DNA from: Salinivirgaceae bacterium
GTDB taxonomy: Bacteria > Bacteroidota > Bacteroidia > Bacteroidales > SZUA-534
DNA: 64,000 bases
Assembly: GCA_017557785.1 (NCBI GenBank)
Contig: JAFYYA010000050.1
Coordinates: forward strand, 1 to 64,000
Direction of reading: 5' to 3'
The notes under the pieces were generated by a model. The model had not been told where the DNA came from and searched no databases. It saw only the letters and a list, made by a program, of their open reading frames with translations. This document shows, piece after piece, positions 1 through 64,000 of the stretch. Made by a program: the position numbers and the translations under genes. Within the stretch, counting starts at the first letter, position 1. Each line of letters starts with the position of its first letter.

Positions 1-331
1 CGTTGTCACCGAGGCCGTTACCGACCATTTTTCGCAGTGCGATGCCGTCTTTCTTGAATCCAACTACGACGAGGATATGCTTTGGCACGGCTCGTACCCG
101 TATTATCTGAAGCAACGGGTGGCGTCGGAAGTGGGGCATCTGTCAAACAATCAGTCGGTTGAACTTGCCAGCAATTTCGCATCGTCAAACTTGTCGCACC
201 TTTTCCTGTCGCACATTTCTGCCGAAAACAATACCATTGAAAAGGCATTGGCCGCCTTTTCACAAATCGCTCAAAACGTAACGGTTCTGCCCACTTCGCG
301 TCACGAGGCTTCGGCGGTGGTGAGGTTGTGA
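1..331 (+). CDS. MBL-fold metallo-hydrolase (YycJ/WalJ-like), 3' end only
   Basis: The reading frame is open from the first bases of the window and stops with TGA at 329-331, so only the C-terminal ~109 residues are present. The segment ESNYDEDM, then GSYPYYLKQRV and GHLSN, is the usual C-terminal part of small metallo-beta-lactamase-fold hydrolases of the YycJ/WalJ family. There the residues after ESN and the GHLSN histidine lie near the metal site. The N-terminal HxHxDH motif is outside the window, so the family call rests on this tail alone. The substrate is unknown; such proteins are often described as cytoplasmic nucleases or phosphodiesterases. Confidence 0.75.
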   Translation, partial: VVTEAVTDHFSQCDAVFLESNYDEDMLWHGSYPYYLKQRVASEVGHLSNNQSVELASNFASSNLSHLFLSHISAENNTIEKALAAFSQIAQNVTVLPTSRHEASAVVRL

Positions 332-740
332 ATTGACAATTATTTTGAAGCACGAAATTTGAAATATGCGGATTTTATTCCGCACAATAAAAAAACTTTC
401 GCCCCAAAGTGCCAATTTGGACAAATGTTTCTATTTTTGAATATTGTTGAACAATTAAAATGTTTTGCCTATGTAATACATTGTAAGACATACATATAAA
501 TAAGCGTTAACTTTTACGGTTCATCAAAAATCGCCAAATTTTAGAATCCGTTAGAATATGAGTTGATGCTCACGCTTTTGCGTGGGCTATATTCGTATAT
601 CTGACGGAGGGCGTTTGGCGATGCCTTGATGAACGTAGACGAAGTTTTAGTCCACGTTTTTTTATTGTCTAAACTAAAGAGAGATTATTGAGTTATGCAA
701 AAAAGAAAACCTAATAATAAATCATTTAAAAATTAAAACT
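332..740. other. 409-base gene-free stretch holding structured element A
   Basis: No open frame here looks coding. The first ~180 bases are AT-rich with nothing recognisable. Bases 516-636 form a long multi-stem hairpin, and 633-664 a terminator-like hairpin with a T run (both listed separately). The remaining ~75 bases before the next start codon are A-rich leader. Confidence 0.7.
516..664 (+). ncRNA. Structured leader element A (multi-stem hairpin plus terminator-like tail)
   Basis: Five stacked helices can be read directly. Stem 1 is 516-527 with 626-636 (11 pairs, one bulged G). Stem 2 is 531-538 with 614-621 (8 perfect pairs). Stem 3 is 547-554 with 601-608 (8 pairs, one G.U). Stem 4 is 555-559 with 589-593. 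The apical stem is 568-575 with 580-587, closed by a TTTT loop. A further hairpin, 633-640 with 650-657 followed by eight T, shares bases 633-636 with stem 1, so the two cannot form at once. The 3' base of stem 1 is ~105 bases before the start codon at 741. A second copy with the same fold but different outer stems lies at 59218-59378. The role is unknown; a transcribed leader acting as an attenuator is my inference. Confidence 0.5.
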
Positions 741-2840
741 ATGCGGAAATTTACATCATTCATTGCCGCCCTAATGATTTCGGTGGCAACCTTCGCACAA
801 GCCCCACAGGGGTTCAGTTATCAGGCAGTTGTGCGCGATGCACAAAATGCCGTGGTTGCTAACAAAAATTTCAACGTAACCCTTGTAATTATGCAGGGCG
901 AAACGGCTGACGCTGCCAAAGATGTATACACAGAGACGCACAGTGTAACAACTAACCAGAACGGTTTGATTACTCTTACGGTTGGCGGTGGCAAAACAAC
1001 CGACGATTTTTCAGCAATCGACTGGAGCCGTGGCAATTACTTCATTAAAACCGAAAGCGATTTTGCTTCGTGCACAACCCAACTTTTGAGTGTGCCGTTT
1101 GCCCTATATGCTGCTCAAGCCGGCAGTGCTAATGTCGATTTGAGTGAGTATGCCAAGAAAGCCGATATTCTGGCAATTCCTACTGTTCCTACAAAAATTT
1201 CAGCCTTTGAGAACGATGCCAATTATGCTCTTAAAACAGAAATCCCCAATGATGCCAACTTGAGCGGCTACTACTCAAAAGCCGAAGTTGATGCCCTGCT
1301 TGCCAATCTCTGCACTGGTACTGGTGACAATACCGTCAGTGTTACGGCCGGTGACAATGGCACGGTAAAAGGCGCAAGTGGTAAGTTCTTTTCCGGCCAA
1401 AGCCTGACCTACACAGCTACACCAAATAGCGGTTATTACTTCTCTGGATGGAGCGATGGCTATTCAGATAACCCACGCACCATAATCATTTATTCCGACA
1501 TTAACATTGCTGCCCAATTCGCGCAGAATCCACTCGTAACCGTGACTGCTGGCAGCAATGGTAGTGTAGGCGGAAGCACTAATGGCCGATATGCACCTGG
1601 CAGTAATCTTTCGTTCACTGCCACACCATACGATGGCTACTATTTCAATCAGTGGAGTGACGGCTACACATCGAATCCGCGCTACATAAATGTTTACAGA
1701 AATGATATAACTCTTGAAGCCCAGTTTTCGCAGAACCCGCTCGTAACAGTAACCGCGGGCTCTAATGGCAGTGTCAGTGGAAGCACTAATGGCCGATATG
1801 CACCAGGTAGTTACCTTTCGTTCACTGCCACACCTTCCGATGGCTATTATTTCAACCAGTGGAGTGATGGTAACACCGCAAACCCACGCTATATTAATGT
1901 TTATAGAAGTGATATAACACTTGAAGCCGAGTTTGTACAAAACCCGCTTGTGACCGTGACTGCAGGTAGCAATGGCTCTGTAAACACAAGCGTTAACGGC
2001 CGTTATGCACCAGGCAGTAATGTGACAATTACCGCAACGCCTAACAGCGGCTATTACTTCAGCCAATGGAGTGACGGTAACACCGATAATCCCCGCACAA
2101 TAACCATTGGCACAAGCAATGTGACCTTAAGTGCCGAATTTGTTGCAGCCACAATTGCCACCGTGGATTTAGGCCTTACGAGTGGCAACCTTTGGGCAAC
2201 TTGCAATGTTGGTGCCATAAATCCGTGGAACTATGGTAACTATTACGCATGGGGTGAGACCGAAACCAAAGCCAATTACGATTGGAGCACATATAAATAT
2301 TGTTTGGGGACAAGCAATTCACTCACAAAATACTGTAACAATATAAATTATGGTCTTGATGCAAATGGTTACTATAGTTTTACTGATGCCCTTACAACTC
2401 TAGAATCGACCGATGACGCTGCTACAGCCGTCTTTGGCTCTGATTATTCAATGCCAACCATAGCTGATTGGAACGAATTGAGCAACCAATGCTATTGGGT
2501 TTGGACGTCGAACTACAATGAGAAGAACGTAAGCGGATACATAGTTTACAGAGCAAAATCTGATGGTGATAAGGGGGTCAAAGTTTATAGCGGTTTCCAA
2601 TCGTCCGTATCTTACTCGTTATCCGACGCGCATATTTTTCTTCCGGCTGCCGGTGCCCGCAGCAGTACGAATCTTTACAACGCAGGTTCGTATGGTGAAT
2701 ACAGCTCTTCATCGCTCGAAGATGGCAATCCGGACACCATGAGTGGCTGCTTAATTTACGGCAGCAGTGTCGTAATTCCGTCGATGGGCGCACACCGCAA
2801 CTGTGGGTACTCAGTTCGTCCTATTCGTCGCACGAATTAA
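741..2840 (+). CDS. Secreted FISUMP-domain surface protein with four InlB-type B repeats
   Basis: A 699-residue exported protein. Residues 1-20 are a signal peptide ending near TFAQA. Residues ~21-130 are the Bacteroidota N-terminal domain that starts APQGFSYQAVVRDA. It is followed by a short helical linker with NLSGYYSKAEVDALL. Four tandem ~67-69-residue repeats (about 199-468), each with VTVTAG..G.V and GYYF..WSDG, match the divergent InlB B-repeat fold found in surface proteins. The C-terminal ~220 residues, with VDLGLTSGNLWATCNVGA and the ending CGYSVRPI, are a Fibrobacter succinogenes major paralogous (FISUMP) domain. I see no T9SS sorting domain. The gene stands alone behind structured element A and ends at a strong terminator. 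A role in surface binding or adhesion is inferred; the ligand is unknown. Confidence 0.85.
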   Translation: MRKFTSFIAALMISVATFAQAPQGFSYQAVVRDAQNAVVANKNFNVTLVIMQGETADAAKDVYTETHSVTTNQNGLITLTVGGGKTTDDFSAIDWSRGNYFIKTESDFASCTTQLLSVPFALYAAQAGSANVDLSEYAKKADILAIPTVPTKISAFENDANYALKTEIPNDANLSGYYSKAEVDALLANLCTGTGDNTVSVTAGDNGTVKGASGKFFSGQSLTYTATPNSGYYFSGWSDGYSDNPRTIIIYSDINIAAQFAQNPLVTVTAGSNGSVGGSTNGRYAPGSNLSFTATPYDGYYFNQWSDGYTSNPRYINVYRNDITLEAQFSQNPLVTVTAGSNGSVSGSTNGRYAPGSYLSFTATPSDGYYFNQWSDGNTANPRYINVYRSDITLEAEFVQNPLVTVTAGSNGSVNTSVNGRYAPGSNVTITATPNSGYYFSQWSDGNTDNPRTITIGTSNVTLSAEFVAATIATVDLGLTSGNLWATCNVGAINPWNYGNYYAWGETETKANYDWSTYKYCLGTSNSLTKYCNNINYGLDANGYYSFTDALTTLESTDDAATAVFGSDYSMPTIADWNELSNQCYWVWTSNYNEKNVSGYIVYRAKSDGDKGVKVYSGFQSSVSYSLSDAHIFLPAAGARSSTNLYNAGSYGEYSSSSLEDGNPDTMSGCLIYGSSVVIPSMGAHRNCGYSVRPIRRTN
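1335..2145 (+). repeat. Four in-frame tandem repeats (201/207/207/~195 bp) encoding B-repeat domains
   Basis: Units start at 1335, 1536, 1743 and 1950. The exact 207-base spacing of the last three starts and the near identity of units 2 and 3 (e.g. the shared residues STNGRYAPGS and DGYYFNQWSDG) show recent in-frame duplication. Unit 1 is the most diverged. Confidence 0.85.
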
Positions 2841-2898
2841 AATATAATGGGTTTTAAACTGTGTTTATTATAGGAAGTAAGATTGATTACTATGCATT

Positions 2899-2933
2899 GT
2901 AGGGCTGTCATAATATGGCAGCCCTACGTTTTT
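2899..2933 (+). terminator. Rho-independent terminator after the FISUMP gene
   Basis: GTAGGGCTG pairs with CAGCCCTAC across a 10-base AT-rich loop, followed by GTTTTT. It lies 59 bases past the stop codon. Confidence 0.8.
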
Positions 2934-3044
2934 AAATTCTGATAAAAATCTGTTTTAAATCGGTTAGCGGAAACAACCATTTTACATTCCAAATCGCAAT
3001 AAATTCAAATATGTTGCGATTTTGTATCAGGCTTTTAATAAAAC

Positions 3045-3075
3045 GAGCCGCAAGAGAAAACCCTGCGGCTCATTT
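3045..3075 (-). terminator. Terminator of the serine-hydrolase gene
   Basis: GAGCCGCA pairs with TGCGGCTC across 11 bases. Read on the minus strand it is followed by a T-rich run, just past the stop at 3099. Confidence 0.7.
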
Positions 3076-3098
3076 TGTTATTCCTAATAATCAATGTT

Positions 3099-4181
3099 CT
3101 ATTTCTTCAGCACAGGGAACAAATATTTATAGATGTTATCCAATTCGGCTTGCAGGTCGGGCGAGTCGGCGGTGATGGCAATCACGGCGTCCTGGTCGGG
3201 CATTACAATAATGTATTGTCCGCGGGCACCATCGGCGCGGTAAGCGTTGTCGGGGCAGCGCCACATCTGGTAGCCGTAGCCGAGCAGCCAGGCGCAGTTG
3301 TCGGTGGTGAGGCCTTTGGCTTCAACTTCGTCGGGGCGAGTGCCAGCAGGAACCGACGGCACTTGCGATTTCGACGCTTCGGCCACCCATTCGCGGCTCA
3401 ACAGCTGCTTGCCTTCCCATTGGCCTTGCTGCAGAAACAGTTGGCCGAATTTCAGCATATCTTCAGTCTTGATGTAAAGTCCCCAGCCGCCGCAGTTGAT
3501 GCCTTGCGGGCTCTCGTCCCAGCGCGGTTTGTCGATGTGAAGCGGCTCGAAAAGGCGATGGGTGAGGAAGTCCACAACCTTCTGGCCAGTAATCTTTTGC
3601 ACAATAGCCGACAGCATATAGGTGCCGATTGAGTTGTAGCAATACCACGTGCCAGGCTCTTTGGTGACGGGATGTGCAAGGAATGCCGAAACCCAGTCAA
3701 TACTGTCGGCATCCACACCGCGGGGCTGTGGTTCAGTTTCGTGGCCGCAGTTCATTGTGAGCAGGTCGCGAACGGTCATAGCCTTCAGATTGTCAGACAC
3801 TTCGGCAGGCAGTTGGTCGGGGAAGAAACTGATAACCTTGTCGGTAACCTTCAGTTTGCCGTCGTCAACAAGCATTCCGACGGCCGTTGCGCAGAACGAT
3901 TTGCTCACCGAGTGCATCACGTGAGCCGAGTCGGCGGCACCGCCGTTCATCCATCGCTCATACACCACTTTGCCGTGTTGTGCAATCATCACGCTTTGCA
4001 GCGTTACGCCTTGCAGAGTGTCGGTGTGGGCGATTAGTGCGTCAGCAGCGGCTGTGATGTCGGCCACCGCTTCGCCACGTGGCATTTGTCCGTTGTTAGT
4101 CGCCTGTTTTGGCGAGTTTGCGCACGATTGCGTCATCAGCACCATTGCCGCCGACGCGATGAAAAGAGAAATTGTTCTCAT
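3099..4181 (-). CDS. Serine hydrolase lipoprotein of the beta-lactamase/penicillin-binding (class C) family
   Basis: A 360-residue protein with a lipoprotein signal peptide (lipobox MTQSC, Cys20), so probably anchored to a membrane and facing the periplasm or surface. The class C serine motif SxxK is SVSK at residues 91-94. The second motif, YNS, is at 182-184 in the usual setting before a GTYML helix. The fold matches the large 'beta-lactamase' family, which includes esterases, D-amino-acid peptidases and true AmpC enzymes. The length is normal. Nothing marks it as a resistance enzyme: it is a single gene, with no AmpR-like regulator beside it. I would call it a serine hydrolase of unknown substrate. 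Confidence 0.85.
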   Translation of the reverse strand: MRTISLFIASAAMVLMTQSCANSPKQATNNGQMPRGEAVADITAAADALIAHTDTLQGVTLQSVMIAQHGKVVYERWMNGGAADSAHVMHSVSKSFCATAVGMLVDDGKLKVTDKVISFFPDQLPAEVSDNLKAMTVRDLLTMNCGHETEPQPRGVDADSIDWVSAFLAHPVTKEPGTWYCYNSIGTYMLSAIVQKITGQKVVDFLTHRLFEPLHIDKPRWDESPQGINCGGWGLYIKTEDMLKFGQLFLQQGQWEGKQLLSREWVAEASKSQVPSVPAGTRPDEVEAKGLTTDNCAWLLGYGYQMWRCPDNAYRADGARGQYIIVMPDQDAVIAITADSPDLQAELDNIYKYLFPVLKK

Positions 4182-4327
4182 AGTAAAAATGTTTTAGACG
4201 GAAATTCAGCCGCATCGGCCAAATGCCCAGTTATGAATATTTTAAAGCGGTTCTGCAAAACCTTCGCAAAAACCGACTTAAAAATAGTGATTGTGCGGAA
4301 TTTTGCAATTGTTATCACTAAAACCTT

Positions 4328-5704
4328 CTACTTCAACTTATACTCGTAATTCGTGAAAATCTTCTTCACCTTCACAAAATAAATCAGCGTGCCTATGGTG
4401 GCAAGTGCGGCGAGCGTGTCTGAGACAGGCATACTCAACCAAACGCCGGTGAGCCCAAGGTTACCGATATGCGGCAGAATGAGCAGCGCCGGAATGAGGA
4501 AGATAAGTTGGCGCGTCATCGACAGGACAAGCGCGATTTTCGGGCGGCCAATCGACTGGAAGAAGTTGCTGGTAACCATCTGAATGCCCACAATGGCAAA
4601 GGCGGCCAGTGCGATTCTCAGGCCGTGAGCCGATAGTTCAATCAGTTGCGAGTCGGTGGTGAACATCGAAGCAATGAACCGCGGGAACAATTCGCTTGCC
4701 ACGAATCCGAGAATGGTTACCGACGAACCGCAGACCAGTGTCAGTTTGAAAACTTGTTTCACACGGTCTAGGTTGCGGGCACCGAAGTTGAAGCCTGCAA
4801 TGGGCTGCATTCCTTGCGTAAAGCCGGCTACAATCATTGCAATCAGGTTCAGAAGGCTGTTGATGATGCCGAACGCGCCAATAGCAAAATCGCCGCCGTA
4901 AATGCCCAGGCTGCGGTTCATAATCACTACTACCATACTGGCACACAGCAGCATAGCAAAGTTAGGCAAGCCAATCGTCAAAATGTTCGACACAATTTTG
5001 CCTTTCAACTTGAAGCAGCCCGGCTCAAAATGCAGCGGTTTTTCGTGGTTCAAGAAGTGACGCAGGACAATGATTGTACCCACAATCTGCCCGCACAGTG
5101 TTGCCAGCGCCGCACCGCGTATGCCCCAATGGAACACAAAGATGTATATTGGTGCAAGCACGACATTTATGGCCACGGTTGTGAGCGTAATATACATCGA
5201 TTTCTGCGGATAGCCTGACGCACGCATTATATGGTTCAATCCCAAATAGATATGAACCAATAGGTTGCCTATAAATGCGATTTCCATAAACTCACGCGCG
5301 TAGGGCAGGGTGTTCTCGCTCGCGCCCATCAGCATCAGAATGTCATCAAGAAAAATGTATCCAAACACCGATGTGATGATGCTTAATATGATGTTGAGAA
5401 TGAAGGCGTTGCCGAGTGTGCGGACAGCATCTTCATCGTTGCGCTGTCCCATATAAATCGACACCATTGTTGATGCGCCAACGCCAATCATTGCGCCAAA
5501 AGCAGCGAAAAAGTTCAGCAGCGGCAGAGTGAGAGCAAGGCCTGAAATGGCGTACGGCCCCACGCCCTGACCGATGAAAATTCGGTCGACAACGTTGTAG
5601 ATTGATGATGCCGCCGTGGCGATGATGGCCGGCAGCGAATATTGTATGAGCAGCCGTCCGATGCTGGCTGTTCCGAGTTCTTTTGCAGCGTTTCCGTTTG
5701 ACAT
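4328..5704 (-). CDS. MATE family efflux transporter (first of two)
   Basis: A 458-residue integral membrane protein with about twelve hydrophobic segments in two similar halves, as in the MATE family of Na+- or H+-coupled drug exporters. The N-terminal half carries IFIGQGVGPYAISGLAL and the GASTMVS segment typical of the family; the second half has GFTQGMQPIAGFNFGA. It is transcribed alone from ATG at 5704. A second MATE gene at 55277-56608 is only distantly alike. The substrate cannot be told from sequence. Confidence 0.9.
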   Translation of the reverse strand: MSNGNAAKELGTASIGRLLIQYSLPAIIATAASSIYNVVDRIFIGQGVGPYAISGLALTLPLLNFFAAFGAMIGVGASTMVSIYMGQRNDEDAVRTLGNAFILNIILSIITSVFGYIFLDDILMLMGASENTLPYAREFMEIAFIGNLLVHIYLGLNHIMRASGYPQKSMYITLTTVAINVVLAPIYIFVFHWGIRGAALATLCGQIVGTIIVLRHFLNHEKPLHFEPGCFKLKGKIVSNILTIGLPNFAMLLCASMVVVIMNRSLGIYGGDFAIGAFGIINSLLNLIAMIVAGFTQGMQPIAGFNFGARNLDRVKQVFKLTLVCGSSVTILGFVASELFPRFIASMFTTDSQLIELSAHGLRIALAAFAIVGIQMVTSNFFQSIGRPKIALVLSMTRQLIFLIPALLILPHIGNLGLTGVWLSMPVSDTLAALATIGTLIYFVKVKKIFTNYEYKLK

Positions 5705-5838
5705 ATTGCTTTTCTAAAAATCGCGCAAAAGTCCGAAAAAAACTTGAAATGGCGAGTCCTTCCAGCAGAGAAAAATGATTATTGCTTAATTGTTGATAAT
5801 TAAGTATTTGTGCTTGAAATGCACAAATCGACCCGTTT

Positions 5839-8517
5839 TTATTTTACTAGTCGCAGATGTTCGGTCCGGCCATTAATGTCGACTATTTCAACAATGTGCA
5901 AACCATTGGCAATCTGGCTTATGTCGATGCTGGTCGAAGTGTTATCGCATTTGGTTTCCAATTCCAAAATGCCGCTAGCGCTGAAGATTCTAACCCGTGA
6001 AATGGATTCCTTACTGTCAATGTAAATGGTTGATTTTGCGGGTGATGGGTAAATCCGCACATTTGTTTGCCGGTTTTCAGTCAGGGCGGTGGTGTCGTCA
6101 GTCGCAGCACCGTTTTTGTCACCATAGAGAGCGATGGCTTTGTCGGCGGCTTTTGTCAGTTCGTGCAGATTTTCTGCGGCAATCAGAGCAAAAGCAACTT
6201 CGGCAGTATCGTTTGCGGCTATCGTCATCTTGTTGCAAGTCAGCATCAGGGCAAGGTCAATGTTTGTGCTTGTCGAATTTGTGCGCGGCTGGTTCATCGC
6301 AATCCATTTTTGTTCATCGGTGAAACCATTTTTGATGTTGATGCTGCCGCCATTCGCGCTAATTTCAAAAGCATACGGAACGGCGTTTCCTTTGGTAAGC
6401 AGACAAATGCCGCCATACAACCCAATCTCGCCCGTGTTGTAGATGTAGGCCAGACGGCGTGTGGCATCGTATTCAATCTTGTTAGTCAGGCTGTTGACCA
6501 CATCCCAATCGAAATAAAGTCCCAAACAGGCATTGTTGAAATTGTCATTGCTTGAATTCGCAATCATGTACTTGCAAATCATTGCTGTAGGCAGGTTCTG
6601 GCTGTCGCAAATGTAATCTTGCAAAACTTCGATGCCGTTGATGCCGTTAGGTTTTATTGTTGATTTTATGTGTGTTATATTGTTGATGGATGAGATTTCT
6701 GGTCGTCCGTTGACGGCTGAAAACTGGTTGTCGGTTTGGAAGGCGCTTGCTATCTGTGTGCTGTCGAGAGCCAGCATCACGGCGCCGTCGCTCACCAGGT
6801 TTTGAGTGTTCTGGTAGGTGAATCCGCGCCCTATTTGTGCGTCGTAGTCGTAGATGCCGATTTTCCCGTTATCGGCAATAGTGGTCTGCATCTCGCCCCA
6901 TTCGGCATTGCGGAATGTGGGATTGGCTGCCAGTTCGATGGTTTGCGAAGCCGAATAGCCGTCGGCAACGAAACGTAGACGCAGGGGAATTACGGCATTG
7001 CCAGGCAGTGTGTCGGCTAAAACTGCTGAGAATGAGCATTGGGCGCTTTTCATGTGTGCAATCAAATCGGTTTCCCATGTGCCGTTGGTTATGGTGGCGC
7101 TGCCATCGGGCGATTCCATCGTAACTCTGACATTCTGAGCGTTTTCCAGATAGTTGTATAGCGTCAGTCCGACATTGACTTTGCTGCCAGCCACAAATTC
7201 GTCATCATCGCCGGTGAATGCATAGTCGGTTATCCTTATCGATGGTGAAGTGTTGTCGGTGGCGGCGCGCAGTATGTTCAGTCGGCCGGCCCCCATTTTG
7301 CCTGCATATTTGGCGTTGGCCGGAATGGTGTCGATGATGTCGGCTGTGGTACGCAGAAGTTCGCCAATCTGCACTGCATTCATTTTCGGCCTAGCCGCCC
7401 ACACGAGTGCGGCAGCACCAGCAACAATGGGTGAAGCAAACGATGTGCCGCTGCTCGACTGGTACTTGTCGCCGTTGGCGGTAGAGTAGATGCCTTCGCC
7501 CGGTGCAGCCAGGTCGATGCGGTGGTTGAACGTTGAGTTGTTCCATTTTGTGTCGGTTGAGTTGGTGGCGCAGACGCTAATCACGCCATCGCATGACGCC
7601 GGATAGTATTTGACATCGGTTCCGGTGTTACCGGCAGCCGCAACAATCAGGCAGCCACGGCTTTGCGCGTATTTGATGATATCGTCGCACAACAGGCTTT
7701 TGGCCGGTGAGCCCCACGAGCAGTTGATTATTCGGCAACCGTGGTCGGCGGCATACACAATGCCTTCGTATCCGGTGGTCAGAGTGCCGCTTTCGTCGTT
7801 GGCTATCTTGATTGGCAGAAATTTGGTTTTTCCGCCCACACCGGCAATTCCGGTTCCGTTGCCAGTCACCGCGCAGGCGACACCCGCCACAAACGTTCCG
7901 TGTATGCTCGACGGGTTCGATGGGTTGTTGTCGTTGTTGGCCATGTCCCAACCGCGGAAGTTGTCGGTGTAGCCGTCGCCATCGTCGTCAATGCCGTTGA
8001 TTGGGTCGGCATAATTGTATTTGATGTTGTCGGCCAGGTCCTGATGGTAAACATCGACCCCGGTGTCGATAATACCGATGACAATATTTGTGTCGCCTTG
8101 TGTAATATCCAGAGTTTCAAAGGCTTTAATGATATTCAAATGATATTGCCTATCGATGAGCGGGTCGTCGGGTGTTTCAAAAAGTTCGGGAATCCAGTAA
8201 GGTTCGGCATACTCGACACCTTCCATATGCGACAGTTTTTGCGCAATCACGGCCGGGCTTGCGTTGCCTTCGTATTCAATGCGGATGATGCGGTTCAGTT
8301 CTGCCGTAAACCTGTCTTGTTTCTTAGTCTGGAACAGTCGGGCAACCCGCCGTGTTTTGGCGTTGCATAAATATTCAAATTGAGTAGGAAGATTTGTGGT
8401 TGCTTTTCCACTGCTGAGTTTAATCACAACAGTGCCAGGCAGATACTGTGGATTCTGAGCCTGCAGTCCTGCGCCCGTCGCAACAGCGAAAAATATCAGT
8501 AAGGCGAGTTTTCTCAT
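5839..8517 (-). CDS. Subtilisin-like S8 serine protease exported by the type IX secretion system
   Basis: An 892-residue secreted protease. I start it at ATG 8517 because a clear signal peptide (MRKLALLIFFAVATG..LQAQ) begins there; the 38 codons upstream look non-coding. The catalytic triad of the S8 family is visible: Asp in IDTGVD (~residue 152), His in SIHGTFVAG (~206) and Ser in SSGTSFASP (~356). The early section (VVIKLSSGK...) resembles a propeptide. Residues ~360-800 form beta-rich domains. The last ~75 residues, from VRIYPSPAKSTIYID to EHLRLVK, are a type A T9SS sorting domain. The protein is therefore expected to cross the outer membrane by T9SS and be released or attached to the surface. 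It is probably a peptide-scavenging enzyme. Confidence 0.92.
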   Translation of the reverse strand: MRKLALLIFFAVATGAGLQAQNPQYLPGTVVIKLSSGKATTNLPTQFEYLCNAKTRRVARLFQTKKQDRFTAELNRIIRIEYEGNASPAVIAQKLSHMEGVEYAEPYWIPELFETPDDPLIDRQYHLNIIKAFETLDITQGDTNIVIGIIDTGVDVYHQDLADNIKYNYADPINGIDDDGDGYTDNFRGWDMANNDNNPSNPSSIHGTFVAGVACAVTGNGTGIAGVGGKTKFLPIKIANDESGTLTTGYEGIVYAADHGCRIINCSWGSPAKSLLCDDIIKYAQSRGCLIVAAAGNTGTDVKYYPASCDGVISVCATNSTDTKWNNSTFNHRIDLAAPGEGIYSTANGDKYQSSSGTSFASPIVAGAAALVWAARPKMNAVQIGELLRTTADIIDTIPANAKYAGKMGAGRLNILRAATDNTSPSIRITDYAFTGDDDEFVAGSKVNVGLTLYNYLENAQNVRVTMESPDGSATITNGTWETDLIAHMKSAQCSFSAVLADTLPGNAVIPLRLRFVADGYSASQTIELAANPTFRNAEWGEMQTTIADNGKIGIYDYDAQIGRGFTYQNTQNLVSDGAVMLALDSTQIASAFQTDNQFSAVNGRPEISSINNITHIKSTIKPNGINGIEVLQDYICDSQNLPTAMICKYMIANSSNDNFNNACLGLYFDWDVVNSLTNKIEYDATRRLAYIYNTGEIGLYGGICLLTKGNAVPYAFEISANGGSINIKNGFTDEQKWIAMNQPRTNSTSTNIDLALMLTCNKMTIAANDTAEVAFALIAAENLHELTKAADKAIALYGDKNGAATDDTTALTENRQTNVRIYPSPAKSTIYIDSKESISRVRIFSASGILELETKCDNTSTSIDISQIANGLHIVEIVDINGRTEHLRLVK

Positions 8518-8647
8518 CGCATTAAATTTAAAAGCGCAATTTACCAAATCTATTGTAGACGTCAGTGTTTTGTGGCCGAACTTGAGAAAAATGTTGATAA
8601 AAGTGCATTTTCGGCAAAAATAATGTTTCAAGTTATGCTAATTGATT

Positions 8648-8655
8648 TATATTTG
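8648..8655 (+). promoter_or_regulatory. Bacteroidota -7 box (TATATTTG) for the LytTR regulator
   Basis: TATATTTG matches TAnnTTTG exactly, 37 bases before the start at 8692. The -33 element is weak. Confidence 0.5.
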
Positions 8656-8691
8656 TACTAATAAAATCTCTTGAAACTAAAAACCGAACAG

Positions 8692-9405
8692 ATGAATTGT
8701 ATAATTATAGACGATGATTTGCTGAGCCGCAAGGTGCTCGAAGGTCTGATTGAAAAGTCTGAATCTCTGAATCTTATAGGCTCGTACGAAAATCCTGTCG
8801 ATGCTTTTAAGGCTTTTGATATGCCAGAGCCGATTGATTTGATTTTCCTTGACATGGAAATGCCCGAAATGAACGGTCTCGACTTCATCAACACTCTCGA
8901 CAACCCGCCGATGGTGATAATTGTATCGGGCCAGGAAAAATACGCCATCGAATCGTATGAGTACGATGTGATTGACTATCTGCTCAAACCCGTTTCGCTG
9001 CAGCGCTTTTTCAAGGCTGTCAACAAGGCGCAGTCGCTTTATCAGGACAAGGAAAGCGTGGCTAAATACCCCGACGAGATTTTCATCAAGAAGAAAAACT
9101 CAACGCTGGTTCGCATTAAATATGCTGATATTCTGTGGGTTGAAGCACTTGAAAACTACGTTACGGTGAACACTTTCAAAGAAAAGTTCACCATCCACTA
9201 CACCATGAAAGCCATTGAAGGCAAGTTGCCGATGTCGAAGTTCAAACGCGTTCATCGCTCGTACATTGTCAACGTGGGACAGATTGACTATATCGAAGAA
9301 AGCAACGTCGTAATGCGCACAGAATCAGGTCCGAAACTGATACCTATCGGCAAATCGTACCGCGACACACTGATGGACGACCTGAACACCATAACTTCAA
9401 AATGA
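8692..9405 (+). CDS. LytTR-family response regulator (LytR/AlgR type)
   Basis: A 237-residue cytoplasmic regulator. The receiver domain (about 1-120) has the acidic pocket IIIDDD, the phosphoacceptor Asp in IFLDMEMPEMNG and the conserved Lys in YLLKPVS. The LytTR DNA-binding domain (about 130-235) has the family signature VEALENYVTVNT and KRVHRSYIVN. I chose ATG 8692, which starts the receiver strand directly, over a TTG 21 bases upstream. No histidine kinase gene is adjacent, so its kinase is presumably encoded elsewhere. It is divergent from the S8 protease, 174 bases apart, and may regulate it, but nothing in the sequence proves this. Confidence 0.9.
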   Translation: MNCIIIDDDLLSRKVLEGLIEKSESLNLIGSYENPVDAFKAFDMPEPIDLIFLDMEMPEMNGLDFINTLDNPPMVIIVSGQEKYAIESYEYDVIDYLLKPVSLQRFFKAVNKAQSLYQDKESVAKYPDEIFIKKKNSTLVRIKYADILWVEALENYVTVNTFKEKFTIHYTMKAIEGKLPMSKFKRVHRSYIVNVGQIDYIEESNVVMRTESGPKLIPIGKSYRDTLMDDLNTITSK

Positions 9406-9505
9406 TTTGTAATTAAGCCAAATACATCAAAGCCTGCATTTTGTGGGCTTTGTTTGTTTTAGGCGGCAATTTTTCCCGTTTTCCGGCGTTTTTCTAGTTG
9501 TAAAA

Positions 9506-10369
9506 ATGAACAAGCGGCATTTAATATCGGTTCTTGTGGCGTTGGTGCTCAGTCTGACTGTGTCAGCCGGTGAGCCCGACAATGCCTATTTCGCCGATGC
9601 CGAAAAACAGATTGCCGGTGTAGCCGCGCAACTGTCGGCAAGCCGCTACAACGATGCCGCGCAGGACAGTCTAGCCAGTAAGACACTCTCGTTGTTGGGG
9701 GCGGCGCTCAAGCACGACGATTCGTTCAGTTATCCGTTCGACAGTTTGCGGAACGACATCAGCATTGTCGTTTCACCCGACGGCCGTGTGCGCATTTTTA
9801 CATGGTTTTCGGTTGGCGATGCCGGCAACTATCGATATTTCGGCTATTTGCAGTACAACGACAAGCAGGCTCAGAAAGTCAGACTTTTTGAACTCAACGA
9901 TTGTAGCAGCACTATTGAAAATTATGACAACATGACGCTTACGCCGCAAAACTGGCGCGGAATGTTGTATTATTCGATTGTGGAAAAGAAAATGCATGGC
10001 GATGTATATTACACTCTTATCGGTTGGGACGGCTGCGGCTTGTACACGACGAAAAAAATCATTGAACCGCTCACTTTCACCGAAAAGGGCCAGCCGCGTT
10101 TTGGCAAATCGATGATAAAAGTCGGACAGAAAAAATACAAACGCCTTGTGTTTGAGTATAATAAGCGCGCCACAATGATGATTCAGTATGACGAAGCACT
10201 TGATCTTATAGTCCTTGATCATCTTGCCGTAATGGGGACACAAGATACCGACAACCCCATGTTTTACGGCCCCGACATGTCGTGTGATGCCCTTAAGTTT
10301 GAAGACGGATTGTGGTTCTATCAAACCAACATCAAGTATCAGCGCCCGGCAAAAGGAAAAAGACGCTAA
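9506..10369 (+). CDS. Secreted protein of unknown function
   Basis: A 287-residue protein that I do not recognise as a named family. ATG 9506 gives a good signal peptide (MNKRHLISVLVALVLSLTVSAG), so the start lies 63 bases inside the longest frame. The mature part has a helical N-terminal stretch (AEKQIAGVAAQLSASRYNDAAQ), then beta-rich sequence with many aromatic residues (FTWFSVGDAGNYRYFGYLQY, IGWDGCGLYTTK). It has no membrane segment and no sorting domain. It is most likely periplasmic. The gene ends in a stretch of degenerate AATTC-type repeats. Its neighbours give no functional clue. Confidence 0.7.
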   Translation: MNKRHLISVLVALVLSLTVSAGEPDNAYFADAEKQIAGVAAQLSASRYNDAAQDSLASKTLSLLGAALKHDDSFSYPFDSLRNDISIVVSPDGRVRIFTWFSVGDAGNYRYFGYLQYNDKQAQKVRLFELNDCSSTIENYDNMTLTPQNWRGMLYYSIVEKKMHGDVYYTLIGWDGCGLYTTKKIIEPLTFTEKGQPRFGKSMIKVGQKKYKRLVFEYNKRATMMIQYDEALDLIVLDHLAVMGTQDTDNPMFYGPDMSCDALKFEDGLWFYQTNIKYQRPAKGKRR

Positions 10370-10383
10370 TACACCCGCATACA

Positions 10384-10426
10384 GTCGCGTAATTCGTAAT
10401 TCATAATTCAAAATTCGTAATTCACT
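10384..10426. repeat. Degenerate AATTC/AATTCAT short tandem repeat
   Basis: Bases run as repeated variants of TAATTCGTAATTCATAATTC. Similar AT-rich runs lie at 63568-63600, 34305-34345 and 62058-62096, always between genes. Confidence 0.6.
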
Positions 10427-10575
10427 AGTGCCCAATGCCTAGTGCCTTAAAAATGTCTTTTTGTCAGCCTGCGGCAGTGCTATGTGCCAAAGTTGCCGAA
10501 AGTTGCGCGTGGCACAGTGTTTGACAACCAGAATGCGCGTTAAAATTGAAATTCATAACTAAAAAACATAAAACT

Positions 10576-12630
10576 ATGCAAACAGGTAAAATTGGTGTTA
10601 CAAGTGAGAACATCTTCCCAGTAATCAAGAAGTTCCTTTATTCCGACCACGAGATTTTCCTTCGTGAGATTGTGGCAAACGCCGTTGATGCAACGCAAAA
10701 AATGACAGCCGTGGCCGCAAAGGGCGACTACAAGGGCGAACTGACTGACAAAACAGTCCGCGTGACAGTGAACAAAGGCAACAAGACGATTGTGGTTTCC
10801 GACCATGGCATTGGTATGACCGAAGAAGAAATCGATAAGTATATCAATCAGATAGCCTTCTCGAGTGCTGGCGAGTTTCTCGACAAGTACAAAGACAATA
10901 TCGGTGCCATCATCGGTCACTTCGGATTGGGATTTTACAGCGCCTTTATGGTTTCGGAGCGCGTCGACATCATCACAAAATCGTATAAAGAAGGTTCGAA
11001 GGCCGTGAAATGGAGTTGCGACGGCAGTCCTGAGTTTACGCTCGAAGATGCTGAAAAACAAGATTTTGGTACCGACATTGTAATGCATATCGATGCCGAC
11101 AGCGAAGAGTTTCTTGACGAGAGCCGCATTAACCAGTTGCTGACCAAATACTGCAAGTTCCTGCCCGTTCAGATTGCTTTTGGCAAGGAGCAGGAGTGGA
11201 GCGACAAAGAGAAGAAAATGGTTGATACTGACAAAGATAAGATTATCAACAACACCACGCCAGCGTGGACTCGCAAGCCTGCCGACCTGAAGGATGAAGA
11301 TTATATGAATTTCTATCACGAACTTTATCCAAGCCACGAAGACCCGCTGTTCTACATCCATCTGAACGTCGATTATCCGTTCAATTTGACTGGTATTCTG
11401 TATTTTCCGAAAATCAAGAACAACATTGAGATTCAGAAGAACAAAATCCAACTCTACTGCAATCAGGTGTTCGTAACCGACAGTGTGGAAGGCATTGTGC
11501 CTGAGTTCCTTACGTTGCTGCACGGCGTCATCGACTCGCCCGACATTCCGCTGAACGTGTCGCGTAGTTACCTGCAGGCCGATTCTAATGTAAAGAAGAT
11601 TTCGAGCCATATCACCAAAAAAGTGGCCGACCGTCTGGAGGAAATCTTCAAAACCGACCGCCCGCAGTTCGAGAGCAAGTGGGACAATCTGAAACTCTTT
11701 ATCGAGTACGGAATCCTGACCGACGAGAAATTCTACGAGCGCGCAAAGAACTTTGTGCTGTTGAAAAATATTGAAGGTAAATACTTTACGCTCGACGAGT
11801 ACGAAACACTTGTCAAGCCGAACCAAACTGACAAGAACGACACAAAAGTCTATCTCTACGCCACCGACAAGGATGCGCAGTACACCTACATTGAGAGCGC
11901 AAAAGCCAAAGGTTACGATGTGCTGATGCTTGACGGTCAGTTAGATATGCACTTTATCGGCTCGCTTGAGCAGAAGTTGGAGAAGACACGTTTCGCCCGC
12001 GTCGATGCCGATGTAATCAGCCGTCTGATTCAGAAGGACGACCAACCGCAAGCCAAAATCGAGGAGGCCGACCGCAACAATCTGATTCAGGTTTTCAACG
12101 CCGTAACGCCCGACAAGAGTTACTTCATTGTTGAGTTCGAGGACCTTGGCGCCGACGCCAAACCGCTGATGATTACGCAGAACGAGTTTATGCGCCGTAT
12201 GAAGGACACCGCCGCTTTGAGCGGAATGAACTACTACGCCGATATGCCCGACAACTTCAACTTGGTTGTGAACACGGCTCACCCGCTGATTTCAAAAGTG
12301 CTTGACGCAGAGAAAGATGCTTTGGGTTCGGCTCTTGCTGAAATCGATACAAAGATTGAGCCGCTCGACAAGCAGAAAGCCGACCTTGAGGCGCAGAAGA
12401 AAGACAAGAAGGAAGAAGAGATTCCGCAGGCTCTGAAAGACCAGATTGCCGACCTTGGCAAGCAGATTGACACTCTGCGCGATGAGAAGGACGCAAAACT
12501 GAAAGAGTTCGGCAAATCGACACCGCTTGTTAAGCAACTTGTCGATTTGGCACTGTTGGCCAACAATATGCTGAAGGGCGAGGACCTGAATGTGTTTGTG
12601 AACCGCAGCGTGGAACTGCTGAGCAAGTAA
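10576..12630 (+). CDS. htpG: Molecular chaperone HtpG (Hsp90 family)
   Basis: A 684-residue cytoplasmic ATP-dependent chaperone. ATG 10576 gives the canonical start MQTGKIGVTSENIFPVIKKF; the ten codons upstream are not conserved in the family. The N-terminal GHKL ATP-binding domain has REIVANAVDAT (Asn and Asp of the nucleotide pocket), DHGIGMT and the lid GHFGLGFYSAFMV. The middle domain has the catalytic-loop Arg in PLNVSRSYLQ. The C-terminal dimerisation domain contains a Lys/Glu-rich, coiled-coil-like insertion around residues 580-650 (QKADLEAQKKDKKEEE). It is a single gene, with a strong terminator directly after it. Confidence 0.97.
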   Translation: MQTGKIGVTSENIFPVIKKFLYSDHEIFLREIVANAVDATQKMTAVAAKGDYKGELTDKTVRVTVNKGNKTIVVSDHGIGMTEEEIDKYINQIAFSSAGEFLDKYKDNIGAIIGHFGLGFYSAFMVSERVDIITKSYKEGSKAVKWSCDGSPEFTLEDAEKQDFGTDIVMHIDADSEEFLDESRINQLLTKYCKFLPVQIAFGKEQEWSDKEKKMVDTDKDKIINNTTPAWTRKPADLKDEDYMNFYHELYPSHEDPLFYIHLNVDYPFNLTGILYFPKIKNNIEIQKNKIQLYCNQVFVTDSVEGIVPEFLTLLHGVIDSPDIPLNVSRSYLQADSNVKKISSHITKKVADRLEEIFKTDRPQFESKWDNLKLFIEYGILTDEKFYERAKNFVLLKNIEGKYFTLDEYETLVKPNQTDKNDTKVYLYATDKDAQYTYIESAKAKGYDVLMLDGQLDMHFIGSLEQKLEKTRFARVDADVISRLIQKDDQPQAKIEEADRNNLIQVFNAVTPDKSYFIVEFEDLGADAKPLMITQNEFMRRMKDTAALSGMNYYADMPDNFNLVVNTAHPLISKVLDAEKDALGSALAEIDTKIEPLDKQKADLEAQKKDKKEEEIPQALKDQIADLGKQIDTLRDEKDAKLKEFGKSTPLVKQLVDLALLANNMLKGEDLNVFVNRSVELLSK

Positions 12631-12653
12631 TTGACTTAATTGATTGATAGAAA

Positions 12654-12684
12654 AATGATGCAGCGGATGCTGCATCATTTTTTT
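12654..12684 (+). terminator. Rho-independent terminator after htpG
   Basis: AATGATGCAGC pairs with GCTGCATCATT across a 4-base loop, followed by a run of T. Confidence 0.9.
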
Positions 12685-12827
12685 GTCGTCATTTCCACTC
12701 TTGCAAAATTAGCAGAACCACTACTTATCCCCGCAAACCATCGTTTCGTTGACCGCAAAGCACCATTAATAAATGTGTGATTCTGCGGTTTCGTAGTTTT
12801 TCTTACATTTACGAGTTATTTGATGCT

Positions 12828-13490
12828 ATGATAATTATCGATTTGTTATCGGATGTGATACCGGCTCTGCACAAGACAGACACGGGCACCAACGCGCTCA
12901 ATTGGATGGACGTGTTCAAGGTGTCGCATCTGCCTGTAGTCGATGGCAGCGAGTATCTTGGGCTTGTTTCGGAACAGGAGATTTATGATATGAACAATCC
13001 CGACGATGCTATTGACAGCCAAATACGTGTGATGTCACGCCCGTTTATATATGACAATCAGCATATTATTGAGGCGATGCAGCCTTTTGCCGAAAACAAT
13101 TTGTCGGTTCTGCCGGTTCTCGATGTTGAAGATAAATATTTGGGTGTCATCACTTTGCCTGACCTTTCGCACGAGTTGGCGCAGATGATGGCAGCGGAGA
13201 AAGGTGCGATAATTGTGCTCGAGATGAGTGTGCGCGACTATTCGCTGAGTCAGATTTCGCAGATTGTTGAGGGCAACGATACGAAGATTGTCAGTTTGTT
13301 TGTGCAGAACCAATCCAAAACCGACAATATTTATGTGACGATCAAGTTCAACAGAACCGATATTTCGCCTGTTATTCAAACATTTGAACGCTACAGTTAC
13401 CGGATTGTACAGGTGTTCTCGAGCGACCGCGAAATCGATACAATGCTTGAGGACCGCTACAACTCGTTTATGAAATTCATGAGCATTTAG
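12828..13490 (+). CDS. CBS-domain protein (AcuB-like)
   Basis: A 220-residue cytoplasmic protein with two CBS motifs (about residues 5-135: HLPVVDGSEYLGLVSEQEI and LSVLPVLDVEDKYLGVITL). The C-terminal ~80 residues resemble an ACT-like regulatory fold (GAIIVLEMSVRDYSLSQIS). This matches AcuB-type proteins that bind adenine nucleotides; its target is unknown. I start at ATG 12828 (MIIIDLLSDVIPAL); the 17 codons before it are not family-like. Its TAG stop overlaps the GTG start of the next gene by one base (TAGTG), so the two are probably translationally coupled. Confidence 0.85.
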   Translation: MIIIDLLSDVIPALHKTDTGTNALNWMDVFKVSHLPVVDGSEYLGLVSEQEIYDMNNPDDAIDSQIRVMSRPFIYDNQHIIEAMQPFAENNLSVLPVLDVEDKYLGVITLPDLSHELAQMMAAEKGAIIVLEMSVRDYSLSQISQIVEGNDTKIVSLFVQNQSKTDNIYVTIKFNRTDISPVIQTFERYSYRIVQVFSSDREIDTMLEDRYNSFMKFMSI

Positions 13491-14905
13491 TGAGCCGACT
13501 ATCATTTATATCTTTTGCTATTGCGCTGGCAATCAGTTCTTTCGCGGCTGATGCGCAACAGCGTGACACTTCCGCAATAACTTCCGATTTTGTCGTTCGC
13601 GATATTATGATTGCCGGCAATCGTACCACTAAAGACTTCATTGTCAGGCGCGAACTGCTTTTCACTGAAGGTGATACCTTGCAAGCCGATGCCGCCGACG
13701 CTGTTTTGCTTCGCTCAAAGGAAAATCTGCTCAATACATCGCTATTTAATTATGTTACAATTAGTTTAATTGACTTGAACGAGCGCGAAAAGCAGGTGCT
13801 TGTAATGCTCGAGGAGCGGTGGTATTGGTGGCCGTATCTGATTTTTGAGCAAGCCGACCGCAATCTGAGCGCCTTTTTCAACGATGGCGAGTGGAATCGC
13901 ATAAATTACGGCTTAATGCTGATAAACAACAATTTCCGTGGCCGCGCTGAAACGTTGAAAGTAAAATTCAGGTTGGGCTACAAAAAGCAGTTTCAGGTTC
14001 TTTACGACATCCCGTATATCACTGCTGATAAAAAGCACGGACTGGCCGTCCAACTATCGTTGTACAGGCAGAATGAGTTGCGTTATGCCACCGACAGCTG
14101 CAAGCCGCTCTATTTCCGCAACGACAAGCATCAAGTAATTGATAATCAGGATTTGTTTCTATTCTACACTTTTCGCCCGAAATACGACGTAAGGCACATT
14201 ATTACAGCAGGTTACGCCCACGCCAATGTGGCCGATACAATAATCGCGTTGAATCCTAATTATTTTGGCATTCAAACGCCTAATACACAGTATTTTAAAC
14301 TGGCTTATACGTTCGATTGGGATACCCGCGACTATAAATTTTATCCGTTGAAAGGTCACAATGTGACGCTCGAAGTTGGAAAAATCGGACTCAATCTGCT
14401 TGATAATGAGCTTGATGGTTCGTGGTACACACGACTCTCAGCCTACAAATATTTCGATTTGGGGCATCGGTTCTACGCCGGTTTTGGCGGTCTGGCCAAA
14501 TATTCGCCCGGCAAGCCGCAGCCATACTACACCGAGCAGGCTTTGGGCTATCTTGACTATCTGCGCGGATTTGAGTATTATGTGATTGACGGTCAGAGGT
14601 TTGCTACGGGCCGCGCTTTTGCCAAGTTCGCGCTTGTGCCAATGCGTATCAAAAAGATTGACGGCTGGTCGTGGGACGAGTTCAACAAGGTGCATTACAG
14701 TTTCTATCTCAACTTGTTTGTCGATGCCGGCTATGTCGACGATGCTCGCGTTGGAACTAATAACTATCTGTCAAACAAATTGTTGACAAGTGCCGGCATT
14801 GGACTTGATATGATAACTTATTACGACATTGTTTTCCGGCTCGAAGGCACTTTGACTCGTCAGGGAAAGAGTGGACTGTATGTTCACGTTTTGAAAGCGT
14901 TCTAA
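13490..14905 (+). CDS. BamA/TamA-like outer-membrane protein with POTRA domain
   Basis: A 471-residue outer-membrane barrel protein starting at GTG 13490 inside the stop of the preceding gene. Residues 1-22 are a signal peptide ending FAADAQ. Residues ~30-110 are one POTRA repeat (FVVRDIMIAGNRTTKDFIVRRELLF). The rest is a predicted 16-strand Omp85-type barrel with alternating aromatic residues. It has only one POTRA domain, not the five of true BamA, so it is more likely an accessory Omp85 or surface-antigen-type transporter. Coupling to a CBS protein is a recurrent layout in this phylum as far as I recall; its meaning is unknown. Confidence 0.85.
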   Translation: MSRLSFISFAIALAISSFAADAQQRDTSAITSDFVVRDIMIAGNRTTKDFIVRRELLFTEGDTLQADAADAVLLRSKENLLNTSLFNYVTISLIDLNEREKQVLVMLEERWYWWPYLIFEQADRNLSAFFNDGEWNRINYGLMLINNNFRGRAETLKVKFRLGYKKQFQVLYDIPYITADKKHGLAVQLSLYRQNELRYATDSCKPLYFRNDKHQVIDNQDLFLFYTFRPKYDVRHIITAGYAHANVADTIIALNPNYFGIQTPNTQYFKLAYTFDWDTRDYKFYPLKGHNVTLEVGKIGLNLLDNELDGSWYTRLSAYKYFDLGHRFYAGFGGLAKYSPGKPQPYYTEQALGYLDYLRGFEYYVIDGQRFATGRAFAKFALVPMRIKKIDGWSWDEFNKVHYSFYLNLFVDAGYVDDARVGTNNYLSNKLLTSAGIGLDMITYYDIVFRLEGTLTRQGKSGLYVHVLKAF

Positions 14906-14928
14906 TTGATAATCAATAAAATATTACG

Positions 14929-16035
14929 ATGAAACACTTCTTCTTATTCTTGTCTTTTTCGGTTTTGTTCGCTTCGTGCCGAATGGCGGAGAGTGGCGTA
15001 CCGACATTGGAACAGAAAGCGGCTCAAATGCTTATGGTTGGCTTCCGCGATACGGCCATAACGGCTGAGAGCGATGTGACGCAATGGCTGCGCGACTATC
15101 AGATTGGTGGCGTCATTTTATTTGAGTACGATTCGCCGTCGAAAAGCCGTCCGCGCAACATCACATCGGCAACTCAACTTAAAAGTTTGACCGACAGTCT
15201 TAAACATTTTTCACCAAAGCCGCTTTTCATTGCCGTTGATGAGGAGGGGGGCAACGTTTCGCGACTGAAAGTGCGTTATGGTTTCGAGCCGACAGTTACA
15301 CCGCAATATTTGGGAACGCTTGATAATGAGGATTCTACGAGATTTTACGCCCGTCGCATTGCGCAGGCGTGCCGCGATATGGGTTTCAACGTCAATTTCG
15401 CACCGGCGGTCGATGTCAATGTCAATCCCGACTGCCCAGTAATTGGCAAAATAGGTCGTTCGTTTTCGGCTGATGCAGAGGTGGTTGCGCGCAACGCCCG
15501 GTGGTTTGTCGATGAGCACAACAAATTGGGGATTCTGTGCTCGTTGAAGCATTTTCCGGGTCACGGCAGTTCTGTTAGCGACACGCATCTTGGCCTTGCC
15601 GATGTGACTGAAACGTGGACAAACGCCGAATTGCTGCCTTATTGGCTGCTTTTGCGCGATTCGTTGCCGGTGGCCGTGATGACTTCGCACATTTTCAATC
15701 GCACCATCGACAGTCTTTATCCGGCTACGCTTTCAGCCGCTACGCTTTCAATGTTGCGCAATTCGCTACAGTTCAATGGCTTGGTCTTTTCTGACGATAT
15801 GATGATGAATGCCGTCAGCAAGTTCTACGGCTTGGAAGATGCAATCTGTCTGGCCATCAATGCCGGTGTCGATGTGCTGATATTCTCAAATAATATCGAT
15901 ACCTATAATCCTGATATAGTGAAAGATGCTGTCAATATAATTGTCAGGCTTGTAGGCGATGGAAAAATCAGCAAAGATCGGATTGACCAATCGTATCAGC
16001 GGATTATGGAGGCGAAAAAGAAGTTAGTGCGTTAA
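14929..16035 (+). CDS. Glycoside hydrolase family 3 lipoprotein (beta-N-acetylhexosaminidase, NagZ-like)
   Basis: A 368-residue secreted lipoprotein (lipobox LFASC, Cys17). The GH3 barrel has the NagZ-type signature KHFPGHGSS..DTHLG (~206-220), in which the His/Asp pair acts as acid/base in N-acetylglucosaminidases, and the nucleophile Asp in VFSDDMMM (~287). The early strand ADEEGG-like segment is FIAVDEEGGNVSRL. It probably removes N-acetylglucosamine from muropeptides or glycans in the periplasm. It is 23 bases after the barrel gene on the same strand, so probably co-transcribed with it. The one-domain form (no C-terminal sandwich) is normal for NagZ-like enzymes. Confidence 0.9.
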   Translation: MKHFFLFLSFSVLFASCRMAESGVPTLEQKAAQMLMVGFRDTAITAESDVTQWLRDYQIGGVILFEYDSPSKSRPRNITSATQLKSLTDSLKHFSPKPLFIAVDEEGGNVSRLKVRYGFEPTVTPQYLGTLDNEDSTRFYARRIAQACRDMGFNVNFAPAVDVNVNPDCPVIGKIGRSFSADAEVVARNARWFVDEHNKLGILCSLKHFPGHGSSVSDTHLGLADVTETWTNAELLPYWLLLRDSLPVAVMTSHIFNRTIDSLYPATLSAATLSMLRNSLQFNGLVFSDDMMMNAVSKFYGLEDAICLAINAGVDVLIFSNNIDTYNPDIVKDAVNIIVRLVGDGKISKDRIDQSYQRIMEAKKKLVR

Positions 16036-16039
16036 AAGT

Positions 16040-16074
16040 GAAACGGCCTTTAATTGGGAGTTGAAGACCGTTTC
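16040..16074 (+). terminator. Hairpin after the GH3 gene, no T run
   Basis: GAAACGGCCTT pairs with AAGACCGTTTC (one mismatch) across 13 bases, 5 bases past the stop codon. Without a T run it may only protect the transcript end. Confidence 0.45.
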
Positions 16075-16249
16075 GAAAGATTGCAGACGGGGAATCTGCT
16101 TTAGCAACTAATAAAAACCAAATTATGAAAAGTCATTTCTGTTTCATTAACGATGCAAATATACGCCGGACTTTGCTGTGCGCAGGTTAAGGGGCTGTTA
16201 AAAAGAGTTAATGAAAAGTTAAACAGCGCAGAAAGTAGCAATGGAACGT

Positions 16250-16257
16250 TAAATTTG
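16250..16257 (+). promoter_or_regulatory. -7 box (TAAATTTG) for the histidine kinase gene
   Basis: An exact match to TAnnTTTG, 58 bases before the GTG start at 16315 and 28 bases before the alternative TTG at 16285. Confidence 0.5.
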
Positions 16258-16314
16258 CATCGCTGGTTCTGATAAAATCGGCTTTTGACTAATTTTGACA
16301 AAAAATCTAAAGCA

Positions 16315-17868
16315 GTGAAACGACAACGTTTTTCGGGCATTCTGGCACTGATGATAGTGTCGCTATTCGGCATCATCGCTGTGCAGATTTTCTGGGTTCG
16401 CAAGGCCATATCGGTTCGCGACGAGCAGTTTGCGCAGCACGTCAACTTTGCCTTGCAGAATGCGGCTTTCCGCATCGAGCGCAATCAGAACGCCTTTTTC
16501 ATATCGAACTTTATGTCGGGAATGGCAGGCAAGGCGCGCAACCGGCAGGAGGAGTCGCTCATTATGACGCTGAGTGATTTCGGCAACCGCAGCAAGGAGC
16601 ACGTCATCGACCTTTCGAAGATGAAAAAGGAGAGGAATGGCAATACAGAAACCATTAGTTATCAGATTGATACCGTTGTCGATGGAGAAAATGTGTCGTT
16701 CCAAGCCTACTCGTCGGTTACTCAGCCCGACGGCCGTGGCGGATGGGGGCGTGCTGGTATGGAGCAACTGATGGAGCAGATGCTCTTTGAGTTCAACATC
16801 AAAGACCGCCCAATCAGCGAGCGCGTCGATTTCACAACCATCAAGCCTACGCTGGCCTTCGAGTTCCGCAACGCTGGCATCGACCTTCCGTTTGAGTTTG
16901 CCGTCACCGACAGCAAAGGCGTGCCTTACGAGAATCTGAAATCGAAAGGCTACAAAAACCAAAAGCGCACGTTCAAGACAAGTCTGTTCCCGAACGATTT
17001 TGCGCAGCACGATGAGAAACTTTCGGTCTATTTTCCCGACCGCCGCAACGTGATTTACAGTTCGGTGATGCTGCCAATATGGGGCTCGGTTTTGTTCACA
17101 ACTATCATATTGATAACATTTTGGGTGACAATCCGCACTATGGTCGACCAAAAACGCACGTCGGAGGTTAAGACCGATTTTGTGAACAATATGACGCACG
17201 AGTTTAAGACGCCGCTGGCCACAATTCAGTTGGCTGCCGATTCAATCACGTCGCCGTCGGTGATTGGCGACCCCGAGAAAATTCAGCGTTTCACAAGCAT
17301 TATCAAGGAGGAGAACCGCCGAATGAACCGTCAGGTGGAGACAGTGCTGCAAATGTCGATGCTCGACAAGAAAGACTTTAATCTGAACCTGCAACCGACT
17401 CACGTTCAGCCATTTATTGAGAAGGCGGTGTGCAATATAAGTCTTCAGGTTGAGCACCGTGGCGGCACAATCAAACTTGTCAATAATGCCAAAAACGATT
17501 ATGCCCGCGTCGACCAATCGCACTTTATCAATGTGATTTACAATCTCTTGGATAATGCCAATAAATACTCAATCGATACGCCGCCCGACATAACTGTCAC
17601 CACCCGCAACATTGGCACCGACCTGCTTATCTCTGTGAGCGACAAGGGAATAGGTATGGACAAGGAGACGCAGGAGAAAGTGTTCGAGAAGTTCTACCGT
17701 CATCCGACGGGTAACGTGCACACTGTCAAAGGGTTCGGGCTCGGGTTGAGTTACGTGAAGGCCATTGTGCTCTCGTGCAAGGGCGAAATCAAAGTGTCGA
17801 GTCAGAAAGGCGAGGGAAGCACCTTCGAAATCTGGCTGCCGACAATCGATGAAAATGTTGAATCATAA
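16315..17868 (+). CDS. Membrane sensor histidine kinase (RprX-like)
   Basis: A 517-residue two-component sensor. Membrane segments lie near residues 6-26 (SGILALMIVSLFGIIAVQIF) and ~248-270 (LPIWGSVLFTTIILITFWVT), enclosing a ~220-residue periplasmic sensor domain. The HisKA box has the phospho-His in NMTHEFKTPLATI. The ATPase domain has the N box NLLDNANKYS, then SDKGIGMD and GFGLGLSYVKAI. The start is uncertain: GTG 16315 is chosen, but TTG 16285 in the same frame is possible. The response regulator follows after 12 bases. Size and layout resemble the RprX/RprY pair of Bacteroides, but orthology is not proven. Confidence 0.9.
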   Translation: MKRQRFSGILALMIVSLFGIIAVQIFWVRKAISVRDEQFAQHVNFALQNAAFRIERNQNAFFISNFMSGMAGKARNRQEESLIMTLSDFGNRSKEHVIDLSKMKKERNGNTETISYQIDTVVDGENVSFQAYSSVTQPDGRGGWGRAGMEQLMEQMLFEFNIKDRPISERVDFTTIKPTLAFEFRNAGIDLPFEFAVTDSKGVPYENLKSKGYKNQKRTFKTSLFPNDFAQHDEKLSVYFPDRRNVIYSSVMLPIWGSVLFTTIILITFWVTIRTMVDQKRTSEVKTDFVNNMTHEFKTPLATIQLAADSITSPSVIGDPEKIQRFTSIIKEENRRMNRQVETVLQMSMLDKKDFNLNLQPTHVQPFIEKAVCNISLQVEHRGGTIKLVNNAKNDYARVDQSHFINVIYNLLDNANKYSIDTPPDITVTTRNIGTDLLISVSDKGIGMDKETQEKVFEKFYRHPTGNVHTVKGFGLGLSYVKAIVLSCKGEIKVSSQKGEGSTFEIWLPTIDENVES

Positions 17869-17880
17869 ATACTTATAGAT

Positions 17881-18579
17881 ATGTCAAAGCAACAGATTCT
17901 TTTGGTTGAAGACGATGTGAATTTCGGCTCGGTGCTGCGTTCGTTCCTGGAAATGAACGAATTGGACGTTACGCTTGTCGATGACGGCCTGAACGCAGTG
18001 TCCACCTTCAAGGCAGGGCAGTTCGACCTTTGCATTTTGGATGTGATGCTGCCCCACGTCGATGGCTTTACCATTGGTGCCGAAATCAAGCAGTTGAAAC
18101 CCGCCACACCGATTATCTACCTGACAGCCAAGAATATGAAGGAAGATATGATTAAAGGCTACAAGATTGGTGCCGACGATTATATCACTAAACCATTTGA
18201 TTCTGAACTGCTTATCTATAAGATAAAAGCCATTCTGAAGCGCACGCCTGCAAGCCCGCAGCCCGATAATTCCGTCGAGGAACTGACGATTGGCCGCTAT
18301 GTGTTCAACGTGAAGAACCGCACACTGACGTTTGAAGACGGCTCGCAAACCAAACTTTCGCCTAAAGAAGCGGAATTGTTATGTTTTCTGAATCAGAACG
18401 TTAACAATGTTGTGGACCGCAACCAGACTCTCGAGAAAATTTGGGGCGAGACGGGCTATTTCACAGCCCGCAGTATGGACGTTTTCATCACCAAACTGCG
18501 CAAATACCTGAAATCCGACCCGAACATTGAGATTACCAATGTTCACGGAACAGGGTATATTCTGGGGGTGAAAGGGTAG
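17881..18579 (+). CDS. OmpR/PhoB-type response regulator (RprY-like)
   Basis: A 232-residue DNA-binding regulator paired with the upstream kinase. The receiver domain (1-120) has VEDD, the phosphoacceptor Asp in LCILDVMLPHVDG, and LTAK and ITKPF in the expected places. The winged-helix output domain (about 130-230) ends with the family signature MDVFITKLRKYL..NVHGTGYIL. The segment MKEDMIKGYKIGADDYITKPF is strongly like RprY-type regulators. The target genes are unknown. A bidirectional terminator follows at 18627. Confidence 0.93.
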   Translation: MSKQQILLVEDDVNFGSVLRSFLEMNELDVTLVDDGLNAVSTFKAGQFDLCILDVMLPHVDGFTIGAEIKQLKPATPIIYLTAKNMKEDMIKGYKIGADDYITKPFDSELLIYKIKAILKRTPASPQPDNSVEELTIGRYVFNVKNRTLTFEDGSQTKLSPKEAELLCFLNQNVNNVVDRNQTLEKIWGETGYFTARSMDVFITKLRKYLKSDPNIEITNVHGTGYILGVKG

Positions 18580-18626
18580 AAGCGAGCGAAAACTAAAACA
18601 CAAAACATAGCGCTATTCCCATAACC

Positions 18627-18660
18627 AAAAAAGCCCCACTCATTTATGAATGGGACTTTT
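18627..18660. terminator. Bidirectional terminator between converging genes
   Basis: AAAAGCCCCACTCAT pairs with ATGAATGGGACTTTT (one G.U), with A and T runs on the two sides. It serves the response regulator (+) and the S9 peptidase (-). Confidence 0.8.
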
Positions 18661-18704
18661 GTAGGATAGAATCGTCAGCAATCAGCCTTCAGCCGTTGTA
18701 TTTA

Positions 18705-20780
18705 TTACTTCAACCACTTATCCAACCACGCAAAGAACGTGCGTTGCCAAAGGATTCCATTTTGCGGTTGCAGAACCCAGTGGTTCTCGTCGGGGAAGAT
18801 GAGCAGTTCGGCAGGAACACCGCGCAGTTTGGCTGCCGCAAAAGCCGCCATTCCCTGCGAAGCCAGGATGCGGTAGTCCTTCTCGCCGTGAATGCACAGA
18901 ATCGGCGTATCCCACTTATCTACAAACAAATGCGGCGAATTGGCGTACGAGCGTTGTGCCACTTCGTTGCTTTTGTCCCAGAAGGGGCCGCCAATGTCGT
19001 GATTCTCAAACCACATCTCTTCGGTTTCAAGATATTGCTGCTCAAAGTTGAACATACCGTCGTGGGCAATGAAGGCCTTGAAGCGCTTCTCGTGGTGGCC
19101 CGCAATCCAGTAAACCGAATATCCGCCGAAACTTGCGCCCACGCAGCCCAAATGGTCGGTATCAACCCACGGCTCGCGGCTGTAGGTGTCGATAGCAGTG
19201 AAATAATCCTTCATACACAGGCCGCCGTAGTCGCCGCTAATCTCCTCAAGCCACTCGCTGCCGAAGCCGTACAAGCCGCGGCGGTTGGGCGCCACAATAA
19301 TATAATCGTTGGCGGCCATTATTTGGAAATTCCATCGATAACTCCAGAACTGACTCACAGGACTTTGCGGACCGCCCTCGCAGTAAAGCAGGGTTGGATA
19401 TTTCTTTTTCGGGTCGAATTTTGGCGGATATATAACCCACACGTGCATCTGCTGACCATCGACAGTTGGCATCCAGCGCTCCTCAACGCGGCCAAAGTCC
19501 ATCTGGTCGAGCAGCGGCTTGTTCTCGAAGGTTATCTGCTGCTGGCTTCCGCCGACGGGGTCAACCACGTAAATGTCGTTTGGCGCGCTCATTGAGTGGC
19601 GGACGGCCACCAGTTTGTCGCCTGCCACGGCAACCGATTCGTAGTCGTGCTGGCCAGTGGTTATCTGTTTGAACATCTTCGATTTAATGTCGGCATTATA
19701 GATTTGCACCGTGCCGTGCTGGCAACTGATTAGGTAAATGCTGTTGCCGTCGGCGCTCCAGGCAAACTGCTCGCAACTTTGGTCCCAGCCTTCGCTTACA
19801 TCGGTGCGCTGACCTGTGGCTAACTCAATCACCATCAGGCGGTTCTTGTCCGACTCGCAGCCGTCGCGCTCCATACTCTGGAAGGCCATCAGTGTGCCAT
19901 CGGGCGAGAAAGCGGGGTTAATGTCGTAGCCCATCATTCCTTCGGTCAGGTTTTTGACGGTTTTCGCTGCAGCGATATCGTAAAGGTAAATATCTGAATT
20001 TGTTGATATTGCATACTCAAGGCCAGTCTTTTTGCGGCAGGTGTAGGCTATGGTCTTGCTGTCGGGCGAGAAGGCAATCTGCTCCACACCGCCGAACGGC
20101 TTCATCGGGCACTCGTAAGGCTCGCCTTCAAGAATATCGCGCTCGTTGGTGGTTTTAACACCGTCGTAATCAACAAGGAACGGGTGCGGAACAGTCTCAA
20201 CCCACTCGTCCCAATGCTTGAACATCAAGTCGTCGATTATCCGCCCCGACGATTTTGGCAGGTCGGGATAGACATCGACCGTGCGCTGGCCGTATTTGAC
20301 ATCGGCAATGAAAAGGATTTTCGAGTCGTCGGGCGCATAAAGGAAGTCTGACACGCCGCCTTCGTGATTGGTAATCTGCGTGCGGTTGGTGCCGTCGGGG
20401 TTCATCTCCCAAACCTGCATCTGTCCGCTCTCCGACGAAAGGAAAGCCACACGGCTGCCGCCCTTGACCCATTTGGCGCCGTACTCGCTCTTGGCCGAAA
20501 GGGTTATCTGCTTGTTGTCGGTGCCGTCGGTGTTGACAACGAAAATCTCGCGGTTGCTCTTGTTCTGCTCCACGCTGTAGTAGGTGACGCCGTAGAGCAC
20601 ACGCGTGCCGTCGGGACTGACTTGCGCGTCGGCCAGGCGCCCAAGTGCCCACAAGGCTTCGGGCGACATCCGTCGGTTCTCGATTTTCAGTTGGCTGCGG
20701 CCGATAATCGGTCCATCGCCCGTGCTGCACGCCGTGGCAGTTGCTGCTAAAGCCATAATTGCTAATGATTTGATGTTCAT
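18705..20780 (-). CDS. S9 family prolyl oligopeptidase/dipeptidyl-peptidase lipoprotein
   Basis: A 691-residue exported peptidase with lipobox ATACS (Cys18). Residues ~30-420 are a beta-propeller with PD40-like repeats (e.g. IAFSPDSKTIAYT, FSPDGTLMAFQS). The C-terminal ~250 residues are the alpha/beta-hydrolase domain: nucleophile Ser in GASFGGYS (~551), Asp in HGEKDYRI (~638) and His in PDENHWVL (~668). Such enzymes remove dipeptides or cut oligopeptides in the periplasm. Together with the T9SS protease it suits peptide scavenging. A -7 box lies upstream on the minus strand. Confidence 0.93.
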   Translation of the reverse strand: MNIKSLAIMALAATATACSTGDGPIIGRSQLKIENRRMSPEALWALGRLADAQVSPDGTRVLYGVTYYSVEQNKSNREIFVVNTDGTDNKQITLSAKSEYGAKWVKGGSRVAFLSSESGQMQVWEMNPDGTNRTQITNHEGGVSDFLYAPDDSKILFIADVKYGQRTVDVYPDLPKSSGRIIDDLMFKHWDEWVETVPHPFLVDYDGVKTTNERDILEGEPYECPMKPFGGVEQIAFSPDSKTIAYTCRKKTGLEYAISTNSDIYLYDIAAAKTVKNLTEGMMGYDINPAFSPDGTLMAFQSMERDGCESDKNRLMVIELATGQRTDVSEGWDQSCEQFAWSADGNSIYLISCQHGTVQIYNADIKSKMFKQITTGQHDYESVAVAGDKLVAVRHSMSAPNDIYVVDPVGGSQQQITFENKPLLDQMDFGRVEERWMPTVDGQQMHVWVIYPPKFDPKKKYPTLLYCEGGPQSPVSQFWSYRWNFQIMAANDYIIVAPNRRGLYGFGSEWLEEISGDYGGLCMKDYFTAIDTYSREPWVDTDHLGCVGASFGGYSVYWIAGHHEKRFKAFIAHDGMFNFEQQYLETEEMWFENHDIGGPFWDKSNEVAQRSYANSPHLFVDKWDTPILCIHGEKDYRILASQGMAAFAAAKLRGVPAELLIFPDENHWVLQPQNGILWQRTFFAWLDKWLK

Positions 20781-20802
20781 AACTATGAAATTTGTTTTTG
20801 AG

Positions 20803-20810
20803 CAAAACTA
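20803..20810 (-). promoter_or_regulatory. -7 box (TAGTTTTG) for the S9 peptidase gene
   Basis: Read on the minus strand the bases are TAGTTTTG, an exact TAnnTTTG match 23 bases before the start codon. Confidence 0.5.
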
Positions 20811-20860
20811 ACAATTTTTAAGACATCGGACTACTGATGAAGGACAAACGTGTCATCCAA

Positions 20861-20890
20861 CAAAAAAGGCTACCTTGCGGCAGCCTTTTA
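20861..20890 (-). terminator. Terminator of the carbohydrate esterase gene
   Basis: AAAAGGCT pairs with AGCCTTTT across a 10-base loop. On the minus strand it ends in a run of T. Confidence 0.8.
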
Positions 20891-20916
20891 TTCAATTGTT
20901 TACCAGTATGTTTACG

Positions 20917-22362
20917 TTACTTGACAAACTTCTCCGTCCAGACGTTTCCTTCAGCATCGGTAATTTGAACAATGTAAACATCACTATTCCAGTTGGCCAC
21001 ATCAATAGTCTCGTGTTCCGAAACAAAGTCGGTTGTGAAGACTTCGATGCCAGCTGATGTGTAGATGACAATGCGTCCGCTGCCTGTGGCGCAAGCCGGA
21101 ACGCTAATGTTTAGCACGTCACTTGCAGGATTGGGATAAATTATAATCCTTTCGGCTTGAACATCACCAACGGCTGTGGTACCAACCGTCAGTTTGCAGG
21201 TTATGATGCTGTCGCAACCATTGACGGTTTTACCTTTGAAAGTAAGTGTCTGGCTTTCTGTGTATGTTTTGCCGTCAACAGGCCAAATATATTCAGTTTC
21301 AACTGTTACGGGGTCGAGCTTGGTTTTTACACTTTTGTTTACGGTCAGATTGATCTGTGTTATTTTATTCTGGTCATTTTCAAGCACATCAACCTTTTTA
21401 AGCTGCTGGCTCGAAGTATAAGTTTTCCCGTTAAATGAGTACTTGTCGCAAACCGTTTTATCCTTTTCTATAACGGTATCAGGAAGCTCGTTGATTGTCA
21501 TCCCAATACTGCGCATCCATTGTTTCGCATAGCGTTTGCCAAATGTCCGGTAGGCTCCTGCCGTGAAATGCACATTTTGTCCATCTGCAGTGCTCATTGC
21601 GAGATTTTCAGCTGATACAACATACGAATTTGGAATAACTGTTGGCACTTTGGCAATCACACTGTTGTGTGAGCCGCACGCTCCACCCATTTCGGAACGA
21701 ACAACTTCACCAACAAGCAATGGCACTTCTTCTGCTTTCAGATTAAGTTGGCTGATGAGACGGTCGTAAATAGTTTTAACATTTTCCGGCCATTTTGGGT
21801 CGCTAGTGTTTGTTTCACCCTGATGCAGCAGAATACCTTTAATGATACCGTATTTCTGTGCTTCACGGGCAGCATCGAGCAATCGCAGATACGGTCGGCC
21901 GCCGTATGCGTCAATTCTTCCTGTCATCCAGCTTTGCTGCTTTTGGGCGTATGTAACATCCTTGTTGCCAGTGGTGTCGAAAAGCTCGATTGAGCATCCT
22001 GCAATAGCCACATCAACAACACCAATGCGGATATCGGGATTGTGCGGTGCAATTGAATCAATGAGCAGACGTCCGAAATAATCGACAGGTCCCAAACCTG
22101 CACCCTGGCAATGTGCCAACGGTGGCACGGCCGTGCGCCACGAATAGAGTTCGCCATTGCATTCGGTTGTGTTCAGAACTTGGAATTTATCGCTTACAGC
22201 CTTGTCGGCATCGGTGATTGTGCCCTGACCTTCCATATTCGATTGGCCGAAGCAGAGAAAAATGTAGAAATTGGAATCGACAGCCACGGCTGGTTCCTGA
22301 GCGATAGCGGCAGCCGAAAAAAGCATTGCTGCGGCGCCTAATAAATAGTGTCTTGTTTTCAT
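20917..22362 (-). CDS. Sialate O-acetylesterase-like carbohydrate esterase with T9SS sorting domain
   Basis: A 481-residue exported SGNH-fold esterase. ATG 22362 starts a signal peptide (MKTRHYLLGAAAMLFSAAAIAQ); the codons before it are not family-like. The catalytic Ser41 lies in FGQSNMEGQG, and the block with HQGETN (~160) is typical of the SASA/CE6 group, which removes acetyl groups from xylan or sialic acids. After the catalytic domain comes a ~100-residue linker region with two weak repeats (KTYTSSQQLKKV, KTYTESQTLTFKGK). The last ~75 residues, from IIYPNPASDVLNI to TEKFVK, form a type A T9SS sorting domain. It is probably a surface acetyl-xylan esterase acting with the GH43 and GH8 enzymes nearby. 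Confidence 0.88.
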   Translation of the reverse strand: MKTRHYLLGAAAMLFSAAAIAQEPAVAVDSNFYIFLCFGQSNMEGQGTITDADKAVSDKFQVLNTTECNGELYSWRTAVPPLAHCQGAGLGPVDYFGRLLIDSIAPHNPDIRIGVVDVAIAGCSIELFDTTGNKDVTYAQKQQSWMTGRIDAYGGRPYLRLLDAAREAQKYGIIKGILLHQGETNTSDPKWPENVKTIYDRLISQLNLKAEEVPLLVGEVVRSEMGGACGSHNSVIAKVPTVIPNSYVVSAENLAMSTADGQNVHFTAGAYRTFGKRYAKQWMRSIGMTINELPDTVIEKDKTVCDKYSFNGKTYTSSQQLKKVDVLENDQNKITQINLTVNKSVKTKLDPVTVETEYIWPVDGKTYTESQTLTFKGKTVNGCDSIITCKLTVGTTAVGDVQAERIIIYPNPASDVLNISVPACATGSGRIVIYTSAGIEVFTTDFVSEHETIDVANWNSDVYIVQITDAEGNVWTEKFVK

Positions 22363-22609
22363 CTGTTTATATTTTGTATAACAGAAGAGTTTACGCATTA
22401 TGGTAATTTAGGTTTGTAATGTGTGAAGAAACTTTTGCCGTTGAAAAAAAACAGAAGTAAAATGATGATGTGATGTGTGGTTTGAATGTAAATACATTGA
22501 TTTATAATTATTTGAGTAGCTTGTATCGGTGTTTTTTTACGTGAATTACTAAATAATTTATTGGTGATAAAAAAAAGTAGGGATAGTCGAATTTGTTTTG
22601 TCTTATGGA

Positions 22610-22617
22610 TATATTTG
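22610..22617 (+). promoter_or_regulatory. -7 box (TATATTTG) for the DUF4954/SIS operon
   Basis: An exact TAnnTTTG match 18 bases before the start codon, implying a short leader. Confidence 0.5.
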
Positions 22618-22634
22618 AGAAAAAATAATCGGTT

Positions 22635-24848
22635 ATGGATGCAGAGAACATGGTCCGAATTCTTTCGGGAAACGATATGGACTTTCATTTCGTTGAAAAA
22701 GAGTTCCTTCCCGAAGGTCAGGACGAATATTATTTGCGGAATATGCAGACCAAAAAGCCCACTGGCGGCTGGCGGCATCTGCGTTCCGACGAGATTGAAC
22801 GGCTGGTGAAGAACAACAATAGTTGCGAGAACTGGGACAATTTCTTAGTCACCGATGAGTTCAACCCCAAACAGATTAAAAACAACAAATTCTATGGCTT
22901 GGTGCGTATTGGCGAGGTCCGCGATGCTGTTCTTCAGTATCACGATTTGCGTCTGCGTGTGGGTATAACCAACAGTGTGATAACATCTTGCGACATTGGC
23001 AACAATGTGGCTATTCACGATGTTCATTATATGTCGCACTATATTATCGGTGACAACTGCATCATTTTCAACATTCAGGAGATGTGCTGCACCAACCACG
23101 CCAAATTTGGTAACGGAATTGTGAAAGACGGTGAGCCTGAAGAAGTTAGAGTTTGTCTTGACTTGATGAACGAAACTGGCTGCCGCAAGGTTTATCCGTT
23201 CGACGGAATGATTGCCGCCGATGCCTATCTGGGCGCTAAATTCATCGACGACAAGCCGTTACAAATCAAACTCGCCTATCTGACACAGAACCGTTTCGAC
23301 TCGCATCGCGGTTACTATGGAACCATCGGGGCAAACTGCGTCATCAAGAACTCGGCCATCATCAAAGATGTCAAGATTGGCGACTGCTGCTACATCAAGG
23401 GCGCGAGCAAATTGAAAAACGTCACCATAAATTCATCGGAAGAAGAACCGTCGCAGATAGGTGAGGGCGTTGTTCTGGTGAACGGAATCGTGGGTTACGG
23501 ATGCCACATTTTCTACTCGTGCATTGCCGTCAGGTTTGTGCTTGGCAACAACTCGAATTTGAAATATGGCGCTCGTCTAATTCATTCATTCTTGGGTGAT
23601 AACAGCACAATATCGTGCTGCGAGGTGCTGAACAACCTGATTTTTCCGGCTCACGAGCAACATCACAACAACTCGTTCCTGGTGGCTGCAGTGCTCAAAG
23701 GACAGACCAACATCGCCGCTGGCGCCACAATGGGCTCGAACCACAACAGCCGCACCAACGACAATGAGATTGAAGCAGGCCGCGGATTCTGGCCGGGCTT
23801 GTGCTCGAGCGTCAAGCATTCGTGCAAGTTCGCATCGTTCACGCTGCTGAGCAAGGCCGACTATCCGACCGAAATGAACATTCCGCTGCCGTTCTCTCTT
23901 GTTAATAATAACGTGAGCCACAATGAATTGGAGGTGATGCCTGCATTCTGGTGGATGTATAATATGTACGCATTGGCGCGCAACGCTTGGAAATATCAGA
24001 AGCGCGACCTTCGCAAACGCAAATTCCAGCATATTGAGTTCGACGCATATGCGCCCGACAGTATGGAGGAAGTCATCACGGGCCGCAAACTGCTCGAGAT
24101 TTGGACTGCCAAAGCCTGGCTGCGCACACAGAACAAAAACATCGAGGGACAAAGCGAAAAGGCTCTGCGCGAAGTAGGCAAGGAGTTGCTTAGTGGCGAC
24201 CGCAAAGTGGTTGACAATCTGCAAGTCTTCGGTGAGAATATGGAGAAAGGCAAGCGCCGCGTCAGAATTCTGAAGGTGTACGATGCCTACAATTCATATG
24301 GCGATATGCTTGTTTATTACGCAGTTAAGAACGTGATGAAATATTTGCAGGACAACCCGTCGGCAACGTTCAGCACTGTTGGCGGACTGATTCAGGGCCG
24401 CCGCCAGAAAGAGTGGTCGAACCTTGGCGGACAGTTGATGCAGACATCGGATTTGGATCAGTTGCGTGCCGACATCCGCAATGGAAAACTCGACTCGTGG
24501 GAGGCCATTCACGCCCGCTACGACGAGATTTGGGAGCGCTACACCGTCGACAAACTGCGCCACGCTTATCAGTCACTCTGCTATCTGCTTCAGACAGAGA
24601 CAATAACCGACGATATGTGGCGTGATGTGCTGAAACGCGCTGTCGGCATCCAGCAGTACATCTGCGACCAGGTTTACCTGACGCGTAAAAAAGACTACGA
24701 CAACATCTACCGCAAGCAGACATATCGCAACAGCGAGGAGATGATTGCCGCTATCGGACCGCTCGAGGAGAACAGTTTCATCAAGCAAGTTCGCACCGAA
24801 ACGGCCGATTTTAACGCAAAAATTGAAGAATTGTCTAATCGTTTTTAA
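22635..24848 (+). CDS. DUF4954 family protein (left-handed beta-helix)
   Basis: A 737-residue cytoplasmic protein, with no signal peptide or membrane segment. The central part (about 100-420) has hexapeptide-like turns (IGNNVAIHDV, IGDNCIIFN, IGANCVIKNSAIIKDVKIGD), the mark of a left-handed beta-helix as in sugar nucleotidyl- and acyltransferases. The C-terminal ~300 residues are helical. It matches DUF4954, common in Bacteroidota and, as far as I know, without a proven activity. It sits 11 bases before a SIS-domain gene, so the pair probably acts in amino-sugar metabolism; that is inference from neighbourhood and fold. Confidence 0.85.
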   Translation: MDAENMVRILSGNDMDFHFVEKEFLPEGQDEYYLRNMQTKKPTGGWRHLRSDEIERLVKNNNSCENWDNFLVTDEFNPKQIKNNKFYGLVRIGEVRDAVLQYHDLRLRVGITNSVITSCDIGNNVAIHDVHYMSHYIIGDNCIIFNIQEMCCTNHAKFGNGIVKDGEPEEVRVCLDLMNETGCRKVYPFDGMIAADAYLGAKFIDDKPLQIKLAYLTQNRFDSHRGYYGTIGANCVIKNSAIIKDVKIGDCCYIKGASKLKNVTINSSEEEPSQIGEGVVLVNGIVGYGCHIFYSCIAVRFVLGNNSNLKYGARLIHSFLGDNSTISCCEVLNNLIFPAHEQHHNNSFLVAAVLKGQTNIAAGATMGSNHNSRTNDNEIEAGRGFWPGLCSSVKHSCKFASFTLLSKADYPTEMNIPLPFSLVNNNVSHNELEVMPAFWWMYNMYALARNAWKYQKRDLRKRKFQHIEFDAYAPDSMEEVITGRKLLEIWTAKAWLRTQNKNIEGQSEKALREVGKELLSGDRKVVDNLQVFGENMEKGKRRVRILKVYDAYNSYGDMLVYYAVKNVMKYLQDNPSATFSTVGGLIQGRRQKEWSNLGGQLMQTSDLDQLRADIRNGKLDSWEAIHARYDEIWERYTVDKLRHAYQSLCYLLQTETITDDMWRDVLKRAVGIQQYICDQVYLTRKKDYDNIYRKQTYRNSEEMIAAIGPLEENSFIKQVRTETADFNAKIEELSNRF

Positions 24849-24859
24849 ATAAACCAATT

Positions 24860-25876
24860 ATGAACTTAACTAATAAAAAGTATGCCGACTATGCGTTGGT
24901 GCAAGAGATGATGGGCACGGTGGACACCGTCAGGAAGTTCGACCCGTCAGTAACTAAAAAACTTGCTGAGGAAGTGAAGAAATCGCAGCGCTTGTATCTG
25001 ACCGGTGAGGGCTCGAGCCGCATTTTCCCGGCCAAAAACGCTATGCGCAAGGCCAAACGCTGGGGTATGGACATCAACGTGCAGACCGATGGCTCTCGTC
25101 AGTCATATGAGTATGATCTTTCGAAATACACCGTTTGTTGCGCTTCGAACTCGGGCCGTACCAAAGAGGTGATTCTGTTGGCAAAGAAACTTACGGAATC
25201 AGGTAAGAAAGACGTTTTCGGCCTTACTGCTTGCGCTGACACAATGATTGCAAAGGCTTGCGCCAGCACTCATATTCTGAATTGCGGATGGGAGCAAGCT
25301 GTGGCTGCTACGAAGAGTGTGGTTGAGCAGGCTTTGTATTATGAGTCAATACTTTGGAATATTCAAGGCGTTGATAAGTCGGCAGAGTTGAAAAAACTGC
25401 CAGAATTGTTGGAGAAGGCTCTTACACTGCCAATTCCGGCCGACGTCATCAACTATGTGAAAAATGCAGAAACAATCTATTTCTCGGGTTATAATGATGG
25501 TACGGCTGAGGAGTTGACTCTGAAAACTAACGAGATAACCCGCCGCAAATCGGATTTCCTTGAGGGAACATACGCTGTTCACGGCATTGAGGAGGTGATG
25601 AATCCGAACGATGTTGTGTTTGTGATTGACCCGATCGAGGCTGAAATCGAGAAATTCCAGGAAGTTCTGGAGAAGGGCGTTGGTCTGAAGGTGATAGCCA
25701 TTGCCGACCACGACACGCCGTTTGAGACTATCAAAGTGCCCGCTGCCGGCGATTTTAACCCGTATGTGATGCTTTGCGCTGGTTGGAACCTTTTAGTTGA
25801 AATCGGTATTGCCACTGGCATCAACCTTGACAAACCTGAGCGCGCCCGCAAGGTAGGTAATGAGTTGATTGTTTGA
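24860..25876 (+). CDS. SIS-domain sugar-phosphate isomerase-like protein
   Basis: A 338-residue cytoplasmic protein built of two SIS domains. The first has the sugar-phosphate loop LTGEGSSRI (~50) and CCASNSGRTKEV (~90). The second has YFSGYNDGTAEELTLK (~205). It resembles the isomerase half of GlmS without the glutaminase domain, like AgaS or FrlB-type deglycases. The substrate is probably an amino-sugar phosphate. It is co-transcribed with DUF4954. Its last 65 codons have an 81%-identical relic at 30685-30879. Confidence 0.88.
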   Translation: MNLTNKKYADYALVQEMMGTVDTVRKFDPSVTKKLAEEVKKSQRLYLTGEGSSRIFPAKNAMRKAKRWGMDINVQTDGSRQSYEYDLSKYTVCCASNSGRTKEVILLAKKLTESGKKDVFGLTACADTMIAKACASTHILNCGWEQAVAATKSVVEQALYYESILWNIQGVDKSAELKKLPELLEKALTLPIPADVINYVKNAETIYFSGYNDGTAEELTLKTNEITRRKSDFLEGTYAVHGIEEVMNPNDVVFVIDPIEAEIEKFQEVLEKGVGLKVIAIADHDTPFETIKVPAAGDFNPYVMLCAGWNLLVEIGIATGINLDKPERARKVGNELIV

Positions 25877-25896
25877 TAAATAGTTTTGTTAATGAT

Positions 25897-25932
25897 AAAA
25901 GCCTGCGGTTTTTAATCGCGGGCTTTTTTTTG
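25897..25932 (+). terminator. Terminator after the SIS gene
   Basis: AAAGCCTGCG pairs with CGCGGGCTTT across ~9 bases, followed by a long T run. A diverged copy lies at 30900-30933. Confidence 0.9.
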
Positions 25933-25986
25933 TTGGCATATATATGATGGTGTTTCGTACAATAATGTTTGCATCCAAACAAAACA

Positions 25987-26011
25987 GAAGGCCGTCCTGC
26001 GGGCGGCCTTC
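25987..26011. terminator. GC-rich hairpin downstream of the hybrid sensor gene
   Basis: GAAGGCCG pairs with CGGCCTTC across 9 bases. It is T-rich on the minus-strand exit. It may terminate the minus-strand sensor transcript, although 576 bases beyond its stop. Confidence 0.5.
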
Positions 26012-26306
26012 TTTCATTCCTGCCTTTCAGCAGGAACTACAAACAACTCTAATCGGGAAACTTTTATAAATGATTCGGCATCAGTATCGCTCATTATTAT
26101 AGGAGTAGCCGGTATGAAAACTGGTGCCATTTTTGCCATATTTCTGCTGTTAAAAACAATATTGAATATGCTTTCCCCCATAACCAAAAATTCGCTTTTT
26201 TGATTTTTGATAAAAGTACCGGGCGTTGAAGAATAGGGCTTTCAATTCCAGATATTTCATTTTAAAAAATAGATATTTGTTTGAAATTTTGTATAGCAAC
26301 ATATTT

Positions 26307-26386
26307 TGCAATCGGTTGCATAGGTTGTTTATATTGCTGATTTTTAGTGATGTAAGTTTTTGGTTTGTTGTGCAATCGGTTGTGCA
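26307..26386. promoter_or_regulatory. Pair of operator-like sites sharing TGCAATCGGTTG
   Basis: 26307-26320 reads TGCAATCGGTTGCA, an inverted repeat TGCAA-N4-TTGCA of the kind bound by LacI-family regulators. 26371-26386 repeats TGCAATCGGTTG and ends TGCA. The two are 64 bases apart (about six helical turns). No promoter for a present-day gene is obvious beside them. Confidence 0.35.
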
Positions 26387-26586
26387 ACAATGCGATGTGC
26401 CAAAAGTCAAATTCTATGTCTGTTGTGGCTGTTTTTAGATGATATTATCTTAAAAAGAACGAATAGCATAAGTCTGCTACCAATGTGTTGTGTAAACAGA
26501 ACGGGAGACAAGCAAATAGTAATTAATACTTTTATAAAAAAAGTGTTGGATCCGAGATAAAAAACGCCAGAAATGATGTTATGCGG

Positions 26587-29500
26587 TTACAACTGGCTGT
26601 TTTGCAAATAATCAGTCGGTGATGTGCCATACTGCTTCTTGAATACCGTACTGAAGTATGCGGCACTCGCAAAACCGCACATCTCGCTGATTTCAGTGAT
26701 GTTGTAGCGTTGTGATTTTAGCAGTTCCTGTGCGTACTCAAGCCGTGCGGTTTTTATGAAATCGGTGGGCGAGAGGTCGGTAAGAGCTTTTATCTTCTTG
26801 TATAGGAGCGATGAGCTGACATTCATTGCGGCGGCGAACTGCTCCTTGTCGAAATCGCTGTTGCCCATGTTGTTTTTCACCGTGATGTGCAGTTTCTGAA
26901 CAAAATCGTCATTCTGCTTGTTGCCCAACTCCACGGGCGTTCCGTGCGACAAGCTGTTGATTATCTTCGATTTGATCAGTTGACGGTTGCGGACCAGAGT
27001 CTTGAGCCTCAGCAGCAGAATGTCCATGTCGAATGGTTTTGTCAGGTAGTCGTCGGCACCCAACCCAAGGCCTTGCAGCTGTTCGGCGCGTCCCGACAGG
27101 GCAGTGAGCAGGATGATGGGAATATGAGCCGTCTCAAAGGTCGATTTCAGAAGTCGGCAGAGTTCAAAACCGTCCATTTCGGGCATCATAACGTCGGAAA
27201 CAACAATGTCGGGCTGCTGTTGCAGAATTGTCTGCCAGGCATTGCTGCCGTTTGTTGCCGTCAGAATGTTGAACTCGTTGGCCAATGTGTCGCTCATAAA
27301 CTGCAGCAGATTGTCGTTGTCTTCAACAATCAGCAGGGTGATGTCGGTTTTGCCAGAATTGACGGCATCATTTTTTTGTGCTTGTTGTTTGCCCAACCTG
27401 CGTTTTTCTTGTTTTGTGCCGACAATGGATATCGGGACAGTTACCGTAAAGGTCGAGCCTTGGTTGGGGAAGCTTTTGCATGTTACTTTTCCGTCGTGCA
27501 GTTCAACGTAGCTCTTCACCAGCATCAGCCCGATTCCAGAGCCAATCACTTTTGAGTTCACGGCGTTCTCGCTTCGGTAGAACTCGCGGAACAGATGGCG
27601 CTGCTCGCTTTCGCTGAGGCCGATACCATTGTCGGCCACCGACAGCAGCCAATATCCGTTGTTGTTTTGTAGACTCACGCTGATGGCACCGCCGTTGGGC
27701 GAGTATTTTATGGCGTTTGATAGCAGATTATCAATCACTTTGCCAATCATATCGGTATCGATAGCCGTAGTCAGGCTGTCAACATCGTGCTCAAACGTAA
27801 TGGGTGAGTTGTTTTTCCGCGCAAGCGACTCAAACATCTGTACCTTACTGCTGAGGAACTCAACAATATCAGTATCAACAAGTTTTAGGTATTCTTTTCC
27901 AATGTCGGCCTTTTGAAAATCCATCAGCTGCGTTACCACGGCCGATAGTTGACGTGCCTGTTGTGATGCTATTTCAAGGTTTTTCTCACCCTGCTTGCTG
28001 AGACCTGATTCTTTTGAAAGTTCGTCGATGGGTGCTTTTATCAGCATCAGCGAAGTGCGCATCTCGTGGGCGGTGTTGGCGAAAAATCGTATTTTATCTT
28101 CGCTGTGGCGGCGTTTCATCTCTGATATATAGCGCATTACAAGTATAAAAATTATACCGGCAATCATAATGTAACAGAAGGCTATGAACGGCCATGTGCG
28201 CCAAAAAGCAGGCTTTACGGTTATTTCCAGTTCCCGTTCGTCGATGATGTACGACATTGTGTTGTCGTAAAGCCTGATAATCAGATTGAAACTGCTCGAC
28301 GGAAGGTTGGGGTACGAAATGATGTTCTGAGTTGTGGGCAGGTTCCAGTCGGCATCGAGCCCGTCCATTTTCCAGGCAAAACGAGGCCCGACAATCCGCC
28401 CCAGAGCTTCCAACTCAACTTTGACGGTGTTTTGTGTGTAGTTGAGTTTCAGATTGTTAAGCTGGTTTATTGGCATGTTGCCTGTCATGTCGGCCTTGTT
28501 GCGAATCGAACTTCCCGCAACAATGATGTCTTGAATGAATATTTTGCCGATAGCTTGCTCGTCGGGCTCGAAATTGGGATTGAAGCATACTGCGCCGCTG
28601 TTGGTGCCCCAAACCAGGTCGCCGTTGCTCATCACTGTGGCAGCATGTCGGTTGAACGATGCCGAAAGCTGGGGTGTTGATGGAAAAATGTAAGATTTTC
28701 CGCTCGACGGGGCGAATTTGCAGAGACCGGTTTCGGTGCCAATCCAAAGATGGCCGCTGCTGTAGAGCAGGCTTGTTACAAAATCCGACGGCAGTCCGTC
28801 GCGCACATCGTAATGCGCAGTCGTTTCGCCATTTCTGTTTATGCTCATCAGTCCGTTGCCGTGGGTTGCCACCCAGATTGTGTCGCCACGAACCAGAATG
28901 TCGTTCACTATGCAACTGTCAATCAAGACATTCCTGTCGCCAGTTGTCTTGTTGAGTTTGAAAAGTCCGCTGGTGCAGCCCAATAGCATATTTGCGCTGT
29001 CGAGTTCGGCAAACGTGTTCACAGGCACGTAGTCGAATTGGCTGAAATTGCGGTTGCGGCGGTTGTAGCGGAAAATGTCGTTGTTGGTGCCGCCAATCCA
29101 CATGTCGTTGTTGCTGTCGTTCAGCAGACTGAATACAAAATCGTTGTTATAAGTGCCGTGACTGGTGCTTGAGTAGTGAGTCACAATCTTTCCGTTGCTG
29201 TCGAGTACGTAAAGCCCTGACGAGTAGGTGCCCGCCCAAATTCTGCCGTCAGAATCGGCGCAGACCGACAGAAAGACATGGGAGCGGTCGCGGGCATCGG
29301 CCATCACGTGCAACCATTTGTCTGAAGTTGGATTATATCTGCTCACGCCATTGTTAGTAGCGAACCACAGGTTGCCGTCAGCATCTTCGCAGACGTCGTT
29401 CACATGGCTGTCTTTTATCGAGTTGTCGTTGTTGATTAGGTGCTGGTGCTGCGTGACGTTTTTCGACTCGATGTTGCTGAACAGCACACCGTCGTCGTAG

Positions 29501-30444
29501 GTGCAAACCCAGACTCGTTTCCCAGGGTCACACAGAATGTCGTACACGCCGTTGCTGGCAAGCGATTGCGGATTGTTGCGGTCGTTCTGGTAGATGTTTC
29601 TTATTTGTCCCGACTCAATATCAATTGCACAAATTCCGTGTCCGTCGATTCCGGCAAGCAGAGTGCTGTCGTTGAACTGGCTGAGAGCCAGAACTGGCAG
29701 TTTTGGAATGCCGTCAATCGCTGTTGCCGTATGGTCGGTTAAGTCTAATCGCAGTAGTCCGTCGGTTTTGGTGCCAATCCAGAGACGGTTGCGGCGAGTG
29801 TCGCACAGCAGACTGGTTTTGATGCTTGGCGGCAGGCTTGCGCCGATGTCGTGCGGTTGTGCATCGGGGGCGTCAGTGTCGATGATTTCCAATTTGTTCC
29901 TTTCTGCCAAAATCAAATTGTTGTCAGAGAACCATTCCAGATTGAAGAATGCGCCTTCGCTTTCAATGGTCAAAATCTGGTCGCCAGTGTATTTGTAAAA
30001 TCCGTTTGATGTGCCAATCCACAGATTCTGCTTCGCGTCGATGGCAATCTTGTAGACAATCTGCTGCTTATTAATCATAAAGCTGGTCAGGTTGGAAAGC
30101 GGTTCAAACTGGTCGGCAATGCGGTTGTAGACAAAAATCTGCCCCGAATTGCAGTATGCCACCAGCATGTTTCCGCGGCATTCAAGTCTGACAGTCAAAG
30201 CGTTGTGTTCAGAATAGGGTAGTTGGTAGATGCAGTAGTTGTGGCTGGCAAACCGCAGAATGCCCATCTTTGACGATACCCACACAAAACCGTCGGCATC
30301 TTTGCAGACGGAGTTGGTCTCACGTATCGATATGTTGTACAGGCTGTTGACATTATGAAATATTGGCGATGCGCCCTTGCAGGCTGGTCCAAGCATAGTC
30401 AGCAGCGTAAAAACTGCACATATTATTATATGTTTTACTGTCAT
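26587..30444 (-). CDS. Hybrid two-component system sensor/regulator (HTCS)
   Basis: A 1285-residue one-protein signalling system. Order: signal peptide (1-25); periplasmic two-component-regulator propeller repeats (about 30-660, e.g. NLWIGTSNGFYKY, DGNLWFATNNGVSRY, HLWIGTETGLCKF); Y_Y_Y domain (~670-740); membrane segment ~748-772; HisKA with phospho-His in ANTAHEMRTSLM (~791); ATPase domain (DNLLSNAIKYSPNGG, GSGIGLMLVKSY); receiver with Asp in DIVVSDVMMPEMDG (~1078); C-terminal AraC-type helix-turn-helix (~1180-1284, ending in CGFASAAYFSTVFKKQYG). HTCSs of this kind sense oligosaccharides in the periplasm and activate nearby degradation genes. The GH43 and GDSL genes at 32.7-35.7 kb are the likely targets. 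Confidence 0.95.
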   Translation of the reverse strand: MTVKHIIICAVFTLLTMLGPACKGASPIFHNVNSLYNISIRETNSVCKDADGFVWVSSKMGILRFASHNYCIYQLPYSEHNALTVRLECRGNMLVAYCNSGQIFVYNRIADQFEPLSNLTSFMINKQQIVYKIAIDAKQNLWIGTSNGFYKYTGDQILTIESEGAFFNLEWFSDNNLILAERNKLEIIDTDAPDAQPHDIGASLPPSIKTSLLCDTRRNRLWIGTKTDGLLRLDLTDHTATAIDGIPKLPVLALSQFNDSTLLAGIDGHGICAIDIESGQIRNIYQNDRNNPQSLASNGVYDILCDPGKRVWVCTYDDGVLFSNIESKNVTQHQHLINNDNSIKDSHVNDVCEDADGNLWFATNNGVSRYNPTSDKWLHVMADARDRSHVFLSVCADSDGRIWAGTYSSGLYVLDSNGKIVTHYSSTSHGTYNNDFVFSLLNDSNNDMWIGGTNNDIFRYNRRNRNFSQFDYVPVNTFAELDSANMLLGCTSGLFKLNKTTGDRNVLIDSCIVNDILVRGDTIWVATHGNGLMSINRNGETTAHYDVRDGLPSDFVTSLLYSSGHLWIGTETGLCKFAPSSGKSYIFPSTPQLSASFNRHAATVMSNGDLVWGTNSGAVCFNPNFEPDEQAIGKIFIQDIIVAGSSIRNKADMTGNMPINQLNNLKLNYTQNTVKVELEALGRIVGPRFAWKMDGLDADWNLPTTQNIISYPNLPSSSFNLIIRLYDNTMSYIIDERELEITVKPAFWRTWPFIAFCYIMIAGIIFILVMRYISEMKRRHSEDKIRFFANTAHEMRTSLMLIKAPIDELSKESGLSKQGEKNLEIASQQARQLSAVVTQLMDFQKADIGKEYLKLVDTDIVEFLSSKVQMFESLARKNNSPITFEHDVDSLTTAIDTDMIGKVIDNLLSNAIKYSPNGGAISVSLQNNNGYWLLSVADNGIGLSESEQRHLFREFYRSENAVNSKVIGSGIGLMLVKSYVELHDGKVTCKSFPNQGSTFTVTVPISIVGTKQEKRRLGKQQAQKNDAVNSGKTDITLLIVEDNDNLLQFMSDTLANEFNILTATNGSNAWQTILQQQPDIVVSDVMMPEMDGFELCRLLKSTFETAHIPIILLTALSGRAEQLQGLGLGADDYLTKPFDMDILLLRLKTLVRNRQLIKSKIINSLSHGTPVELGNKQNDDFVQKLHITVKNNMGNSDFDKEQFAAAMNVSSSLLYKKIKALTDLSPTDFIKTARLEYAQELLKSQRYNITEISEMCGFASAAYFSTVFKKQYGTSPTDYLQNSQL

Positions 30445-30502
30445 AAAAATCCAATCATTATTGCCGCAATCGGAAATCGCATAAAGATAATACGATTCTC
30501 TG

Positions 30503-30510
30503 CAAAAATA
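30503..30510 (-). promoter_or_regulatory. -7 box (TATTTTTG) for the HTCS gene
   Basis: On the minus strand TATTTTTG matches TAnnTTTG, 59 bases before the start codon and at the very edge of the duplicated GH43 segment. Confidence 0.45.
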
Positions 30511-30542
30511 AAAAAGGTGAGCCGTTCTGACTCACCTTTTTT
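30510..30542. terminator. Duplicated GH43 terminator hairpin (left copy)
   Basis: AAAAAGGTGAG pairs with CTCACCTTTTT, with A/T runs on both sides. It is identical to the copy at 32629-32661 and now sits just upstream of the HTCS promoter. Confidence 0.8.
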
Positions 30543-30561
30543 CGTATCGTGTTTTTTCGGT

Positions 30562-30685
30562 TTACTCACTAATCTTGAACCAGTCGAAATCGGCATAGCC
30601 GCCTGGCTCTTTGGTAGAGTAGAAGAAGAGTGCGTAGCGCTGGCCCATAAAGTGGTCGAGGCTGTACGACATTGGCAGGGTGTCG
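30562..30685 (-). pseudogene. GH43 C-terminal fragment (relic)
   Basis: The 41 final codons and stop of the GH43 gene at 32680 are repeated here, in the same orientation and frame, with no upstream part. The copy breaks off at 30685, where the sequence switches to the SIS-type relic. It cannot make a working enzyme. Confidence 0.92.
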
Positions 30686-30879
30686 GACTGAAGGTTGTTG
30701 CTATTGCCGACCACGACACGCCGTTCGAGACAATCCGCGTGCCCGAGGCTGGCGATTTCAAACCATACGTAATGCTCTGCGCCAGCTGGAATCTGCTTGT
30801 TGAGATTGGCATTGCCACCGGCATCAACCTTGATAAGCCAGAGCGTGCCCGCAAGGTTGGTAACGAATTGATTGTTTGA
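30685..30879 (+). pseudogene. SIS-domain C-terminal fragment (relic of a paralogue)
   Basis: Sixty-four codons and the stop codon match the end of the SIS gene at 25682-25876. By my count there are 37 base differences in 195 (about 81% identity). Thirty-one codons differ, but only five amino acids (I/V, K/R, A/E, N/K, G/S). This pattern is that of a gene kept under selection before truncation. The 5' part is missing and replaced by the GH43 relic. The family terminator follows at 30900. Confidence 0.92.
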
Positions 30880-30899
30880 TAAATAATTTGTATCAATGG

Positions 30900-30933
30900 T
30901 AAAAGCCTGCGGTTCTTAATCGTGGGCTTTTTT
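30900..30933 (+). terminator. Terminator of the SIS relic
   Basis: The same hairpin plan as 25897-25932, with two changed bases in the stem and loop, followed by T6. Confidence 0.75.
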
Positions 30934-30957
30934 GTTTATCACTAGATTAGTACACCT

Positions 30958-30989
30958 TTTGCGGCTTGAAGTTTTTTCTCATATATTTG
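30958..30989 (+). promoter_or_regulatory. Promoter of the BspA-like gene (-33 TTTG, -7 TATATTTG)
   Basis: TTTG at 30958-30961 and TATATTTG at 30982-30989 are spaced by 20 bases, as expected for the Bacteroidota consensus. The start codon follows 22 bases later. Confidence 0.65.
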
Positions 30990-31011
30990 GAATGATTATA
31001 ATTTCTTGAAT

Positions 31012-32607
31012 ATGAAGAACGATGCCGAAAATTGGATTCTTGATAACGAATGCACGTTATTTGTATCGGGTGACTTTTCATTTGAAAACAGTGGTGATTA
31101 TCCTTGGAGTTCTGTTTGTGACTCAATTAAGAAGATTGTTATAAATGATGGAGTGACGATAATTGGTAGCAGTGCGTTTTCAGATTGCTCGAACCTTATA
31201 TCGGTGGCCATACCGAATTCGGTAAGAAGCATCGGCGAATTTGCTTTCTTTAATTGCAATAACATGGCTACGTTAACCATTCCTAATTCGGTAACAAGTA
31301 TTGGCCGACGTGCGTTTTTTGGAGTAAAAAACATTGTCTATTCAGGCACCGCCGAAGGCAGTCCGTGGGAGGCAGAGTATGTTAATGCAGAAACCGATGA
31401 ATTTGGATTCATATATGCCGATTCTGATAAAACCCAAATTGCGGCTTACGTTGGCGAAAACCCAAATGTGCTGATTCCAAAATCGGTTAAACGCATTGGA
31501 GATTATGCTTTTTCTGAGTGTCGAAGGTTGGCATCTATAACAATGCATAATTCTGTCATTAGCATAGGCAATGGTGCGTTCAAAGGTTGCAGAGGACTGA
31601 CTTCGGTGGCTATATCGAATTCGGTAACAAGCATTGGTAACTGGGCATTCTACCTTTGCTGGAGTTTGACATCGGTCACCATCCCCAATTCGGTTAAAAC
31701 CATTGGCAGCGAAGCGTTCCGTGGTTGCAGCGGCCTTACTACTGTCACCATTCCAAATTCAGTTACAAGCATAGGCAACTCTGCATTCGAAGAATGCAGA
31801 AGCCTTACTACTGTCACCATCCCAAATTCGGTTACAAGAATTGGCGGCTTTGCGTTTGCGCGTTGTAGTGCCCTTACATCGGTTACTATTTCGAATACTG
31901 TTACTTGCATTGGCCATGCAGCTTTTTGTTGCACGAGTTTGGAAACAGTTATATTGCCGAATTCTGTTACAACAATTGAGTATGCCGCGTTTGCTAATTG
32001 CAACAAATTATCATTGATATCAATTCCCAATTCGGTTACAAGCATTGGTCAGGATGCGTTTGAAAATTGTGTCGGTCTAACCACCGTTACTATACCAAAT
32101 TCGATTTCTGACATAGGATTACGCGCGTTTTACGGTTGCAATGGTCTTATAGAAATAAATGTGGCAAGTGACAATGCAATATATTCATCGGATGATGGTG
32201 TTTTGTTCAATAAGGATAAAACAATACTGTTGTTCTGTCCGGCAGGGAAAATCGGTTCATATACTATTCCATCATCTGTTACTTGCATTTGTGAACATGC
32301 TTTTGCTCTGTGCAAAAGTTTAGTTTCTATAAGAATTCCAGATTCAGTTACAATGATTGGAAAGGATGCATTCTTCAAATGTGGAGGTTTAATATCGATA
32401 AACATTCCAAAATCGGTTGAATACATTGAGAAGGGGGCGTTTTTCGGATGCACAAATGCAATAATAGAATGTGAAGCGGAAGCATTACCAAAAGATTGGA
32501 ACGAAAACTGGAATGAAGGTTCAAGGGAAGAAGATTATGATAAGTGGACGATAAAAGTGGATTATAAGGGAGGAAATGTTATTTGGGGCGTCAAAGCCAA
32601 CCAATAA
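31012..32607 (+). CDS. BspA-type leucine-rich-repeat protein without a signal peptide
   Basis: A 531-residue protein made almost entirely of ~23-residue Treponema/BspA LRR units with the pattern IPNSVTSIGxxAFxxCxxLTTV. Two non-repeat breaks are seen: around residues 105-150 (VYSGTAEGSPWEAEY) and ~385-415 (YSSDDGVLFNKDKTIL). The N-terminus (WILDNECTLFVSGDFSF..PWSSVCDSIKKIVI) is the usual entry module of the family, but it starts directly after the Met: no signal peptide, anchor or sorting domain is seen. ATG 31012 is preferred to TTG 31006. The gene is more AT-rich than its neighbours and lies between direct repeats, so recent acquisition is likely. BspA-like proteins bind host or bacterial surfaces; whether this one leaves the cell is unclear. 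Confidence 0.88.
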   Translation: MKNDAENWILDNECTLFVSGDFSFENSGDYPWSSVCDSIKKIVINDGVTIIGSSAFSDCSNLISVAIPNSVRSIGEFAFFNCNNMATLTIPNSVTSIGRRAFFGVKNIVYSGTAEGSPWEAEYVNAETDEFGFIYADSDKTQIAAYVGENPNVLIPKSVKRIGDYAFSECRRLASITMHNSVISIGNGAFKGCRGLTSVAISNSVTSIGNWAFYLCWSLTSVTIPNSVKTIGSEAFRGCSGLTTVTIPNSVTSIGNSAFEECRSLTTVTIPNSVTRIGGFAFARCSALTSVTISNTVTCIGHAAFCCTSLETVILPNSVTTIEYAAFANCNKLSLISIPNSVTSIGQDAFENCVGLTTVTIPNSISDIGLRAFYGCNGLIEINVASDNAIYSSDDGVLFNKDKTILLFCPAGKIGSYTIPSSVTCICEHAFALCKSLVSIRIPDSVTMIGKDAFFKCGGLISINIPKSVEYIEKGAFFGCTNAIIECEAEALPKDWNENWNEGSREEDYDKWTIKVDYKGGNVIWGVKANQ

Positions 32608-32625
32608 CTCTCATAATTTCAACAG

Positions 32626-32803
32626 AATAAAAAAGGTGAGCCGTTCTGACTCACCTTTTTTGTATCGTGTTTTTTCGGTTTACTCACTAATCCTGAACCA
32701 ATCGAAATCGGCATAGCCGCCTGGCTCTTTGGTAGAGTAGAAGAAGAGTGCGTAGCGCTGGCCCATAAAGTGGTCGAGGCTGTACGACATTGGCAGGGTG
32801 TCG
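32626..32803 (-). repeat. Right copy of the GH43 3'-end direct repeat
   Basis: The partner of 30507-30685; this copy belongs to the intact GH43 gene and its terminator. Confidence 0.95.
32629..32661. terminator. GH43 terminator, bidirectional
   Basis: AAAAAGGTGAG pairs with CTCACCTTTTT across a 10-base loop. It lies between the converging BspA-like and GH43 genes. Confidence 0.85.
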
Positions 32804-34302
32804 CCGATTTGGTTCCATTGCTTGCCGTCGAGCGAGTAGTGGAAGACGGCCTTGTCAACGCCGTGGCTGCCAATGGCGCTCTCGTCGGCAATGCGGCTGA
32901 AGTCGCAGTCGGCTTTGAAATAGACGGTGCTGGCATTGACAGGAACGCTTGCCACAACGTGCTGAACGCCGCGGCGTGGCGGCCAGGGTGCACCGTCGGC
33001 GTTGGCTTCGGGCTGGTTGTTAACCATCACAATCGATTTTTTATCACCATCGTTCTGAATGGCCACAAAGCCGAATTTTCCAGCCAGCAGGGCAAGTCCT
33101 GCAACATCGCCGTCTTTCAGGTTCGATGCATCGAGACAGGCGCTGCCCGAGCATTTCGGACCAATGGTGCGCTGTGTGAGCATATTGCGGCTCTGGGTGA
33201 ACAGTGTGTCGGTGCGGTCGGTGCGGAAGCGGATAAAGCCTTTGCGCTCGCTCATTGTCCAGAGGCTGTTCACGGGATTGTGGTTCCACTGCCAGACAAT
33301 TTTCGGCTGGTCACCATCGAACTCATCGCTATCGACAATGCCTGGAATCAGGCTGCCGTTTGCTGGCAGGTCGAGCGTTTCGGGCACTTTGCCATCGACA
33401 CCCAGAACTGGCCAACCATCTTCCCAAACAACCGGGACAAGGTAGGGGATTCGGCCCACAGCGCCACGGTCGCCGAACAGGTAGGCGAACCAGCGGCCGT
33501 CGGGCGTGTCAATGAGTCCGCCCTGAGCCACACCCTTGTCCTGCAGCAAAACGCGGCCTTCGTACGGGCCGAACAGGTTGTCGGCGCGGTGGCAGATAAC
33601 GGTGCGCACACCGCCGCGCGGCCAGCAAATGTTGAACAGGTAGTATTTGCCGTTGATTTTGAACATCTGCGAGCCTTCGGCGCCCAGCATCAGGTTTTCG
33701 CCTGCGGGCAGACCAGCGTTCTCAATCAGAACCTTCTCTGATTCTGGCTTGATTCCGCTGAAATCGGGCTCAACTTCGCGAATGAAGATTTTGCCGCCGC
33801 CGTTTATCATATAAATGTGTCCATCTTCTTCAAACACAATGGTATGGTCGTGGTGCGAAGGACGGAACTCGTGGCGTTCCCACGTGCCATTCTCAATGTT
33901 GTCGGTGGTGAAAAAGTAGGTTTTGCCCGTCACCTGGTCGAAAGTGCTGACAAAGAATTTGCCGTTCACGTAGCGAATGCAACTTGCCCACGAGCCTTTG
34001 CCGTAGGTGTTCTTGCCGTTCAAGAGCATCGTCTCGTCCTGGTCGCCCAAGGTCTCGTATGCGTAGCCGGCTATCTCCCAATTGCTCAAGTCTTTCGACT
34101 TCATAATTGGCACGCCTGGGTTCATATGCATCGTGGTGCTACTCATATAATATGTGTCGCCCACGCGCATCATCGACATATCGGGCACATCGGCCCAAAT
34201 CATTGGGTTGGTGAAGCCCGTTTCGGTGCTTGCACTCTTCTGGCCGTTGCATCCGCACATTATCGCGGCAGCGGCTAACAGGGTGATTGATAGGTGTTTC
34301 AT
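32680..34302 (-). CDS. Glycoside hydrolase family 43 lipoprotein (beta-xylosidase/arabinofuranosidase-like)
   Basis: A 540-residue exported lipoprotein (MCGC lipobox, Cys18). Residues ~30-320 are the five-bladed GH43 propeller: catalytic-base region NPMIWADVPDMSMM (~32-45), HHDHTIVFEEDG (~145-156) and GAEGSQMFKINGKYYLF (~200-216), where the acid Glu is expected. Residues ~335-540 form the C-terminal beta-sandwich of two-domain GH43 xylosidases, ending in GGYADFDWFRISE. It removes xylose or arabinose from plant xylan fragments. The last 41 codons are duplicated at 30562-30685. It lies 147 bases downstream of the GDSL gene on the same strand and is probably controlled by the HTCS. Confidence 0.92.
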   Translation of the reverse strand: MKHLSITLLAAAAIMCGCNGQKSASTETGFTNPMIWADVPDMSMMRVGDTYYMSSTTMHMNPGVPIMKSKDLSNWEIAGYAYETLGDQDETMLLNGKNTYGKGSWASCIRYVNGKFFVSTFDQVTGKTYFFTTDNIENGTWERHEFRPSHHDHTIVFEEDGHIYMINGGGKIFIREVEPDFSGIKPESEKVLIENAGLPAGENLMLGAEGSQMFKINGKYYLFNICWPRGGVRTVICHRADNLFGPYEGRVLLQDKGVAQGGLIDTPDGRWFAYLFGDRGAVGRIPYLVPVVWEDGWPVLGVDGKVPETLDLPANGSLIPGIVDSDEFDGDQPKIVWQWNHNPVNSLWTMSERKGFIRFRTDRTDTLFTQSRNMLTQRTIGPKCSGSACLDASNLKDGDVAGLALLAGKFGFVAIQNDGDKKSIVMVNNQPEANADGAPWPPRRGVQHVVASVPVNASTVYFKADCDFSRIADESAIGSHGVDKAVFHYSLDGKQWNQIGDTLPMSYSLDHFMGQRYALFFYSTKEPGGYADFDWFRISE

Positions 34303-34304
34303 TG

Positions 34305-34440
34305 AGTTGAAAGTTTAAAAGTTATAAGTTTAAAGAGTTGAAACGCTTCGCTGTTTAACAGGTTTAATCACTATTCAAAAATCAAAAATCGAAAATTAAA
34401 ATCTGCGTAAATCCGTTAAATCTGTGTCATCTGCGTTCCT
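34305..34440. repeat. Degenerate short repeats (AGTTTAAAAGTTATAAGTTT and AAATCTGCGT types)
   Basis: Two runs sit in the GH43-GDSL gap. One is built of variants of AGTTATAAGTTTAAAG (34305-34345). The other is CTGCGTAAATCCGTTAAATC then ATCTGCGTTCCT (34401-34440), which recurs with few changes at 60807-60845. Confidence 0.55.
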
Positions 34441-34449
34441 TAATACACT

Positions 34450-35667
34450 CTATTCAAACAGCCCCAAATCAACATACTCGCCCAGAGCCTTGTGACCGTT
34501 GGCGTTGGGGTGCAGGTTGTCGTTGTCGTGCAGATTGGGGTTCATTACGGTGGTGTCCGAATCGCTGCAAATGGCTTTCTCAAAGTCGATTACGGCGTCG
34601 AACTTGCCGCAAGTGCGAATCCAGTTGTTTACGGCCAGACGGCACTCTTCCTTCTCGGGAGAGCCGTAGAAGCACTCTTTGAACGGCGTTACGGTTGCGC
34701 CGTAAATCTTCAGCCCGTGAGTGTGTGCCGAGTCAATCATTTTCGAATAGGCATCAATCAGTTCTTTTTCGGTCACGGCCGGATTTGGCGAGTAGCCCAT
34801 ATCGTTAACGCCTTCAAACAGAATAACATACTTAACGCCGGGCTGCTCAATCACGTCGCGATTGAAGCGCACCGAAGCGTTGGGGCCCAGTCCGCCGCGA
34901 ATGACGCAGTTGCCGCCAATGCCCATATTGAGCACTGAAAGTTTGCTTGTGGCAGGATTGGCCAGCAGGCGCTCCGAGAAGACGTCGGTCCAGCGGTTCA
35001 CCTTGTTGGTTGTCGAGCCGCGGCCGTCGGTAATTGAGTTGCCAACAATGGCAATGGCAGCTGTCGGTTCGTCGGCAACAACGTCGAGGCGCTCAATGGT
35101 GTACCAGTGGTCGGTTGTGACGGCATCGGCAAAATCGGTGTTATTCAATTCGTTACCTGTCAGGATGTACGATGTTGTGCGTGACCCCGGATGGCCGGTG
35201 ATGTCGCTTGGCACAAAGGTGTAGGCGATGGTCACAGCCACGTCCATACGCGGTGTCAGCGCAAACGGCAGCGCGTCGGAAATCACCGACTGGCCTTTTT
35301 CAATATCAATGGCCTGCTTTCCGCCAAATAGCACGTTCACGGCCTTTGCGGCGTCAATCTTGCTGCCTTCGAGGGCGGGAGCGAGGCTTACGGCGGCAAT
35401 CTTCAGCACATCGTTGCCGAACTCGTTCGAGAGTTTCAGGCGCACGGTCTCGCCGCCGATTGACACGCGGATTTTCTGACGAATAGTGTTTCCGCTGATT
35501 CCTGGCTCGGGCGGGCAGTTGTGCGGCTCGGTGAGTTGCACGGCAGTGCCCCAGGTTCCAACCCATCGCTGATTGTCAGCCTGTTTCACTGTTGATGATT
35601 GGCACGAAGTGCCCAAAATGGCGGCTGCCACAAGGCAGCAACTGATGAATTTGTTTAGTGATTTCAT
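34450..35667 (-). CDS. SGNH/GDSL-type esterase lipoprotein
   Basis: A 405-residue exported lipoprotein (LGTSC lipobox, Cys22). After a ~170-residue beta-rich domain (WVGTWGTAVQLTEPHNCP...), the SGNH hydrolase domain begins with the nucleophile block IVGNSITDGRG (~207). It has the Gly block MGIGGN, the Asn block FEGVNDMG and the Asp/His block DNDNLHPNANGH (~382). Proteins with the N-terminal WVGTW domain are carbohydrate or lipid esterases. Here it probably removes acetyl or feruloyl groups from the polymer attacked by GH43. It is the first gene of a likely GDSL-GH43 transcript. Confidence 0.9.
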   Translation of the reverse strand: MKSLNKFISCCLVAAAILGTSCQSSTVKQADNQRWVGTWGTAVQLTEPHNCPPEPGISGNTIRQKIRVSIGGETVRLKLSNEFGNDVLKIAAVSLAPALEGSKIDAAKAVNVLFGGKQAIDIEKGQSVISDALPFALTPRMDVAVTIAYTFVPSDITGHPGSRTTSYILTGNELNNTDFADAVTTDHWYTIERLDVVADEPTAAIAIVGNSITDGRGSTTNKVNRWTDVFSERLLANPATSKLSVLNMGIGGNCVIRGGLGPNASVRFNRDVIEQPGVKYVILFEGVNDMGYSPNPAVTEKELIDAYSKMIDSAHTHGLKIYGATVTPFKECFYGSPEKEECRLAVNNWIRTCGKFDAVIDFEKAICSDSDTTVMNPNLHDNDNLHPNANGHKALGEYVDLGLFE

Positions 35668-35846
35668 TTTTGTAAAAATTTGTGCGTAATAATAATAAAT
35701 GTATGTGATTGGTAATAAGTTTTAGGGGAAAACTTGCAAAGGAATGCTATTGTAAATCTATTGACGATTGATAATCAAAGAGTATTGTAAAATATGCTGC
35801 GATGAACTATTGCTCAAAATTTTGATTGCCAATGGTAAAGATTTTT

Positions 35847-35877
35847 TTTGGAAAGGCGAGATTATGGCTTATTTTTG
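35847..35877 (+). promoter_or_regulatory. Promoter of tRNA-Arg(UCU): TTTG - 19 bp - TATTTTTG
   Basis: TTTG at 35847-35850 and TATTTTTG at 35870-35877 fit the Bacteroidota consensus with 19-base spacing. The tRNA starts 21 bases later. Confidence 0.65.
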
Positions 35878-35897
35878 CGCCCGCAAAAGTAAATGAT

Positions 35898-35974
35898 GGT
35901 TCGGTAGCTCAGCTGGATAGAGCAACAGCCTTCTAAGCTGTGGGTCTTGGGTTCGAATCCCAACCGAATCACCA
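35898..35974 (+). tRNA. tRNA-Arg (anticodon UCU), CCA encoded
   Basis: A full cloverleaf can be read: acceptor GGTTCGG with CCGAATC (one G.U), D stem GCTC/GAGC, anticodon stem ACAGC/GCTGT with loop CTTCTAA, and T stem TTGGG/CCCAA with loop TTCGAAT. The 3' CCA is encoded. The standard G18 G19 and C56 are present. Confidence 0.97.
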
Positions 35975-35975
35975 A

Positions 35976-36012
35976 AAAAAACTCTCAAAGCCATTGACTT
36001 TGAGAGTTTTTC
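35976..36012. terminator. Bidirectional terminator between tRNA-Arg and the efflux operon
   Basis: AACTCTCAAAG pairs with CTTTGAGAGTT across 7 bases, with A and T runs on either side. Confidence 0.9.
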
Positions 36013-36031
36013 TGTTTTATAAAAACATTGT

Positions 36032-39000
36032 TTATTTATAGTTTCCCGTTATCACCAAATACTTTGCCGCAGTAATCTGATAGTTGCAGTTGGCTTCGGT
36101 CAGATTGTCTTTGGCTTGCTGGTAAACGGCTTGTGCCTCAAGTAAATCCGATATTCCGATGACGCCCGCCTGATAGTTGTTCTGGCTCACGGTCAGGTTC
36201 TCCTGTGCCTGGTCGACGGATTTTTGCGAGACTGAAATCTGGAAATCGTTCACGCTCAATTCATCGGTCATTTGGCGGATCTGCAGGTTCATCAGTTCGG
36301 TTTTTTCGCTCAGTTGCATACGCGCCTGCTCAAGTTTCACGTTCTGCTGCTTGATTTTGTGGCTGCCGCCCCACCAGTCGGTGAGCGGAATGGTCACGGT
36401 GAGCATTCCCAGGGCGTTGGTCGAGCGGTTGTCCATCATATCGAGCCAGTAGCCCGCGCCAGCCACGGCCACCTGCGGCATATACTCGCCGCGAATCATC
36501 TTCTTCTGCAACTCCTGCGCCTCCACGGCTTTGTTCAGCAGTTGGTACTCCTTGCGGCCTTCAACCAACTCCTCGGTTGTCGATTGGCTGACCTCCACAA
36601 GGCGGTCGAAATGGGCGGGCTCGAACTCAATGCTGTCGGTGTAAGGAATGCCAACGTGCTGACAGATAGCGCGTTTGGTGAGTTCAATGCCATTCTGAAC
36701 CTTGCGGTAGTTGGTCTCCAACTCGTTCTGCTTCAACTGCACTTTCAGCAGGTCGTTGCGCTGCGCCAGGCCAGCCTCCACGTAGTTGTTCACGTCGCGG
36801 TATAGCGTGTCGAGCATATTCTTGTACTCTTGCACCGTCTTGCCCTTCTCAATGAGCGACTGCAGCGTCCAGTAGAGTTCCTCGGTGCGAATCATCACCT
36901 CGTCAACGGCCATATCTTTCTTGTAATGGCTCACATCCTCGGCCAATGCAGCCAGTTTGTTGCCGTTGTGGATTCGGCCACCGGCGTAGAGCGGCATTGC
37001 AACCGTCAGGGCGGCAGTGTTCATATAGTCCAGACTGTTCTTTTTATCTTCGATAATTTCTTGAATGATAGGTAGAAACTCCGACATTGTACCCATTATC
37101 GACTGCATTCCCTGCATCTTTGTCGAGAGTTCCGAAATCTGCTGCAGTTTGGCTGCGGCTTCGGCGTTGCCGGCCATTGCGGCTTGTTGCAGTTGTTCAA
37201 TTTGGCCCGAAGCCTGCATCTGCTGCAGTTGTGCGGCTTGCTCCATCATGCCGTTGTAGGTGGGACTCGACGAGAGCATATTGTCCGTCGACATATCCAT
37301 ATCGATTAGCGGATTAACCGATTTCATTGCCACGGCGGCTGCGCTCACAGTTGGGAAGTGCTTTGTGAAAGCCTCTTTTTTCTGCTGTTCGGCTGCTTCA
37401 ATCTCCAAATCCGACTGCTTTATCTGTTGGTTGTTGAGCAGTGCGGCGTGTTTCAGCGAGTCAAGGCTAATCGGCTGTGCTTCAGCACGATTGGCAATCA
37501 ACGCCGAAGCGCCGACGAGCAACACCACAACACCGAATTTGGCGAATTTCGGGTGGTAAGGAACCGACCACATATCAGGTTTCTTCAATTTATCATCGTA
37601 CGAAACATCGTACAGAATCGGCAGAATGAAGAGTGCCAGCACCATTGATACGAGCAGGCCGAAGCAGATGACCGTTCCAAGCGGGCCCCACAGCGGTGAG
37701 CGGCTGATAATCATTGGCACAACGCCCATTGCGGCCGCAGCCGATGTCAGGAAGATTGGGCGCATACGGCGTTTGCCAGCGGCAATGGCGGCTTCGCGCA
37801 CTGTAAGTTTCTCTTTGTCACGCAGTTCACGGGCGTAGTCGATTAGAATGATACCATTACGGACAATCATTCCGCAAAGACTTGTGATGCCCACAAAAGC
37901 AGTGATACTGAACGGATAACCCATTAGTTTCAAACCGATTACGGCGCCAGGGATGGTCATCAGCATACCCGACATGATGAGCAGCACAACTTTGAATTTC
38001 TTGAATTGGAACAGCAACACGAAGAAAATCAGTATAATGCTCAGTCCCAATGCTATACCCATCGGCACAAACACTTCTTCGGTGCCTTCGTAGTCGCCGC
38101 CGTAGCTGATTGACGTTCCCACCGGCAGGTCGAGTGCGGCAATCTGCGGCATCATCTCGTTCAGAATGTTCGAAGCCACGTAGCCCGGCTTCTCGTCGAT
38201 GACGATAGTGAGTGTGGGCACGCCGTTGCGGTGAACCACAGTGCCTTCGTTCCATTCAGGCCGCAGCGTGGCAATCGAGCGCAAGGGCACGGTTGTGAAT
38301 GTCTTGGGCGACATAATGTATTTATTTTCAAGCGATTCGATGCCGTCAGTCTCGCCTTCGTTTTTCATTGTCAGCTCAACGTCAACAGGATAGTCGCCTT
38401 CCCAGATGGTGGTGAGCGGCAGACTGTTGAATCCGGCCAGCAACGATGTGGCAATCAGGCTCTTGGATATGCCCATGCGGTTGGCTTTGTCGCGGTCAAC
38501 ATCGATGCGGACATTCTGTTGCATTTGGTCCCAGTCGGTGCGGGCCCAGCCGATGCCGTCAGTGCGGTTTACAATCTCAAATATCTGTTTTTCAACCTTA
38601 TGAATATCGTTTATCGAGTCAGATGATATGCGGATCTCGATTGGCGATGATGTGAACTGCATTGCCAGAATCTTCCACTTCACGTGTGCTTCGGCAAAAC
38701 GGTCGGAATAGGTTGTCTCATAATCTCTTACGATGTCTTTTGTGGCCTGATTCGACACGGTGTTCACCAGCAGCTGACCGAAATTCGGCGCCGGCATTTT
38801 GGGCGCGTAAACAGTGTGGAATCGCGGCGAGCTTGTGCCGATGAAACTTGTGACATTGGTAACACGGCTGTCGTTAAGTAACAGTTTTTCAACACTATCC
38901 ACAACAACTTCGGTCTGCTTGAGCGACGAGCCGGTTGGCAGGTAAATCTCAACGGCAAACTGATTTCGTTCCATCTTCGGGAACAGCTCTTGGTCGATGG

Positions 39001-40654
39001 TGGTGAAGCCCCATAAAGACACACCGATTATCGCCAACGTGGCTAAAATCATCAGTCCGCGGTGTTTGAACGAACGTTCGAGCAGACGGTCGTAAACGCC
39101 TTGCATTACATCAAGGAACGAACGGCGCTGCTTCGTTTCGTCTTCATTTTCAGAGTGTTTCTTCAATCCTTTCTTAATGAATACGAAATTCAGATATGGC
39201 ACCATCAGTAGGGCCACAATCACCGAAATGACAAGCGCGATGGCTACCACTGTCGGTATGATTTCAAGGAATTCGCCGGCCGAGCCCGGAATCATGAAGC
39301 CCAGCGGCACATAAACGCAGATGATGGCGATGGTGGCCACAATCACCGAGCCGCTCAGCTCTTTGGCGCTCTTGATGGCCGAGTGCCATGGCGACAGACC
39401 ATGGTCAATCATCTCTACGTGGTTGTCAATCACCACAATAGAGTTGTCTACAATCATGCCTAAAACCAAAATCAGCGATGCCAGTGACACCATTTCGAGC
39501 GTGATGCCGCAGAAATAGAGCACCGCCAGTGTTATCAGCACCGATATGGGCACTGTGATGCCGGCCACCGAAGCCACACGCAGCGGTAGAAGCAGCATTG
39601 TTACGCAGATGACGCAGACAATGGCTATCAGAAACTCGCGCATGAAGTCGTTCACCGACTCTTTCACGTATTTCGGCAGTTCCGAAATCTTCTCAACGTC
39701 AATTCCGTCAGGCAGTTGCGCTTTGAAAGTCTCGATGGCTTTGTCCACAGCTTCGCCGTACTCAACAATGTTGTTGCCGTTCTGCATCTCGAGCGAGAGC
39801 AGAATGGTCTTGCGGCCGTTTTGCTTGATATAGCTGTCTGGGTCTTCGTAGCGGCGCTCAATGGTGGCTATATCTTTGAGTCTCACCACATTGCCGTCGG
39901 GGTCAGAATAGACAATCTGCTCGGCAAGGTCTTTTTCCGACTCGAAATTCTCGCCAAAATGCATGTTGAGCTGCGTCTCGCCGTCGTCGATGTTGCCGGC
40001 ATAACCCACAAGACCGTTGGCTTGGAACGCACTCAACAGCGATAACGATTTGATATTGTACTCGTTAAGCTTGTCGGGGTCGACGTTCACAAAAATCTTC
40101 TCTTTCTGCAATCCCACGTGCTTAACCTTTGATGTGGCGGGGATTTTGCGTACTTCGGCTTCAAGTTTTTTCAACTGAAGCTCAAGGTCTTTATAGGTGT
40201 GGTTATCGCTCGAAAGTGTTATCAATAAGGCAGATGTGTCGCCGAAATCAGAATTGGCGAAGAGCATCAGCACCCCCGACGGCAACGTGGACTTCAGTTG
40301 GTCCAATCCGTGCTTGTATTTCGACCAGAACTCATCGGCATCTTTGCACTCAGGGGTCAGTTCCACAAACATATACATCATTCCTTCGCGCGAATACGAA
40401 TAAGTTCCGCTCTTCTTAACTTCCTTATAACCAAAGGTATAATTCTCAACGGCGGTGGTCAGTTGCTCGGCCACCTGTTCCGACGACGCGCCCGGATAAA
40501 CGCCCACCACAAGTCCCTGACGGATAGTGAAAACGGGCATCTCATTGCGCGGCATCTTAATCAGCGCCACAATGCCCACAAGCATTAGCGAGAGCACAAT
40601 GGTAATAACAACCGTGTTATTGCGCATTGCCCGTTCTATGAATGTTATTTTCAT
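36032..40654 (-). CDS. RND efflux permease fused to a TolC-type outer-membrane channel
   Basis: A 1540-residue protein. Residues 1 to ~1030 are a complete AcrB/CzcA-type RND pump: first membrane helix near 14-34, two large periplasmic loops, and twelve helices with the TM4 segment GMIVDNSIVVIDN. After a basic loop (DDKLKKPDMWSVPYHPKF) comes a hydrophobic segment ~1037-1054 (FGVVVLLVGASALIANRAEAQ) that looks like a signal peptide with an A-x-A cleavage site. The last ~485 residues are a TolC-like outer-membrane efflux protein (ISLDSLKHAALLNNQQIKQSD, ALTVAMPLYAGGRIHNG, NYQAGVIGISDLLEAQ) containing a Gln/Ala/Met-rich insertion (~1135-1190). The adaptor gene precedes it by 2 bases and a TetR gene lies upstream, so this is a tripartite drug or metabolite exporter. 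Confidence 0.92.
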   Translation of the reverse strand: MKITFIERAMRNNTVVITIVLSLMLVGIVALIKMPRNEMPVFTIRQGLVVGVYPGASSEQVAEQLTTAVENYTFGYKEVKKSGTYSYSREGMMYMFVELTPECKDADEFWSKYKHGLDQLKSTLPSGVLMLFANSDFGDTSALLITLSSDNHTYKDLELQLKKLEAEVRKIPATSKVKHVGLQKEKIFVNVDPDKLNEYNIKSLSLLSAFQANGLVGYAGNIDDGETQLNMHFGENFESEKDLAEQIVYSDPDGNVVRLKDIATIERRYEDPDSYIKQNGRKTILLSLEMQNGNNIVEYGEAVDKAIETFKAQLPDGIDVEKISELPKYVKESVNDFMREFLIAIVCVICVTMLLLPLRVASVAGITVPISVLITLAVLYFCGITLEMVSLASLILVLGMIVDNSIVVIDNHVEMIDHGLSPWHSAIKSAKELSGSVIVATIAIICVYVPLGFMIPGSAGEFLEIIPTVVAIALVISVIVALLMVPYLNFVFIKKGLKKHSENEDETKQRRSFLDVMQGVYDRLLERSFKHRGLMILATLAIIGVSLWGFTTIDQELFPKMERNQFAVEIYLPTGSSLKQTEVVVDSVEKLLLNDSRVTNVTSFIGTSSPRFHTVYAPKMPAPNFGQLLVNTVSNQATKDIVRDYETTYSDRFAEAHVKWKILAMQFTSSPIEIRISSDSINDIHKVEKQIFEIVNRTDGIGWARTDWDQMQQNVRIDVDRDKANRMGISKSLIATSLLAGFNSLPLTTIWEGDYPVDVELTMKNEGETDGIESLENKYIMSPKTFTTVPLRSIATLRPEWNEGTVVHRNGVPTLTIVIDEKPGYVASNILNEMMPQIAALDLPVGTSISYGGDYEGTEEVFVPMGIALGLSIILIFFVLLFQFKKFKVVLLIMSGMLMTIPGAVIGLKLMGYPFSITAFVGITSLCGMIVRNGIILIDYARELRDKEKLTVREAAIAAGKRRMRPIFLTSAAAAMGVVPMIISRSPLWGPLGTVICFGLLVSMVLALFILPILYDVSYDDKLKKPDMWSVPYHPKFAKFGVVVLLVGASALIANRAEAQPISLDSLKHAALLNNQQIKQSDLEIEAAEQQKKEAFTKHFPTVSAAAVAMKSVNPLIDMDMSTDNMLSSSPTYNGMMEQAAQLQQMQASGQIEQLQQAAMAGNAEAAAKLQQISELSTKMQGMQSIMGTMSEFLPIIQEIIEDKKNSLDYMNTAALTVAMPLYAGGRIHNGNKLAALAEDVSHYKKDMAVDEVMIRTEELYWTLQSLIEKGKTVQEYKNMLDTLYRDVNNYVEAGLAQRNDLLKVQLKQNELETNYRKVQNGIELTKRAICQHVGIPYTDSIEFEPAHFDRLVEVSQSTTEELVEGRKEYQLLNKAVEAQELQKKMIRGEYMPQVAVAGAGYWLDMMDNRSTNALGMLTVTIPLTDWWGGSHKIKQQNVKLEQARMQLSEKTELMNLQIRQMTDELSVNDFQISVSQKSVDQAQENLTVSQNNYQAGVIGISDLLEAQAVYQQAKDNLTEANCNYQITAAKYLVITGNYK

Positions 40655-40656
40655 GA

Positions 40657-41685
40657 TTACAAACTAATTAAGCAATTGTTGGTTAATTTTTCCTTACCAT
40701 TTTTCACAACCAAATCGCCTTCGTTCAGGCCCGATGTGATTTCCAGATATTTATCGTAATAATTTCCAGTTGTGACAATGCGTTTTTGCGCTGTATTTGT
40801 CTTTTTGTCAATCAGATACACATATTGCTGATTTTCGTTGTCCTTCGACACGCACAGGTAGGGCAGGAGCAGCCTTTTGGCGTTGTCGGCAATTTCGATT
40901 CTCACATCGCAAACCATACCAGGTTTGAGTTCGCCGCCGCGATTATTCACCTGAATTTTAGCCTCATAGGTGCGCGACAAGCGGTCGGCCACGGGGCTGA
41001 TGTTGGTAACTTCACCGTTGAATTCCTTGCCGCCAAGCGCGCCGACAGTAAAGGTGGCGTCGGTACCTTTTGCAAGCTTGCCGATTTCCTTCTCGGGAAT
41101 CGATATTTTGATGTTAACGGTTTTTAAATCAACAATTTCGATTGGTGCACCGGTGATTGAGATGGCCGACATTCCAGGCTCAACATTGCGGCGGCCAACA
41201 ACACCGCTCACAGGCGATTTCAAGTCGCACTTTTTCAGGTTGTTTTCGGCAATTTTCAGCGACGAGTTGGCTTGTTCCAAATTGGTCTGCATCTCAATCC
41301 ACTTCACTTCGGGAAGGCTGCCCTTCTCGTAAACCGTTTTCAGGCGGTCGTAGGCGTCCTGTGCTTGTTTCTGTTTGGCTTGCGCCATATCGTACATGTT
41401 TCGTGCGTCGGTTTTGTCGATGGTGGCCAGCAGTTGTCCTTCCTTAACCGCATCGCCAGCTTCAACCAGCACCTTCTGCACTGTTCCGGTCATCTCAAAA
41501 GTAAGCGGAATGGTCTGCCCGGCTTCCACCGTGCCGCTGAAATTCAGCCGCTGAACCGTCGACTGATTTACAACCGTAGCCGTTGTAACCTTGATTGGCG
41601 CGGTCTCAGCCGCTTTCTCGTTTTTGTTGGCACAGCCTGCAAGCAGTGCAAGCGCAAGTGCCGGTGTTAAAATTCTGATTTTCAT
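40657..41685 (-). CDS. RND periplasmic adaptor (HlyD/MFP family) lipoprotein
   Basis: A 342-residue lipoprotein (LLAGC lipobox, Cys18), the membrane-fusion partner of the pump encoded 2 bases downstream. The lipoyl halves GTVQKVLVEAGDAVKEGQLL (~70-90) and CDLKSPVSGVVGRRNVEPG (~150-170) flank a helical hairpin (~95-145). The beta-barrel and membrane-proximal domains follow (VSPVADRLSRTYEAKIQVN, GLNEGDLVVKNG). It sits in the inner membrane and joins permease to channel. Expression is probably repressed by the upstream TetR protein through the site at 41767-41780. Confidence 0.93.
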   Translation of the reverse strand: MKIRILTPALALALLAGCANKNEKAAETAPIKVTTATVVNQSTVQRLNFSGTVEAGQTIPLTFEMTGTVQKVLVEAGDAVKEGQLLATIDKTDARNMYDMAQAKQKQAQDAYDRLKTVYEKGSLPEVKWIEMQTNLEQANSSLKIAENNLKKCDLKSPVSGVVGRRNVEPGMSAISITGAPIEIVDLKTVNIKISIPEKEIGKLAKGTDATFTVGALGGKEFNGEVTNISPVADRLSRTYEAKIQVNNRGGELKPGMVCDVRIEIADNAKRLLLPYLCVSKDNENQQYVYLIDKKTNTAQKRIVTTGNYYDKYLEITSGLNEGDLVVKNGKEKLTNNCLISL

Positions 41686-41762
41686 TTTGTTTTGTTATTT
41701 TATGATTTGTGAATTATGATTTCTAATTGTTTTTATGGGTTCTATTGTCAGTTTTTTTTTAT

Positions 41763-41780
41763 TAATTGAACGTTCGGTAT
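41763..41780. promoter_or_regulatory. Putative TetR operator in front of the pump genes
   Basis: It contains TGAACGTTCGGTAT, with the 8-base palindrome GAACGTTC at its centre, between tetR and the adaptor gene. Thirteen of these 14 bases recur in the site upstream of tetR at 42418-42431. Confidence 0.6.
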
Positions 41781-41799
41781 CTTTGTTCGTTTTTAAAAA

Positions 41800-42387
41800 T
41801 CATTTCTTGAGCAGTGCGTAAAACTGATTAAGTTCAGCGCGCAGGTTGTTCACTGTTTCTTCGATAGTGTGATTGTGTAGCACTTCGGTGGCCGTTCCCA
41901 ATGTGGTTGAGAATAGTTGTTTTGCCACAATGGTAGGGTCGATGTCCGAGCGAATTTCTTCACTGTCGATGGCTCGCACCACCACGTCGCGTAGCCGGTT
42001 GATGCAAGTGTCAATCTCGTTGAGTTTCGATTTGGCAAATTCGGAGTAGTGACGGAAGGCATCGCTCATTATGCCAATAAAACTGATGGGGTTGAATTTC
42101 ATATCCTTGGGACACAGGCTGCGTAAAACGTTTTCAGCATCTTGCGCGCAAATCTCAATCACTTCCTTAACGGTGATATCGGCTCGTCCATCTTTAGATA
42201 AAAATGATGGAAAGTGCTTGTCAATCACCGCTTTGAATAAATCTTCCTTGTTGGTGAAGTGGTGATAGAGAGCCCCTTTTGTCAGCCCAATGGCATCGCT
42301 GATGGTGCTAATTGAAACGGCTTCGTAGCTTTGTGTCAGGAAAAGCTTGTAGGCTTCGTCGATGATAAAATCTCTCGTATCGTTCAT
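41800..42387 (-). CDS. TetR family transcriptional repressor of the efflux operon
   Basis: A 195-residue regulator. The N-terminal helix-turn-helix (about 5-50) reads ISTISDAIGLTKGALYHHFTNKEDLF, the hallmark of the TetR/AcrR family. The C-terminal ~140 residues form the ligand-binding helical domain (QLFSTTLGTATEVLHNH). ATG 42387 is chosen over an in-frame TTG six bases upstream. It is the first gene of a tetR-adaptor-RND unit, and matching operator-like sites lie before it and before the adaptor gene. Autorepression with release by an exported drug or metabolite is the likely scheme. Confidence 0.93.
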   Translation of the reverse strand: MNDTRDFIIDEAYKLFLTQSYEAVSISTISDAIGLTKGALYHHFTNKEDLFKAVIDKHFPSFLSKDGRADITVKEVIEICAQDAENVLRSLCPKDMKFNPISFIGIMSDAFRHYSEFAKSKLNEIDTCINRLRDVVVRAIDSEEIRSDIDPTIVAKQLFSTTLGTATEVLHNHTIEETVNNLRAELNQFYALLKK

Positions 42388-42413
42388 AATCAATAATTTA
42401 TATTAACCGTTAA

Positions 42414-42431
42414 ATACTGAACGGTCGGTAT
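42414..42431. promoter_or_regulatory. Putative TetR operator upstream of its own gene
   Basis: ATACTGAACGGTCGGTAT is an imperfect 18-base palindrome (14 of 18 positions symmetric), 27 bases before the tetR start codon. It shares TGAACGkTCGGTAT with the second site at 41767-41780. Confidence 0.65.
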
Positions 42432-42679
42432 GCAAATGTAAGGCGGTTTTTTGATTTGTCAAGAGTTTTTTTAGAAAAAATATCTTTATTGCTATTGTTT
42501 TGAAAACAAGCGTGTTATAGTTAACACGTTCCGATTTTTAAACAAGAAATAACTGAAATAATTGCTTGGTTGCAAACAAAAAATGGCTTAACAGTTGGTA
42601 TTTTTTTGTGGGGAAAAACAAGTTGTTGGGTTATAGATACATTAAAACTTGATAATCAATGTTATGTAGGAGAATGTAG

Positions 42680-44806
42680 TTACGAAATCTGCCCCCAGTC
42701 GAACTCATATTTCCAGCGGCGCTTGATTTCCGAGTCGAGAATGACGTGCTCGGGCTGTTTCAGGTTCGGGTCGACTTCCAGAATGTGCGATGCTTCGTCG
42801 CGGGCCAGCATCAGAATCTGATTGTCTTTTCCTAAATCGGCGATTTTCAGGTCGATGGCGATGCCGCTCTGCTGCGTGCCTTCAATATCGCCAGGGCCGC
42901 GCAGTTTCAGGTCGGCTTCAGCAATCACAAAGCCGTCGTTGGTCTCAACCATCGTCTGGATGCGCTTGCGGCCTTCGGTGGTCAGACGGTCGCCAGTCAT
43001 CAGAATGCAATACGACTGGTCGGCACCGCGGCCCACGCGCCCGCGCAGTTGGTGCAATTGGCTCAATCCAAACCGCTCGGCGTTCTCAATCACCATTACC
43101 GATGCGTTCGGCACGTTCACGCCAACTTCAATCACCGTGGTGGCTATCATTATATTGGTGATGCCTTTGGCGAAATATGTCATCGATTTTTCTTTCTCGG
43201 CCGACGGCATCTGTCCGTGGACAACGCTGATGGCGTAGTCGGGCGGGGGGAAGGCGCGCGATATGCTCTCGACGCCGTCTTCAAGATATTTCAAATCAGA
43301 CGCTTTTGGCTCGCTGATGAGCGGATAGACGATGTAAACCTGCCGTCCCTGCTTAAGTTGCTCGCGCAGAAATCCGAACATCTGCAAACGCCGCGAATCG
43401 TTGTAGTGTATGGTCTTGACGGGTTTGCGGCCTGGCGGCAGTTCATCGATTACCGACACGTCCAAATCGCCGTAGAGCGTCATTGCCAGCGTGCGCGGAA
43501 TAGGGGTGGCGGTCATCACCAATACGTGCGGCGGAATGCTGTTTTTCGACCACAGCCGTGCACGCTGCGCAACGCCAAAACGGTGCTGCTCATCGATGAC
43601 CACAAGACCTAAACTGTTGAAAACCACGCGGTCTTCAATCAGCGCGTGTGTACCGATGAGTATTTTCAACTGGCCGCTGGCAAGGTCGGCAAGCAGTTGA
43701 GTACGAGTGGATTGCTTTGTTGAGCCCGTCAGCAGCGCCACTTCGATGCCCATCGGCGCAAGCATCTCGCAGAACGATTTGTAGTGCTGCTGCGCCAGAA
43801 TCTCGGTGGGGGCCATCAGACACGACTGGAAGCCGTTGTCCAACGCCAAAAGCATCGACATCAGCGCCACCAGCGTCTTGCCGCTGCCCACATCGCCTTG
43901 CAGCAGACGGTTCATCTGCAGGCCAGTGTTGGTGTCGCGGCGGATTTCGCGCAGAACGCGTTTCTGGGCGTTGGTCAGGCTGAAGGGCAGATGGTTGTTG
44001 TAGAAATCGTTGAAATTTTGACCTACAACTTCGAACTTGTGTCCACCGTTGGCTCGGGCGCGTATCTTTTTGAGTCTTAATAGTTTGAGTTGAATGTAGA
44101 ATAACTCTTCGAACTTGAGCCGCAACTGCGCCCGCTGCAAATCGTGCTGATTTTTAGGCAGATGAATATCGGTCAGTGCGGTTTTCAGGTTGGGCAGATT
44201 CAGTTTTTCGAGTAGTTCGCGCGGCAGAGTTTCAAAAATTGTGGTGTTTTTGATGGCTTCGTGCAGGTTGATTTGCAACTGGTGGATGGTTTTCGACGTA
44301 ACCATCTTGGTTTTCATCTTTTCAGATGTGTTGTAGAGCGGCTGCAGCGAGAACTCGGGTTTGGCCTGGTATTTGGCCATATCTTCAATCTCGGGGTGCA
44401 CAAAATTCAACTGGTGGTTGAATTCCGTCGGCTTGCCGAAAACCACATATTCGGCCCCGACCTTGAATCGGTCTTTAATCCATTTGATGCCCTTGAACCA
44501 GACCAGCGGCACGGCGCCCGTTTCATCGGCGAACCACGCCACAAAGCGCTGGTTGCGGCCTTCGCCCACAAGTTCGGTCTTGGTGATTCGGCCTTTCACC
44601 TGAATCAGCCCCAAATCTTCGTTTATCGAGTTGATGGAATAGAAGCGCGTGCGGTCGAGGTAGCGGTAGGGGAAATAGTAGAGCAGGTCGGCGTAGGTTT
44701 TCACGCCCAACTCGTCGGCAAGCGTCAGCGCCCGCTGCGGGCCAACGCCCTTCAGGTACATTATGTCAGTGTCGAGAATGTTCTGTGCTACCATTTGTCC
44801 CAGCAT
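42680..44806 (-). CDS. recG: ATP-dependent DNA helicase RecG
   Basis: A 708-residue helicase that remodels stalled replication forks and Holliday junctions. The N-terminal wedge/OB domain has the start block YLKGVGPQRALTLADELGV and the OB strand GLIQVKGRITKTELVGEGRNQ. The helicase core has Walker A GDVGSGKT (~307), the DEQH box VIDEQHRFG, motif III TATPIPRTLAMT, motif V ATTVIEVGVNVPNA and motif VI QLRGRVGRG. I start it at ATG 44806; ATG 44794, four codons on, is equally possible. The 77 codons further upstream are not RecG-like and overlap the mltG control region. It is divergent from mltG. Confidence 0.95.
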   Translation of the reverse strand: MLGQMVAQNILDTDIMYLKGVGPQRALTLADELGVKTYADLLYYFPYRYLDRTRFYSINSINEDLGLIQVKGRITKTELVGEGRNQRFVAWFADETGAVPLVWFKGIKWIKDRFKVGAEYVVFGKPTEFNHQLNFVHPEIEDMAKYQAKPEFSLQPLYNTSEKMKTKMVTSKTIHQLQINLHEAIKNTTIFETLPRELLEKLNLPNLKTALTDIHLPKNQHDLQRAQLRLKFEELFYIQLKLLRLKKIRARANGGHKFEVVGQNFNDFYNNHLPFSLTNAQKRVLREIRRDTNTGLQMNRLLQGDVGSGKTLVALMSMLLALDNGFQSCLMAPTEILAQQHYKSFCEMLAPMGIEVALLTGSTKQSTRTQLLADLASGQLKILIGTHALIEDRVVFNSLGLVVIDEQHRFGVAQRARLWSKNSIPPHVLVMTATPIPRTLAMTLYGDLDVSVIDELPPGRKPVKTIHYNDSRRLQMFGFLREQLKQGRQVYIVYPLISEPKASDLKYLEDGVESISRAFPPPDYAISVVHGQMPSAEKEKSMTYFAKGITNIMIATTVIEVGVNVPNASVMVIENAERFGLSQLHQLRGRVGRGADQSYCILMTGDRLTTEGRKRIQTMVETNDGFVIAEADLKLRGPGDIEGTQQSGIAIDLKIADLGKDNQILMLARDEASHILEVDPNLKQPEHVILDSEIKRRWKYEFDWGQIS

Positions 44807-44943
44807 TGATTGACCGTTATTCAGGTCAAATTCCAAATCGTAAAGAAAACAATTTTGACAATTAGGCGCAAGCCGATGGGGGCGTTCGCTTGCAAAAACC
44901 TTCTTGTCGGTTTCCCCGATGGTGCTGTTTTCGAAAAAGAATC

Positions 44944-44951
44944 TAAATTTG
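44944..44951 (+). promoter_or_regulatory. -7 box (TAAATTTG) for mltG
   Basis: An exact TAnnTTTG match 23 bases before the GTG start codon. Confidence 0.55.
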
Positions 44952-44973
44952 CGGCTCGAAAAACAACACAATC

Positions 44974-46029
44974 GTGGCAAAAAAAAGTAAGAAGAAAATA
45001 GGCCGATGGCTTGCTCTGAGCGGCTTTGCGGGTGCAATTGTCTTTGCGGTGATGGCCTATCATATATATGGTGAAGTGCAGCGGCCCAACGTCAATCTCG
45101 ACGGACGCAAGACTGCCTATCTCTATATTCGCACGGGCAGCGTTTATGCCGATGTGCTCAAGATGCTGAAAGACAGCAGTTTCGTTATCGATGCAGAATC
45201 GTTCGACTGGGTGGCGCGGCAAAAAAACTATCCGCAACTTGTCAAAGCCGGACGGTTTAAGATTCGCAATGGTATGAGCAACAATCAGTTAGTCAATCTG
45301 TTGCGAAGCGGCTCGCAGGAACCGGTCAAAATCACAATTGGCAAGGTTAGGTCGGTGAAGCGGCTGGCTGAATTGATTGGCAACAAACTTGAAATGGGCG
45401 ATGAAGAGTTGTATATGTTGCTGACAGACAATGTCTATTTGGCGAATTACGGAAAAACACGCGAAACGGCTTTCACGCTTTTCATTACCGACACCTATTA
45501 TTTCAACTGGAACACAAGCGCCAAACAGTTCATTGAGCGGATGTACGCCGAGTCGGTCAAGTTTTGGGATGCCAACCGTCGCGAGAAGGCCAAAGCCGTC
45601 AATCTCACACCCGACGAAGCCTACACGCTGGCGTCGATTGTGGAAGAGGAAACCATCAAAAACGACGAGAAACCCGATGTGGCCGGCGTCTATCTGAACC
45701 GCATCCGCATTGGAATGCCGCTGCAGGCCGACCCGACGGTGAAATTCGCTGTCGGCGATTTCGAAATCAAGCGCATTCTGAACCGCCATCTTGAAATTGA
45801 AAGCCCGTATAACACATACAAACACAAAGGGTTACCGCCGGGACCGATTTGCATTCCGTCGAAATCGTCAATCGATGCCGTGCTTAACCACAACAAGCAC
45901 AAATATTTGTATTTCTGTGCAAAAGACGATTTTTCGGGCTATCACGCATTTGCCCGCACGCTGATTGAGCACAACGCCAATGCCGAAAAGTATCGTAAGG
46001 CGCTGAACAAGAACCGGATATATAGATAG
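44974..46029 (+). CDS. mltG: Endolytic murein transglycosylase MltG
   Basis: A 351-residue inner-membrane enzyme that cuts nascent glycan strands and so sets their length. It starts at GTG 44974. One membrane helix lies at ~10-30 (WLALSGFAGAIVFAVMAY) after a short basic tail. A LysM-like segment follows, then the YceG core with the catalytic Glu in ASIVEEETIKNDEKP (~225) and the product-site block GLPPGPICIPS (~290). The length is typical. It is divergent from recG and stands alone before secA. Confidence 0.94.
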   Translation: MAKKSKKKIGRWLALSGFAGAIVFAVMAYHIYGEVQRPNVNLDGRKTAYLYIRTGSVYADVLKMLKDSSFVIDAESFDWVARQKNYPQLVKAGRFKIRNGMSNNQLVNLLRSGSQEPVKITIGKVRSVKRLAELIGNKLEMGDEELYMLLTDNVYLANYGKTRETAFTLFITDTYYFNWNTSAKQFIERMYAESVKFWDANRREKAKAVNLTPDEAYTLASIVEEETIKNDEKPDVAGVYLNRIRIGMPLQADPTVKFAVGDFEIKRILNRHLEIESPYNTYKHKGLPPGPICIPSKSSIDAVLNHNKHKYLYFCAKDDFSGYHAFARTLIEHNANAEKYRKALNKNRIYR

Positions 46030-46040
46030 TTGGCTGATTT

Positions 46041-46072
46041 TCGGACAGCAGACATCAGACTACAGACAACGG
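46041..46072. repeat. Dispersed GACTACAGACAAC-type repeat, copy 1
   Basis: It reads as TCGGACAGCAGACATCAGAC then TACAGACAACGG. Related runs lie at 53963-54004, 62128-62179 and 63471-63501. Confidence 0.6.
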
Positions 46073-46162
46073 CTTGAGTTGTACTCGTAGCCACATTGTC
46101 TGCTATTTTCTATCGCATTCCACCTTACGCAAATCACACTTTACACTTTAATCTTTGTTATC

Positions 46163-46195
46163 TTGGCTTTTCGTACCAAAATTCTTTTACTTTTG
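46163..46195 (+). promoter_or_regulatory. Candidate secA promoter (TTG, 22 bp, TACTTTTG)
   Basis: TACTTTTG at 46188-46195 matches the -7 consensus. The -33 half TTG at 46163-46165 is slightly far away. The start codon is 66 bases downstream. Confidence 0.45.
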
Positions 46196-46260
46196 CCGTA
46201 TTTGCAAAAAATATGTATTTGATAATTAATCATTTGATAAACAAATAATTACAATAATAT

Positions 46261-49200
46261 ATGGGAATAATTGACGGCTTCCTGACAAAGTTGTTCGGGA
46301 ACAAATCCGACCGAGACATCAAAGAGATAATGCCATACGTTATCGCAACCAACGAGGAATACGCCAAACTGGCTAATCTCTCGAACGATGAGTTGCGTCA
46401 GCAAAGCATTGAACTTCAGCAGATTATACAAGACCGCATCAGCGATGAGAACAAACAGATTGCCGATTTGCGTCAGCAGATTGAGCAAGAGGAAGACATC
46501 GAAAAGAAGGAAAATCTTTACAATCAGATAGATAAGATTGAAGAGACCATCGACACGAAAATTGCCGATGTGCTCGACGAGTTGCTGCCGCGCGCTTTCG
46601 CCATCATCAAGGACACCGCGCGCAGGTTCAAAGAGCACACCGAGGTCGAGGTTACGGCAACGCAGTTCGACCGCGACATTGCCGCCGTCCGCGACAGCGT
46701 TGAAATCCGCGGCGACAAGGCCATCTGGTTCAACACCTGGACCGCTGGCGGCTCGCCAATCACGTGGGATATGGTGCACTACGACGTGCAACTTATCGGC
46801 GGTGTGGCTCTGCACAAAGGCAAGATTGCCGAGATGGCCACTGGCGAGGGCAAGACACTTGTGGCCACTCTGCCTGTGTTCCTTAACGCGCTGACACACA
46901 GAGGCGTGCATATGGTCACCGTGAACGACTATCTGGCAAAACGTGACGCCGAATGGATGGGCACGCTCTACGAATTCCACGGTCTTCGCGTGGATTGCAT
47001 CGACAAACACGACCCCAATAGCGAGCCGCGCCGCAAGGCTTATCAGGCCGATGTTACGTTCGGTACCAACAACGAGTTCGGTTTCGACTATCTGCGCGAT
47101 AATATGGCCATCAGCCCCGACGACCTTGTACAACGCCGTCACAACTACGCTATTGTCGATGAGGTCGACTCTGTGTTGATTGACGATGCCCGTACACCGC
47201 TTATCATTTCAGGTCCTGTGCCAAAAGGCGACAACCAACTGTTCGACCAGTTCAAGCCGCAGGTGATGAAACTCTATCAGGCACAGCGCGACTTGGTTAC
47301 AAAGCTTCTGGCCGACGCCAAGAAACTCATATCCGAAGGCAACGAGGAAGAGGGTGGAAAGCTGCTGCTGCGTGCACAGAAAGGCCTGCCGAAGCACAAA
47401 CCGCTCATCCGCTACTTGAGCGAGCCGGGTGTGAAGGTGATGGTGCAGAAGACCGAGAACTTCTATATGCAGGACAACAGCAAGAATATGTACTTGATTA
47501 CTGACGACCTGTACTTCATTATCGAAGAGAAGCAAAACGCCATCGAACTCACCGATAAGGGTATCGATTTGATTTCAAGCGACTTGGAAGACAAGAATTT
47601 CTTCGTGATGCCCGATGTCGGCGCAGAGATTGCCGAGCTTGAGCACAAGAATCTGTCTACAGCCGAGCTGGTTGAGCAGAAAGACAAACTACTGCAGGAC
47701 TATTCGATTAAAACCGAACGTATCCATACCATCAACCAGTTGCTCAAGGCTTACGCGATGTTTGAGCGCGATGTTGAGTATGTGGTTGTCGACAACAAGG
47801 TGAAGATTGTGGACGAGCAGACGGGCCGTATTATGGAAGGCCGCCGCTATTCCGACGGTTTGCACCAAGCCATCGAGGCCAAGGAAAACGTGAAGGTCGA
47901 GGCCGCAACGCAGACCTACGCAACCATCACGCTGCAGAACTATTTCCGTATGTATAAGAAACTTGCAGGTATGACTGGTACCGCAGAGACCGAGGCTGGT
48001 GAGTTCTGGAACATCTACAAACTCGATGTTGTGGTCATCCCGACCAACCGCCCCGTGCAGCGTATCGACTACGACGATTTGGTTTACAAAACGGCCCGCG
48101 AGAAATACAACGCCGTCATCAACGAGATTGTGAAACTCAACGAGGCCGGACGTCCGGTGCTTGTGGGTACCACATCGGTTGAAATTTCCGAACTTTTGAG
48201 CCGAATGCTGAAAATGCGTGGCATCAAACATAATGTGCTGAATGCCAAGCAGCACCAGCGTGAGGCCGAGATTGTGGCGGAAGCAGGTAAGACGGGCACC
48301 GTGACCATCGCCACCAATATGGCCGGTCGTGGTACCGACATCAAGCTGACACCCGAAGTTCGTGAGGCGGGCGGTTTGGCAATTCTTGGCACTGAGCGCC
48401 ACGAGTCACGCCGCGTCGACCGCCAGTTGCGTGGTCGTGCAGGACGTCAGGGCGACCCGGGTTCGTCACAGTTCTTCGTGTCGCTCGAGGACAACCTGAT
48501 GCGACTCTTCGGCTCTGACCGCATTGCTGGACTGATGGACAAGATGGGACTTGAGGAAGGCGAGGTGATTCAGCACTCAATGATTTCGAAATCAATTGAG
48601 CGCGCACAGAAAAAAGTGGAAGAGAACAACTTCGGCATTCGTAAGCGCCTTCTCGAGTACGACGACGTGATGAACAACCAGCGTGAGGTAATCTACAAAC
48701 GCCGCCGCCACGCTCTGTTCGGCGACCGCCTGCAAGTGGACATCGTGAACAACATCTACGACGTGTGCGAGCAGATGGCCAACGAGTACAAGGACGCCAA
48801 CGACTTCGAGGAACTGAAGCTCGCTAATGTGCGCACGCTTTCAATCGACACGCCGTTCGACGAGGACACCTTCAACCACGAGAGCGTTGCCGAGATTACA
48901 AACCGTCTCTATCAGGCCGCCATCGACGCCTACAAGCGCAAATCGGCTACGATTCAGCAGCGCGTATGGCCAGTTATCAAGAATGTGTATGAGACTCAAG
49001 GTCAGACATATACCAACATCGTAATTCCGATTACCGACGGCCGCAAGACATACAACATCGTCACCAATCTGAAACGCGCCTACGAGTCGGAAGGCAAGGA
49101 TTTGGTAACGTCTATCGAAAAGAGTATCAGCTTGTTGACCATCGACGACGCTTGGCGCGAGCACTTACGTGAGATGGACGATTTGAAACAATCAGTTCAG

Positions 49201-49545
49201 AACGCCACCTACGAGCAGAAAGACCCGCTTTTGATTTATAAATTCGAGTCGTTCAACCTATTCAAGGCGATGATTGAGAAGATTAATTCCGAGCTTGTGT
49301 CGATAATAATGAAAGGCAATCTGCCTGTTCAGGACCCCGAGCAGGTTCGCCAGGTTGAGCAGCGCCGCCAGCTCGATATGAGCCGATTCAACACAGGCCG
49401 CACCGAGCAAGGTCAGGGCCAACGCCCCGAGGACCGCAAGGTACAGCCCGTGAGAGTGGACAAGAAGGTTGGCCGCAACGACCCGTGCCCGTGTGGTAGC
49501 GGCAAGAAATTCAAGAACTGCCACGGAATGAATCTGCCTGAATAA
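46261..49545 (+). CDS. secA: Protein translocase ATPase SecA
   Basis: A 1094-residue motor that drives preproteins through SecYEG. Walker A is in [13 protein letters not shown] (~195). The DEAD-like block is [20 protein letters not shown] (~300). NBD2 carries [12 protein letters not shown] and the Arg block [18 protein letters not shown]. The C-terminus ends in the zinc-binding SEC-C motif [14 protein letters not shown] (~1077-1090). It is longer than the E. coli protein because of inserts near residues 65-100 (a Glu/Lys-rich coiled coil) and 330-400, which is usual in this phylum. It is followed after 7 bases by a DUF6913 gene. Confidence 0.97.
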
Positions 49546-49552
49546 CAGCATT

Positions 49553-50089
49553 ATGCAGAAACGGTACAATCCTATTCGGCTGAAATTGAGCCAACTCTTT
49601 GTTGGTGAGCACGATGTACAAAATCGTGTGGCCGTGCCTTGCCCGCTCGAGAAGGCCACAAGGGTGGGGTTGCTGTTCGCCGTTTCGTCAGATTCCGACA
49701 TTGCCGACGCCAACTACGCCTACAGCCAGCTCTCGGCTTTCAAGGCGGGTGTGACAGCTTTGGGCTACGTGCCAAACCGCAAGGAACTGTCGGCCTATCA
49801 GCAGCAGTGCCATTTCAACCTGTTCACCGATGCCGACCTTGACTTTATGTACCGCCCCAAAAGCAGTATGGTGGCCGATTTCGAGGCAACAGCGTTCGAC
49901 ATTCTCATCGACTTGAATTCAGCCGATTACTATCCGACAAGGCTGATGCTGCATCGGACAGCCGCGAAGTTCCGCATAGGCCGCTTTGCCGAGCGTCAGC
50001 CGTTCGACCTGATGTTGAGCATCGACGACACAAAAGACGCGAAATACTATTTTGAACAGATACAGTTTTATCTAAAGAAATTTAATTGA
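49553..50089 (+). CDS. DUF6913 family protein
   Basis: A 178-residue soluble protein, with no signal peptide or membrane segment. It resembles the DUF6913 family of Bacteroidota, which is often encoded next to dapA. Visible features are a Rossmann-like strand-helix pattern (VGLLFAVSSDSDIADANYAY) and the ending FDLMLSIDDTKDAKYYFEQI. No catalytic motif can be named. It lies 7 bases after secA and 8 bases before the ATG of dapA, so it is co-transcribed with them. The function is unknown. Confidence 0.8.
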   Translation: MQKRYNPIRLKLSQLFVGEHDVQNRVAVPCPLEKATRVGLLFAVSSDSDIADANYAYSQLSAFKAGVTALGYVPNRKELSAYQQQCHFNLFTDADLDFMYRPKSSMVADFEATAFDILIDLNSADYYPTRLMLHRTAAKFRIGRFAERQPFDLMLSIDDTKDAKYYFEQIQFYLKKFN

Positions 50090-50097
50090 TTATCAAT

Positions 50098-50982
50098 ATG
50101 ATGCAACAATTGCGAGGTGTGGGCGTGGCAATGGTAACGCCATTCAGCACCGATGGAAAAATTGATTATCAGGCACTTGAAAACATTATTGAGTCGCAAG
50201 TGGCCAACGGCACCGATTACATTGTGGCGTTAGGCACCACGGGCGAACCTGCAACTCTCTCAAAATCAGAGAAAGACGAGTTGCTCGACTTCATTATCGG
50301 CAAGGTCGCGGGCCGCATCCCGATTGTGGTGGGCTGTGGCGGCAACAACACCGCCGACGTGATTGCGCAGGCCAAGGAATACGCCAAAAACGACAAAATC
50401 GCGGCTCTGCTTTCGGTTGCGCCGTTCTACAACAAGCCCAACCAGCGCGGCGTGTACGCCCATTTCAAGGCTTTGGCCGACAATGTTGACAAACCGATAC
50501 TTTTATATAACGTGCCAGGCCGCACGGGCATCAACATCTCGCCCGACGTGGTTGTGAGCCTTGCCAACGACTGCCGCAACATTGTGGGCGTGAAAGAGGC
50601 GTCGGGCAATGTGGCACAGTGTATGCAACTTGCCAGCCGCTGCCCGAAGGATTTCATCTTGATTTCGGGCGACGACGCACTGACTCTGCCGCTCATTGCC
50701 TGCGGATTCTCAGGCGTGATTTCGGTGCTTCAGAACGCATTCCCCGCGCAGTTCAGCAAGATTGTCCACCTTGCTCTCGACGGCCGTTTCAGCGATGCCC
50801 GCGAGCAGCATCTGAAGTTCCTGCCTGTCATCGATACTCTGTTTGCCGAGGGTAGTCCGTCGGGCGTAAAAGCCTATCTTGAACTGCAGGGCAAAGCGAA
50901 AAACATCGTTCGTCTGCCGCTTGCAACGGTGAGCGACACGCTCTATGAGAAAATCAAGACACTGAATGCCAGTGTTAAGTGA
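50098..50982 (+). CDS. dapA: 4-hydroxy-tetrahydrodipicolinate synthase
   Basis: A 294-residue cytoplasmic enzyme joining pyruvate and aspartate semialdehyde, the first committed step to diaminopimelate and lysine. The pyruvate-binding block GTTGEPATLS (~45-54) and the catalytic Tyr in ILLYNVPGRTG are present, and the Schiff-base Lys is in VGVKEASGNV (~163). The ATG at 50098 is immediately followed by another ATG at 50101; an in-frame TTG at 50086 overlaps the previous stop and is less likely. It is the last gene of the secA-DUF6913-dapA run. Confidence 0.96.
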   Translation: MMQQLRGVGVAMVTPFSTDGKIDYQALENIIESQVANGTDYIVALGTTGEPATLSKSEKDELLDFIIGKVAGRIPIVVGCGGNNTADVIAQAKEYAKNDKIAALLSVAPFYNKPNQRGVYAHFKALADNVDKPILLYNVPGRTGINISPDVVVSLANDCRNIVGVKEASGNVAQCMQLASRCPKDFILISGDDALTLPLIACGFSGVISVLQNAFPAQFSKIVHLALDGRFSDAREQHLKFLPVIDTLFAEGSPSGVKAYLELQGKAKNIVRLPLATVSDTLYEKIKTLNASVK

Positions 50983-51040
50983 TTGAATTTTATATTGTTG
51001 TGGTGGCAAATCTTTTTATTTAAAAAAAACATTTGCCAGG

Positions 51041-51070
51041 TTGCAACAATTCAAAAAACGCATATATTTG
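51041..51070 (+). promoter_or_regulatory. Promoter of tRNA-Arg(ACG): TTG - 19 bp - TATATTTG
   Basis: TATATTTG at 51063-51070 is an exact -7 match, with TTG 19 bases upstream. The tRNA starts 13 bases later. Confidence 0.65.
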
Positions 51071-51082
51071 CAACCGCTTTAG

Positions 51083-51156
51083 GGCCCCGTAGCTCAACTG
51101 TATAGAGCATTTGACTACGGATCAAAAGGTTGTGGGTTAGAATCCCGCCGGGGTCA
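51083..51156 (+). tRNA. tRNA-Arg (anticodon ACG) with U19-A56, CCA not encoded
   Basis: Cloverleaf: acceptor GGCCCCG with CGGGGTC (one G.U), D stem GCTC/GAGC, anticodon stem TTTGA/TCAAA with loop CTACGGA, and T stem GTGGG/CCCGC. The D loop AACTGTATA has T where G19 is expected. The T loop TTAGAAT has A where C56 is expected, so the tertiary G19-C56 pair reads as U19-A56. A15-U48 is kept. No CCA follows, unlike the UCU tRNA in this window. Confidence 0.93.
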
Positions 51157-51166
51157 CAAGTTTTTT

Positions 51167-51200
51167 AAACCTCTGTCAGACAATTGTTTGCAGGGGTTTT
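51167..51200 (+). terminator. Terminator after tRNA-Arg(ACG)
   Basis: AAACCTCTG pairs with CAGGGGTTT (one G.U) across 15 bases, followed by T-rich sequence. Confidence 0.7.
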
Positions 51201-51260
51201 GCTATTTTTAGGCGATTATGCCTTTTCTTGTAAAAAACTGGTGATTTGAGCCGTTAATCC

Positions 51261-52160
51261 TTAGAATTTGTTGAAAGTCAGCCAACGGTAGAAACTTTCG
51301 CGCCAAGTGCCGCTGGTATTTCCCATGTCGTTAGGTCCAAATGGTCCGTAACCATCATCGTAGATATGAAGTTCGGCATTGGCACCGGCTTTTTTCCAAT
51401 CGAGATAGAGCGATAATAGTCCGGCTGCAACGTTTTGGTGGTTGCCACGGGTGGCAATAAACAAATTAGGCGCATTTGCCGGTACATCAACATCAGTGAG
51501 TGCCGGACCGAAAATGGTGGCCAGGAATGCCGGTTTGTGCATGTTGTCGGCACGAACTGTTGCCCCGATGGCTACGCCGCCGCCAGCAGAAAAACCGAGA
51601 TAGCCGATCTTTGTTGTGTCAATATTCCATTCAGCAGCATGTTGCTTGACGATTTCCATTGCACGCAAGGCGTCAGCAATGGCGTTGTTGATATTTGCAT
51701 CGTCAGCATCAGTCAGATTGGGATTGGCGTTCGATTTCACCAGTTTATCGAAATTGGTAATGTCAACATTAAGCATTTTCAACGGGTCGAATTTGGGGCG
51801 GGGGCCGTTGGAAATGCGGGTGCGGTATTTGAGTCCGATGGCAACAATTCCACGCTTATTAAGCCATTCAGCCATATTAATCACGTTGTCGCCCCACGAG
51901 TGAGCCGACAGTCCGCCACCAGAGCAGAGAATCACGGCAGTGCAGCCTTTCGATTTGCTTGTTTCCGGCAGATATACAGTGATTGTAGGGTCGACAACGC
52001 CGTAGATGGTTTGAATCTGGCCGTTTGCATCGCGCAGGGCTTTCTCTTTGTTCTCAACGTTCTCGCTCCCTGGTGCAGTCCCTTCGTATAGTCTGATTTC
52101 TTGTTGCCCTAAGGCACCCATCGACAAAAAAATCAGCACAATTGCTAAAGTCTGTTTCAT
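51261..52160 (-). CDS. Secreted alpha/beta-hydrolase (acetyl-xylan-esterase-like)
   Basis: A 299-residue exported esterase. ATG 52160 starts a signal peptide (MKQTLAIVLIFLSMGALG). The oxyanion block ILCSGGGLSAHSWG (~80-95) and the nucleophile Ser in LGFSAGGGVAIG (~190) match the group of BD-FAE/Axe-type carbohydrate esterases. The Asp/His pair is expected in the C-terminal third (IYDDGYGPF). Its neighbour on the same strand is a GH8 xylanase gene, so removal of acetyl groups from xylo-oligosaccharides is likely. It has no sorting domain, so it is probably periplasmic. Confidence 0.86.
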   Translation of the reverse strand: MKQTLAIVLIFLSMGALGQQEIRLYEGTAPGSENVENKEKALRDANGQIQTIYGVVDPTITVYLPETSKSKGCTAVILCSGGGLSAHSWGDNVINMAEWLNKRGIVAIGLKYRTRISNGPRPKFDPLKMLNVDITNFDKLVKSNANPNLTDADDANINNAIADALRAMEIVKQHAAEWNIDTTKIGYLGFSAGGGVAIGATVRADNMHKPAFLATIFGPALTDVDVPANAPNLFIATRGNHQNVAAGLLSLYLDWKKAGANAELHIYDDGYGPFGPNDMGNTSGTWRESFYRWLTFNKF

Positions 52161-52335
52161 TATATTGCTGATTAACAATGTTGTTGCTGTGGTAAAACAC
52201 CGCCAGCAATCATTTTTTAAAAATAGTCCGATTTTGTTATCGGCCTTCAGTCAATCATCAATAATAATTGATTGATAGTCAAATATGGAAGGATTATTGT
52301 CAATAGGAAAGGGGAATGGTATATCTGACGGGGGT

Positions 52336-52376
52336 ACAAAAAAACAAGCAGAGCCGTCAATTTCTGGCGGCTCTGC
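52336..52376 (-). terminator. Terminator of the GH8 gene
   Basis: GCAGAGCCG pairs with CGGCTCTGC across 11 bases. On the minus strand it runs into TTGTTTTTTT. Confidence 0.85.
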
Positions 52377-52402
52377 ATTGTAATTGGCTGACTATCTATT
52401 TA

Positions 52403-53833
52403 TTATTTCTTCTCAATTGGTGTATAGCGGCCGCTCAGATGCATCAGAGCAAACAAGTTGAGCAAACCGTCGTAGTAAGCGTCGAAATAGCCGTCTTCGT
52501 ATGGTTCGTGTTTCGAGTTCCAGAACTCGTTGATGAAGTCGCGGCTGTTGCGCAGCGGCTGTGTGAGAGACACTGCAGCAACCGTGCCTACAAGGCCGAT
52601 TGAGTGGCGCAGAGCCTTGTATCCGCCGGCTTCGGCAATGTTCTCAACAGGAGTGCCATCCAAGTTGTACTGGTCAACAAAAGTGTTCACACCCTGGCTG
52701 CGGAAGAATGTCTGCAGACGGTAGCCATAGTCAAACTGCCAGTCAGCATCGGCGCCGCTCCATGTATAGTCGAGAGCGATGTTCATTGGCACGCGCCATG
52801 AGTCGAAGCGGAATTTTGCGCCCCAGTCACCGCGCGGCGGGGCCATCACTGTGCCGTCGTAGTTCGAGTAGTCGGGGTTCAGGCCGGTAATCGAGTCGCA
52901 CGCACGGTGCAGATACTCACGCGATTTTTGTGCACATTCCAAATAGAAATCGGCACGGCCGTCTTCAGCATATTTAGCCCAAATCTCGTAGAAAGCAGGA
53001 ATGTGGTACGACGGATCGGTGTAGCGTGCGCCAAAGCCGTCGGGCACAAAGGTGATGAGTTTCTCTTGTGTGTTGATGATGTTCAGAATCTCTGGCTCCG
53101 GGAACTTCATACCCGGACGGAAAGCCGGCATCTGTGGTGCGCCGCCTTGGCCGGCTTTGGGTGCTTCGCCAGGTTTGCGGTCGGGTTTCTGGCCGTTGCC
53201 GTCAGGCTTCTGCTGCGGTGGGCGTTGTCCGCCAAACGGACCAAATCCGCCTTGATTCTCGCTGTAGCCTTTCTTGGCAAACATCGCATTCAGAATGCGT
53301 TGTGCTTCAGCCAAGTAGTTGATATCGCCATCGTTGCCCCATTGGTTCGATGCCAGAATGAGCGAAGTGACATAGTAGAGTTCGCCGTCAGATGCTGAGC
53401 CGGGTGAGTTCTGCTCTCCGGTTGTTTTGCAACTCCATGCAAAATAACCATCGCGCGGGCCGCCTTGATGCTGCATGTATTTCTGCGACCAACGCCACAG
53501 ACGATTGAACATATCCTGCTTGTTCCACTGCACGGTAATCATCATGCCGTAACTCATACCTTCGGTGCGAACATCGTGGTTTTTCACGTCAGAGATGTAT
53601 GCCATCGAGTCGCCGACTTCGAAATAAACCTTGTTGGGGCCTTCGAAAACATTGTAGAATGCTTCGTTCAGTTTGGCGTCGATTTGTTCTTGAGTGTAAC
53701 CGGCTTCGAGCAGAAGATTGCGCGTCTGGCCGGGTTGCGGCTTATTTGCGGGGTCCGATGTCGGTGTCTCGTTGTTGCACGATGCCAGCGAAAAAGCCAT
53801 CGCGCAAGCCATAATCAAATTTGTTTTATTCAT
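52403..53833 (-). CDS. Glycoside hydrolase family 8 lipoprotein (oligoxylanase-like) with a Pro/Gln/Gly-rich insert
   Basis: A 476-residue exported lipoprotein (SLASC lipobox, Cys19; start ATG 53833). The GH8 fold is shown by the acid Glu in VRTEGMSYGMM (~90) and the Asp block GSASDGELYYVTSLIL (~150), with DYTWSGADADW and a C-terminal helical repeat following. The sequence resembles reducing-end xylose-releasing exo-oligoxylanases. Residues ~193-242 hold a low-complexity insert rich in Pro, Gln, Gly and Lys (GPFGGQRPPQQKPDG and onwards) in the middle of the catalytic domain. It probably works with the esterase downstream. Confidence 0.92.
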   Translation of the reverse strand: MNKTNLIMACAMAFSLASCNNETPTSDPANKPQPGQTRNLLLEAGYTQEQIDAKLNEAFYNVFEGPNKVYFEVGDSMAYISDVKNHDVRTEGMSYGMMITVQWNKQDMFNRLWRWSQKYMQHQGGPRDGYFAWSCKTTGEQNSPGSASDGELYYVTSLILASNQWGNDGDINYLAEAQRILNAMFAKKGYSENQGGFGPFGGQRPPQQKPDGNGQKPDRKPGEAPKAGQGGAPQMPAFRPGMKFPEPEILNIINTQEKLITFVPDGFGARYTDPSYHIPAFYEIWAKYAEDGRADFYLECAQKSREYLHRACDSITGLNPDYSNYDGTVMAPPRGDWGAKFRFDSWRVPMNIALDYTWSGADADWQFDYGYRLQTFFRSQGVNTFVDQYNLDGTPVENIAEAGGYKALRHSIGLVGTVAAVSLTQPLRNSRDFINEFWNSKHEPYEDGYFDAYYDGLLNLFALMHLSGRYTPIEKK

Positions 53834-53962
53834 AATTCTCAATTTTTGGTTCGTTTATGGCTGCCAAAGTATCTTATTATAATATAAGGTGATTTTTAAA
53901 ATCGATAAACCGACAATATTTGCCAACGAGATGGAAAGAAAGGGAAAAAATGAAATGGTCTT

Positions 53963-54004
53963 CAGTCTTTAGACTACGGACTGCAGACAACAGACTTCGG
54001 ACAT
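53963..54004. repeat. Dispersed GACTACAGACAAC-type repeat, copy 2
   Basis: Runs such as AGACTACGGACTGCAGACAA then CAGACTTCGGAC, followed by AATCA-type repeats up to 54035. Confidence 0.6.
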
Positions 54005-54037
54005 CAAAATCAGTTAATCAATTAATCAGTAAATCAA

Positions 54038-55105
54038 TCATTTCCCTGTGATTGTCTCTGATTTCCAGCCTGTTTCGCGGGCGCGGGCAAAGTTGCGAAG
54101 GGCGGCTTCCTTGCTTGTGTTGGCGTAGCAATACTCGCATTGGTGCGGACAGGTGTTGTATTCGCCAATGTCTTTGCTCATAATGCAGCCGCAGGCGGGG
54201 CGTTGGCCTTTGTCGCGGTTGTCTTTCCGCTTGATGGCATACAGATTATCGTTGATAATCAGTGCGTTTTGCGGTAGTGGTTCTTCGCCGAAAAGCGACA
54301 CTTCGCGCGTGTGGATTTCCACGCCCAGAAAGCCCATCAGTGCCTTGTCGTTGTGGGCAAAGCGAATCATCAAGTCGTCATCAACGCAGCGGTTGTGTTG
54401 GATGCCATATTGCTCAATATCAATCTTTTCGCCGCAGGTGGCAAGTTTGTAGTTCCATTGTTGGTTGAGTTCCGAAAGTTGCCGCGCAAATTGGTCCATC
54501 TGTTCAACGGTCCATTCGGAATAGTTCACGCGGTTGCGCTCAAGATTGGTCTTCACCTTTTTATACAAGGCAATGTCGGCAAAACTGAAAACAAGTTTTT
54601 CGGTATAGCCATTGAGTTGATTGCCAATGTGTTCAATTTTCTGCAAGAGCGTTTCGGGCGTGATTTTGTCAGTGAGAATCAGCGGGTCGAAGCGCCAGAC
54701 AACGCGGCCTTTGCCCAATGTGTCAACCAGCCTTCGGAAGGTGTCGATACGGTGGGCAAGGGGCGGCACACCTCGCTCAAGGCCTTCGGTTTCGTAGTCG
54801 TTCAGTGTGAATTGAATGTAGCAACCGATATTGCGTTCTTTCAGATAATCAATGTGTTGCAGCAGCGGTTCGGGGTTCTTCGACCAAAAGACAATGAACC
54901 GCGTGTTTTGGTACGACACAAAACTCTGCGCGCCGTTGAACGGGTTGGTCCACGCCGAGTAGCCGACCTTGAGCCTGTGGAAGAACCAGTCGGCGTAGAA
55001 GGCGGGAATGTCGGTCGAGCGGCTTGCTGAGACAATCACAGGCGCCTGCGCTTCAGCCATCGCGCCGTTCTCTCGCTCAATTCGTATCTTATTCCATTGT
55101 GCCAT
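54038..55105 (-). CDS. DUF1848 family protein with a C-terminal radical-SAM-like Cys motif
   Basis: A 355-residue cytoplasmic protein matching DUF1848. It begins with VIVSASRSTDIPAFYADWF, the conserved entry of the family, and has barrel-like strands (FIVFWSKNPEPLL, CYIQFTLNDYE, VVWRFDPLILT, LVFSFADI). The C-terminus carries a cysteine cluster: C305-x-C307, then CPHQCEYCYAN with C319-x3-C323-x2-C326. The spacing C-x3-C-x2-C is that of radical SAM iron-sulfur sites, which normally lie near the N-terminus. The activity is, to my knowledge, unproven. It stands alone. Confidence 0.88.
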   Translation of the reverse strand: MAQWNKIRIERENGAMAEAQAPVIVSASRSTDIPAFYADWFFHRLKVGYSAWTNPFNGAQSFVSYQNTRFIVFWSKNPEPLLQHIDYLKERNIGCYIQFTLNDYETEGLERGVPPLAHRIDTFRRLVDTLGKGRVVWRFDPLILTDKITPETLLQKIEHIGNQLNGYTEKLVFSFADIALYKKVKTNLERNRVNYSEWTVEQMDQFARQLSELNQQWNYKLATCGEKIDIEQYGIQHNRCVDDDLMIRFAHNDKALMGFLGVEIHTREVSLFGEEPLPQNALIINDNLYAIKRKDNRDKGQRPACGCIMSKDIGEYNTCPHQCEYCYANTSKEAALRNFARARETGWKSETITGK

Positions 55106-55276
55106 AGCGGTTTATTGTCGGTTTTGTTAAATGCCCGCAACAGTCAAAGGTAATGAAAAAATGTGGCTAAAATGCACCAATTGTATGTTTCGGGTGACCT
55201 GAAGGTCGCTCGCGTGGACGGACAATAGACCTTTTTTCAGTCATTACAACATTCACACATTCAGTCCTTCAATCCT

Positions 55277-56608
55277 TCAATTTCCCGCCCTGTTCCGTCT
55301 GTAAAGCGGCACAGCCAGCAGAAAGGTCAGAAAATCGGATAGGGGTTGGGCGGCAATGATGCCCATCAGGCCGTAGAAGTGCGCGCCAACCACAAGCAGC
55401 GGCAGGAAGAACAAGCCCTGGCGGGCAACGGCCACAAGCAGAGCGCCAGCAGTGTGGCGGGTTGTCTGCAAATACATATTAGTCAGCACAATAAATCCGT
55501 TAAGAATGTAGGTGCAGCAGTGGAATTTTAGCACTAGGGCGCCAAGGCTTATCACATCGGTGTCGGCAACGCTGAAGAGCGACACAATGGCATCGGCAAA
55601 GACGATTCCCGCAGCGGCAACCGCACCGCAATAGGCCGTCGAGACTGCGACGCTGAACTTGAAAGCGCGGCTAACACGCTGATAGAGCCCCGCACCGTAG
55701 TTGAATCCGCACACGGGTTGGAATCCCTGCCCAAAGCCAAGCAGAGCGGCCGTAGCAAACATCATTATTCGTCCGACAACCGAAAAAGCCGCCACCGCCG
55801 AATCGCCGTAATGGCTTGCGTAGTTGTTCAGACAGATGCTCACAATGGCCATCAGGCATTGCCGCACAAGCGATGGCGAGCCACCCGCAAAAATCTCGTT
55901 GTAGCGTTCGGCAGATGGTTTGAAATTGCTGATTTTTAGTCGGATTCCACCGCGCAATCCCGTCATTTTCAGCATTATGACAAAACTTACGAATTGCGAC
56001 AGAGCCGTGGCCAGGCCAGCACCGCCAATGCCCATATCGAGCGTGAAAATGAACAGTGGGTCGAGAACAATGTTGAGCGTGGCGCCAATCATCACGCCAA
56101 CCATCGACATTGCCGCGTTGCCCTGAAAGCGCATCTGGTTGTTCATCACAAAAACGCCCGTAATGAACGGTGTTCCAGCCAGAATCCAGAAGAAATACTC
56201 TTTTGCGCGCGGCATAATGGTGGGGGTTGAGCCGAACAAGGTCAGCACGGGTTCCATCAGCGCCAACCCGACGCCGGCAATGCACGTTGTGAACGCAATG
56301 GCGGTGAAGAAGCCAGTGGACGCCATTGTTGCGGCCTGTTCTGACTTCTGCGCGCCCAAAGCCCGCGATATGAAATTGCCCGAGCCGTGGCCAAAGAAGA
56401 ACGAAACGGCTTGAATGATAGCCATATATGAGAATACGATGCCCAGGGCGGCTGTCGATTGCGTGTCGATGCGGCCCACAAAATAGGTATCGACAATGTT
56501 GTAGAATGCGCTCACGAGCATACACACCATCGACGGCACGGCAAACTCGCAAACCAGTCGGCCGACGGGTTGGGTGGTGATTTTCGTGAATTTTTCGTGC
56601 TGATTCAT
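55277..56608 (-). CDS. MATE family efflux transporter (second)
   Basis: A 443-residue membrane protein with twelve predicted helices. ATG 56608 (MNQHEKFTKITTQPVGRLV) is preferred over an upstream ATG that adds eight codons. Typical blocks are YFVGRIDTQSTAALGIV, the GSGNFISRALG segment and GFGQGFQPVCGFNYGAGLY. It is probably a cation-coupled exporter of drugs or metabolites. It diverges from the small ACP-like gene at 56820, and a perfect GNRA-loop hairpin lies in the gap. Confidence 0.9.
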   Translation of the reverse strand: MNQHEKFTKITTQPVGRLVCEFAVPSMVCMLVSAFYNIVDTYFVGRIDTQSTAALGIVFSYMAIIQAVSFFFGHGSGNFISRALGAQKSEQAATMASTGFFTAIAFTTCIAGVGLALMEPVLTLFGSTPTIMPRAKEYFFWILAGTPFITGVFVMNNQMRFQGNAAMSMVGVMIGATLNIVLDPLFIFTLDMGIGGAGLATALSQFVSFVIMLKMTGLRGGIRLKISNFKPSAERYNEIFAGGSPSLVRQCLMAIVSICLNNYASHYGDSAVAAFSVVGRIMMFATAALLGFGQGFQPVCGFNYGAGLYQRVSRAFKFSVAVSTAYCGAVAAAGIVFADAIVSLFSVADTDVISLGALVLKFHCCTYILNGFIVLTNMYLQTTRHTAGALLVAVARQGLFFLPLLVVGAHFYGLMGIIAAQPLSDFLTFLLAVPLYRRNRAGN

Positions 56609-56714
56609 CGCTTTTCTCGTTCTGTGGTGCAAAAATATGGCACTTCGGCGGCTGCCCTACATCGCGAAAGCGAAAAAAATGATTATTTTATTTCATTGAT
56701 TATCAAATCGTTGA

Positions 56715-56736
56715 GCAAAAATTGAAAAATTTTTGC
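56715..56736. promoter_or_regulatory. Perfect 9-bp inverted repeat between divergent genes
   Basis: GCAAAAATT pairs exactly with AATTTTTGC around GAAA. It lies 107 bases before the MATE start and 84 before the ACP-like start. It could be an operator for a dimeric regulator, or a GNRA-capped RNA hairpin. Confidence 0.4.
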
Positions 56737-56819
56737 AAAAAAAACGCATTTCAAGGTAGGGTAATGTGCGGTTTGATTGTCTTATAGGTGTAAAAACGAT
56801 AACAAAAAAGACACAATAT

Positions 56820-57062
56820 ATGGAACGTCAAGTTAGATTAGGAATGTACAGAGTGCTTCGCAAGGTGGGTGTTAACCGCCAGGATATTATGCCAGAAGCT
56901 TCATTTTCAAATGATTTGTTCTTTGACGAGATTGATTGGAAATGTTTCCTTTGCTTTGTTGAAGAGCGGTTCCACATTCTTCTCGGTGACGACGAGATTC
57001 GTCAACTTGTGACCGTTGAGAATTCGATTGAATTGGTGAATAAGCATTTGTCGCTTAATTAA
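56820..57062 (+). CDS. Acyl-carrier-protein-like small protein lacking the phosphopantetheine serine
   Basis: An 80-residue acidic, helical protein. Its second half aligns without gaps to bacterial ACP: ASFSNDLFFDEIDWKCFLC against the family pattern ASFxEDLGxDSLDxVEL, then VEERFHILLGDDEI and VTVENSIELVN. The serine of the DSL motif that carries phosphopantetheine is Glu here (DEID), and the loop has two Phe. The start ATG 56820 is preferred over an upstream ATG that adds 18 unlike codons. It is unlikely to carry acyl groups; a regulatory or structural partner role is possible. It stands alone. Confidence 0.75.
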   Translation: MERQVRLGMYRVLRKVGVNRQDIMPEASFSNDLFFDEIDWKCFLCFVEERFHILLGDDEIRQLVTVENSIELVNKHLSLN

Positions 57063-57084
57063 TTAGTTTTTAGTTTGAAAGACG

Positions 57085-57114
57085 AAGGCCTTTCGCGCGA
57101 GCGGAAGGCCTTTG
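57085..57114 (+). terminator. Terminator after the ACP-like gene
   Basis: AAGGCCTTTCGC pairs with GCGGAAGGCCTT (one G.U) across a 4-base loop, 23 bases past the stop. Confidence 0.7.
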
Positions 57115-57143
57115 GCGGTTTGGGGACAAGTGAAGGACTGAAG

Positions 57144-57161
57144 TCCCGATAGCTATCGGGA
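57144..57161. repeat. Perfect palindrome TCCCGATAGCTATCGGGA
   Basis: An 18-base perfect palindrome inside a run of GGACTGAAG and TGAATAACTG repeats. A near copy, CCCGATAGTTATCGGG, lies at 60879-60894. Confidence 0.7.
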
Positions 57162-57205
57162 TGAATAACTGAATAACTGTGGGAAATTGGGGGCGGGGCG
57201 ATTTT

Positions 57206-57213
57206 TATCTTTG
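57206..57213 (+). promoter_or_regulatory. -7 box (TATCTTTG) for the DUF3795 operon
   Basis: An exact TAnnTTTG match 93 bases before the start codon chosen for the first gene. The -33 element is unclear. Confidence 0.4.
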
Positions 57214-57305
57214 TCGTTGGGGCGAAAAAAATCTCACAACATATCATAAAATAGAGAAAAACGGCTATTCTTGTATCTGTAATGATAGAAGGTGAGAGCT
57301 TTATT

Positions 57306-57641
57306 ATGACAGATTTTATTGCCTATTGCGGATTGGATTGCGAGAAGTGCGAAGCGCGTTTGGCCACAATCAACAACGATGACCGTCTGCGCAATAAAGT
57401 GGCGCGGCTTTGGTCGGAACTGAACCACGTGGAAATCACGCCTGAAATGATAAACTGCACGGGCTGCCGAATAGCGGGCGCCAAAACGCCATTCTGCGAG
57501 TCGATGTGCCCGATAAGGCTGTGCGCCAAAGGGCGGGGCTACGACACCTGCGGCTCTTGCGTCGAAATTGACGGCTGCAAAAAACTTGCTATGGTCACGG
57601 CCAACAACACGGAAGCACTCAACCGCTTGAAACAAAAATAG
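57306..57641 (+). CDS. DUF3795 family cysteine-rich protein
   Basis: A 111-residue protein with the DUF3795 pattern: IAYCGLDCEKCEA at the start, CTGCRIAG in the middle, and C.SMCPIRLCAKGRG then CGSCVEIDGCKKL near the end. There are ten or more cysteines in CxxC-like pairs, so it probably binds zinc or an iron-sulfur cluster. ATG 57306 starts at the conserved Met; ATG 57282 is the alternative. It is the first gene of a tight three-gene operon (2- and 7-base gaps). The function is unknown. Confidence 0.85.
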   Translation: MTDFIAYCGLDCEKCEARLATINNDDRLRNKVARLWSELNHVEITPEMINCTGCRIAGAKTPFCESMCPIRLCAKGRGYDTCGSCVEIDGCKKLAMVTANNTEALNRLKQK

Positions 57642-57643
57642 AT

Positions 57644-58264
57644 ATGAAGCACGAAATCGACCCGAAAGAGACCAGCCGCGCGCAGGCTTTCAGCCTTTGG
57701 ATGACTTCGCCAATGCCGATGGTGACGCTCACTAAAACTTTCGATGTTACTCGCATTCAGAAGGTTAGCCGCAAAAAGCGGATGAAGTTCAATATGCTTT
57801 TGTGTTGGTGCGCGGGCAAGGCTGCGAGCAAGATTGACGAATTCTACACTCTGCCCGAAGGCGGAAAACTCTTCCGCTACGACCGTTTGGCCGTCAACGT
57901 GATTGTGAACAACGCGCGTGGCGGTATCAATTCGTGCGACATTCCGTACAGCGATGATATAGAGCAGTTTAACGCCGATTATATTGCCCGCACGCAGGCG
58001 GCAGCCGAATCGTGCGAAAGCAGTTTTGAAGATGGCGCAATGATTGTCGGCACGTCGGCTATGACCGCCACAGAACTTGACAGCATTGTCAATCAGTACA
58101 CCGACAAATTCAGCAACCCAATGTTGATGTGGGGCCGCTACCGCAAGGGATTGTTTAAAACCACTCTGCCCATATCGTTCCAGTTTCACCACGTTCAGAT
58201 GGACGGCGGCCAAGCGACACGGTTTCTTGAAGAGTTGCAAAGGGTGATAAACTCAATCAAATGA
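57644..58264 (+). CDS. Chloramphenicol-acetyltransferase-fold O-acetyltransferase
   Basis: A 206-residue protein of CatA type. The catalytic motif HHxxxDGG is seen in FQFHHVQMDGGQATRFLEEL (His ~183, structural Asp ~187), and the segment SRKKRMKFNMLLCWCAGKAA matches the early helix of the family. These enzymes work as trimers and transfer acetyl from acetyl-CoA to a hydroxyl. The group includes chromosomal housekeeping forms as well as resistance enzymes. Here it sits in an operon with a DUF3795 protein and an amide hydrolase, so a resistance role should not be assumed. Confidence 0.85.
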   Translation: MKHEIDPKETSRAQAFSLWMTSPMPMVTLTKTFDVTRIQKVSRKKRMKFNMLLCWCAGKAASKIDEFYTLPEGGKLFRYDRLAVNVIVNNARGGINSCDIPYSDDIEQFNADYIARTQAAAESCESSFEDGAMIVGTSAMTATELDSIVNQYTDKFSNPMLMWGRYRKGLFKTTLPISFQFHHVQMDGGQATRFLEELQRVINSIK

Positions 58265-58271
58265 CCCGATT

Positions 58272-58955
58272 ATGTGCACAAGCATAGTAGTGAACAAGCG
58301 GAAGACCATTGTCGGGTGGAATCTCGACATTATGGATTTTGAGTACCGAATCCGACCGACCGACGATGGTGTTTACATTGAAATCAACGATGCCACCGAA
58401 GGGTGGATGCCGCTTTTCGGGGCCAACCGCCGCGGCGATTTTGTCGGGATGCCGACCTGTTGGCCGCACAACGAGCGCAGCAATCCCGTCGGCGGCGACA
58501 CCAACATTATAATGCTGAATATCGACCTGCTTCTGATGAAAATGACATTGCAGCAGGTTCTTGATTTTGTGCAGACAAACAGAGTCTGCAGCGTGCCAGG
58601 GCTAACGTTTATGTCTTCATTGTCAGACAGCAGCGGCAACGTGCTGCATATTGTTCCAGGGCGCGGGTTCAAGTACTACGAGAAGCCCGATTACAAGATA
58701 ATGACCAATTTTCCGCCGTTTGTGCCGACACCGCTGCAGCACCCGTGGATGGGGCTCGACCGCTATCAGAAGGCGGAAAGTCTGCTCGCCGCGGCCACCG
58801 ACAATTTTGATGTTGACGACTGCTTCAGTGTGCTCAAAGAAGTGTCGCAAACCGTTTGTCCCACAGTGATTTCGATGTTTTACGATGTGACCGAGAAAAC
58901 CGTCTATTGGTGCTACGACCGCAACTACAGCCAGATTGAGACTAAAAGGTTTTGA
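58272..58955 (+). CDS. Ntn-type linear amide C-N hydrolase (choloylglycine-hydrolase-like)
   Basis: A 227-residue cytoplasmic protein. It starts MCTSIVV, so Cys2 becomes the N-terminal nucleophile after Met removal, as in the choloylglycine hydrolase/penicillin V acylase family. The Arg/Asp pocket is suggested by VGWNLDIMDFEYR (Asp ~19). The Asn block seen as FGANRRGDFVGMPT and the ending WCYDRNYSQIE fit the fold. It is shorter than true bile-salt hydrolases (~325 residues), so the substrate is probably a different amide. It is the last gene of the DUF3795/CAT-like operon. Confidence 0.82.
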   Translation: MCTSIVVNKRKTIVGWNLDIMDFEYRIRPTDDGVYIEINDATEGWMPLFGANRRGDFVGMPTCWPHNERSNPVGGDTNIIMLNIDLLLMKMTLQQVLDFVQTNRVCSVPGLTFMSSLSDSSGNVLHIVPGRGFKYYEKPDYKIMTNFPPFVPTPLQHPWMGLDRYQKAESLLAAATDNFDVDDCFSVLKEVSQTVCPTVISMFYDVTEKTVYWCYDRNYSQIETKRF

Positions 58956-59461
58956 TATTGTAACACAAAGACAATCAATTTGATTTCAGTTGATGATAAG
59001 CACAAAAAGAAAGTTGTTTGTCGTTTCAAGCATTATTTACTAATATTGTTTCCGTTTGCAGAAAAGACTATTATTGAATACTGATTTGCAACAATATGTT
59101 GAAACAAAAGTGATTTATATAAAAGTTATTGTGTGATTAAAAACTTATAACTGCCAATGAAATAAACAGATAGTAATGTACATATTTTAAATAGGGAAAA
59201 GCAAGTAGTTTGATTTGGATTCTTTGAAACTTCGACACTTTCAAATAGTCTGTCCAAAATCGGATAACGATGTGATTCACGCCTTTTGGCGTGGTATTAT
59301 TCGTTGTAGTTGGATAGACACGGCAGTCGAAGGCCTCAAAGAGTCTGATGAACACGAAATTAGTATCACGCTTTTTTTATATGTGCATTTTTCCTCTGAT
59401 ACGGCGCTTCCGAAAAGCCTTACGAGTAGGAAATAATTGTATTACTATATATTGTTTGAAT
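58956..59461. other. 506-base gene-free, AT-rich stretch holding structured element B
   Basis: The first ~260 bases are AT-rich with nothing recognisable. 59218-59345 is the hairpin element listed separately, and 59364-59378 a TATCACGC plus T7 stretch. Short open frames that cross the hairpin follow its palindromes rather than any protein pattern. Confidence 0.7.
59218..59378 (+). ncRNA. Structured leader element B (same fold as element A)
   Basis: Stem 1 is 59218-59227 with 59336-59345 (10 pairs, one G.U). Stem 2 is 59230-59236 with 59326-59332 (7 perfect). Stem 3 is 59248-59256 with 59311-59319 (9 pairs, one G.U). Stem 4 is AACGA 59266-59270 with TCGTT 59301-59305. The apical stem is TCACGCC 59277-59283 with GGCGTGG 59288-59294, TTTT loop. 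Only the apical part and the TATnTTCGT that follows match element A in sequence; the outer stems differ but pair equally well. Downstream TATCACGC (59364-59371) plus T7 could pair with the apical 3' strand. The stem base is 117 bases before the start codon at 59462. Confidence 0.5.
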
Positions 59462-60193
59462 ATGAAAAAGATATTTATACTACCATTGTTGCTTTTGCTT
59501 TGTGTAACGGCTTATTCTCAAAAAGGAAGTGACATTGTTTATCTGAAAAACGGGAGCAAGATAAAGGGAACAATAATTGAGCAAGTTCCAAATGTGTCGT
59601 TGAAAATACAATCAGGCGAAAATGTTTTTGTATATCAGATGGATGAAGTGGAAAAGATTGTTAAAGAGCAATTACAAACCAAAAACAATCTTTCGGAACC
59701 AGTTGAACTGAAAATAAATTACCCAAACAAGGGCTACCGTGGTTTTGGCGAAATAAACATTGGTGCAGGAAAGGATGGTGTTGATACAGAGTTTAATCAT
59801 ATTGGTTTTTTATCTGTTCACGGTTATCAATTTAATTCAAAACTATTTGTCGGTGGCGGAGCAGGTTTTTATGATTATTATAACGACAATGATGATGTCA
59901 TTATGATACCATTGTTTGCTGATGTCAGGTTAGATATGGTTCCGTCAGGCATATCACCATTCCTTGATGTGCGATTAGGTTATTCCATTGGGGATAATGA
60001 AGGAGTATATTTTGCACCTTCGTTTGGTGTCCGTTTTTCGAAGTTTCATATATCTGCAGGCTATTTGCTGCAAGGGTATTACTATGAAGTAAACCAAAAA
60101 ACGGCAGCAACAGATGTCGGATTTACCAAATCATTTTTTGCTCGTATAGCAATAGATTGGGGAGCAAGATACAAGTATGTTAACGTTGATTAA
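59462..60193 (+). CDS. Exported outer-membrane beta-barrel protein, unknown function
   Basis: A 243-residue protein. ATG 59462 starts a signal peptide (MKKIFILPLLLLLCVTAYSQ); upstream in-frame codons belong to the leader. Residues ~22-75 form a small domain (DIVYLKNGSKIKGTIIEQVP, VYQMDEVEKIVKEQ) like those that precede barrels in Bacteroidota. The rest shows alternating strands ending in an aromatic/charged tail (FFARIAIDWGARYKYVNVD), suggesting an eight-stranded barrel. It is AT-rich compared with the central genes. It lies 20 bases before the next exported gene and behind structured element B. Confidence 0.75.
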   Translation: MKKIFILPLLLLLCVTAYSQKGSDIVYLKNGSKIKGTIIEQVPNVSLKIQSGENVFVYQMDEVEKIVKEQLQTKNNLSEPVELKINYPNKGYRGFGEINIGAGKDGVDTEFNHIGFLSVHGYQFNSKLFVGGGAGFYDYYNDNDDVIMIPLFADVRLDMVPSGISPFLDVRLGYSIGDNEGVYFAPSFGVRFSKFHISAGYLLQGYYYEVNQKTAATDVGFTKSFFARIAIDWGARYKYVNVD

Positions 60194-60213
60194 CAACCTA
60201 AAAAGACAGAGAT

Positions 60214-60729
60214 ATGAAAAAGATATTGTTGTTTATGGCATTTGTATTTTGCTTTACAAATGCTTTCGGCAAAAAGAAAATCGAAGTCGCTTACGGAAAC
60301 ATTACGGTGTTGAAAGAAGTGGCTACAGCAAAATTCGTGTTAGATTTGGATGAAACCACTTGGGAAGGTAAAGAAAACTACAAGCAACGACTTGGGGACA
60401 AATTCCCTGAAAGGTTTAAACTTTCTAATGATGCTTTTGTTAGATACTTTAACGCAACGACAAAAGGTTTGAAGATAACCGATGATGAAGATGCTAAATA
60501 TACAATAATCTTTAAAGTTGTTGATTTAGAGCAATATATGGGGGCTTATGGTAGGTTTGCCAAATACATACTCGGAACAATAGATATTGTTGACAATTCG
60601 ACGAAAAATGTGGTATGCAGTGTTAATGTAAAACGGCTTGAAGGTAGTGCTGATTACACGGTTCCAGGCAGAATTGAAAAAGCCTATTCAACTGTCGCTA
60701 TAAAACTAAATGAATTGAATAAAAAATAG
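60214..60729 (+). CDS. Small exported protein, unknown function
   Basis: A 171-residue protein with a signal peptide (MKKILLFMAFVFCFTNAFG). The mature part is a mixed alpha/beta domain with VAYGNITVLKEVATAKFVLD, DDEDAKYTIIFKVVDLEQYM and the ending STVAIKLNELNKK. I do not recognise a family. It has no lipobox, membrane segment or sorting domain. It is co-directional and 20 bases after the barrel protein, so the pair probably forms one transcript under structured element B. The gene ends in a clear terminator. Confidence 0.72.
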   Translation: MKKILLFMAFVFCFTNAFGKKKIEVAYGNITVLKEVATAKFVLDLDETTWEGKENYKQRLGDKFPERFKLSNDAFVRYFNATTKGLKITDDEDAKYTIIFKVVDLEQYMGAYGRFAKYILGTIDIVDNSTKNVVCSVNVKRLEGSADYTVPGRIEKAYSTVAIKLNELNKK

Positions 60730-60741
60730 TTGGGAATAGAC

Positions 60742-60794
60742 AACAGCCACAATTGCAGGCCAAATTAGAATGCATTTGTGGCTGTTATTTTGTT
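60742..60794 (+). terminator. Terminator after the two exported unknowns
   Basis: AACAGCCACAA pairs with TTGTGGCTGTT (11 perfect pairs), with an inner TGCA/TGCA pairing, followed by ATTTTGTTT. Confidence 0.75.
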
Positions 60795-60878
60795 TGATTC
60801 AAATAATCTGCGCAAATCCATTCAATCTGCGTTATCTGCGTTCCTCAAAACAACTATAATTCTGTGAAACTCTGTGTT

Positions 60879-60894
60879 CCCGATAGTTATCGGG
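60879..60894. repeat. Palindrome CCCGATAGTTATCGGG (copy 2)
   Basis: It differs by one central base from the perfect palindrome at 57144-57161. Like that copy it lies between genes. Confidence 0.65.
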
Positions 60895-60924
60895 GCTGTG
60901 TCGTCTGTGCGTGCAATTGCCGCC

Positions 60925-62055
60925 TTAAATCCGCCCTTTAAAATCCTCGTAACCGAATGATTTCCAGAGTCGGTAGTTGGCGCCTTCCTTGATGTAGATG
61001 TCGGGCAGGGGCATACCGTTGAAGGTGTTGTTTTTGACCATTGAGTAGATGGCCATATCGTCGAACGTAAGTTGTTGGCCTTCGGTGAGTTGCGTGTTGA
61101 ATGAGTAGTCGCCGATGATGTCGCCAGCAAGGCACGTTGGTCCGCCAAGACGGTAGGTGAACGGCTTTTCGCCAGGCTCGCCGCTGCCTTCGAGTGGCGG
61201 GCGGTAGGGCATTTCAATCACGTCGGGCATATGGCAGGCCGCCGAAGCGTCGATAATGGCCACAGGGCGCTCTTTGTGCTGAATCTCGAGCACGGTTGTC
61301 CGCAGATAACCAGCGTTCAGCGCCACAGCCTCGCCAGGCTCAAGATAGACGGTTAGGCCGCGGGCGGTCATTCGGCCGATGCAGCGCTCAAGGCGCGGAA
61401 TGTCGTAGTCGGCGCGGGTGATGTGGTGGCCGCCGCCAAAGTTCACCCATTTCATTGCGGGCAGCCAACGGCCGAATTTCTCTTCGAAAGCGTTGAGAGT
61501 CAGTTCCAAATCGTCGGAATTCTGCTCGCAGAGCGTGTGAAAGTGCAGCCCGTCGATTAAGTCGAGCAGTTGCGGCTGCTCGGCCAGTGCGGTCTCAAAC
61601 TCTTGCAGAGTGGTGCCAAGGCGGCTTCCAGGGGCGCAGGGGTCGTAGATGGCGTGGCCTTCCTGTGTCGATTTTTCGGGGTTCACCCGCAATCCGACGC
61701 TCAATCCGCGCTGCCGTGCCTTTTCGCCGTAAAGGCTCAACTGACGCATTGAGTTGAAAACGATATGGTCGCAGATGGTTGTAATCTCGTCGAAATCAGC
61801 AGGTTTGAAAGCGGGTGAGAAGATGTGGTTCTCGCGCCCAGGCATTTCCTCGTGACAGAGCCTTGCCTCGTAGAGTCCGCTTGCCGTTGCTCCGCATAAA
61901 TATTTGGCAATCAGCGGATAGAACGCATAACAACTGAACGCCTTCTGCGCAATCAATATGCGGCAGCCAGTGCGGTCCATAACGCCTTTCAAGATTTTTA
62001 GATTGCTCTCAATACGTTCGGTATCAATAATATAGCACGGCGTTCGAAGGTCCAT
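60925..62055 (-). CDS. nspC: Carboxynorspermidine (carboxyspermidine) decarboxylase
   Basis: A 376-residue cytoplasmic PLP enzyme of the alanine-racemase-like fold. The Schiff-base Lys38 is in ILIAQKAFSCYAFYP. The phosphate/Gly block VNFGGGHHIT (~200), the Glu block YLEPGEAV (~245) and the C-terminal substrate block GGPTCLAGDIIGDYSF (~305) are characteristic of NspC rather than of diaminopimelate decarboxylase. It removes CO2 from carboxyspermidine to give spermidine. Its partner synthase gene lies 137 bases upstream and agmatinase beyond that, all on the minus strand. Confidence 0.94.
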   Translation of the reverse strand: MDLRTPCYIIDTERIESNLKILKGVMDRTGCRILIAQKAFSCYAFYPLIAKYLCGATASGLYEARLCHEEMPGRENHIFSPAFKPADFDEITTICDHIVFNSMRQLSLYGEKARQRGLSVGLRVNPEKSTQEGHAIYDPCAPGSRLGTTLQEFETALAEQPQLLDLIDGLHFHTLCEQNSDDLELTLNAFEEKFGRWLPAMKWVNFGGGHHITRADYDIPRLERCIGRMTARGLTVYLEPGEAVALNAGYLRTTVLEIQHKERPVAIIDASAACHMPDVIEMPYRPPLEGSGEPGEKPFTYRLGGPTCLAGDIIGDYSFNTQLTEGQQLTFDDMAIYSMVKNNTFNGMPLPDIYIKEGANYRLWKSFGYEDFKGRI

Positions 62056-62127
62056 TTCAGTTGTAAGTTTGAAAGTTATAAGTTATAAGTGGCAAGTTAC
62101 AAGGCGATGCGTCATTAATATGAAGAA

Positions 62128-62179
62128 CAGACAACAGCACGAACCGTAGTCCGTAGTCTGTTGTCTGTAGTCAGTTGTC
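62128..62179. repeat. Dispersed GACTACAGACAAC-type repeat, copy 3 (both orientations)
   Basis: ACAGACAACAG on the plus strand is followed by GTAGTCCGTAGTCTGTTGTC and CTGTAGTCAGTTG, the reverse orientation. It lies between two polyamine genes. Confidence 0.6.
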
Positions 62180-62192
62180 AAATCTAATCGTC

Positions 62193-63452
62193 TTACGGCA
62201 CCAGCGTCGGGTTTTCGTCGACAACCCACGGAAGGCCCCATTTGTTGAGAGCGTCCATATACGGATCGGGGTCGAAATCCTCGACATTGAACACGCCAGG
62301 TTTCTTCCACAGGCCCTGCATAACCATCATTGTGCCAATCATTGCGGGCACGCCAGTGGTGTACGATATGGCCTGCGAGCCAACCTCTTTGTAGCATTCC
62401 TGATGGTCGCAGACGTTGTAGATGTAGATTTTGCGCTCTTTGCCGTCTTTCACGCCAGTGAAAATGCAGCCGATGTTGGTCTTGCCCACGGTGCGCGGAC
62501 CGAGCGACGCAGGGTCGGGCAGAAGGGCTTTCAGGAACTGAATGGGCACAATTTCCTGACCGTTGAAATTAACGGTGTCGGTGCGAAGCATTCCAACGTT
62601 CTCAAGACACTTCATATGAGTCAGATAACTCTGTCCGAAGGTCATAAAGAAGCGGATTCGCTTAACGCCAGGGATATTTTTTGCAAGCGATTCAATTTCC
62701 TCGTGGTGAAGCAGATACATATCTTTCGGGCCCACGCCGTCGAAATTGTATTCGCGTTTGATTTCCATTGGTTTGGTCTCAACCCAGTGGCCGTTTTCCC
62801 AGTATGAGCCGTTGGCCGAAACCTCGCGCAGGTTGATTTCAGGGTTGAAGTTGGTGGCAAACGGATAGCCGTGGTCGCCGCCGTTGCAGTCGAGAATATC
62901 GATGGTGTGAATCTCGTCGAAATAGTGCTTCAGGGCGTAGGCCGAGAACACGCTTGTCACACCAGGGTCGAAGCCAGTGCCGAGCAGACCAGTGATGCCT
63001 TTGGCTTTGAAGCGGTCGTTGTAGGCCCATTGCCACGAGTAGTCGAAATAAGCCGTGAAGCCCTTCTCTTTGCAGCGTTTCTCGTAGATGGCGCGCCACG
63101 TCGGGTCTTCAGTGTCTTCGGCCTCGTAGTTGGCTGTGTCGATGTAGTGCACGCCAGTTTCAAGGCAGGCGTCCATAATGGTCAGGTCCTGATAGGGCAG
63201 AGCAAGGTTCAAAACCACGTCGGGCTTCACCTCGCGGATAAGGCTCACCAGTTCGTTCACATTGTCGGCGTCAACCTTTGCGGTAGTGATTTTTGCCTTT
63301 GTCGAGCCTTCGATTTTGGCTTTCAGCGCGTCGCATTTGCTCACCGTGCGGCTTGCAATGCAAATCTCGTTAAACACTTCGCTGTTTTGTGCGCATTTCT
63401 GAATTGCGACACCAGCCACGCCGCCGCAACCGATAATTAAAACTTTTCCCAT
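62193..63452 (-). CDS. Carboxynorspermidine synthase/dehydrogenase (saccharopine-dehydrogenase family)
   Basis: A 419-residue cytoplasmic enzyme. The NAD(P)-binding GxGGVAG is in VLIIGCGGVAGVAI (~5-18), followed by ICIASRTVSKCDAL. It has the family blocks LPYQDLTIMDACLETGVHYIDTANYE and GTGFDPGVTSVFSAYA. It condenses aspartate semialdehyde with putrescine and reduces the imine to carboxyspermidine, using NADPH. It is separated from nspC by 137 bases of repeat-rich sequence and from agmatinase by 142 bases. The call over saccharopine or other dehydrogenases is supported by the nspC and agmatinase neighbours. Confidence 0.9.
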   Translation of the reverse strand: MGKVLIIGCGGVAGVAIQKCAQNSEVFNEICIASRTVSKCDALKAKIEGSTKAKITTAKVDADNVNELVSLIREVKPDVVLNLALPYQDLTIMDACLETGVHYIDTANYEAEDTEDPTWRAIYEKRCKEKGFTAYFDYSWQWAYNDRFKAKGITGLLGTGFDPGVTSVFSAYALKHYFDEIHTIDILDCNGGDHGYPFATNFNPEINLREVSANGSYWENGHWVETKPMEIKREYNFDGVGPKDMYLLHHEEIESLAKNIPGVKRIRFFMTFGQSYLTHMKCLENVGMLRTDTVNFNGQEIVPIQFLKALLPDPASLGPRTVGKTNIGCIFTGVKDGKERKIYIYNVCDHQECYKEVGSQAISYTTGVPAMIGTMMVMQGLWKKPGVFNVEDFDPDPYMDALNKWGLPWVVDENPTLVP

Positions 63453-63470
63453 TTTCGATACAATTTTTTG

Positions 63471-63501
63471 GACTTCGGACTACAGACTACAGACAACAGT
63501 C
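63471..63501. repeat. Dispersed GACTACAGACAAC-type repeat, copy 4
   Basis: It reads GACTTCGGACTACAGACTAC then AGACAACAGTC, directly upstream of the synthase gene. Confidence 0.6.
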
Positions 63502-63594
63502 TTTGAAATGCCTTCTGTGCTTTAATCTTCCGTCACTGTTATTTGTTAATTATTTAATTGTTAAATATTTATTCTGAATTCTGAATTCAAAATT

Positions 63595-64000
63595 CTAAAT
63601 TGACAACAACAACTCTCTCACCACCTTGCACGCCACTGCTGTCGAAACGCCGCTTTGGTCGTATGTGGGGCAGAGTTCGTTCACGTCGGCGGCCACAATG
63701 TTGCAGTTGTCGCAGACTGTCGATATCGCGTTCAGCATGTCGTTGAAGCCAACGCCGCCTGCTTCGGGCGTGCCAGTGCCAGGGAATATCGACGGGTCGA
63801 GCACGTCAAGGTCGATGGTGAAGTATATCGGCTTGCCAGCCAGTTGTTTAACCGTGGCTTCCAGACCGTCGAAATTGAATTTGTGCAGGTCGGTGTGCCC
63901 TTCGGCGGCCCAGCGGAACTCGTTGCGCTCACCCGAGCGGATGCCGAACTGGTGAATGCGGCCGTCGCCAATCAAATCGTGGCAGCGGCGGATGACGCAA
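63595..64000 (-). CDS. speB: Agmatinase (ureohydrolase family), 3' part, cut by the window end
   Basis: The frame runs off the window at 64000, leaving the C-terminal ~135 residues. The metal-binding signature FTIDLDVLDPSIFPGTGTPE is present, with the Asp pair and the following Pro of the manganese site. So are IGIRS-type (FGIRSGERNEF) and the final VAADVNELCPTYDQSGVSTA block. These features fit agmatinase, which turns agmatine into putrescine and urea. Gene context (carboxyspermidine pathway next door) favours agmatinase over arginase or formimidoylglutamase, but the N-terminal half needed to be sure lies outside. Confidence 0.88.
   Translation of the reverse strand, partial: CVIRRCHDLIGDGRIHQFGIRSGERNEFRWAAEGHTDLHKFNFDGLEATVKQLAGKPIYFTIDLDVLDPSIFPGTGTPEAGGVGFNDMLNAISTVCDNCNIVAADVNELCPTYDQSGVSTAVACKVVRELLLSI

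Follow-up and report, generated by a model that had tools for sequence, protein, structure and literature searches.

A widespread family of leader RNAs with two alternative folds, probably transcription attenuators, ahead of accessory genes in Bacteroidota

A trp-type attenuator is a leader whose strands can pair as 1:2, 2:3 or 3:4, and in UpxY/RfaH-type antitermination it is again at the level of the leader that surface and horizontally acquired genes are controlled. To our knowledge, few regulatory RNAs are known in Bacteroidota. Rfam holds the cis-regulatory DUF805b RNA (RF02914), and one study describes the Flavo-1 motif as widespread in Flavobacteriaceae, of unknown function, and placed sense or antisense without preference (PMC9723704).

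The leader described here follows the trp type in having a candidate antiterminator (2:3) and a candidate terminator (3:4) that, judged from sequence and covariation, would exclude each other, an upstream strand 1 that would compete with strand 3 for strand 2, and a T run directly after the 3:4 helix, which a minority of copies lack. Unlike the trp type, it showed no peptide of regulatory codons over region 1, and the genes listed downstream are no biosynthetic operons; additional S:S' stems and mini-hairpins belong to the present leader. With UpxY/RfaH-type antitermination it would share leader-level control of surface and horizontally acquired genes, but it carries a putative terminator switch of its own, and no factor or recruiting site was identified for the present leaders. 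It is a widespread motif, as is Flavo-1, and differs from what is described of Flavo-1 by its preferred orientation.

Two copies of the element in the window

The window, by which we mean the whole 64-kb stretch of DNA that was analysed, contains two copies, A and B, whose features are collected in Table 1. The initial annotation drew both as nested stems capped by a common apical hairpin, extending over 516-636 (A) and 59218-59345 (B), and folding agrees with that drawing. The minimum free energy of A (500-670) is -68.3, where shuffles average -38.2 (z -8.8, with 0 of 200 shuffles as good), and that of B (59200-59385) is -61.0 (z -4.7, with 1 of 200 as good). The shared apical motif occurs twice in the window where 0.02 occurrences are expected, and a covariance model of the rod (R1, described below) searched across the window at E up to 0.1 finds A and B only. 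A chance origin of the hairpins is ruled out by the folding z-scores together with covariation. The distances to the genes were also given correctly, A lying 105 bases before the gene at 741 and B 117 bases before the gene at 59462. The element comprises more than was drawn at first: a strand 5' of stem 1, a tail after the rod and a T run also belong to it. The genome, assembled as a draft of 153 contigs, has two further close copies, C88 (81% identity over the aligned part) and C152 (85%).

Table 1. Features of elements A and B, with predicted pairings, in coordinates of the window
Feature	Position	Strand	Detail or evidence
A, -7 promoter box	432..439	+	TATTTTTG (TAnnTTTG)
A, AUG-stop micro-ORF	471..476	+	TTGCCT ATGTAA
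A, region 1	503..519	+	predicted to pair with 548-570 in the alternative fold
A, rod (putative antiterminator), stems 1-4 and apical hairpin	519..634	+	folding, covariation
A, rod helices	519-527/626-634, 530-539/613-622, 547-555/600-608, 556-563/591-598, 568-575/580-587		
A, 5' mini-hairpin AAAAU/AUUUU, inside the stem 2 5' strand	527..542	+	fold of the half
A, apical hairpin	568..587	+	GCTCACGC-TTTT-GCGTGGGC; folding, motif count
A, putative terminator fold, region 3 (580-600) with region 4 (635-657)	580..657	+	580-589/648-657 and 592-596/639-643; 3' half alone about -30 kcal/mol
A, 3' mini-hairpin on GGC..GCC around the stem 2 3' strand	608..627	+	folds, covariation
A, T run	657..663	+	seven T
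Gene after A	741..2840	+	signal-peptide-like start (by eye), InlB B-repeat-like domains (Flg_new_2)
B, micro-ORF	59157..59165	+	ATGAAATAA
B, region 1	59208..59220	+	predicted to pair with 59252-59265 in the alternative fold
B, rod (putative antiterminator)	59217..59346	+	folding, model match, covariation
B, rod helices, outer	59217-59227/59336-59346, 59230-59236/59326-59332, 59248-59257/59310-59319		
B, rod helices, inner	59264-59270/59301-59307, 59272-59276/59296-59300, 59277-59283/59288-59294		
B, apical hairpin	59277..59294	+	TCACGCC-TTTT-GGCGTGG; folding, motif count
B, putative terminator fold, region 3 (59288-59307) with region 4 (59352-59372)	59288..59372	+	59288-59299/59361-59372 and 59300-59304/59354-59358; 3' half alone about -28 kcal/mol
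B, T run	59372..59378	+	seven T
Gene after B	59462..60193	+	signal-peptide-like start; start codon chosen by eye within ORF 59348-60193

Between the T run of B and its gene, a separate short stretch off the rod (59401-59432) gives a sub-threshold match to DUF805b RNA (24.3 bits, gathering score 35.6). By eye, a similar ACGAGTAGG or AGAGTAGG follows the T run at six other loci (L037, L042, L008, L009, L096 and L116), and a stretch near GTTGCGCACGACACG stands ahead of the start codons of different genes at L025, L011, L089 and L111.

Distribution of the family and its gene context

Beyond the pair seen at first, a covariance search recovered many further copies ahead of genes. R1 was built from an alignment of 14 copies (A4) with partial misalignment of L008 and L013, and its E-values are rough; MAFFT alignments of 13 and 12 copies, in which some rows were misaligned, were not used, and L007, a chance match to the apical pattern that forms no rod, was excluded. 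At E 0.01 all 11 genomes of the genus match, with 6-24 matches each, and the window's own genome has 10 in all. An order-level sample, searched through a strict filter with 11 candidates scored per genome, gave matches at E 0.001 in 106 of 295 genomes spanning 73 of 183 genera, and in a phylum-level sample 23 of 247 genomes match, the own genome counted. When species genomes were searched with a DNA pattern representing the most common sequence of stem 2, at least 120 stretches were obtained. Among the 80 of these listed are Bacteroides acidifaciens, Leyella lascolaii, Alloprevotella rava, Chryseobacterium gregarium, Epilithonimonas bovis and Maribellus luteus, along with metagenome-assembled genomes carrying the labels of other phyla (named Kiritimatiellae, Lentisphaerae and Ignavibacteria), some of which may be mis-binned. 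R1 matches 98 of 98 pattern-search loci, with 102 matches at E 0.001, and 24 of 33 viral contigs obtained with a similar pattern. Some loci (L190, L118, L130 and L164) hold two or three copies of the element, in tandem about 0.2 kb apart at L118, and at two loci from records titled Salinivirgaceae (L143 and L155) the ORFs match by eye those at L045 and L053.

No family of Rfam 15, among whose models we take Flavo-1 to be, reaches its gathering score at the element in the window, at four loci of the own genome or at 18 named or viral loci, and a relaxed search of the four own-genome loci (E up to 5) gave no match at the rods, in keeping with the initial annotation, which knew of no named RNA family of this form. 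No description of the element was found in the literature listings consulted or in passages of PMC9723704, PMC7366714 and PMC8040213; the 3161 candidates reported in the last could include fragments of the element. We regard A and B as members of a large Bacteroidota family of putative RNA switches that matched no Rfam family, the rod probably being one of its two folds.

In 220 of 234 copies the element and the nearest downstream ORF share a strand; the median distance is 74 nt from the end of the model or its estimate. This count started from 245 copies, some near-duplicates included, with 11 near locus ends set aside, and took as ORFs any reading frame of at least 70 aa rather than annotations. 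Nine of the 33 viral contigs (L239, L246, L247, L252, L254, L257, L260, L267 and L270) had been left out of it by eye; the later R1 search matched none of these nine and all of the other 24. Pfam was run on 97 of 189 non-redundant downstream proteins, each cut to 330 aa. Among the 25 of 53 families listed, BspA-type LRR occurs 10 times, HSDR_N_2 three times, N6_Mtase twice, and DNA_methylase, Mrr_cat and DarT once each, while PADLOC identified MAD2 in three and type IIG enzymes in two of the downstream proteins. The proposal that such a leader controls surface-protein genes is too narrow: genes for restriction-modification, methylation-associated defence and DarT and small HTH-like genes are found behind the element as well.

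In the genus, 41 of 67 homologues of an HTH-like protein of 70-90 aa have an element no more than 300 nt upstream on the same strand, as counted against 150 listed of 157 element matches; the remaining 26 are without an element among the matches listed. Six members of this protein family gave sub-threshold HTH matches or none in Pfam, and three gave no match in NCBIfam. The family, encoded at L055, L050, L052 and other genus loci, is possibly a regulator of the leader family.

Of 86 copies, 57 have the Bacteroidota-type -7 promoter box, TAnnTTTG, at a distance of 50-130 nt upstream of stem 1 (4.9 on average and at most 11 in shuffles), and the exact box is missing from 29, B among them. Just 5' of region 1, 51 of the 86 have a small perfect hairpin, compared to 7 in a control stretch. 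An upstream micro-ORF (AUG, 0-3 codons, stop) is present in 54 of 86 (shuffle mean 35.7, maximum 47), mostly about 45 nt upstream, so that it is frequent without being universal, and 76 of 110 upstream AUGs are of this type versus 41.7 of 143 in shuffles. At many loci the micro-ORF often reads TTGCCTATGTAA or TTGCCTATGNNNTAA, by eye mostly before exported-protein genes. Neither inspection by eye nor the AUG-stop counts revealed a leader peptide covering region 1; micro-ORFs only were found.

Covariation of the rod and a second fold

For covariation we used an alignment (A9) to which 87 of 103 loci were submitted and of which 86 passed E 1e-5 (L090 failed), near-duplicates being left out together with L097 and L113, which have a long insert in the apical loop. 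The claim first made from A and B, that pairing is conserved rather than sequence, extends to these 86 copies, in which 88.4% of cells are paired compared to 60.3% when shuffled. All five rod helices covary. Both sides change at 40 of 42 pairs, with 1034 such changes versus 339 when shuffled, and the covariation score is 0.721, as against 0.220 shuffled and at most 0.130 with partners slid, in an alignment that is fitted to the model and hence biased towards structure. Over the rod pairs G-U fills 320 cells and A-C 80, an excess which indicates that the plus strand is the structured strand. G-U pairs are common outside the core of stem 2; within that core (columns 28-33 with 250-255, six pairs), Watson-Crick pairs fill 514 of 516 cells and G-U fills one.

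Read side by side, the copies reveal a second set of complementarities. The strand just 5' of stem 1 (region 1) can pair with the 5' strand of stems 3-4 (region 2), and the tail before the T run (region 4) is complementary to the 3' arm of the apical hairpin plus the 3' strand of stem 4 (region 3). We measured coevolution by comparing each strand's own partner with permuted partners from other copies, which share ancestry, so that the z-scores are not probabilities. In the 86 copies, z is -11.7 for 1:2, -26.7 for 2:3, and -6.0 without or -14.4 with the apical arm for 3:4, compared to +3.4, +4.1 and +2.7 for the control combinations 1:4, 1:3 and 2:4. A second set, which had no role in forming the two-fold idea, consists of 97 of 102 pattern-search rows, near-identical ones being dropped, and gave -16.8 for 1:2, -27.4 for 2:3, and -5.9 without or -19.4 with the apical arm for 3:4 (controls, in the same order, +0.8, +3.1 and +2.9). 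Over 140 nt no row of the second set is 90% or more alike to the first and 24 rows are 80% or more alike; without rows of the latter kind, the 75 copies gave -17.0 for 1:2 and -5.5 and -18.7 for 3:4 (controls +0.1, +2.5 and +2.5). The 3:4 signal beyond the apical arm is modest, and part of the 1:2 signal could stem from an old duplication that was then inherited, given the resemblance of region 1 to region 3.

Folding of the separate halves gave a similar picture in both sets. Of the 3' halves folded by themselves, 77 of 84 and 92 of 95 close against the T run, as do 79 of 420 and 99 of 475 shuffles. Pairing of 1:2 is seen in 83 of 84 and 93 of 95 isolated 5' halves, versus 158 of 420 and 191 of 475 shuffles, a count that is weak by itself because some 40% of shuffles do the same. 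At least seven T in eight follow the 3:4 helix in 75 of 86 and 71 of 102 copies. In sequence lying further downstream the counts are 3 of 86 and 9 of 102, and after shuffling they are 10 of 86 and 10 of 102; L086, L090 and L158 are without a clean T run. The rod exceeds the two halves taken together in stability by 12-16 kcal/mol on average, so termination would need kinetics or a factor.

GGY and RCC, which stand in 86 of 86 copies beside freely varying stems, covary with each other (A-T 56, G-C 22, G-T 8, A-C 0). The second set (n=102) gave A-T 71, G-C 30, G-T 1 and A-C 0, where stem 2 and RCC were set by the search pattern with R left free, so that only R versus the Y of GGY is informative, and where the intervening strand TTTGGCGAT is identical in all copies. 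The GGY/RCC helix closes a hairpin whose loop of 8-11 nt carries the 3' strand of stem 2. On the 5' side AAA/UUU can close likewise, and did so in only 51 of 86 isolated folds. The "internal loops" of the rod thereby appear to be halves of alternative mini-hairpins. The presence of GGY and RCC in every copy, and the many copies per genome, would also suit a riboswitch proper, in which a small molecule bound by the conserved rod loops sets the fold. The conserved bases covary as a helix, however, which explains much of their conservation without a ligand, and the downstream families listed have no evident common pathway; we hold a riboswitch to be unlikely.

Proposed mechanism and other explanations

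We think it likely that the elements are 5' leader RNAs that act as transcription attenuators, with trp-like logic, before accessory genes. That they are leader RNAs was among the initial suggestions, and the upstream promoter box, the same-strand ORF, the G-U asymmetry and the coevolving alternative helices all argue for it. Comparison of the copies supports the helices (those of the rod, the two alternatives 1:2 and 3:4, and GGY/RCC) together with the T run, the upstream promoter box and a gene on the same strand; we infer further that termination does occur, that the rod is the ON state, that the stem 2 loops make contact and that a factor on the 5' half chooses the fold.

The transcript would run from the promoter, often through a micro-ORF, into region 1, strand S (stems 1 and 2) and region 2 with the 5' arm of the apical hairpin, and then through region 3 with the 3' arm, strand S', region 4 and the T run to the gene. 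In the ON state region 2 would pair with region 3 and S with S', giving the long rod, leaving region 4 free and letting the polymerase enter the gene. In the OFF state region 1 would hold region 2, upon which region 3 would pair with region 4 as an intrinsic terminator at the T run. Read-through is taken as the default on account of the rod's greater stability and its local apical hairpin, and termination would be the outcome of something holding the 5' half, for which a protein, another leader RNA, a ligand and translation of the micro-ORF are candidates; the opposite default, termination, is possible. In the split state the mini-hairpin of each half would present its strand of stem 2, and the complementary loops of about 8-11 nt might kiss, a contact that would make sense of the scarcity of G-U pairs in stem 2. 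More speculatively, and on balance improbably, the stem 2 strands could be a pairing code by which a terminated leader kisses nascent leaders of the same code at other loci, joining scattered accessory genes in RNA networks that are specific to a code, with the promoter-plus-switch block as a portable cassette that captures new genes.

The copies are dispersed. Of 244 related locus pairs in the genus (72 loci), 198 have the leader alone in common, with no nucleotide-level similarity in either flank, and six have the upstream flank and leader in common with no nucleotide similarity downstream, several of these perhaps being diverged LRR genes. Three loci from three species (L001, L012 and L015) have the same upstream sequence and leader, with similarity ending 7-15 nt after the T run of A; at L015, a stretch of about 0.6 kb carrying a 156-aa ORF separates the leader from the counterpart of A's gene. 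Comparison of 61 leader-only pairs puts the start of the shared block at a median of -82 relative to the model start, near the promoter box, and its end at a median of 26 nt past the first T of the T run (quartiles 21 and 55), so the block is larger than the hairpin. The initial annotation's alternative of a mobile hairpin has partial support.

Leaders shared without flanks are what dispersal of MITE or REP type would produce, and the three species that differ after the T run, the six pairs with dissimilar downstream sequence and the copies in viral contigs could all be read in the same way: as dispersed mobile DNA (MITE- or REP-like, or a substrate in single-strand hairpin form) that inserts ahead of genes and whose hairpin serves movement. 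We find this doubtful, as orientation and gene spacing are nearly fixed, the shared block begins about at the -7 box, as expected of a transcript, the predominance of G-U over A-C points to one strand as the structured one, and the alternative terminator fold and T run would have no role. Little probability likewise goes to the idea of a small RNA that ends at the T run and acts in trans, with the downstream gene as a mere neighbour. Its own promoter box, compact fold and terminator would fit such an RNA, yet a mere neighbour would not lie so consistently on the same strand and so close, and coevolving antiterminator and terminator helices would be superfluous; a small-RNA role may exist alongside attenuation. 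Integron-like recombination sites before gene cassettes were considered and rejected as very improbable: the accessory genes are diverse, the sites structured and variable in sequence, and genes turn over beside them, but the sites are scattered and upstream of the gene instead of forming cassette arrays (smallest same-contig spacing 5.8 kb among the 150 genus matches listed, although copies 0.2-1.1 kb apart do occur elsewhere), and the rod has a variable base and a conserved apex, the reverse of attC.

If attenuation by alternative folds is the right account, many bacteria, often from gut or rumen, would run between a few and about two dozen accessory loci in each genome by one type of RNA switch that is not named in Rfam, and the loci so controlled would include restriction-modification and surface-protein genes. 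The finding would link accessory genes to control at the RNA level, through a two-fold design with complementary loops that is well suited to probing.
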